From: Deltaproteobacteria bacterium RIFOXYA12_FULL_61_11 | GTDB taxonomy: Bacteria; Bdellovibrionota_F; JAHFAK01; YA12-FULL-61-11 | NCBI GenBank assembly: GCA_001799195.1 | Contig: MGSU01000209.1 | Location: forward strand, 1 to 34,840 | DNA: 34,840 nt | Direction: 5' to 3' | In this document: in pieces, positions 1 through 34,840 of the stretch | Position numbering within the stretch: position 1 is the stretch's first letter | How the letters are laid out: each line of letters begins with the position of its first letter | The notes under the pieces: generated by a model | Seen by the model: the letters and a program-made list of their open reading frames with translations, nothing else | Told to the model about the DNA's origin: nothing | The model's database searches: none | Made by a program: the position numbers and the translations under genes

Positions 1-274
1 AGGGTGATTCTCGCAGCTTGGTCGAGGAATCCAGCCACGCCAGGGCCGGAGAGCGGCGAATTCCATAGCTGCACATGTACAACACCATTATTTCATTTCT
101 TGATTTCACCTCCGGGGTGCTTTGGTCTTCGCTCTGGTTGACCGTCACCGGTCTGCATTTCTATCCTTATGACCTCAATGCCTGCTTTTCGGTATGGAGT
201 GAGTGGGGGTCGGAGTGCTGCAAAAATCGCTGCAGAAGCTAAGTCCAACGAGGAGTGGGTCTTAGGAGTGGGTC

Positions 275-823
275 TCACTTGTTATCAGTGAAGGCGGCGC
301 CGGGGTTGACAATTGCCTTGGCCGCCTGTTGTGGGACCAACACAGGTATTGGCATTGTGCCTTCCTGTTCATACTCCCACGTAGCCTTGAGGTGCAGGCT
401 CTCCCCCGGTAGAAGCATGCGCACGGCTAGCGTGCAACCCAAGGCCGCGCTGATCTTGGCCATGCTTTCGATGGTGAAGTTGGTCGCGCGGTCCTCGTTG
501 ACGATGCGGCTCATGTACTGCCGGGAGACGCCGACCTTGGCAGCGAGCTGCGCCAGGCTCACACCCGCGCGTTCCTGGGCGCGCAGCAAGTCTTCGACGA
601 AGAAGGCTTGGGCCAGTTCAGCTTGAAAGGCTGGGTCTTGCGCAAGCTCGCGCCCGGCGCAGGTCAGCTCCGCCTGGGCCTCCGGGCTGGGCGCGGTGGC
701 GTCGGCAAAGAGTTCTTCGGCTTCCTGTTCCAATTCGTGAGGAATGGCCCAGGACCGGTTCAGGGAACTAGTAGCATCTTTCTCGCGGTTGCTCATGGTC
801 AGCTCCTCGACATCTTTATCCAA
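275..823 (-). CDS. XRE/HTH-type antitoxin (HigA-like) of a toxin-antitoxin pair
   Basis: ORF 182 aa; HTH segment RAGVSLAQLAAKVGVSRQYMSRIVNEDRATNFTIESMAKISAALG; start overlaps the end of the upstream toxin ORF. The true start may be MSNREKD. Confidence 0.75.
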   Translation of the reverse strand: MDKDVEELTMSNREKDATSSLNRSWAIPHELEQEAEELFADATAPSPEAQAELTCAGRELAQDPAFQAELAQAFFVEDLLRAQERAGVSLAQLAAKVGVSRQYMSRIVNEDRATNFTIESMAKISAALGCTLAVRMLLPGESLHLKATWEYEQEGTMPIPVLVPQQAAKAIVNPGAAFTDNK

Positions 824-1224
824 AGCGCCCGCAACTGGGCAGCCCTGCGGAAGGCATTCTCTTGCTCGGTCTTGCTCGCCTTGGTCTTCCAGTACGTGTT
901 CGTGCAGACCGCAACGGCCGTGCCGTCAACGTGGTCATAGAAGAAGAATACCCGCGCGTGTCCCTTGTCGGCGCGTATTTCATAGATGTCACCCAGGCCC
1001 TCGCCTTCCCCCCGCTTGACCTTTTTGGGGTCACGCACCATGTCGGACCCTGCTACCACCCTTGCCACCTTGAGAATCTTGCGATAGTCGCCCTTCGCTT
1101 CTGTGCGCCACCGGTTGAGTTCTTCCTGCACATGATCCCGCCCATCGCGCTGTACAATGCGCAGCTTCCAGACGGTCTGTTCTTCAGTCCTCAAGCCTGG
1201 GAACACCACCAAGGTTAAGGTCAT
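799..1224 (-). CDS. RelE/HigB-like (Gp49-like) toxin
   Basis: ORF 141 aa with WKLRIVQRDGRDHVQEELNRW...VFFFYDHVDGTAVAVCTNTYWKTKASKTEQENAFRRA, typical of phage-derived Gp49-like/HigB toxins; 25-bp overlap with the HTH ORF. Confidence 0.7.
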   Translation of the reverse strand: MTLTLVVFPGLRTEEQTVWKLRIVQRDGRDHVQEELNRWRTEAKGDYRKILKVARVVAGSDMVRDPKKVKRGEGEGLGDIYEIRADKGHARVFFFYDHVDGTAVAVCTNTYWKTKASKTEQENAFRRAAQLRALWIKMSRS

Positions 1225-1235
1225 GATAGCCGAAA

Positions 1236-1255
1236 TGTCAACCTATACGTTGACA
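1236..1255. promoter_or_regulatory. Putative toxin-antitoxin operator: TGTCAAC-CTATAC-GTTGACA inverted repeat
   Basis: Perfect 7-bp arms, 12 bp upstream of the toxin start codon (1224, minus strand). Confidence 0.5.
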
Positions 1256-1495
1256 TTGGCGCATGGAAAAGACCAGAACCGAGGTTGGTTACCACCAGGG
1301 GTGCTACTGTAGAGTTGCTGGTCACGGCGCTCGCGGAGGTTGGTACTTAAGCTCACGGATGTATCCCCAAGCATCCGCCGCACCACCGGTGATCATCAAT
1401 GGAAACGAATACATACACATTCAAGATCAACGATCGTTCGAAGAGGCGAATCGGTGAACCGAAATCCAATTGCGCCAGGGAAGAGAGTATCGTAG

Positions 1496-1515
1496 GGGCG
1501 CACGGCCGTGCGCCC
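1496..1515. repeat. Perfect 20-bp palindrome GGGCGCACGGCCGTGCGCCC
   Basis: Direct reading; resembles GTAGGGGCGCACGGCCGTGCGCCC palindromes dispersed in many bacterial genomes. Confidence 0.6.
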
Positions 1516-1817
1516 GATGCTCGGTTGTAAAGTTGCAGGAGGGATCCAGGCAGCACCCCTTGTGTTTCATAAGGATGACATACATACAAGATGTTGAATG
1601 ACCACAGGGGGTGATTCTTCTGACTGCTGAATTAGGAATGACGAGGGCTAAGGTGGGATCCATTCACGTGGGATTCATTCGTTGACAGGCAGCTAGAAAC
1701 AAGCAACGATGAAGCATTCAGTAGTTCTTTGACAAGTGAACCGGAACGAGGCTGTCCCTGAACCGGGGTGCATCAAGGATCGGGGGTAAGCCAGTGTGAT
1801 ACAGAGTTGAGCGTGCA

Positions 1818-3110
1818 GTTTGGGACTGCTCTCGAATCAAATGCTTTGAAGCCCGATGCATTGCTCACCCTGCGAAACTGTGAGTTTGGGACTGCTCTCG
1901 AATCAAATGCTTTGAAGCCCCTAAAACATCTGAGTCACCTGAGTCATGTGTTTGGGACTGCTCTCGAATCAAATGCTTTGAAGCCGCAGCTGGATCATGA
2001 GGACCTTGAAATATCGTTTGGGACTGCTCTCGAATCAAATGCTTTGAAGCCCAGGCTTCTTTCTTTCCAAGCCCCCAGTTGGTTTGGGACTGCTCTCGAA
2101 TCAAATGCTTTGAAGCCTCGATGGCACGGTCATACCGTCGATATCGGGGTTTGGGACTGCTCTCGAATCAAATGCTTTGAAGCCAGCCAATCACTACTAT
2201 AGTGATGCCGCTCTGTTTGGGACTGCTCTCGAATCAAATGCTTTGAAGCCACGGTCTCTCGAAGGCGCCGTTGCAGTTCGGTTTGGGACTGCTCTCGAAT
2301 CAAATGCTTTGAAGCCCCGGATGCGGTAATGTACCACCACCATCCCGTTTGGGACTGCTCTCGAATCAAATGCTTTGAAGCCGTTGCATCGGCTACGGAC
2401 GGGGTCTATTACGTTTGGGACTGCTCTCGAATCAAATGCTTTGAAGCCTGGAGGCAACAACGGGTGGGGAGCGAGTGGGTTTGGGACTGCTCTCGAATCA
2501 AATGCTTTGAAGCCCTCCTATGTAACGGCCGTGATCAGCGGCACGTTTGGGACTGCTCTCGAATCAAATGCTTTGAAGCCAACCCACGACCTTGTGCAGC
2601 TTCCCATCGGGTTTGGGACTGCTCTCGAATCAAATGCTTTGAAGCCCGGGGACCGTCGCGGTACGGCATCGGATGAGTTTGGGACTGCTCTCGAATCAAA
2701 TGCTTTGAAGCCAGAGGTCGGCAGTGTTGTGCTCCTCGACATGTTTGGGACTGCTCTCGAATCAAATGCTTTGAAGCCGCGAACGTGTCCTCGGCGTAGA
2801 CAACGCACGGTTTGGGACTGCTCTCGAATCAAATGCTTTGAAGCCCTAATGTCGAGTTTATCGAGTGGGACACTCGTTTGGGACTGCTCTCGAATCAAAT
2901 GCTTTGAAGCCGACCTTGTTTGTTCTATCAACGACCTTGCTCGTTTGGGACTGCTCTCGAATCAAATGCTTTGAAGCCCGCTCTCCACGAGCATGTTTGT
3001 GCCGTTGGGTTTGGGACTGCTCTCGAATCAAATGCTTTGAAGCCCAGCGAGCAGAGCAGGACTATCGGGCCGGAGTTTGGGACTGCTCTCGAATCAAATG
3101 CTTTGAAGCC
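1818..3110 (+). CRISPR. CRISPR array: 20 identical 36-nt repeats GTTTGGGACTGCTCTCGAATCAAATGCTTTGAAGCC, 19 spacers (16 x 30 nt, 3 x 31 nt)
   Basis: Repeats begin at 1818, 1884, 1950, 2016, 2082, 2149, 2215, 2281, 2347, 2413, 2479, 2545, 2611, 2677, 2743, 2810, 2876, 2943, 3009 and 3075. Plus orientation is inferred from the anti-repeat at about 3183-3200. Confidence 0.99.
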
Positions 3111-3136
3111 AGCATTCCTTCAACCTTTTGAAATGT

Positions 3137-3173
3137 GAATTCCTTTGGTGCGTTTTAGGCACTAAAGGAATTC
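3137..3173. other. Stem-loop: 15-bp stem (one G-T wobble on +) with 7-nt loop, GAATTCCTTTGGTGC-GTTTTAG-GCACTAAAGGAATTC
   Basis: Direct reading; sits between the last repeat and the candidate anti-repeat; no T-tract on either side. Confidence 0.75.
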
Positions 3174-3179
3174 GCAAGA

Positions 3180-3270
3180 AATTTCGAGAGCCTCCCACAT
3201 AAGCTGACCAACCCCAGGCTCTCCTGCTCGGCAGGACCCGGGGGTCGCGAGGTCACTTCTTTCTCTCCCC
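3180..3270 (+). ncRNA. Candidate tracrRNA (anti-repeat 3183-3200 plus tail with GC-rich hairpins)
   Basis: TTCGAGAGC (3183-3191) is the exact complement of repeat nt 11-19; after a 2x1 bulge, TCCCA (3193-3197) complements repeat nt 4-8, followed by C/U mismatch, A-U and U-G. The tail has TCCTGC-TCG-GCAGGA (3222-3236) and GACC-CGGG-GGTC (3235-3246), then a pyrimidine-rich tract. Ends are approximate. Confidence 0.7.
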
Positions 3271-3276
3271 TGACAC

Positions 3277-3582
3277 CTAGAAAAAAAACTGCAGTTGTTC
3301 GGGACGTCGTTCCGGTTCCTTGGCTCTGCCGCCGAAGAAGACCCGCATAGCCGACCATTGTAGATCGGTCAGCACCAGCGCGCGCACCTCGCCCTCCTGT
3401 GGTGGTCGGAGCCGGCGAAGATGGGTTTCGACCTTAGCCAGACTGGGGCAGGCCCGAGCATAGACGCTGTACTGGATCCTGTTGAAGCCGTCTCGTTCGA
3501 GGTCCTTGCGGAAGCGTGTGGCGATGCGCCGTTCTTCCTTGGTCCCGACCGGCAGGTCGAACATCACCACCAGCCAAGCCAT
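3277..3582 (-). CDS. cas2: CRISPR-associated endoribonuclease Cas2
   Basis: 101-aa product MAWLVVMFDLPVGTKEERRIATRFRKDLERDGFNRIQYSVYARACPS...; canonical Cas2 N-terminus. The start is inside the longer 3277..3915 ORF, immediately after cas1. Confidence 0.93.
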   Translation of the reverse strand: MAWLVVMFDLPVGTKEERRIATRFRKDLERDGFNRIQYSVYARACPSLAKVETHLRRLRPPQEGEVRALVLTDLQWSAMRVFFGGRAKEPERRPEQLQFFF

Positions 3583-3628
3583 GCGTAGCTCGGAACGCCA
3601 AGGGTAGGTGTGCGGACGCGGCACGGCA

Positions 3629-4609
3629 TCACCTGCGCCGTGCAGTTCGTGAGGCTTTGGGCACAGACGAAGCCGGAAGGAGCGGCGCGGTCTGGGGAAG
3701 GAACTCGGGTAGTTCGAGCGAACTGGGCAAGCGTTCGCCCATCGCCCGGCAGAAGCTCTGGACCATGCGATCGACGCCGTGGAGCAGGTCGGTGACCTTG
3801 CGCTTCGATAGGACTTTTTGTACACAACACGCAGCGGCAGCCCGCGCCCAGGCTCGGAACGCCGCGGCTTCATCTTCCACGGGGGCCTGCTGACGGCAGA
3901 ATTGCCACTGGGCAAGATCGATCATCGGCCGCAGCGGCTCGATCAGGTCGTCGGCCAGGGCAAAACTTCCGGCTTTAGCCGCATGGCCCACTCCAAGGGC
4001 TGGGATAAGCCCGTGTACATAAAGAGAGCGCAGAATCAGGGCACGCAGCACCGCATAGCCGTAATCCAATCTGCCGTTTGCGCCACTGCCGCAACCCGGG
4101 GTGCGACGGCGTTCGGCGGTTTCGCAGGCGGCGAGGTAGCGCGGCCAATAATAGCGGGCGCCCCGTGACTCGGCGGCCCGAGCCTTCTCGTCCGCAAGCC
4201 GTTCGGCCAACGCGGGGAGGAAACCAGGGTCCTCTTCTAAAACCAGTAAACAGCGGGCCTGAGCGCGAAGCTTGGCCTGAATCAACAGGCGAAAAACCCG
4301 TGTCTTCCAGGTTGCATTGAGATTCACCTGCCTGCGCAGGGTGGCTGTTGAGGTGGCTTGGTGGCAAGGCAGCGTGAAACTTGCCGGGCGATACCTGGCG
4401 TCGCACACCAAGAGCGGAACCTTGTGTTCGGCCAAGGCAGAGAGCAGCGGCAGTGAGAGCGTGCCCTGAAAGCTCACCGCGATCACCGCGGCCAGGTCTT
4501 CGAGCGGGAAGTTGTGCTCGTCAACCGCGCCGTCGTTGAGGATGAGGCGGTTCTGGGCGAGGGTGAGCTGCAACCCCGGCTTCAGCAGGTGGAGGAGGTG
4601 ATGCCCCAT
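3629..4609 (-). CDS. cas1: CRISPR-associated integrase Cas1 (type II)
   Basis: 326 aa; NGRLDYGYAVLRALILRSLYVHGLIPALGVGHAAKAGSFALADDLIEPLRPMID is a typical type II Cas1 core. Confidence 0.95.
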   Translation of the reverse strand: MGHHLLHLLKPGLQLTLAQNRLILNDGAVDEHNFPLEDLAAVIAVSFQGTLSLPLLSALAEHKVPLLVCDARYRPASFTLPCHQATSTATLRRQVNLNATWKTRVFRLLIQAKLRAQARCLLVLEEDPGFLPALAERLADEKARAAESRGARYYWPRYLAACETAERRRTPGCGSGANGRLDYGYAVLRALILRSLYVHGLIPALGVGHAAKAGSFALADDLIEPLRPMIDLAQWQFCRQQAPVEDEAAAFRAWARAAAACCVQKVLSKRKVTDLLHGVDRMVQSFCRAMGERLPSSLELPEFLPQTAPLLPASSVPKASRTARRR

Positions 4610-7600
4610 AGCCGAGTGCCTCCATTAAGTGACGGATATGCAACTCGAAGCCGTAGTATGGCAAGCCTGCGCTGAGAAACCCTTCTTTCCCTTGTACGAT
4701 GTGTGCTGGGCAAAGCCGTACATTCCCATTCTTATTGCATGACATGAATCGGTACTTCCCAGCTTGGGCTTTATTGGTAGCGCTCACAACCACTTCTCTT
4801 GGGAACTCGATGAGCTGCTTTTTCTGAAAGACATAAACCGGCGTGGGAAAACTAGCACGCAGTTGTCCGAGCTTTTCCCAAGGTTTCACCAGGTAGACTG
4901 CCCAGGTCCTTCCCTTCTTTGGATCAGGATAGACCAGATACGCAGTAGCATCGGTGTACTCGACGAAGACATTCGGACGCACCTCTCTACAGGCAGCAGG
5001 GTCCTTACCCAACACGTGGACCTTGTGAATGGGACGACCAGTTCCTGGATTATGTAGCGTTGCAACGAAAGCCGGGCTGAGTTTCCCCGTGTTGGGGGCT
5101 TTCTGTTGAAATGCATGCTCGTCGCCATGGGTGCGGCGAAATTCGGACAATGCCGCGGCGATGTAGCGCATTAGGACCTGGGGATAGATGTCATTGAGCT
5201 GTTTCTCTTTCAACTGGACTAACGGGACGCGCGTCACCAGTACCGTAGTTTCCTTGCCTTTGCGGTCGCGCTGCGGCCGCGGTCCGTAGGCCGTGGTGTT
5301 CATCATCTTCTGCTTCGCCGAAGTCCCCACCTTCTGCGTGGGGACGATATCCGGGACGCGTGCTCTGATCTGGGACCGAAGATGGTCGAAGGGGGTGCGC
5401 CACTGCTCGCGACGTGCCGAACCGAAGGGTGGTGCTTCCCGCCATCCCCCCCGCGAGAGAGGTTGATGGGCAGCCCAGGGCAAGGTACAGGCGATGACCG
5501 CGGCATCGAGGGCATGATGGCGCAGGTCGTGGCGGTTCTTGCCGCCTTCGTCATCCAGAGCAGAGGGCAGTAGTTCATCAAGTCCCCAGCAACGTCTGAT
5601 GCCGGCGGTGAGATAGCCGTTGGTGAGTTGGAAGAACTGTCCGGGTCCACCGGGCTGGTCGCTGGGGTCGCGGCCTTCCGGGGTGAGCCAGTTTTGGCGG
5701 AGCAGGCATAAGCCGCGGAGGGCACGGGCGATATAGGCGGTTTGGGTCAGGTCAGCAGGCGGTGCGAGCAGCGCGAGCGCCTCCTCCGGGTTGCCCTGGT
5801 GAAGGAACAACTGGAGCTTGAGGCCCTTGAAATGCTCACGGGCGAAGCGTTCGAGGCACGGCCAACGATCGGCCTCGCCCCAGGCAGCATGGGGTAGCTG
5901 ATCGTGCTTCTCGTGGTTGCAGTGGGTGTGGGCGACGGTGAGGTTGACCTGCTGGTCGCTCCCCCCGAGGGCCCGCGGCAGGATGTGTTCGATCTCGGCG
6001 TCGGCAAGATCGGCATGAAAGGGCTGGTGGCAGTAGGGGCAGACTTTCCCTACCTCTTTGGCCAAGCGGAAACGGAGCACGGCCTGGCTGCCTGCCGCGT
6101 GATGCTCTGCGGCCTCCTGTCTGGCTGCCTCGCGTTCCTCGCGCTGAGTGGCTTGTTTCTTTTTCAAGTCGTCGTTTGCTTTCTTGCCCAGCCCCAGCGA
6201 ACGCACTGCCTCGACCACGATCACCGCTGGCGAACCATGGTCCCGTTCGAGCCGATCGAGCAACCGGTCCAGCGCCTCGACCCGCTGGCGGACCAGAGGG
6301 TTGCGCAGCTCTCGCACGTACCGTGCGCGCGCGCTGGCGAGCGATTCTCCTGGCCGACGGAGCAGCGGTTGGAAGGTGCGGATGGTCCCCGTCCGCTCGT
6401 ACTCGTACCGCACAGCGCGCAAACAGGGGCGACAGAAAGCACAGCGACCATCGCTCAGTTTCCTGGCAGTGAGTTGCTGCCCTGGCAGGAGTTCGTACCC
6501 GTTCCGGTCTGCCCATTGCTGTACCAAGAGGTCGCGAGCCTGATCCTTCTTCTTGATACCCGGTTCGAGTGGTGTGTACCCACCGGTCTTGGCCAGCGCG
6601 CGCAACTCTTTCAATCCGGCTTGGTGCTTGGCGAGAATGTCGGCCAGCTCGGGAAGTGCAGCCTGGCCCACCGGTACCGCTTTACCCTGCACGGCGGAGA
6701 ACACCCTGTAATTCCCGAGCACAATCGCCCGCTGGGCCTCGGCGAACTCGGGGGCATCGGCCCGGCAGACGTTGTTCACCCCACAGGCCACGCACTTCCC
6801 CGGCTTGCGGTTGTCGAAGCGGGCTTGTCGCTGGTGCCAGACCCCGCCGTGGAGGCGATGTTGTCGACCCGCCGCTTCCGGTGCAGGGTGGTGACTGTCC
6901 TCTCCCCACGCGCCGTACAAGATGCGTTCGCGGGCTACGTAGAGGGTGGGCCACCTTTCACGCTGGGCTTCGACGATGGCCAGAAACTCCTCGCGGAGCA
7001 ACTCGCGAGGGAAGATAAGGTTCTTATGCCCCTCCGGCGCAATGGCCTGGCCAGGCTTCGGCCGTGGCAAGCACCCCATGGTGCGATCCCAGCGGCCTTC
7101 CTTCAGGGCGAGGTAGTGGCAGGCGAAACGGCACCCCCGGTCCTTCATGGCGGCTAGGAGCCCAGCGATCCGCGCAGCGGTCTCCTTGGCCTCTTTTTGA
7201 GCCGTCTTCTGCTCGGCCGTCAGTTCAGGCTCGTCATCCGCCGTCCGTTCCACTGTCTTCTTCTTCCACCATGCGTCGAGCCAGCCCCGGTGCTTCCAGA
7301 GGTGGAACAGGGCGGCGTGCAGCTCTTCGGGGCGCAATGGTTCGCCGTTCAAGGCCTGAAGGCGCAAGACCGCTGGGCTATCTAGTTCCGCGTTTGCCCC
7401 GGGACTTGGCAAACCGACCTCGGTAAGCATCGCCCTGAGTTGTTGCATCCTCTGGCGTCGGCTGCGGATGGTCCTGCGCATACGACGCAGGGTACGCCGC
7501 TCTTCGAGATTTCCCACTTTCTCTGGCACTACCAGCACACCGAGGTCGAGGAGATCAGGACCCCGGCGCACTGCCCAGCCTAGCCCGGCGGTTCCGACAT

Positions 7601-7658
7601 CGAGCCCTATAACGAGACCATGATGAAAACGTTCGTTGAGCACGCTTGTCTCGGTCAT
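4521..7658 (-). CDS. cas9: Cas9 endonuclease, compact type II-C-like
   Basis: 1045 aa; RuvC-I GLVIGLDVGTAGLGWAV, Arg-rich bridge helix RRTLRRMRRTIRSRRQRMQQL, RuvC-II VIVVEAVRSLG, HNH AEIEHILPRALGGSDQQVNLTVAHTHCNHEKHD, RuvC-III HHALDAAVIA. No csn2 or cas4 in the operon. Confidence 0.96.
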   Translation of the reverse strand: MTETSVLNERFHHGLVIGLDVGTAGLGWAVRRGPDLLDLGVLVVPEKVGNLEERRTLRRMRRTIRSRRQRMQQLRAMLTEVGLPSPGANAELDSPAVLRLQALNGEPLRPEELHAALFHLWKHRGWLDAWWKKKTVERTADDEPELTAEQKTAQKEAKETAARIAGLLAAMKDRGCRFACHYLALKEGRWDRTMGCLPRPKPGQAIAPEGHKNLIFPRELLREEFLAIVEAQRERWPTLYVARERILYGAWGEDSHHPAPEAAGRQHRLHGGVWHQRQARFDNRKPGKCVACGVNNVCRADAPEFAEAQRAIVLGNYRVFSAVQGKAVPVGQAALPELADILAKHQAGLKELRALAKTGGYTPLEPGIKKKDQARDLLVQQWADRNGYELLPGQQLTARKLSDGRCAFCRPCLRAVRYEYERTGTIRTFQPLLRRPGESLASARARYVRELRNPLVRQRVEALDRLLDRLERDHGSPAVIVVEAVRSLGLGKKANDDLKKKQATQREEREAARQEAAEHHAAGSQAVLRFRLAKEVGKVCPYCHQPFHADLADAEIEHILPRALGGSDQQVNLTVAHTHCNHEKHDQLPHAAWGEADRWPCLERFAREHFKGLKLQLFLHQGNPEEALALLAPPADLTQTAYIARALRGLCLLRQNWLTPEGRDPSDQPGGPGQFFQLTNGYLTAGIRRCWGLDELLPSALDDEGGKNRHDLRHHALDAAVIACTLPWAAHQPLSRGGWREAPPFGSARREQWRTPFDHLRSQIRARVPDIVPTQKVGTSAKQKMMNTTAYGPRPQRDRKGKETTVLVTRVPLVQLKEKQLNDIYPQVLMRYIAAALSEFRRTHGDEHAFQQKAPNTGKLSPAFVATLHNPGTGRPIHKVHVLGKDPAACREVRPNVFVEYTDATAYLVYPDPKKGRTWAVYLVKPWEKLGQLRASFPTPVYVFQKKQLIEFPREVVVSATNKAQAGKYRFMSCNKNGNVRLCPAHIVQGKEGFLSAGLPYYGFELHIRHLMEALGYGASPPPPAEAGVAAHPRPEPPHPQRRRG

Positions 7659-7755
7659 GATGATGGCTCAGCCTTCAGAGTGTTGGTTGGATCGGTAGTA
7701 CTTCATGCATGTGGCGATGACAACCTCGTTGACAGTGAGATGATTCTTCTGATCC

Positions 7756-7786
7756 CCCTACCCCCCTTGAGGGACATCCGGTGTCC
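7756..7786 (+). repeat. 31-bp direct repeat copy 1 (CCCTACCCCCCTTGAGGGACATCCGGTGTCC) with GGACA-TCCGG-TGTCC hairpin
   Basis: 28/31 identical to 8889-8919. Confidence 0.75.
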
Positions 7787-7883
7787 GTGGGTGCGATTTT
7801 TTTTACGAGATGATCGCGCGGCCTTCTTCAGCCGCGCTCCAGCTCCCGGTCGAGGTGGCGCGGGTTGATCGAGGGGGATGTTG

Positions 7884-8708
7884 TTATGGTTTCAATCTCT
7901 TTTGTCCCTCGGGTTCGTCGAGATAGTTCTCGGCGCTCACGATCGATCGACCGGCCTCGGTTTCCAGGTTCTTTCGCGCTTCCCCGGCGATGGTACCGCC
8001 CTTGTGGGCTGCTACTTTGTTCTGGTCGAACCCCTGGGCATCCCGTTTCCGCGCGATCTCGGTGGTGGCAGCCTCGCCGAGCATGGAGAAGATGAGTTCA
8101 AGGTCGGTCATGTGGTCGCGCAGGTTCTCGCGCACGAGCCCCTTGATTTCCTTGTACTCGAACGGGGTGAGGCCGAAGGCAGCCTTCGAGATCTCGGCAG
8201 TCAGGATGGCGTATTCGGGCTGGCCCTGAACCCCACGCTTCTTCCACTCGTCGGTCAGCTCGGCCCGCACGGCGATACCACGCAGTCGTTTCTCGATCCA
8301 CACCTCGGAGTAGCCCTTGGCGCGGTAGATTTCTTTGGTTCGCGCCGTAGCCAGCTCGGGGTCCTCGATCTCCTGGACCCGCTCGTAGCCAACCTTGGCC
8401 AACCAACGCTTGAAGGGCTCGGCCTTGGGCGAGGGGATGGATTGGATGATACGGAAGATTCCCTCGGTGTTGGCGCAGTTGGTTTTCCGCTTCTTCCCAT
8501 CGAGTGCGATCAGTTCAAGTGGGGTACAGATTGTACCCCAGTAGGTATCGAGTTCCGGATCCCGTTGGCGCATTTTCTTGATGTATTGCCGTGGGTCGAT
8601 ACTGTCGGTCAGTACCACCACAACATCGGCAACCGAAAACCACCATTCGTTGTTGTGCAGCGTTCGCCGGATTTCTTTGCCTTTGAAGACGATGAGGTCG
8701 TTGGGCAT
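7884..8708 (-). CDS. BRO-family / DNA-damage-inducible protein D (DinD)-like
   Basis: 274 aa; N-terminal BRO-like FKGKEIRRTLHNNEWWFSVADVVVVLTDSIDPRQYIKKMRQRDPEL and DinD-like YAILTAEISKAAFGLTPFEYKEIKGLVRENLRDHMTDLELIFSMLGEAATTEIA. Confidence 0.85.
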   Translation of the reverse strand: MPNDLIVFKGKEIRRTLHNNEWWFSVADVVVVLTDSIDPRQYIKKMRQRDPELDTYWGTICTPLELIALDGKKRKTNCANTEGIFRIIQSIPSPKAEPFKRWLAKVGYERVQEIEDPELATARTKEIYRAKGYSEVWIEKRLRGIAVRAELTDEWKKRGVQGQPEYAILTAEISKAAFGLTPFEYKEIKGLVRENLRDHMTDLELIFSMLGEAATTEIARKRDAQGFDQNKVAAHKGGTIAGEARKNLETEAGRSIVSAENYLDEPEGQKRLKP

Positions 8709-8709
8709 G

Positions 8710-8910
8710 TCACCGCCTCCCTAGAATCCGTCGATCGATCATCACGCCATAACCGAAAGCTTTGGTCGCGCCGATACCGTGGGTGAGCTTTTCGCGAGAG
8801 GCAACGGCATCGGCGATATGTACTAGCCTCTTGAAAGAAACGGCAAGATTGATGATACGATGCACCTCGACCCCTCTTCCGTCAACCACCCTACCCCCGC
8901 TGAGGGACAT
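8710..8910 (-). CDS. Small ORF resembling the C-terminal RAMP motif of Cas6e (possible fragment)
   Basis: 66 aa; LAVSFKRLVHIADAVASREKLTHGIGATKAFGYGVMI resembles the Cas6e C-terminal GIG..K..G.GLL segment. Its stop lies 1 nt before the start of the DinD-like gene. Confidence 0.4.
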   Translation of the reverse strand: MSLSGGRVVDGRGVEVHRIINLAVSFKRLVHIADAVASREKLTHGIGATKAFGYGVMIDRRILGRR

Positions 8911-8919
8911 CTGGTGTCC
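8889..8919 (+). repeat. 31-bp direct repeat copy 2 (CCCTACCCCCGCTGAGGGACATCTGGTGTCC)
   Basis: 28/31 identical to 7756-7786; same hairpin arms GGACA/TGTCC. Confidence 0.75.
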
Positions 8920-9084
8920 TCATGGAAGAAAATAGTGTGCGGCGAGGGCCTCGCCACCGCGGCAATCGGCCAGGACAGTGGCCAGCTCGGCGATGCTGTA
9001 GCTGCGGCCCTTGGTCGCGAGCAACTCGAGCAGCCGCCACTGTACATACAAGAGCCCATTCATGCCGGGGCGACCGTTGGGCAT
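8920..9084 (-). CDS. Small 54-aa protein, possible HTH-like
   Basis: MPNGRPGMNGLLYVQWRLLELLATKGRSYSIAELATVLADCRGGEALAAHYFLP; strong Shine-Dalgarno (GAAGGAGGGTGAAAATG). Below the length cutoff of the ORF track. Confidence 0.5.
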   Translation of the reverse strand: MPNGRPGMNGLLYVQWRLLELLATKGRSYSIAELATVLADCRGGEALAAHYFLP

Positions 9085-9129
9085 TTTCACCCTCCTTCGT
9101 TCTTGAGTTCACCGTAGTGGTAACAACTG

Positions 9130-9141
9130 CATTTCGAAATG
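9130..9141. promoter_or_regulatory. Palindrome CATTTCGAAATG upstream of the small-ORF cassette; possible operator
   Basis: Perfect 12-bp palindrome 45 bp upstream of the 54-aa ORF. Confidence 0.3.
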
Positions 9142-9162
9142 AGAAGTAGTGCCGGTCCCGTC

Positions 9163-9453
9163 TTACTGACAGCTTTTCCAAGAGGTGGCGGTATTTTCGA
9201 CATCGATGAGACGTAAAATTTTGGTTTCGATCTTGTATTCTACCCAGGCCCCCCCCGGCGCGGCCACCGTCACGACACCGTCGATGGGGTAGATCGCGTG
9301 AGAGGTTTCAGAGAGGAGAATACTCCAGGTCAGGTTGTAAACGACTTGTACGGAGCATGAGATGATCCATTCGCCATTCGTGAGCGGGTGGACCGAGCAG
9401 CCGATTGGCCTCGATTCCATCTCTAACCCTAGATCTCGCCCAGGCCCAACCAA
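9163..9453 (-). CDS. Hypothetical protein
   Basis: 96-aa ORF; no recognised family. Confidence 0.3.
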   Translation of the reverse strand: MVGPGRDLGLEMESRPIGCSVHPLTNGEWIISCSVQVVYNLTWSILLSETSHAIYPIDGVVTVAAPGGAWVEYKIETKILRLIDVENTATSWKSCQ

Positions 9454-9768
9454 GCCTCCGAGGTGTCGATGCGATCATCACATTCGATCCCCGCGTAGTG
9501 AGGTGGCGAGAGCCGGGACTGGGTACCTGGCCTCGGCTACTCTCCACGTTCTGCAGTGCTCTTGCAATTAGCGAAGAGGTCAGCAAGAGTATCCCTCCCG
9601 AGGCTCCGTGAGGCTTGCCGGGGGGAGGTTCCTCCTAGCGCCCTGTCGCTGTTGTAACCGCAATGAAATTCAACATGTATTTACCTTCCCCGAAAGGCTT
9701 TCAATTTTTTCCAGACATGCTAGGGTGCCCCGTGGGACTGTGTGTACGAGAGCCGGGAAGGAGGGGTC

Positions 9769-10788
9769 ATGCAACTCGATTGGGGAAACCTGCCGTTCGC
9801 CTACCTGCCGACCAATTGTTATATCCAGACCGAATTCACCAAGGGGGCCTGGGGTCCCCTCTGTACCGTAGCCGAACCCACCTGTACTGTCCCCGTGGCG
9901 GCGACGTGTCTGCACTACGGACAGGAAATCTTCGAAGGACTCAAGGCCTTCAGGACCAAAGCGGGGAAGGTCGTCTTGTTTCGGCCCGAACAGAACGCAC
10001 GCCGCATGCAGTATTCGGCCATGCGCCTGTGCATGCAGGCTCCGCCCGAAGAACTGTTTCTCGAGGCCTGCGATCTGGCGATCAGGAAGAACCTCGATTA
10101 TGTGCCGCCCTATGGCACCGGGGCCGCCCTCTACGTCCGGCCGCTGCTGCTCGGTACCGACCCGATCATTGGGGTCAGTCCTTCCCTGAGCTATCGCTTC
10201 CTGGTCCTCGTCACCCCGGTCGGACCTTACTACCAGCACGGCTTCGCTCCGGTGAAGGGCTTGATTGTCGATGACTACGACCGGGCGGCGGCCCTCGGCA
10301 CGGGCAGCGCCAAGGCCGGCGGTAACTATGCCGCAAGTCTCCTCCCCTTGTTGCGCGCCCGCAGCGAGGGGTATTCCCTCTGCCTCTATACCCACCCCAC
10401 GAAACGCCACCTCATCAACGAGTTCGGGACCTCGAACTTCATCGCCTTCGATGCCGCCGGTATGTATTACACTCCTCATGCTCCTGAGTGCATCCTCGCC
10501 AGCGTGACCAACGCAAGTTTGCAGGTCCTGGCCCGAGCTCAGGGCAGGGAGGTCATGGTTGGTGACGTCGAGCTCGAGGACCTCGCCCGCTTCGTCGAGG
10601 TCGGTGCGGTCGGCACAGCAGCGGTGATCACGCCGGTCCACACCCTGGTTCATGGGGATCGGGTGTTCCGTTTCGGCAGCACGGACAAGGCCGGTCCGAT
10701 CTGCACCGGGTTGATCAAGACCCTCCAGGGTATCCAGTACGGTGATCTGGAAGACCGGTATGGTTGGATGCGCACCGTGGTCGGTTAG
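9769..10788 (+). CDS. ilvE: Branched-chain amino acid aminotransferase
   Basis: LHYGQEIFEGLKAFRTKAGKVVLFRPEQNARRM...GSAKAGGNYAASLLP; RBS AGGAGGGG before the ATG at 9769. Confidence 0.92.
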   Translation: MQLDWGNLPFAYLPTNCYIQTEFTKGAWGPLCTVAEPTCTVPVAATCLHYGQEIFEGLKAFRTKAGKVVLFRPEQNARRMQYSAMRLCMQAPPEELFLEACDLAIRKNLDYVPPYGTGAALYVRPLLLGTDPIIGVSPSLSYRFLVLVTPVGPYYQHGFAPVKGLIVDDYDRAAALGTGSAKAGGNYAASLLPLLRARSEGYSLCLYTHPTKRHLINEFGTSNFIAFDAAGMYYTPHAPECILASVTNASLQVLARAQGREVMVGDVELEDLARFVEVGAVGTAAVITPVHTLVHGDRVFRFGSTDKAGPICTGLIKTLQGIQYGDLEDRYGWMRTVVG

Positions 10789-10793
10789 CGGGC

Positions 10794-11567
10794 ATGGGCG
10801 CCTGCGAGCCTTTGCGGATAGTCTCTTGGAATGTCAATGGGTTGAGATCTATCCTTGGGAAGGGCTTTCGGGATTTCGCCCATGCTGAGGGCGCCGACGC
10901 CTTTTGCTTGCAAGAAGTCCGAGCCCTGCCGACGCAGGTCGGTGAGGTCTTGCCGGGCTACGACCACCTGTGGCACCCCGCCGCCAAACCGGGCTATTCT
11001 GGAACCCTGGTGTTGACCCGGGTGCCTCCCCTTCGGGTGGTCCGGGACATGCCCTTCGGCAAGGACGAGGCAGAGGGCAGGGTCCTTACCTGCGAATACC
11101 CGAGCTTCTACCTGGTCACGGTCTATACGCCCAACGCCCGGCACGGCCTGACCCGGCTCCGCTACCGACAGGCCTGGGACGAGGGTTTCTTGGCCTACCT
11201 CCAGGACCTTCGTGCGACCAAAGGTGTGGTGTTCTGCGGAGACCTGAACGTGGCGCACGAGGAACGGGACCTAGCCAGACCCGAGGACAACCGGGGCAAT
11301 CCGGGCTTCACCGATGAAGAGCGGGCCGGTTTCTCCTCGATCCTCGGTGCAGGTTTCCTCGACACCTTCCGTCTCTTTTCCGCCGAGGGCGGGCACTATA
11401 CTTGGTGGAGTTATCGCGGCGGAGCGCGGCGGAGGAACATCGGTTGGAGAATTGACTACTGCTGCGTATCCGGCGACTTGAAACCCCGGGTTGCCGAAGC
11501 CTCCATCCTGAGCGAGGTCGGGGGGTCGGATCATTGTCCGGTGCGGCTGGTCCTCGCTCCCTCGTGA
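10794..11567 (+). CDS. xthA: Exodeoxyribonuclease III
   Basis: LRIVSWNVNGLRSILGKGF...FCLQEVRA...FCGDLNVAHEERDLARPEDNRGNPGFTDEER...SDHCPVRL, typical ExoIII/AP endonuclease motifs. Confidence 0.93.
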   Translation: MGACEPLRIVSWNVNGLRSILGKGFRDFAHAEGADAFCLQEVRALPTQVGEVLPGYDHLWHPAAKPGYSGTLVLTRVPPLRVVRDMPFGKDEAEGRVLTCEYPSFYLVTVYTPNARHGLTRLRYRQAWDEGFLAYLQDLRATKGVVFCGDLNVAHEERDLARPEDNRGNPGFTDEERAGFSSILGAGFLDTFRLFSAEGGHYTWWSYRGGARRRNIGWRIDYCCVSGDLKPRVAEASILSEVGGSDHCPVRLVLAPS

Positions 11568-11582
11568 TCGGGTCGTCCTGGT

Positions 11583-11987
11583 TCAGGGATCGCCGAAGCC
11601 GAGCCCGCACTCGGGGCATTCGGACAAGGTCGTGGCAAAGGTCGTACCGCAGGCGGGGCAGATCGTCTCCGGTTTGTCCGGATCGAAGACCGCCGCCGCG
11701 AGCGTCGGATCGTACGCGAGGTCTCCGGCATCGCGTTGCCACTCTTCCCCGAGGTAGTCTCGCACAATGGGGAGGCCGCTCTCCGCAAACCAGACCTCGA
11801 CCGTGATCTTACAGCCGCGCGAGCAGTGTTCACCCTCGTGGACCAGGTCGACCGTCACCCCGCGTTCGGCCAGGTCGGCCTGGATGCGATGGGCGTCGTG
11901 GAGGTCGCGTTGGCCGAGGAAGAGCATGGGTTCTTCGTGGTCCTGGCCGCTCTCGTTCTCGTCGTCGAAGGAAGATTCATCGTGCAT
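11583..11987 (-). CDS. Zinc-ribbon-containing protein (DUF2007-like N-terminus)
   Basis: 134 aa from MHDESSF; AHRIQADLAERGVTVDLVHEG and C-terminal ICPACGTTFATTLSECPECGLGF. Confidence 0.6.
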   Translation of the reverse strand: MHDESSFDDENESGQDHEEPMLFLGQRDLHDAHRIQADLAERGVTVDLVHEGEHCSRGCKITVEVWFAESGLPIVRDYLGEEWQRDAGDLAYDPTLAAAVFDPDKPETICPACGTTFATTLSECPECGLGFGDP

Positions 11988-12067
11988 GGTCTGCCTCTCA
12001 GGGGGCCACTCGTTGCACCATGGTGCCAGGTGGAGGACCGAACCGCAAGTTGGAAGAGAACCCACCC

Positions 12068-12216
12068 GTAACCCTGCAAGTCTTGGGGGGGGGATTGCAT
12101 GTTGTTCGTCACCATGTTGGGGTGGCACCGACGGGGGTCCCCCGCCACGCGCAAGGATGAGCATGGTGGGGGTGAGAGGTGACAGGACCCCTCGAACCAC
12201 CCAAGACTGTAGGCAT
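12068..12216 (-). mobile_element. MITE-like modular hairpin element, copy C (internally shorter)
   Basis: Ends GTAACCCTGCAAGTCTTGGG... and ...CCACCCAAGACTGTAGGC; shares CACCATGCTCAT.CTTGCGC, GTGGCGGGGGACCCCCGTCGG.GCCACCCCAA and GGTGACGAACA with copy A in opposite orientation. Confidence 0.65.
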
Positions 12217-12657
12217 GCACCCAGCCACAACGGCCGGGCGGGTTCTCCCGATCGAACGTCAGGGCTGGAGCAGGTCCTGGTCGAAGAGCACGGTGCCGGC
12301 GGGTTCGGGTTGCAACAGGAGCGGATCCTCGAGGATCATGGCGGTCGGAGCCGGTATGATGTCGTCGTACAGCGGATCCCGGTTGGGAACCGTGGGCAGG
12401 GCAGTCGTCAGGGTGAACAGAAGCAAGCTGGAAACGGCGAGCATGGTCCCTCCTCGAGCGAGTGGTTCACGCGACCTTCTCGGCCTCTCTTGCAGGTTCG
12501 AGGTCGCTGAGGAACCTCGTTAGCAGGGCTCGTGCCGTCGCTGGTTATTCAGTTTAGCCGTTGAATAACATAGCGAAAATAGAACCAGTCAGAGTTGTAC
12601 CAACGCAGGATTCGAGAAGCCGAACGGCGTGTTTCGGAAAGGCGAATCCGCCTCGTG

Positions 12658-13482
12658 TCATTCGGGAGCGTTCGGAGCAGGGGAGAAGGCCTCGAGGTAG
12701 TGTTTTCGGAAATGATCTTTCAGCTCGACAAGGTGGAGGTCGTTGTCGTGATAGAGGACTTTTTCCCAACTCCCTCCCACGGCGTTTGGTAAAAGCACGA
12801 AGCGTCGGCCGAAATCGGATCGGTGCTCGTCGACGGCGGATTTGCGGGCCTCGATCGAATCCCCCTGGAAATGATCGGAAAAATCGTTGAGATCATCGCC
12901 CACAAACAGCACGATGTCGTTGGTTGCTCCGACCGAGGCGCGGCGGGTTTCCTTGCTGCGCCCCTGACCGGTGCGGAGGAGGAGACGGTCGGGGCCGAGC
13001 TGCGGCAGGCCCAATACCGACAACTGCCGAAGGGTGTCCTCCGCGGTGACGGTGCGGCGGTTGGTCAGGTAAAAAATAGCCACGCCGGCCCGATCCACCG
13101 CTGCGAGGAAGTCGGCGGCGCCGGGGATCAACCGAGGAGGGCCGTTCCGGAGCCAACGGTAGAAATCTTCGGGGTACTGTTCGGGGTTGAGGACCAGATA
13201 CCCGTCGTAGAGAGCATTATCGAGCACGGTCTCGTCCACGTCGATGATCACGGCGCGAGGGCGGTCGGACGGATGCGCCAGCGCTTCCTCCAGGCGTTCC
13301 CTGGCAATGTTGAAGGCTTGGTAGCACAAGGCCCGGTATTCGGCCGAGGTCTGGTGCCAGAGCACTGCCATGAGCAAGGCCTTGTCGTGGAACGCGAGAC
13401 CCGGCCCGGTCGGGGCATGGTGAGTACCCTGGCAACCGGCGAGGAGGAGGCCGACGGCGAGAAAGAGGAAGGGGCGCTTCAT
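12658..13482 (-). CDS. Secreted acid phosphatase / 5'-nucleotidase, lipoprotein e(P4) family
   Basis: Lipobox LLLAGC; AVIIDVDETVLDNALYDGYL; IFYLTNR; VGDDLNDF. Start set at MKRPFLF. Confidence 0.88.
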   Translation of the reverse strand: MKRPFLFLAVGLLLAGCQGTHHAPTGPGLAFHDKALLMAVLWHQTSAEYRALCYQAFNIARERLEEALAHPSDRPRAVIIDVDETVLDNALYDGYLVLNPEQYPEDFYRWLRNGPPRLIPGAADFLAAVDRAGVAIFYLTNRRTVTAEDTLRQLSVLGLPQLGPDRLLLRTGQGRSKETRRASVGATNDIVLFVGDDLNDFSDHFQGDSIEARKSAVDEHRSDFGRRFVLLPNAVGGSWEKVLYHDNDLHLVELKDHFRKHYLEAFSPAPNAPE

Positions 13483-13591
13483 GGAAAATGGTCTCGATAC
13501 CATACGGCCGAGTATACTGATCGGGTCCAGCGGGGGCAAGCATTGTGGGACAGAACGCAGGATGCCCTCTTCTCACGATCAGAGGTGCAGC

Positions 13592-14569
13592 ATGGACGAA
13601 GCCAACGGAACGAATTCTCGGCTTGAGGCGGGAGGTCGAACCCCCGTCCCTACCGAGGTCTTGCACGCCTCGGAGGTCGCCGCACGCCAAGGGGGGGGGC
13701 GCCTTGTCCTCGTGGCCAGCAGGAGGAGCGACCTGCCAGCCTTCCATCTCGACGAGCTTGTCGAGGGTCTGCGCAGGGGAAGGTTCTATCCCCAACCTCC
13801 GCGCCAACCTCTCAGGGAACTCCGTTTCGGACCGGCAGACATCCACAGCCTCGGGTTGTGGAGTCAGAATTTTTCCGCCTGGCTCCCCAGACGTCGGGAG
13901 GTGGAGCGACTGGGGTATCGCTGTTGGTACCGCTGTACCATCATGCCCGACGATCCCTGGTGCAAACCCTTCGCCCCGCCGGTCGACCTCCAACTCCGCA
14001 CGCTCGAGGACCTGGTACAGGGGGCAACCGCTGGAGCGGTCACCGTGGCAGTGGATCCACTGATCGTGTACCGGAGGCTCGGAGAGACGGATTGGCGGGA
14101 CAATGCTCCGGCGGCCGCTCTCGAACGGATCTTCGCCGCCATTGCGGCGCTGGGGCTTCCCGAGGTGACGACCAGCTTGTATGACCCCTATCCCCGGGCC
14201 GAGGTGCGAGCGAAGGCGAGAGGTTTGGTTTTCGCAAACCCCGGCAGCCCTGAGGGTCGGCCTGTCTATGAGAGGGTCATCCAGCGTTTCCAGGGGCTTG
14301 CAGCATCAATGGGTTTGAGGGTCAGGACCTGCGCTGAACCCCTGCTCGCCGATCGGGAAGGATGCTCGGCCGGCGCTTGCGTCGACGGAGCCAGGCTCAA
14401 CGCCCTCTTCGGTCCTGGGGCCAGCGAGAGTCCGGACAAAGGCCAACGCCGGAACAAAGGCTGTGGTTGCACGAGGGCCTTGGATGTTGGCCGCTCGGTC
14501 GAGCATGGACCCCTGGGCCACGTCTGTGGGCATCGCTGTCCTCAGTGCTATGCGCGTGCGCACCGCTGA
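13592..14569 (+). CDS. DUF1848-family protein
   Basis: VLVASRRSDLPAFH...C-terminal Cys cluster KGCGCTRALDVGRSVEHGPLGHVCGHRCPQCYA. The exact start is uncertain. Confidence 0.7.
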   Translation: MDEANGTNSRLEAGGRTPVPTEVLHASEVAARQGGGRLVLVASRRSDLPAFHLDELVEGLRRGRFYPQPPRQPLRELRFGPADIHSLGLWSQNFSAWLPRRREVERLGYRCWYRCTIMPDDPWCKPFAPPVDLQLRTLEDLVQGATAGAVTVAVDPLIVYRRLGETDWRDNAPAAALERIFAAIAALGLPEVTTSLYDPYPRAEVRAKARGLVFANPGSPEGRPVYERVIQRFQGLAASMGLRVRTCAEPLLADREGCSAGACVDGARLNALFGPGASESPDKGQRRNKGCGCTRALDVGRSVEHGPLGHVCGHRCPQCYARAHR

Positions 14570-14579
14570 AGGAGCTCGT

Positions 14580-15656
14580 TCAACGGTCGTGGCCGATGAG
14601 ATAGCGGCGGCCCGGTAACGTGCGAAGGATTGCTACCGCGAGGAGCGTTAACCCCAAGGTTGTCAGGAGGGTTGGCAGCACGAGCGCCGGGGTATGGGCG
14701 TTGAGGCCTCGGAAGGCCAAGAGCCTGACGAAACCGTCGAGGACCAGGGGGTGGACCAGGTAGAGAGCGAAGGAGTTGGCTGCACAGTAGTCGAGGAAGG
14801 TATTGAAGCGTCCCGGTCTTTCGAGGATGGGGAGCCATCGCAGAAGGAGCATCGCGCCGCAGGCGAGTTGGAGGGTGCGCAGAGGGGTATCGAAACCGGG
14901 TTCCGGACAAGAGGTCATATAGATGAACGGCATTGCCGTGAGGAGCGAGAGGAAGAGCCACGGAGAGACCTCGGTCGCGAGCCGACGATAATACCCTTGG
15001 TGGACGGCGAGATGCATGCCGGCATAGAAGTAGAGTCCCTGGATGATCAAGACGTTGAGTATATGAGGGACAACGTTGCCGAGGATTGGTGGTTCGCCCA
15101 ACGCGGCCTGGAGGAAACTCCAGGCGACCTGGAGAGCCAGCCAGACCAGGAGTAGTCTCTGGCCCGCGGCTAGACCCGAACAGCGGGAGAGGAGGTGTCG
15201 GAACAGGGGGAACATCGCATAGAGCACCACCAAGGTGCTGAGGAACCAGAGATGGTAGAAGGCTGAACCGTTGAGCAGCGTGTTGAGTAGGCTCGAGGGA
15301 GAGAATTCTGCAGCAGCGCGAGGAGTTCCCCTCCATACGCAGGAATATTTGAAGAGCAAGGCGAAGGAAGAGAAGGCCAGATACGGCGGGAGAATGGCCT
15401 GGGCTCGGCGCTGGTAAAAGCGGCCAAGGTTCCCCCTCGTCCCATAGGCCGAGGCCAACGAGTAGCCGGAGATGAGGACGAAGAGAGGTAGACTGAAGCG
15501 CGGGAAGAAATTGAGGACCCGGAGGACGTACTCGGCGACGTTGGCGTAGTCGAAGCAACGGCCTCCGGTGCTGTGGATGAAAAGGACCCCGAGGGTCGCG
15601 ACGCCGCGGAGGAGGCGGAGGTCGTAAGCGGGCACGGCTCGAGAACTCATGTTCAT
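14580..15656 (-). CDS. Acyltransferase 3 family membrane protein
   Basis: YDLRLLRGVATLGVLFIHSTGG, FSLPLFVLISGYSLAS and many TM segments. Confidence 0.82.
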   Translation of the reverse strand: MNMSSRAVPAYDLRLLRGVATLGVLFIHSTGGRCFDYANVAEYVLRVLNFFPRFSLPLFVLISGYSLASAYGTRGNLGRFYQRRAQAILPPYLAFSSFALLFKYSCVWRGTPRAAAEFSPSSLLNTLLNGSAFYHLWFLSTLVVLYAMFPLFRHLLSRCSGLAAGQRLLLVWLALQVAWSFLQAALGEPPILGNVVPHILNVLIIQGLYFYAGMHLAVHQGYYRRLATEVSPWLFLSLLTAMPFIYMTSCPEPGFDTPLRTLQLACGAMLLLRWLPILERPGRFNTFLDYCAANSFALYLVHPLVLDGFVRLLAFRGLNAHTPALVLPTLLTTLGLTLLAVAILRTLPGRRYLIGHDR

Positions 15657-15690
15657 GGGCCGAGATCAAGGTAGAGGGTTGGAGAAAAGC

Positions 15691-15754
15691 CGAGAGCGCA
15701 CACCGGCATGGCCTAGCCCTGCCTGATCCGCGCTCGGCGGAGTGTGCGCTCTCG
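15691..15754 (-). terminator. Putative terminator of tRNA-Leu: 13-bp inverted repeat CGAGAGCGCACAC/GTGTGCGCTCTCG, then GCTTTTCTCC on the minus strand
   Basis: Perfect arms 15691-15703 and 15742-15754, just downstream of the minus-strand tRNA. Confidence 0.6.
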
Positions 15755-15765
15755 TTGGCTCGTCA

Positions 15766-15849
15766 TGCCTGAGGTCGGAGTCGAACCGACACGGGGTTGC
15801 CCCCACTGGATTTTGAGTCCAGCACGTCTACCAATTCCATCACTCAGGC
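15766..15849 (-). tRNA. tRNA-Leu (CAA)
   Basis: GCCTGAGTGATGGAATTGGTAGACGTGCTGGACTCAAAATCCAGTGGGGGCAACCCCGTGTCGGTTCGACTCCGACCTCAGGCA; long variable arm, anticodon loop CTCAAAA. Confidence 0.96.
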
Positions 15850-15868
15850 GCGGGTTCCCTCTACCGAG

Positions 15869-15897
15869 AACGGCCGGGGGTTGTCAAGAGGAGAGTC
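15869..15897 (-). promoter_or_regulatory. Possible promoter of tRNA-Leu (-35 TTGACA; weak -10)
   Basis: Minus strand TTGACA-ACCCCCGGCCGTTCTCG-GTAGAG upstream of the tRNA. Confidence 0.35.
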
Positions 15898-15907
15898 GAG
15901 GGAAGTC

Positions 15908-16162
15908 GTAACGCTTCAGTCTTAGGTTGGGTACGGGGTCATGTCGCCTCACACACCGACGCCGCTGCATCCTGCGCAGCGCTGGAGGTCCGCATCCTTG
16001 CGGCCGCCCCCACCATGCTCATGCTTGCGCCCGATGGTGCGGCATCCTGCGCACCACTTGGAGGTGTGCATCCATGCACCCACCGTGGCGGGGGACCCCC
16101 GTCGGCGCCACCCCAATGCGGTGACGAACAGCCTGAATTGTACCCCAAGACTGAAGAAATAC
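15908..16162 (+). mobile_element. MITE-like modular hairpin element, copy A (most complete copy)
   Basis: Perfect 10-bp terminal inverted repeats CTTCAGTCTT (15914-15923) / AAGACTGAAG (16147-16156); internal hairpins with GCATCC in the loop; homologous to 12068-12216 and 34667-34840. Confidence 0.75.
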
Positions 16163-16264
16163 AGGGAAGTCAGGAGCAAGGTGGTTCCTGGGTGTGGGTG
16201 GGGTTGATTTTTGAGGGATTCCGTGGTACAGAGGCGACGCATTCATGGAGTTCGGAGACCCCCG

Positions 16265-17764
16265 ATGAGCCGATGGTCCCTCCTCGCGCTGCTCGCCTGT
16301 ACGGCCATCCCCTTCCTTGCCAGGGCCGCGGAGCCCCCCGAATACGATTTCCCTCCCGGTTTCCAGTGGGGCACCTCGACCGCTGCCTACCAGGTCGAGG
16401 GGGGCAATCTCCATTCCGACTGGGCGGCCTGGGAAGCCCTGGGTAAAATCCACGGCAAGCAGAAGAACGGTAAGGCGACCGATCATTTCACGCGCTTCCG
16501 GGAAGATTTCGCCTTGGCAAGCCAGATCAACACCAACGCCTACCGGTTTTCCATCGAATGGTCCAAGATCGAGCCTGAACGCGACCGCATCGACGAAGCC
16601 ATGATCGCCCACTATCGCACCATGATCCTGGCCATGCGCGAGCAAGGCCTTACTCCCTACCTGACCTTGCATCACTTCACCACGCCGATCTGGCTGATGA
16701 ACTTCAAGGACCCCGGCAAGGGCCATTTCCAGACCGTAGAGACCGTGAAACAATTCCTCGAGTTCGTCGAGTTGGTCGTGGCGCGTTTCGGCGATCTGGT
16801 CGATCATTACTGGACCCTCAACGAACCGACGATCCTCTCGATGAACGGCTATCTCACGGGCAATTTCCCTCCCGGGGTCGCCCTGCCGCCCGGCGAGGTC
16901 GCCCGTGCGCTGTGGATGCTGCTGCGCAACAAGAGCCTCGAACAACTCATCGCCTCTTCACCGCAGGGCAAGATGTTCGTGCGCTCACTCTATACCCTCC
17001 TGCTCTGCCATATTCGCGCCTATGACCTCATCAAGGCCAAGGATCTCGTCGATGCCGATGGCGACGGCGTGGCGGCCTCGGTCGGCCTCGCGCATCAGTA
17101 CGTAGCCCTCAACGCCGAGACGTTTCGGGCCTTCCCGGCCTTCGGCACGATGATGGACCGCTTCAACAACGACCTCCTGCGGACGCTGAAGAGCGGCAAG
17201 GTCGACATCTTCGGTAACATCGGACTTAGTCCGGAAGAGGTGGCCCTCCCCGCCGCCACCATCACCAACCGTATGGATGTGCTCGGTATCAATTATTACA
17301 CCTCGTTGCGTTTCCGGGATCTGCTCGAACTTGCGGTCACCCAATTCACCGGCCTCAAACTCGGTTTCCTGAGCAAGGAGAAGAGTTCGGACCTGATGGG
17401 CATCAAGGTCCGTCCGGACGGACTCTACCGGGTCCTCAAGGAGACGTACGCGAACTATGGGTGGGGCCTCATGGTCACGGAGAACGGCATCGCGACGCAC
17501 GACGAGGTCTTCAGGACCACCTACCTGGTGGCCCACCTCATCCGCATCGCACGGTTGCTCGACGAGGGGGTGCCCGTGCGCGGGTATTTCCACTGGTCCT
17601 TGATCGACAACTTCGAGTGGCACCTCGGGACCGCCCCGCGGTTCGGGTTGATCGAGGTCGATTACACCACCTTCGAACGCAGGGTGAAGGCCTCGGCCTT
17701 GGCCTATGCCGAGATCGCCAAGCTCAACGCTATCCCGCCGAACCTATTGCCCTCGAGCCGGTGA
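16265..17764 (+). CDS. Exported family 1 glycoside hydrolase (beta-glucosidase-like)
   Basis: Signal peptide MSRWSLLALLACTAIPFLARAAE; FQWGTSTAAYQVEG; TLNEP acid/base motif; VTENGIA nucleophile motif; WSLIDNFEW. Confidence 0.93.
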   Translation: MSRWSLLALLACTAIPFLARAAEPPEYDFPPGFQWGTSTAAYQVEGGNLHSDWAAWEALGKIHGKQKNGKATDHFTRFREDFALASQINTNAYRFSIEWSKIEPERDRIDEAMIAHYRTMILAMREQGLTPYLTLHHFTTPIWLMNFKDPGKGHFQTVETVKQFLEFVELVVARFGDLVDHYWTLNEPTILSMNGYLTGNFPPGVALPPGEVARALWMLLRNKSLEQLIASSPQGKMFVRSLYTLLLCHIRAYDLIKAKDLVDADGDGVAASVGLAHQYVALNAETFRAFPAFGTMMDRFNNDLLRTLKSGKVDIFGNIGLSPEEVALPAATITNRMDVLGINYYTSLRFRDLLELAVTQFTGLKLGFLSKEKSSDLMGIKVRPDGLYRVLKETYANYGWGLMVTENGIATHDEVFRTTYLVAHLIRIARLLDEGVPVRGYFHWSLIDNFEWHLGTAPRFGLIEVDYTTFERRVKASALAYAEIAKLNAIPPNLLPSSR

Positions 17765-18226
17765 TCAGCGTCCCGCCCGATCGGCGAGGAGATCCTCGCA
17801 CGCCGTGAGTAAGTGTTCCTGCAAGGTGAACATGGTTCGTTCTTCTTCCGACTCGGCATGGTCGTGACCGAGCAGGTGGAGGAGTCCGTGAGCCAGGAGT
17901 AGGACTGCCAGGCGCTGCTGGGACCATCCCCGCTGCGCGGCATCGCGGGCCAAGGTGTCGAGGCTGAGCACAATATCGCCGAGCACGTGCCGTGCGTTCT
18001 CGGGAGTATCTGACGTGCGCATCGGAAAACTGAGTACGTCGGTCGGTGCATCGACCCCGCGGTACTCCCGGTTCAGCGTGGCCATGGCCTGATCGTCGAT
18101 GAGGCTGAGACTCAATTCTGCTCGCTGTTCTCCGAGGAGACCGAGCAAGCGCCGGCACACTGTAGCCAAGAAGGTCCTGCGAAGCCCCCGGAGGCGGGGT
18201 GGGCCGTCGATCAAGATGGTGCTCAT
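17765..18226 (-). CDS. ybeY: Endoribonuclease YbeY
   Basis: HGLLHLLGHDHAESEEERTMF zinc motif; TDVLSFPM. Confidence 0.93.
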   Translation of the reverse strand: MSTILIDGPPRLRGLRRTFLATVCRRLLGLLGEQRAELSLSLIDDQAMATLNREYRGVDAPTDVLSFPMRTSDTPENARHVLGDIVLSLDTLARDAAQRGWSQQRLAVLLLAHGLLHLLGHDHAESEEERTMFTLQEHLLTACEDLLADRAGR

Positions 18227-20586
18227 GCGATGGTCCTCTTGCCGTTCTGCTCGCGGTCTTTGCCCGGCTGTTGCCGCCGCCCGGTAGCGGCCGTACCGCG
18301 TGGGACCTTGGCGCCGGGGTACTCGATGCGGTGGTGGTGGATAGCGGTGCTCAGGGTTTTGGTGAAGGAAGCCGCTATCAAGTGCAACTCCCTGAAGGTC
18401 AGGTCCGATTCCTCGAACTGGCCGTCGGCGGAGAATTTCTGGATCGTACCGTGTACCACGGTCTCCAGTCTGCTCGGGGTCGGTTCGGAGAGGGCTCTGG
18501 CCGTGGCTTCTATGGCATCGGCCATCATCACGATCGCGGCCTCCTTGCTCTGGGGCTTGGGCCCGGGATAGCGATAGTCGTGCTCGTCGACATAATCCAA
18601 CTCCGGGTCCTCCTGGTCCTTGGCCTTGGAGTAGAAGAAGCTGATGAGATTGGTGCCGTGGTGCTGGGGGATGATGTCCTGGATGATGCGCGGCAACTTG
18701 TACCGAGAGGCCAACTCCAGGCCGTCTTTGACGTGCGAGATGAGGATCAGACTGCTCATGCGCGGCGTCAGTTTGTCGTGCTCATTGGTGGCATCGCCCT
18801 GGTTCTCGATGAAATAGCGAGGTTTGGCGATCTTGCCGATGTCGTGGTAGAGGCTGGCGACCTTGGCCAGCAGGGGATTGGCCCCGATGCTCTCCGCGGC
18901 TTTCTCGGCAAGGATGCCGACGACCAGGGAATGGTGGTGCGTACCCGGGGATTGCAGGGCCAACTTGGAAAGCAGGGGGTGGTCCGAGTTTGCCAGCTCG
19001 AGCAATTTGATGTCGGTGACATAGTCGAACAATTCCAACACCGGGGTGATGGCCAAGGCCAGGATGGCTGCCAGGATGCCGCTGGTGAGTACCACGACCA
19101 AGCTGTTGAGGTATTCGTTGAGATCATGCTGCACGAATGAGCGCCGGAGCAGGACATCGACGAGGGCGAAGAAGACGATGCCTATCAGGCCGGTCAGGAA
19201 GCCGACGCGGAGCAGGGAGATGCGCTGCGTGCAGTGCTGGAGGATGTTGGTCGCGACCAGGGAGCCGATCAGGCAATAACTCGCGTGGATCAGGGAAAAA
19301 TCGCTGAGGACCCCGAAGAGAATGCTGTTGGCGAGGACGAAGACGAAGGTGGTCTCGGCGTTCATCAGGAGCCGCACCAGCATGCTCGTGGCCACGATCG
19401 GTACCCCGTATTCGTAGACGTAGGAGGGGACGTTCGGCAGGTTGGGGCTGATCGCCGAGGTGATGAAGAGATAGGTCTCGGTCAGGACCGCACTGAGCAC
19501 CAGAAACAGGCACAGCACGGCCAGGTCTTTCACGCTCGGGTGAAATTGTTCGAAGAACCGTGAACTGGAGGTGAAGACCAGGAAGAATGCCAGCAAGAGG
19601 AAGAGGAAGAGACCGACCATCTGCTGGATCAAGGGTCTGGGGGTGCTCAGGACGAGTTGTTCGAGGAATAACCCGTGCAAGGGCGTGATGCGATCCCCCT
19701 TGCGCACGATGATCTCGTCTTTCTCTCGCGTGACGGTGACCGGTTCCACCCTGCTCGAGACCTCGGCGCGGACCTTCTCGGTGGCCTCGGTGTCGAGGGC
19801 CAGCGTGGGTAGGAGCGCTGCCCCGGCAACGGTCAGAATCACGTCTCGCCGCACGGGTTCGAGGTCGCTCAGCCGCTTCTCCTCCGCACGCAGGGTGAGC
19901 TTTCGCTTATCGCCGAAATCGAGGATACGATCCGGATCGAAGATCGTGCTGCGTTCCCCCGTACTCTCGTTGAGCACGACGAGGCCGTTCTCGAGGGAGG
20001 AAATATGCTTCTCGCGCTCGAGGATGGTCATATCGGTCGTACCTTCGCGGAAGATGCGCAGAACCTCTTTTTCGAGTTCAGCGTCGAACCGGTAGCGTTG
20101 CAAGGAGGTGAAGACCTCCTCGGGCAATTCGAGCAATGCCAGCACGGGATCCTTTTCCTGCAAGCTCGAAGGTTCCGGGGTCGGTCCGACCAGGTCCTTC
20201 TCTGCGGCGCAGAGCGTGCGTCCGCGCTCGAAATACTGGTGCATGGCCTCTTCGCGGTCGGCGAGTTGTTTGACGTGATGGATGTAGACCTGCTTGACCT
20301 TGGCCAATTCTTGTTCCCGCCGCTGCCGCGTGGCCTCAGGATCTTCGACGACAATGCGCCTGTCGGCTTTGATGTTCTCGTGGCTGACGAGACCCACGCG
20401 GTATTTCTTGGACGAGAGGTCGCGCTGTGAGGTCAGGAACACGGTCACCAGGCCGGAGGTGATGGCCAGGAGGACGAGGAAATGGCGTAGCTCGGCTTTC
20501 GCCTCCAACGGTTGGCGCAGGGTTTCTTCGGCTTTCTTCTTCAGCCGCCGGAGATTAGCTTCTTTCCCGTTTTTGGTATTCATCAT
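18223..20586 (-). CDS. 7TM receptor with intracellular HD phosphohydrolase domain (PgpH-like)
   Basis: 787 aa; HHHSLVVGILAEKAAESIGANPLLAKVASLYHDIGKIAKPRYFIENQ; multiple TM; adjacent to ybeY and phoH. Confidence 0.92.
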   Translation of the reverse strand: MMNTKNGKEANLRRLKKKAEETLRQPLEAKAELRHFLVLLAITSGLVTVFLTSQRDLSSKKYRVGLVSHENIKADRRIVVEDPEATRQRREQELAKVKQVYIHHVKQLADREEAMHQYFERGRTLCAAEKDLVGPTPEPSSLQEKDPVLALLELPEEVFTSLQRYRFDAELEKEVLRIFREGTTDMTILEREKHISSLENGLVVLNESTGERSTIFDPDRILDFGDKRKLTLRAEEKRLSDLEPVRRDVILTVAGAALLPTLALDTEATEKVRAEVSSRVEPVTVTREKDEIIVRKGDRITPLHGLFLEQLVLSTPRPLIQQMVGLFLFLLLAFFLVFTSSSRFFEQFHPSVKDLAVLCLFLVLSAVLTETYLFITSAISPNLPNVPSYVYEYGVPIVATSMLVRLLMNAETTFVFVLANSILFGVLSDFSLIHASYCLIGSLVATNILQHCTQRISLLRVGFLTGLIGIVFFALVDVLLRRSFVQHDLNEYLNSLVVVLTSGILAAILALAITPVLELFDYVTDIKLLELANSDHPLLSKLALQSPGTHHHSLVVGILAEKAAESIGANPLLAKVASLYHDIGKIAKPRYFIENQGDATNEHDKLTPRMSSLILISHVKDGLELASRYKLPRIIQDIIPQHHGTNLISFFYSKAKDQEDPELDYVDEHDYRYPGPKPQSKEAAIVMMADAIEATARALSEPTPSRLETVVHGTIQKFSADGQFEESDLTFRELHLIAASFTKTLSTAIHHHRIEYPGAKVPRGTAATGRRQQPGKDREQNGKRTIA

Positions 20587-21517
20587 AAGCCTTCACGATC
20601 TGCCTGACCAAGCGATGCCTGACCACATCGCGTTCGGAAAAGTACTGGAAGGCGATGCCCGGAATACCGTGCAAGATCTCCCGGCACTCGACCAGCCCTG
20701 AGAGCTTCTCGCGGGGGAGGTCGATCTGGGTGATGTCGCCGGTGATGACTGCACGGGAATGGACTCCCAATCGTGTCAGGAACATCTTCATCTGTTGCGA
20801 CGTGGTGTTCTGGGCTTCGTCGAGAATAATGAAACAGTTGTTCAACGTTCGGCCGCGCATATAGGCCAAGGGGGCGATCTCGATCAACCCCCGGCGCAGG
20901 TGTTCTCCGGTCTTTTCGACTCCGATCATGTCGTGGGCAGCATCGTAGAGCGGTCGCAAATAGGGTTGGATCTTCTCGTAGAGATCTCCGGGCAGGAAGC
21001 CGAGTTGCTCTCCCGCCTCGACCGCCGGCCTGGTCAGGATGATTCGGTCGATGCGTTTCTGTTCCAGGGCCTGGAAAGCCATGGTCACGGCAAGGTATGT
21101 CTTTCCCGTGCCGGCAGGACCGATTGCGAAGACGAGGTCGTGTTGCTCGATGGCCTGAACATAGCGTAACTGAGCGAGGCGCAGCGGACGAACCGATTTG
21201 CGGCGGAAATTGGTTGCGAGGTGTCGCCCGAGCAGCTCGCGCAGTGTAATTTCGGGGTGTTCCCTCAAGAGTTCGACCGCATCTTCGATCTCTCGTGCTT
21301 CGATCGTTGCGTCTCCAAGGGCAAGAACGGCGTGCAATTCGCGTAACATGCGCAAGGCGAAGGTGCACCGGGCTTCCTCTCCGTCGATGGTAATCCTCGT
21401 CCCGTTCTGCTTGATCGTGGTCTTGGTCAGGGCGGCCAAGACCCCGAGGTTACTTCCTTCGCTACCGACCAAGACCCGCAGGATCTCCTGGGAATCGCAC
21501 TCGAAGGTAACACTCAC
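20555..21517 (-). CDS. PhoH-like ATPase
   Basis: VFAIGPAGTGKTYLAVTMAFQAL; RIILTRPAVEAGEQLGFLPGD; FIILDEAQNTT. Confidence 0.94.
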   Translation of the reverse strand: MSVTFECDSQEILRVLVGSEGSNLGVLAALTKTTIKQNGTRITIDGEEARCTFALRMLRELHAVLALGDATIEAREIEDAVELLREHPEITLRELLGRHLATNFRRKSVRPLRLAQLRYVQAIEQHDLVFAIGPAGTGKTYLAVTMAFQALEQKRIDRIILTRPAVEAGEQLGFLPGDLYEKIQPYLRPLYDAAHDMIGVEKTGEHLRRGLIEIAPLAYMRGRTLNNCFIILDEAQNTTSQQMKMFLTRLGVHSRAVITGDITQIDLPREKLSGLVECREILHGIPGIAFQYFSERDVVRHRLVRQIVKAYDEYQKRERS

Positions 21518-21611
21518 GCGATACTCCCTTCGAGTATCGCGCCGCGAGGGTTGCTTCCTCCCGGCGGCCGATACCTCGTTCGTACTTGGTCTCGTCTTGC
21601 TCTTTGTCCTC

Positions 21612-22331
21612 TCATGCTGAACCTCCGCGTAGGCTGCCCCTGAGCTCCGGGAAGGTTAAAACATACCCATCGGTCAAACGACGGTACCGGAAGCGGGTTT
21701 GTCCCGAGAAATACAGGGTTTCGTGTTCAATCAACCCCGCGCCAACCAAGTCCATGAGCTTTTCAGGATAATGGGAGGTCACAAGACGATAGACCTCGAT
21801 GGCACCTTGCAGCCGTTCGAGACGCGCGTTCTCGACTCTCAGCCACGCGCCGACGGGCACCGCGAGATGGGGTTGGGTGTAGTACGGCGTTGTACCCTGT
21901 TTGACGGCACGATCGGCAAGGAGGAGGAAGCCGAGCAGCAACACCAGGGCGATCCCGAACGAGCGCAAGACTCGGAGCTGGCGTCGGAAGTTCTCTCCGC
22001 GCAGTTCTGCGGCATATTGGGCCTGGCCTTTGATGCTGATCAACCCTAATTCCCGGAGTTTGATCAACTCGAGGAAGACCCGCTGTTCATCGAGTTCGAT
22101 TTGCTCGAGTAATTGGTATACCGGCGTTCGTCCATCGAGCAGTGCCAGGAGCTCGACCTGACTGGCAGAGAATTCGAGTCCTTCGGTCAACCCTTCCTCG
22201 GTCTCTTGTTGCTCGCGCAGCACCTGACGCATCAAGACCCGTACGTCGTCCTCGTGCTCTGCCATCAACCGGCACAGACTCTGTTCGAGAGGGGGCACCC
22301 GGGTGAAGACGGTTTCCAAACCGATTTCCAT
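21612..22331 (-). CDS. Hypothetical membrane protein
   Basis: 239 aa with one central TM segment; tightly coupled to the next gene. Confidence 0.6.
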   Translation of the reverse strand: MEIGLETVFTRVPPLEQSLCRLMAEHEDDVRVLMRQVLREQQETEEGLTEGLEFSASQVELLALLDGRTPVYQLLEQIELDEQRVFLELIKLRELGLISIKGQAQYAAELRGENFRRQLRVLRSFGIALVLLLGFLLLADRAVKQGTTPYYTQPHLAVPVGAWLRVENARLERLQGAIEVYRLVTSHYPEKLMDLVGAGLIEHETLYFSGQTRFRYRRLTDGYVLTFPELRGSLRGGSA

Positions 22332-22334
22332 GTC

Positions 22335-24215
22335 CTACCTCCGCCGGAACGCCGGGATCAGGGACCAGAAGTACAGGCTCACCGCGATCGAAATCAGTCC
22401 CACCTCGGCGAGCATACTCTGATTGGGGAGCTCGAACGCAGGTTCGAAGGATCGCGGCAAGAGCGAGAAGGTCAAGACCAGCGAGAGCCCGAAGAGGCCC
22501 ATCAAGGGTCCGACCAAATGCCCGGAAATGACCTGGTAGTACCAGGGCAAGAGAAGGGAGAGTAATCGGACTCCCCTGTAGTAAGAGGTGTGGAACTGTT
22601 TGGTGCGCCTGTCGTTCTCGATCCGGAGGCGTTCCCGCACGGGCTTTTTGAGGATGATGATTTCGTAACACGATCGACACATCCGCTGGCCCTGGTGCAG
22701 CATGTCTTGGCCACCAGCGACCTTCCCACACCGGCCGCACAAGTACGGTACTATGGTGCCGAGCGAGGCTGCAACGAGGGCGAGCATCAACAATAGGGCA
22801 CATCCGGAGAGGATGACGAGATCTCGCGGCGATATCCGGGAGAGCATGGCCGGTAAGAGCCTCCAACTCGACGCCCTCCGATGCTTGGGGATGTTCTTCG
22901 TCGCGAGCAGTTTGTCCTGCATGGAGGCCAGGGGGTAGGGTAGGTCGAACAGCAACTTCTCGGGGAATTGGCGTACTTGTTTGGAATAGCGATCGGTGAC
23001 CTTCCAATGTTGCTGGGAGGCCTCTTTGAGGGCGCGTTCGACCTGTTCTTTGGAAGTGATGCTCTCTTTCTTAGAGGCCAATCGCGAGCGGTTGAAGTGC
23101 AAGGTTGCCAATACCTCTGGGTTCCGGCTCGATCGGGCGAGTTCATCGTAGAGGGCGGTGCCCTCGGCTTCGCGGCCGGTCCGGTAATAGATGTTGGCAA
23201 GGTTCAGCATGACCCTCTCGGATTGGTACTCCTGGGCGAGCAACTCTTTATAGAGGGCTTCTGCCTTGTCGAAGACGTGCAGTTTCAGAAGGGTATTGGC
23301 CTGGACGAAGGCAATCAGGGGATCGCCTCCGTGCTGCTGGAGCAGGAAGGCTTCGAGACTGTGTGGGTCGAGGTTGCCGGTATTGGCCCGCCAGGCAAGA
23401 TAATACTTTGAATCCCGGTAGTTGAAGAAAGTATCGATCTTCGCAAAGCTCAGCGGGAGGAGGGCGAAGATCAAGGTCAGACTCCCGAGGAAGATCTTTT
23501 CCTTGCGATCGGAATAACGGAACACAGCCACGGCGAGCAGGAGCAGCAGCCCCAGTAGTCCCGCATGGAGGGTCAACATCAGACAGAAACCGAGCGTCAG
23601 GAGCAAGGGGATGAGACGGTGGACCAGGTTGTTGGCCCCGCCGGTCAGATCGTTCAGGAGACAGGCCCGGTATTTGAGGGTCAAGGTCAGGATCAGTATG
23701 GTGAGGGTGGCGAGCAGGGCGAGGACGGAGCGGAGCAGGACATCGAAGATCCAGCCGAGGTGATCGAGAGTGGTATACGAGTAGAACATTCCTCGGGCGT
23801 AGAGAGCCATTGCATCGAAGATTCTGAAGTAACTGCTTCCGAGTAATAACCCTGAGGCGTTGTAATAGACCGCGGGTACTTCCGGAGCGAGTTCTAACGC
23901 TCGTTGGGCGATACTCAGCGCATAGTTGCGATCGCGGTCTCGCCATTCCCGGCTCTCGAGTATCAGGGCTGTCGCGTAATCGGGTAGGTTGGCAAGGTCG
24001 AAGAGTACTCGTTCGCGGTTGATCATTTCCAGACGATGATCCGCGAGCTTGAGTTGGTCGTTCTCCAGGAGATCCTTGCGGATCTGCCAATGGACCCCGA
24101 TGCGATAGAAGGGGTCTTCCTCGGCTCGCGCCGGAATGGTAAGGAGGGTCAGGAGGGTCGCGAGGAGCGTGGGCAGCCCGAGCAGAGCAACTCGTGGGCA
24201 GTAGTGCTTGAGCAT
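22335..24215 (-). CDS. TPR-like membrane protein with zinc-ribbon motif
   Basis: 626 aa; signal peptide, several TM, TPR-like repeats, CGRCGKVAGGQDMLHQGQRMCRSCYE. Confidence 0.65.
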   Translation of the reverse strand: MLKHYCPRVALLGLPTLLATLLTLLTIPARAEEDPFYRIGVHWQIRKDLLENDQLKLADHRLEMINRERVLFDLANLPDYATALILESREWRDRDRNYALSIAQRALELAPEVPAVYYNASGLLLGSSYFRIFDAMALYARGMFYSYTTLDHLGWIFDVLLRSVLALLATLTILILTLTLKYRACLLNDLTGGANNLVHRLIPLLLTLGFCLMLTLHAGLLGLLLLLAVAVFRYSDRKEKIFLGSLTLIFALLPLSFAKIDTFFNYRDSKYYLAWRANTGNLDPHSLEAFLLQQHGGDPLIAFVQANTLLKLHVFDKAEALYKELLAQEYQSERVMLNLANIYYRTGREAEGTALYDELARSSRNPEVLATLHFNRSRLASKKESITSKEQVERALKEASQQHWKVTDRYSKQVRQFPEKLLFDLPYPLASMQDKLLATKNIPKHRRASSWRLLPAMLSRISPRDLVILSGCALLLMLALVAASLGTIVPYLCGRCGKVAGGQDMLHQGQRMCRSCYEIIILKKPVRERLRIENDRRTKQFHTSYYRGVRLLSLLLPWYYQVISGHLVGPLMGLFGLSLVLTFSLLPRSFEPAFELPNQSMLAEVGLISIAVSLYFWSLIPAFRRR

Positions 24216-24412
24216 AGACCTCCTCCCGACCGCACTCGGTTCCGAAGATCGATCATCCTAGCCTACCCGAGGCCACGAGGGCAAGCGGCTCCTTTTCCCG
24301 GGTCGTACTATCCCCTGCGAAGGCACCGCTTGACAGCATCAGGTCATGGAGTTAGGCTTCATTATCGGCTCCGCGCCTCCGATGATGCACGGTGTCGATA
24401 AGGAGGAGTACC

Positions 24413-25438
24413 ATGCGTTGTTCTACCCCCTTGATCCTCGTCCTTCTTCTCGTGTTTCTTGCTCCGGTCCTTGCGGAGAATGCGAGGAGCCCCCTCATTC
24501 GCTTGCCCGAGAAAGAAGATATCGATGCCCACCTGATGGCGTATCACCAACGAGGAAATCCCGATCGCCAACGCGAGGTGCTCGATGGTTTTTTGACCAG
24601 GGTGCGAGAACTCAACCTTGCCCCGAATACAATCGAAGAGGGAAAGTCGCGCCGCAAGATCGTGCTGTTTGATCTGGATAACACCTTGTTCGACGTCGAT
24701 TTCAAGAATCTGGTTATCCTCTTCGAATATTGCGTCAATCTGCCCCAAGTCGAACGTGCTTGTACCCAGAAGCCCGAGCAGCCCGACTGTGCCTTGCTCC
24801 CCCAGAAGAAAGACTTCTGCGGTCGTGCGGCTCCCTTGCAGTTGCGACATATCGGCTATTCGCTGACCGAGACGCTGACGAACCTCAAGCTCTCTCTCGA
24901 TCCTCGATCCGCACTGTTCCTGGATCTCGATCAGCACTGCAATTTCTGGTTCTTCCAGGGCAAATACTGCGAATACGACAGGCCCTATCTGGGCGCTGCT
25001 GAGTTCGTAAGCGAGCTGCACGACAAGGCCGGCGCAACGGTCGTGTACCTGACCGGTCGGCGCAAGGTCTTCTTCTTTCACGCCACGAAGCAGGCGCTGG
25101 ACCACGGAGGCTTCCCGGTCCCGGCCATCGACTTCGAGGAATTCGACCCTCATGCCCTGGCAATGCCTGAGATGAAAAACAAATTCAGGGAACAACGGGT
25201 GTTCCTCATCATGAAGGGAGAGGCCGAGACCGGGGATCACAAGCTGACCAACCCCATGCTCGAGCGCATCCAAGCCGAAGGCGAGATTGTCGGAGGGTTC
25301 GAGAACGAACCCGAGATAGCCTCGACCTGGGCCAACACGTACCCTGACGGCCAATTCTTCCTGATCAAGACCAAGGCCCGGCACCCGAACGCCGAACTGG
25401 ATGCCCGGGTCCACCTCATCCACAGCTATCTCCGCTGA
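24413..25438 (+). CDS. Exported HAD-superfamily hydrolase
   Basis: Signal peptide; VLFDLDNTLFDVD motif I; VVYLTGRR motif II. Confidence 0.7.
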   Translation: MRCSTPLILVLLLVFLAPVLAENARSPLIRLPEKEDIDAHLMAYHQRGNPDRQREVLDGFLTRVRELNLAPNTIEEGKSRRKIVLFDLDNTLFDVDFKNLVILFEYCVNLPQVERACTQKPEQPDCALLPQKKDFCGRAAPLQLRHIGYSLTETLTNLKLSLDPRSALFLDLDQHCNFWFFQGKYCEYDRPYLGAAEFVSELHDKAGATVVYLTGRRKVFFFHATKQALDHGGFPVPAIDFEEFDPHALAMPEMKNKFREQRVFLIMKGEAETGDHKLTNPMLERIQAEGEIVGGFENEPEIASTWANTYPDGQFFLIKTKARHPNAELDARVHLIHSYLR

Positions 25439-25443
25439 CCTCA

Positions 25444-27216
25444 GTGCCACCGACCTACCTGCGCAAGAATCTTTCGAGATTGCGCGAGCGTGTTCCCGAG
25501 GTAGCCGCAGCGTGTCATGAACTGGACCGCACCCTCCGGCCTTTTCCGCAGGAGGAGTTGGCTGCCGATCTCGAAGATGCAGAGACCTACTTCGCCAGCA
25601 AGCCCTTCCTCAAGGTGCCGCGGTTATTGTTGTGTTTCGGCGTCGGCCGCGGTGCCAGGTTGCTCAGCCTCGCGGAACAGAGGCCGCCGGCAACGGTCGA
25701 GGTAGTGGTCATCGAGCGGAACTTGGCCCGTTTCACGAGGGTGTTGCAGAGTCACGATCTCACCCCGGTCCTCGGGGATCGTGCTTTCACGTGGTTCGTC
25801 GGCCTGCCGCGGGAACACGCACGTCGGGAACTCCTCGCCTTTTTCGGTTCCCGGGACCGTTATGTGTTCCTCGAGAGCTTCGAGACCGTGACCGAACTTG
25901 CCAGTATCGAGGAGGATGGAGTGTATTACCTCGGACTCTCCCAATCGATCGAGGAGTTGGTCCGTGGGTACGACCGCGCCATCGGCAACAGCCCGGGAGA
26001 TACCTTCCTCGGTTTTTCCAATGTGTTGACCAATGCCCGGACCATTCTCGAACGCGGCAGCATCGCTCATCTGGCCGGTCGCTATAGGGGGGTCCCGGGG
26101 GTGGTCGTCTCCTCCGGTCCCTCGCTCGATGCATCGCTGGAGCACGTGGCGGGACTTCGCGGCAAGGCCGTGATCGCGGCAGCAGACAGCGCAGTGAATC
26201 GAGTGCGTTCTGCTGGTCTCGAACCCCACCTCGTCACCATCGTCGAACGGGACGAGGCTCAAGCCGAGGTTTTCCGCTCACTCGAAGATGCCGGCGGCAT
26301 GCTGTTGGTGGCGAGCACCCTCGTCCATCCCGCGAGTCTTGCGAGGTGGCCGGGACGATGCTGCTTCGTGCAGCGCGAGGAGCCCTTGACCCGCTGGTTC
26401 TCCTTCCCGACCGTGCAGTTGCGGCTCGGCCCCTCCTGTGGCAATGCTTCCTTCGCCCTGTTGCACTATCTTGGTTGTGACCCCATCCTCCTGTTGGGGC
26501 AAGACCTCGCCTTCGATCGTAGTGGCCAGAGGTCGCATTTCCAGCATTGCACGTCGTTGGGGATGATCGAACCGGCCGAACAGCTCAAGAGGGCCTGGCC
26601 CTGTGCCCCGGTCGAGGGTAATGATGGTCGCCCCATCGAGACCACGGCGTTCTGGGACTACTTCCGCTTCGTCCTCGAACAGCAGATCGAGGCCTCGGGC
26701 TGTGAGGTGTACAATGTCCTTCCCGCAACCAGCGGTGCGCGCATTCGAGGCGCCCGTAGAACCGATTCACTGGTTCCCCTGCTGCCCGGACTACCGCTAC
26801 GACCGGGCCTGGACCTCGCCTTGCCAGTACATGAACCCGAGTTCCGGTGCGACGAGGTGTTCCGACGCTTCCAGACGCAATGCATAGATGCCGCGGATCA
26901 GTTCGTGGATTTCCTCGATCGGCTCGAGGAGGTTTCCGCCCTGCTGCCGAGCGTTGCGACTCTGGAGGGGTTCCAACGCTGGTGCGAGCTCGTGGAGCGG
27001 GAACTCAAGACCCGGGCGATCTATGTGGGGTTGCTGTTTCCCCTCGGCTCACCGTTCTTCCTCCGTAATCTGATCCACTTCTTCAAGTGGGACGAACGGT
27101 ACCACGGACAGGAGAATACCCTCCGAGAGCGACGGAGGTTGCTCTCGGAGTGGTGCGAGGTGGCAGGTCTCTGGGCTGGACGAATGGAAGAACGTCTGCG
27201 ACGAGGACCATGTTGA
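25444..27216 (+). CDS. DUF115 / motility accessory factor (MAF-like) family protein, GTG start
   Basis: GVPGVVVSSGPSLDASLEHVAGLRGKAVIAAADSAVNRVRSAGLEPHLVTIVERDE...ILLGQDLAFD. Confidence 0.8.
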   Translation: MPPTYLRKNLSRLRERVPEVAAACHELDRTLRPFPQEELAADLEDAETYFASKPFLKVPRLLLCFGVGRGARLLSLAEQRPPATVEVVVIERNLARFTRVLQSHDLTPVLGDRAFTWFVGLPREHARRELLAFFGSRDRYVFLESFETVTELASIEEDGVYYLGLSQSIEELVRGYDRAIGNSPGDTFLGFSNVLTNARTILERGSIAHLAGRYRGVPGVVVSSGPSLDASLEHVAGLRGKAVIAAADSAVNRVRSAGLEPHLVTIVERDEAQAEVFRSLEDAGGMLLVASTLVHPASLARWPGRCCFVQREEPLTRWFSFPTVQLRLGPSCGNASFALLHYLGCDPILLLGQDLAFDRSGQRSHFQHCTSLGMIEPAEQLKRAWPCAPVEGNDGRPIETTAFWDYFRFVLEQQIEASGCEVYNVLPATSGARIRGARRTDSLVPLLPGLPLRPGLDLALPVHEPEFRCDEVFRRFQTQCIDAADQFVDFLDRLEEVSALLPSVATLEGFQRWCELVERELKTRAIYVGLLFPLGSPFFLRNLIHFFKWDERYHGQENTLRERRRLLSEWCEVAGLWAGRMEERLRRGPC

Positions 27217-27227
27217 AGGGAACGTGC

Positions 27228-27269
27228 AAGGAAAAAAGAAAAGGTCCGTGGCGAGGGGCCACGGACCTT
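27228..27269 (-). terminator. Rho-independent terminator after tRNA-Asp
   Basis: 12-bp stem AAGGTCCGTGGC-GAGGG-GCCACGGACCTT followed on the minus strand by TTTTCTTTTTTCC. Confidence 0.85.
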
Positions 27270-27276
27270 CTAGTGA

Positions 27277-27350
<74 letters not shown>

Positions 27351-27413
27351 GTGTATCGGCAACCGACCTTGCGGTCGGCGACCTCTCCGAACCCTCGTCC
27401 TATCTCCCCACCA

Positions 27414-27486
27414 TGGGTTGTATAGGACTCGAACCTACAACCTCCGGCGTGTAAGGCCGATGCTCTAACCATTGAGCTAACAACCC
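27414..27486 (-). tRNA. tRNA-Val (TAC)
   Basis: GGGTTGTTAGCTCAATGGTTAGAGCATCGGCCTTACACGCCGGAGGTTGTAGGTTCGAGTCCTATACAACCCA; anticodon loop CTTACAC. Confidence 0.94.
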
Positions 27487-27527
27487 GCGACACCGTTTTC
27501 CAGGGTACCTCGGGCCGTGCTGGCAAG

Positions 27528-28484
27528 TCAAGCATGAAAATTCGAGGTGGGGAACCAACCGTGAGGACAGAGTACCCCGTCGCGGTATTCGGCAGGATGG
27601 ACTACGGTATGGTCGAGGACCAGGACGCGTTCGAACAGCGCAGGGCCGCAGAAACGCACCCCACGACCGATGATGCAGTCCTGGAGAGAGACTCCGAGAG
27701 GAAGCTCGGTTGGGTGGACCACGAGAGCGTGCTGTCGTGCATCGTGCGCAGCTCGAGTCGCAGGAGGCAGGAAACGCCCCTTCTGTAGGAGTTCCAGGTT
27801 GAGGCGGAACCAACGGGAGGCTGTGCCGAGATCGAACCAGTGGTCTTCGGGCAGGACGTGGGCGTGGATGGAGAGTTCTTCGAAATGGGGTAGGTAGAAG
27901 TCACGGACGATACAACTCGGTCCAGGGGGAAGAGCGTCGAGCACCGAGGCTTCGAGCAGGTGGATGCCGGTGAACATGAAGGGCTCGCCGTCCGGGATGC
28001 CGTGCCCGAGGAAACCGACCACCCTGTGGCCGGAGTCCAGACGAAGGGTCCCGTAGCATTGCATCTGCGGATCTTTACGCACGACTAGGGTTATGGCGGC
28101 CCCGCTCGCCAGGTGCTCTCGTTCCAGCAGGGGGAGGTCGAGTTCGAAGAGGATGTCTCCGTTGACGAGCAGAAAGGTCTCTCCGGCCAGCAGGGCCGAG
28201 GCATTGCGCAGTCCTCCGCCGGTGCCCAGGATGTGCTCTTCGTAAAGATAGCGAAGGGTGAGGCCGAGGTCGCGCCCATCCCCGAGGAAGTCCCGGATTT
28301 GTTGCCCCTGGTGATGGAGGTTGAGGACAACACGTTCCACACCCTGGTCGCGTAAGGTCACGATGATGCGCTCGAGCATGGCCAGACCCACAACGGGGAG
28401 GGCGGGTTTGGCATAGTAGGTGTCGAACGGTGCCATCCGGGTTCCGAAACCGGCTGTGAGGATCATGGCCGAACGCACGCTCAT
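27528..28484 (-). CDS. Nucleotidyltransferase (MurU-like sugar-phosphate nucleotidyltransferase)
   Basis: AMILTAGFGTRMAPFDTYYAKPALPVVGLAMLERII; ILGTGGGLRNA; LLVNGDILFE; paired with a sugar kinase. Confidence 0.85.
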   Translation of the reverse strand: MSVRSAMILTAGFGTRMAPFDTYYAKPALPVVGLAMLERIIVTLRDQGVERVVLNLHHQGQQIRDFLGDGRDLGLTLRYLYEEHILGTGGGLRNASALLAGETFLLVNGDILFELDLPLLEREHLASGAAITLVVRKDPQMQCYGTLRLDSGHRVVGFLGHGIPDGEPFMFTGIHLLEASVLDALPPGPSCIVRDFYLPHFEELSIHAHVLPEDHWFDLGTASRWFRLNLELLQKGRFLPPATRAAHDARQHALVVHPTELPLGVSLQDCIIGRGVRFCGPALFERVLVLDHTVVHPAEYRDGVLCPHGWFPTSNFHA

Positions 28485-29506
28485 ATCCGGCGATACTCCT
28501 CGCAGTGGGCCGTCAGGACGCGATCGAGCTCGTTGTAGAATCGAGCGAAGCGCTTGATCTGGCGGATGGTGGTGGGAATGTAGCGCAGGTAGGCATCGTT
28601 ACCGCGTTCGAGGCTGAAAAAGCGGAAACGACCCCAGGCCTTGAGGTTGCGTTGCAACGCGGTCAGATGGAAATCCTCGACGAAGCGCGCCAGGGACCAA
28701 GAGGGGATGACCGGCAGGATGGTGCGCTCATGGAATTCGACCACGAGCTCGTCGACCAGCGCTTCTTCGAGCAACAGATAGCTGTCGCGGAGCAGCGAAG
28801 CCAGATCATAGGTTGATGGTCCCAGGAGTGCGTCTTGGAAATCGATCACGTGCAGTTCGTCACGGTATACCATGAGGTTCCGGCAATGGTAGTCGCGGTG
28901 GGTGAAGGTCGTGGGCAGCTTGGCAAGGCGTGGGGCAAGAGAGAGGAGTTCGAGGGCCAATCCTTGCGGGGTATGCTCTGGGAAAGAATGACCGAGACCA
29001 TACTGCAGGAAATGCTCGAGTTCCCAGTGCAGCAGGGCCTCGGTGTAACGAGGCCCTGCGAGGGCGCGGAGCCCGGACGTAGCTGATCGTTGCATCCGGT
29101 CGAGGTTCCCGAGGGCCTTGCGGTACCAGTGTCCTGCGGAAGATGGCTCCGCTTCGAGTCGATCGAGCAGGAGATCATCGCCGAGGTCGGAGAGCAAGAG
29201 CCAGCGGCCGGGGAGATCCTGAGCGACGATTTCGAGCGTCGGGACCTCGCAGGAGGCCAGCAGGTCGCGAACGGCGAGGAAGGCTTGTTCACCGGTCAGA
29301 GCGCGGACTTGGCCTGCCAGGAAACCCTCGCTGGCCGGCCGGTGTTCCGGGAGGCGCATCAAGACAGCGGAGGTTGCCCCGAGCCTCAGCCGGAAGTAGC
29401 TCCTCGTGGAGGCATCTCCGGCCAAGGGTTGGACCATGCAATGCTTGCGAAGGGTAGCGGGATCGCCGCCGTTGGTCTTGACCAGAGACAGGAGTTCCGC
29501 CTTCAT
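28481..29506 (-). CDS. Aminoglycoside-phosphotransferase-fold kinase (AmgK-like)
   Basis: FTHRDYHCRNLMVYRDELHVIDFQDALLGPSTYDLASLLRDSY; 4-bp overlap with the nucleotidyltransferase. Confidence 0.87.
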   Translation of the reverse strand: MKAELLSLVKTNGGDPATLRKHCMVQPLAGDASTRSYFRLRLGATSAVLMRLPEHRPASEGFLAGQVRALTGEQAFLAVRDLLASCEVPTLEIVAQDLPGRWLLLSDLGDDLLLDRLEAEPSSAGHWYRKALGNLDRMQRSATSGLRALAGPRYTEALLHWELEHFLQYGLGHSFPEHTPQGLALELLSLAPRLAKLPTTFTHRDYHCRNLMVYRDELHVIDFQDALLGPSTYDLASLLRDSYLLLEEALVDELVVEFHERTILPVIPSWSLARFVEDFHLTALQRNLKAWGRFRFFSLERGNDAYLRYIPTTIRQIKRFARFYNELDRVLTAHCEEYRRI

Positions 29507-31398
29507 CGGGGTTGGTCCTCGGTGGGGGCCTGCTGGGGGACGATCTCGCGCAGACGGGTTTCGTCGAGCGTATAGAGTTGGATCGAACGAATGATCCCAT
29601 GCTCCGGGGTGATGGTGAGACGTCCGGTCACCCCCTCGTGATCTTTGACCGAGAGCAGGGCCTGGTACAGGGAATGCCGGTCTTTGATTCCGGTCTGGCG
29701 CAGGAGTTCATAGACGATGGCGAAGGCATCGTAGGACAGGGCCGCGATTAGTCCGGGGGGGTCTTTGTAGTGGAGCTCGTACTCTGCGGCGAACTCACGT
29801 TGGCGGGGATTGTCCTCGGTCGGGGCGAAGGCATCGGTGAAGAGGAGCCCCTGTTGATACTCCGGCGCGAGCCTCGAGGCCAGTTCGGGGCTGTTCCAGG
29901 CATTAGTGCCGAGGATCTGGATGCCGACGATGTCCAGATAATAGAGGACCGGTATCACCAGACTGGCACCGACGAGGCTGTCCGGTAAGAAGAGAGCCTG
30001 GAAGTCGATCCGCGGGCGGAGGATCGGGTCATGGGCACCGATCAAACGGCGCAAACTCTGTTTGAATTCCTTCGAATTGGTCGTATAGCTCTCCACGGCC
30101 GTGATCCGGCCGCCCTGGGCAAGCACCTCGTCCCAGAAGACCTGCATGAATTCGTTGCCGTAGCGGTGGTCCGGATAGAGAATGGCGAACTCTTCGATCC
30201 CGAGCGCCTCCCGGCAGTGTGCGACCAAACGGCGGGCTTGCAGGGCTTTGCTGACCCCGTTGTGGAAAATGTAGGTGCCGAGGTTTTCTCCCGGCGGTTC
30301 CTGGCTGAGGGTGAAGATCGGGGTGTGCCGTTGAGAGGCGAGCCGGCCGACGGTATCGGCGACGGCGCTGCGAAGGGGCCCGATGAGCGCGATAACACGA
30401 TGTTTATCCAGTAGTTCAAGGGCCGCGGTCGTGCCTTGGTCTTCTTCTCCTCGGGTGTCTCGGATGAGCAGGCGGTACAGAGGTTGTTGGCGATCCTGAG
30501 GAGAGAAAAAGGAAAAGGCCATGAGGATCCCCTTGAGCGCTTCTTGGCCGTAGGAGGCGAAGCGGCCGGAGAGGGGGAGGAGAACGCCGATGGTAAGAGG
30601 GTCGACCTGTTCGAGGGTTTCGAGTTGTTGCCGGAGTTCCTGCATAGCCTTGTGGCGGGAGCCTCCGGGGTAGCGCTCGGTATAGCTCGCCAGCAGTTGC
30701 TTGCAACGGTCGTAGGCTTGGGTGTTCCAGGCGCGCTTGACCAGCGTGGCCGTGGCCTCTTCCGCTACGGCAGTGTCCCCTTCCCGGGAGAGGGATTGGA
30801 GTTGGGCGTCACTCAGACCTTCGAGAAGCATGTCGAGTTCTCGGCGTAGGCTCTCGGCCTCCTGTTCGGTGGGCTGGAGAGCCAGGAGATTGGCGCCGGC
30901 CTCGAGTTGGGCGAGGGGGTCTTTGCGTTGTCGGGCGATCTCCATGGTCATGAGCGAGACCTCTCGACGATGCTGCCGGGGAAGTTCCTCGTCGAGCTGT
31001 GCCAGCACTTCCTCGGCTCGGTCGGGAGAACGTTCCCGCAGGAACAAGGCTGCTCGTTGCATGAGGGCTTTCGTGCGCAGGGGACTTTCGGAAAAGACCC
31101 GGGCTACGAGATCCAGGTAATGGTGCGCCGCCGGGATTTCTTCGCGACGCACGTGGATGAGTGCGATGCTGAGGTAGGCGTGATCGCTTCGCGGAGCTTG
31201 GGGATTGGCCGTGGTGGCCTTGATAAAACATTCGAGGACCTCGGCATCGCCGGCGCCGTCCCATTGGAGTTTCTCGCACGGACCGAAAGGCGTGGTGCTC
31301 GGATCGACCTCGACCTGTTCCTTCGAGGAAACCGGGGTGCAACCCACGAAGAGCAGGGCCACGAGGCCGAGGAGGTCAGGGACGGATCGCCTGCTCAT
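29503..31398 (-). CDS. Lipoprotein with periplasmic-binding-like fold (LpoA / penicillin-binding protein activator-like)
   Basis: Lipobox LLFVGC; TPR-like N-terminal half; IGVLLPLSGRFASYGQEALKGI ...IGPLRSAVADTVGRLA. Confidence 0.8.
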   Translation of the reverse strand: MSRRSVPDLLGLVALLFVGCTPVSSKEQVEVDPSTTPFGPCEKLQWDGAGDAEVLECFIKATTANPQAPRSDHAYLSIALIHVRREEIPAAHHYLDLVARVFSESPLRTKALMQRAALFLRERSPDRAEEVLAQLDEELPRQHRREVSLMTMEIARQRKDPLAQLEAGANLLALQPTEQEAESLRRELDMLLEGLSDAQLQSLSREGDTAVAEEATATLVKRAWNTQAYDRCKQLLASYTERYPGGSRHKAMQELRQQLETLEQVDPLTIGVLLPLSGRFASYGQEALKGILMAFSFFSPQDRQQPLYRLLIRDTRGEEDQGTTAALELLDKHRVIALIGPLRSAVADTVGRLASQRHTPIFTLSQEPPGENLGTYIFHNGVSKALQARRLVAHCREALGIEEFAILYPDHRYGNEFMQVFWDEVLAQGGRITAVESYTTNSKEFKQSLRRLIGAHDPILRPRIDFQALFLPDSLVGASLVIPVLYYLDIVGIQILGTNAWNSPELASRLAPEYQQGLLFTDAFAPTEDNPRQREFAAEYELHYKDPPGLIAALSYDAFAIVYELLRQTGIKDRHSLYQALLSVKDHEGVTGRLTITPEHGIIRSIQLYTLDETRLREIVPQQAPTEDQPR

Positions 31399-32728
31399 AG
31401 AACTTCCTGATAGTGCTTGATTTCGCTTCGGTTATGGCTTCGAATTGGCGCAGAACGCGTTGCTGCTCGGCGTTGAGGTGTCGAGGGAGGTCCACCTGCA
31501 CGGTTGCGGTCACCGGTATGGCGACGGGCGAGAACCGGGGAATCAGGTCGTTGAGATCGAGCCGGAGCTGGTCGTTGGACTGGGTACCGGCGGGGATGGT
31601 CAGGATGAAACGGCGCGAGAAGAACGGCACCTCAACGTCGCCACCGAGCAAGGCGGTGAAGAGCGAGATCGGCAGCGTGAAACGGAGTCCCTGAGTGTCG
31701 AGCAGGAAGACGGGGTGGGGTTTGACCTGGAGTTGGACCGCGAGGTCGCGCCGACGTTCCCGATCGAAAGGTCCTCGCCCTTTGAGCAGCAACCTGGACA
31801 ATGGCGGGAGGGGACCTCGGATGTGGAGTTCGAGGTCCCGACCCGGGGCTTGGTAGCCTTTGCCCGAACAGCTCGGACACTCTTCAGTGGACCCGGTGCC
31901 GGCGCAGGACGGACACTTCGCCGCAGTCACGATCCCGGTACCGTGACAGACGTGACAGGTGCCGCGCTTCCCCTTGCCTCCACAGTCGTTGCAACGGGTC
32001 GGCCAGGCGAGATGCACGGGCTTGACCACACCCTCGAGGGCTTCCTGCGTGGTCAGTTCGATGGTGGTATGGACTTCGTGCCGATCGATCAGCCCGAGGC
32101 GTTGGAGCCAGGCCAGGGTATAGGCCTTCCAGCCTCTGAGCGCGGTGGTCCTGGTTGCGCTGACCTCTTCGCGTTCTCTGGTATGGACCTGTTCGTTGGT
32201 CGCTTCCCTGCCGGTTTTGGGGGTAGGGTTCGGGCGCAAGCGCGAGCGGACTCTTCCAGACCAACGGTTGGGCCGGGGAGGCGGGTCGCGGGGGGGCGGA
32301 GCCGAAGCCGTGGTGTCAGGAGGGGGCGGGACGGGGCCGCTTCCCTCGGTGCTGTCGTGAGAAGAGAAACCGGTCGCACGCTCGGTCTTCGGAGGGACGG
32401 GACCTCGCGGGGGAACTTTCGGGTCCGGTGTCGGGGGAGGAACGTCAGGCCGAGCGGCTCGGTGCTTTGCTCCCGCGGTCTCCTTGCGCTGTTCTTCCTG
32501 CTTCTTGCGGAGCAAGGCGGACAGGACCTCGCGGTCATACCGTTCGCGTTTGCGCGGATCGACCAGGATGTCGTAAGCCTGGCGGAGTTTGCGGAAGCGC
32601 TCGGCGGCGCTGGGATCGTCGGGATTGCGATCCGGATGCGAGGCTTTTGCCAAGCGCCGGAAGGCCTGCTTGATCTCGTTGGTACTCGCTTTGAACGAGA
32701 CCTCGAGGACGTTATACAGGGTTTCCAT
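31376..32728 (-). CDS. DnaJ-type co-chaperone with Pro-rich linker and four-repeat zinc finger
   Basis: J domain with HPD (ASHPDRNPDDPSAAERFRKLRQAYDIL); CNDCGGKG, CHVCHGTG, CPSCAGTG, CPSCSGKG. Confidence 0.9.
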   Translation of the reverse strand: METLYNVLEVSFKASTNEIKQAFRRLAKASHPDRNPDDPSAAERFRKLRQAYDILVDPRKRERYDREVLSALLRKKQEEQRKETAGAKHRAARPDVPPPTPDPKVPPRGPVPPKTERATGFSSHDSTEGSGPVPPPPDTTASAPPPRDPPPRPNRWSGRVRSRLRPNPTPKTGREATNEQVHTREREEVSATRTTALRGWKAYTLAWLQRLGLIDRHEVHTTIELTTQEALEGVVKPVHLAWPTRCNDCGGKGKRGTCHVCHGTGIVTAAKCPSCAGTGSTEECPSCSGKGYQAPGRDLELHIRGPLPPLSRLLLKGRGPFDRERRRDLAVQLQVKPHPVFLLDTQGLRFTLPISLFTALLGGDVEVPFFSRRFILTIPAGTQSNDQLRLDLNDLIPRFSPVAIPVTATVQVDLPRHLNAEQQRVLRQFEAITEAKSSTIRKFYEQAIRP

Positions 32729-34520
32729 AAATATTCTCGGCAATCTTGATCGAGGCGGTCTTGACCATCTCGATGAGGGTGCGGATCTCGTCGAGGTCCT
32801 GGGATTCGACCGCTTCGCGAGCCCTGCCGAGGGTATCCTGGATCATCTCTCGATCTTCGTCGTCGAGGCGGAGGCCGAACTCGTTGAAAGCCTTCTCCGC
32901 AGAGAAGAGGGCAAGCTGGAGAGAGTTCCGTGCATCGGCGAGTTCGAGCTTGAGCTTGTCGTCTTGTTCGCGGGTTTGAGCGCTGATGATGATGTCCTTG
33001 ATCTGGGATTCGGTGAGCCCGCTGGTGGGCTTGATAATGATGGATTGTTCCCTGCCAGAGCCGAGATCGCGTGCGGTGACGTACACGATCCCGTTGGAGT
33101 CGATGTTGAAGTTGACCTCGACCTGGGGCACCCCGCGCGGTGCGGGTGGAATGCCGACGAGCTGGAATTCGCCGAGCAGTTTGTTGTCCTCGGCCATGGC
33201 CCGCTCACCCTGGAAGACCCTGACGTTGACCATGTCCTGGTTGTCTTGCGTGGTGGAGAAGATCTGAGAGGCGCGGGTCGGGATGGTGGTGTTCTTCTCG
33301 ATCAATTTGGTGAAGACGCCGCCCATGGTTTCGATACCCAAGGAGAGCGGTGTGACGTCGAGGAGCAGGATGTCGTCGACGATGCCGCGCAGGATGCCGC
33401 CCTGGATAGAGGCGCCGACGGCCACGATTTCGTCGGGGTTGATGGTGGTGTTGGGTTCGAGACCGAAGATCTCTTTCACCTTGCGGCGGATCCTCGGCAT
33501 CCTCGTCATACCACCGACCAGGAGCAACTCCTGGAGGTCCGAGGCCTCGACGCCCGCATCTTTGAGCGCCTGGTGGCAGGGATCGACCAGCCGCTCGACC
33601 AGCGGTTCGATCATGGTCTCGAGTTGGGCCCGGGTCAGTTTCAGGGTGAAGTGCAGCGGACCGTCCTCGGTGGCGGCGATGAAGGGCAGGTTGACCTCGG
33701 TCTGCTCGGAGGAGGACAGTTCGTGTTTCGCCTTCTCGGCCGCTTCTTTGAGACGCTGCATGGCCATGCGGTCGGTAGAGAGGTCGAGGCCGTGTTCGCG
33801 GGAGAAGATGCCCAAGAAATGACCGATGAGGAGTTGATCGAAGTCTTCCCCGCCGAGGAAGGTGTCGCCGTTGGTCGATTTGACCTCGAAGATGCCGCTG
33901 TTGATCTCGAGAATGGTGATATCGAAGGTACCGCCGCCGAGATCGAAGACGCCGATCAATCCGGTGTGCCGGTTCTGGAGGCCATAGGCCAGCGCTGCTG
34001 CTGTGGGTTCGTTGATGATGCGTTCGACCTTGAGTCCGGCAATGGTGCCAGCGTCTTTGGTGGCTTGGCGCTGGGAATCGTTGAAGTAGGCCGGGACGGT
34101 GATGACTGCGGACTCGACCTGTTCCCCGAGGTAGTCCTCGGCGATGGTTTTCATCTTGGAGAGCACGTTGGCCGAGATCTCGGAGGGGCTGTAGGTGGAC
34201 TTGTCGATTTTGATCCAGGCGTCGCCGTTGGGCGACTCGATGATGGCATAGGGATAGAATTCGCGACTGCGGCGGATACAGTCGTCGTCGAACTTCCTCC
34301 CGATCAGCCGTTTCACGGCATAGACGGTCCGTTCCGGATTGGTCACGGCCTGGCGTTTCGCGATCTGGCCGATCAGGCGTTCTCCGGTGGAGGTGAAGGC
34401 CACGATCGAGGGGGTGATACGGCTCCCCTCGGTGTTGGGGATGACGATCGTTTCATTGCCCTCGGTGATGCTGACGCAACTGTTGGTTGTGCCGAGGTCG
34501 ATACCGATGATCTTGCTCAT
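32712..34520 (-). CDS. dnaK: Hsp70 chaperone DnaK
   Basis: [56 protein letters not shown]; 602 aa. Confidence 0.95.
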
Positions 34521-34666
34521 AGGGCCAATCCGTCGTGATGGCGTCTTTGGTGCCGGGGCGACCCGGGAGCGCGGGTTGCCCCGGTTCCTGGATCTACCAC
34601 CGTCTGAACCGGGGCAGTATAGGGAAGAGCGCGGAGAAATGCAAAGGAGTTTGAAAGTGGGAGATG

Positions 34667-34840
34667 GTAACCCTTCAGTCTTGGTTGGGGTAAGGGGTCC
34701 CGTCGCCTCTCACACCGACGCCACTGCATCCTGCGCGGCGCTTGGAGGTCCGCATCCTTGCGGCCGCCCCCACCATGCTCATGCTTGCGCCCGATGGTGC
34801 GGCATCCTGCGCACCACTTGGAGGTGTGCATCCTTGCACC
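34667..34840 (+). mobile_element. MITE-like modular hairpin element, copy B (truncated by window end)
   Basis: GTAACCCTTCAGTCTTGGTTGGGGTA start; near-identical to copy A over the GCATCC hairpin region. Confidence 0.75.

Follow-up and report, generated by a model that had tools for sequence, protein, structure and literature searches.

The window, i.e. the whole stretch of 34,840 nucleotides that was analysed, contains a type II CRISPR-Cas locus consisting of cas9, cas1, cas2 and an array of 20 repeats (Table 1). The assignment to type II follows from the presence of a Cas9 with RuvC and HNH motifs, of cas1, cas2 and the array, and of an anti-repeat to the 5' part of the repeat that is followed by a structured tail. 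The array, the leader and the tracrRNA are co-directional and contiguous. Two further genes or gene pairs were recognized in the neighbourhood: directly upstream of cas9 there is a gene with a BRO-N domain (7884-8708), and upstream of the array (275-1224) a HigA-like HTH gene stands beside a Gp49-like (DUF891) gene, the two being likely a toxin-antitoxin pair.

Table 1. Coordinates and main properties of the features at the locus (positions in the window)
Feature	Position	Strand	Remark
Weak candidate array promoter, TTGACA-17-AACGAT	1682..1710	+	score reached by 14% of shuffles
CRISPR array	1818..3110	+	20 identical 36-nt repeats, 19 spacers of 30-31 nt
Spacer 19	3045..3074	+	leader-adjacent, inferred newest (sequence; repeat decay at the opposite 5' end in relatives; II-C polarity in PMC12080349)
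Last repeat	3075..3110	+	can pair in cis with 3183-3200 (predicted fold)
Leader between last repeat and anti-repeat	3111..3182	+	without recognisable promoter
Leader motif AGCATT	3111..3116	+	family consensus AG[CG]ATT directly after the last repeat
Inverted repeat with 18-nt arms	3134..3176	+	strong hairpin; no U-run, hence not an intrinsic terminator
tracrRNA anti-repeat	3183..3200	+	pairing, genome-wide uniqueness, position as in relatives
tracrRNA tail hairpin	3205..3255	+	asymmetric internal loop CUC (3219-3221) / C (3237), as in relatives
cas2	3277..3594	-	convergent with the tracrRNA
cas1 (type II)	3629..4609	-	
cas9	4521..7658	-	1045 aa, Cas9d-like; RuvC and HNH motifs; zinc-type CxxC at residues 289, 406 and 540

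The Cas9 of the window matches the NCBIfam Cas9d model (NF049971) over its full length with 323 bits, which is below the cut-off of 375, and the general Cas9 model with only 216 bits; its CxxC motifs resemble those of Cas9d proteins. In the tree it is sister to an Elusimicrobiota-rich clade of Cas9d-like proteins (support 95/85), the next group outward is formed by compact Cas9d-like proteins, and the ordinary type II Cas9s stand apart. Regarding subtype II-D, the grouping with Cas9d is well supported (100/99), albeit on a long branch, while the score stays under the model cut-off and no cas4 was found among the examined genes next to cas9, thus the cas1-cas2-cas4 module of II-D (PMC12669027) is not represented there. 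Regarding subtype II-C, the gene content is restricted to cas9, cas1 and cas2 as expected, the protein lies outside the II-C clade in the tree, and the -10 box in each repeat, which is a feature of some II-C systems only, was not seen in the window.

As all repeats of the window are identical, the array itself gives no polarity signal. Mutated repeats are found at or near the 5' end of the array in seven relatives and in none of them at the tracrRNA end, and in II-C systems new spacers enter at the last repeat (PMC12080349); on these two grounds spacer 19 is taken, by analogy, as the newest one. Searching phage and plasmid collections with the spacers of the window returned no matches, and no convincing self-match of a spacer was seen within the window.

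The anti-repeat, the leader and the tail in the window and in related loci

The preliminary description had placed the last repeat and a candidate anti-repeat on one strand, and this arrangement was confirmed: the 20-repeat array was delimited, and the anti-repeat core TTCGAGAGCCTCCC was located at 3183-3196. It pairs with the repeat through 9 bp at repeat nucleotides 11-19 and through 4-5 additional bp at nucleotides 4-8. By duplex energy such a short anti-repeat is unremarkable, and energy alone would not find it; since the pairing energy is not outstanding, the assignment rests on where the anti-repeat lies, on its strand and on the related loci. Across the assembly (4.64 Mb) its pattern has a single occurrence, at 3183, besides the antisense of the array, and a control pattern read backward gave 10 matches, which corresponds to 0.0002 expected in the 166-nt gap. 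A better anti-repeat elsewhere in the genome would have contradicted the original proposal; allowing up to three mismatches to the 20-nt anti-repeat, none was found elsewhere in this assembly, which is 87% complete.

Single-protein scans of genomes and viral contigs for close relatives returned none. Relatives were recognized by means of a family motif, C.Y.A.K.G.WD, common to the window and locus L031, which was searched as DNA; the homologous loci obtained belong to Elusimicrobiota, apart from one of Candidatus Spongiihabitans. Such a Cas9 is carried by 19 of the 341 genomes from the phylum of genome G450. Each of the 14 array-bearing relatives sampled has its anti-repeat in the stretch that separates the last repeat from cas2, in the orientation of the array; in most of them it comes 45-100 nt after the last repeat, and it typically ends with CTTAAC or CTCAAC. 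The distance in L161 is not comparable due to masked bases (N) in the gap, and in L138, L157 and L162, where the best-scoring stretch lay elsewhere, the anti-repeat was picked out by eye (in L138, for example, as GGGGAATCTTAAC). The anti-repeats of the relatives are often long (20-30 bp) and suited to pairing in trans. Next comes a long hairpin whose asymmetric loop is of the CUC/C form, and in most relatives the last repeat is directly followed by AG[CG]ATT.

The position on the array strand, the CUC/C loop and the leader motif (as AGCATT) recur in the window. The 3x1 internal loop of the window tail appeared in 13 of 3000 dinucleotide shuffles, and the tails of 11 of 15 relatives fold with CUC or CAC opposite C. 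Among the relatives 13 of the 14 pairs of the tail hairpin covary, and 94% of the cells pair versus 28-40% in slid controls. The covariance model built from these tails (R1) matches relatives, including the ones left out of model building, and gave no match to the window or L138; since R1 does not match the window, RNA homology between the window and its relatives rests on position, the leader motif and one internal loop. None of the Rfam tracrRNA families fits the window or the relatives. Judged by this sequence comparison, the placement of the tracrRNA in the leader is real and conserved, and it is not unique to the window.

Some related loci show peculiarities of their own. In L166 the gap between array and cas2 holds two tandem tracrRNA copies, each with an anti-repeat and a tail hairpin, for one array. 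In L167 and L169 a lone repeat, a leader and a tracrRNA with a long anti-repeat stand beside cas2, which looks like either an array without spacers or a natural hairpin of repeat and anti-repeat. L160 has a second array (9996-15677) with 86 copies of a 32-nt repeat of different type beside the cas9 of the same genome. Finally, the IMG/VR viral contig L170 encodes a Cas9 of the Elusimicrobiota-rich clade (about 29% identity to that of L160), next to which array, cas1 and cas2 were not detected.

It had been proposed earlier that pairing of the last repeat with the anti-repeat would enclose three hairpins. RNAfold of 3045-3290 returned this multiloop (-96.5 kcal/mol, z = -5.6, a value reached in none of 200 shuffles). 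The three hairpins are accordingly predicted in the window; as a set they are not conserved across the relatives, where hairpins 2 and 3 show no sequence conservation. The third one, described as a stem of 15 bp, is present but its size was understated, its arms (3134-3151 and 3159-3176) being 18 nt long and 89% complementary. The 3' arm of hairpin 1 is the leader motif AGCATT itself, AG[CG]ATT being found also in relatives whose repeats contain no AATGCT, and the loss of this hairpin costs about 1 kcal/mol; a designed role for hairpin 1 was rejected on both grounds. Since the repeats of the relatives contain no AATGCT, the hairpin is probably fortuitous and reflects the leader motif. An origin of the 3134-3176 hairpin from a decayed repeat plus an extended anti-repeat was also considered and dropped, as the 10 matches in 15 positions were unconvincing by a rough estimate.

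Transcription of the array and the tracrRNA, and the mode of guide use

No terminator-like site was found between the array and the tracrRNA. A search of 3111-3182 based on consensus sequences, either that of E. coli or the TTGACA-N16-18-TAnnnT signature of the genome, detected no promoter, in agreement with the initial impression that none is clearly visible in the leader. The signature is enriched in the assembly (75 sites versus 27 in the control), and it was absent from 3075-3300 and 1300-1830 even if its first box was relaxed to 4/6. Many of its sites in the assembly have TAGGNT-like -10 boxes. In many relatives an extended -10 element (TGTTATAAT) stands at the repeat ends, and several have a -10-like box in the leader; the best -10 score in the repeat or leader of the window is 3.2, versus up to 10.2 in the relatives, in most of which the leader promoters are no better than shuffled sequence and therefore suggestive only. 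Because neither the repeat nor the leader of the window shows a promoter, read-through from the array into the tracrRNA appears more plausible here than in the relatives. Co-transcription of the two is plausible, and the single-transcript step, taken alone, has about even odds.

The element downstream of the array likely encodes the tracrRNA for a type II system that has a Cas9d-like effector and works with dual guides. What the sequence itself shows is the anti-repeat, the tail hairpin and the layout common to the relatives. According to the proposed mechanism, the array and the tracrRNA would be transcribed together from upstream of the array, and the anti-repeat would pair in cis with the last repeat and in trans with the other repeats. 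RNase III or another nuclease would cut the shared precursor, and Cas9 would be guided, for every spacer, by a crRNA:tracrRNA pair. Folding back onto the last repeat may be a by-product, or a processing intermediate by which a single molecule would give rise to the first tracrRNA together with the newest crRNA. Cis pairing of the last repeat with the anti-repeat was predicted in 13 of the 14 loci tested (the window and 12 of 13 relatives), and the repeat and tracrRNA of the window are also predicted to pair in trans (-25.2 kcal/mol; a cofold was run too). The TIGR02191 and PF14622 models gave no RNase III in this assembly (87% complete), although the enzyme is present in another genome of that class.

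One alternative explanation departs from this one only in how the tracrRNA is transcribed: a promoter within 3111-3180 that escaped recognition could drive a separate tracrRNA, as happens in Campylobacter jejuni, with read-through and cis pairing being incidental. We regard this as possible, though less likely than not. There is a precedent with a -10 box before the tracrRNA in C. jejuni, and the -10-like elements before the anti-repeat and at the repeat ends of relatives speak for it, but the -10 score of the window is low compared with theirs, and nothing in 3075-3300 fits the TTGACA-TAnnnT type of the genome.

Somewhat doubtful is the suggestion that the inverted repeat 3134-3176 is not part of a guide RNA and acts at the DNA level, either in adaptation by Cas1-Cas2 or through a regulator. 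It is located on the leader side, which is the spacer entry side in the relatives, and in several of them (L137, L156 and L166) inverted repeats without relation to it occupy the corresponding position of the leader; however, no protein is known to bind this inverted repeat.

It is unlikely that the uncut RNA, comprising spacer 19, the last repeat, the leader hairpins, the anti-repeat and the tail, loads directly into Cas9 as a natural single guide. The modelled cis fold is stable (14.3 expected pairs), the anti-repeat covers only repeat nucleotides 1-19, the loop is closed by the hairpin with the 18-nt arms (the leader fold of the window, -29.8 kcal/mol, is the strongest in the family), and neither a separate tracrRNA promoter nor RNase III was seen. 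Nevertheless, every repeat of the array is predicted to form this duplex in trans, C. jejuni uses two RNAs with the same layout, hairpins 1 and 2 are not conserved, and RNase III may sit in the missing 13% of the assembly. Furthermore, spacer 19 is the only one that such a fusion could serve, which leaves 18 spacers dependent on dual guides. Dual guides cut from a shared precursor are considered most likely, ahead of a working single guide. The stronger proposal that the leader is a natural single-guide scaffold, which presents the newest spacer and the tracrRNA in one piece and loads Cas9 without RNase III, seems improbable; if it were true, the newest immune memory would get a privileged, processing-free guide.

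A chance match of the anti-repeat, with the real tracrRNA elsewhere, is disfavoured and very improbable: the pairing is short, its energy is not outstanding and 13% of the genome is missing, but the anti-repeat is unique in the assembly, far below one match was expected in the gap, and all the relatives with arrays have it at the same position.

Occurrence of the layout and comparison with known systems

In 20 of 25 ordinary type II loci surveyed the best anti-repeat lay upstream of cas9, at a distance of about 4.4-5.5 kb from the array; the cis layout was seen in two (L044 and L045), and three were unassigned. It should be added that L040 and L100 gave weak results, and that the top matches in L043, L047 and L098 were uncounted array-side copies of the repeat, which were set aside. 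Two divergent Cas9 loci with arrays on viral contigs (L172 and L173) have, by eye, the usual layout with the anti-repeat upstream of cas9. A tracrRNA following the array is uncommon but known. As far as the searched open-licence papers show, what has not been described is the conservation of this layout across a deep Cas9d-like clade, together with a GC-rich member without visible promoters. Members of this clade have the tracrRNA within the leader, collinear with the array and adjoining the inferred site of spacer entry, a layout which makes a shared crRNA-tracrRNA precursor and a natural fused guide for the newest spacer testable.

The closest known arrangement, and the best-studied one of this kind, is that of the type II-C system of C. 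jejuni, which has the same cas9-cas1-cas2 genes and a tracrRNA directly after the last repeat on the array strand. There a 73-nt tracrRNA transcript downstream of the array has its own -10 box and is processed by RNase III (PMC4607530, PMC3656092). The window differs in that -10 boxes are seen neither in its repeats nor upstream of its tracrRNA, whereas C. jejuni has them at both places and its RNase III processing was demonstrated, and in that its Cas9 groups with Cas9d-like proteins. With the mostly Elusimicrobiota clade of NF049971 (L135-L139, L156-L169) the window shares the gene order, the tracrRNA site, AG[CG]ATT, the CUC/C loop and the conserved Cas9 motifs RFDNR, NVC and GRs.FCrP; unlike these loci it is an outgroup scoring below the model cut-off, is GC-rich and has a tail missed by the covariance model. 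The type II-D Cas9d proteins MG34 and MG102 (PMC9755519, PMC11706934) are likewise zinc-ribbon Cas9s, and the window groups with the Cas9d-like L030, L032 and L033 at 100/99. However, published II-D loci either carry cas4 along with cas1 and cas2 or lack adaptation genes altogether (PMC12669027), whereas in the window cas1 and cas2 occur without a cas4 among the examined genes next to cas9, and the Cas9 is 1045 aa long.

Single RNAs that guide a nuclease are known from elsewhere. The tracr-L natural single-guide RNA of S. pyogenes (PMC11417352) is one self-folding RNA acting as Cas9 guide, as the fused RNA of the window would be; tracr-L is transcribed from a promoter of its own and contains a short guide directed at the cas promoter, whereas the would-be guide here is the last array spacer. 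In the IscB omega RNA (PMC9755519) the guide and the scaffold are also on one RNA, but its guides do not derive from a CRISPR array with repeat:anti-repeat pairing. The layout presented here bears on the relation between the two-RNA guides of Cas9 and the omega RNA of IscB, which is a single molecule.
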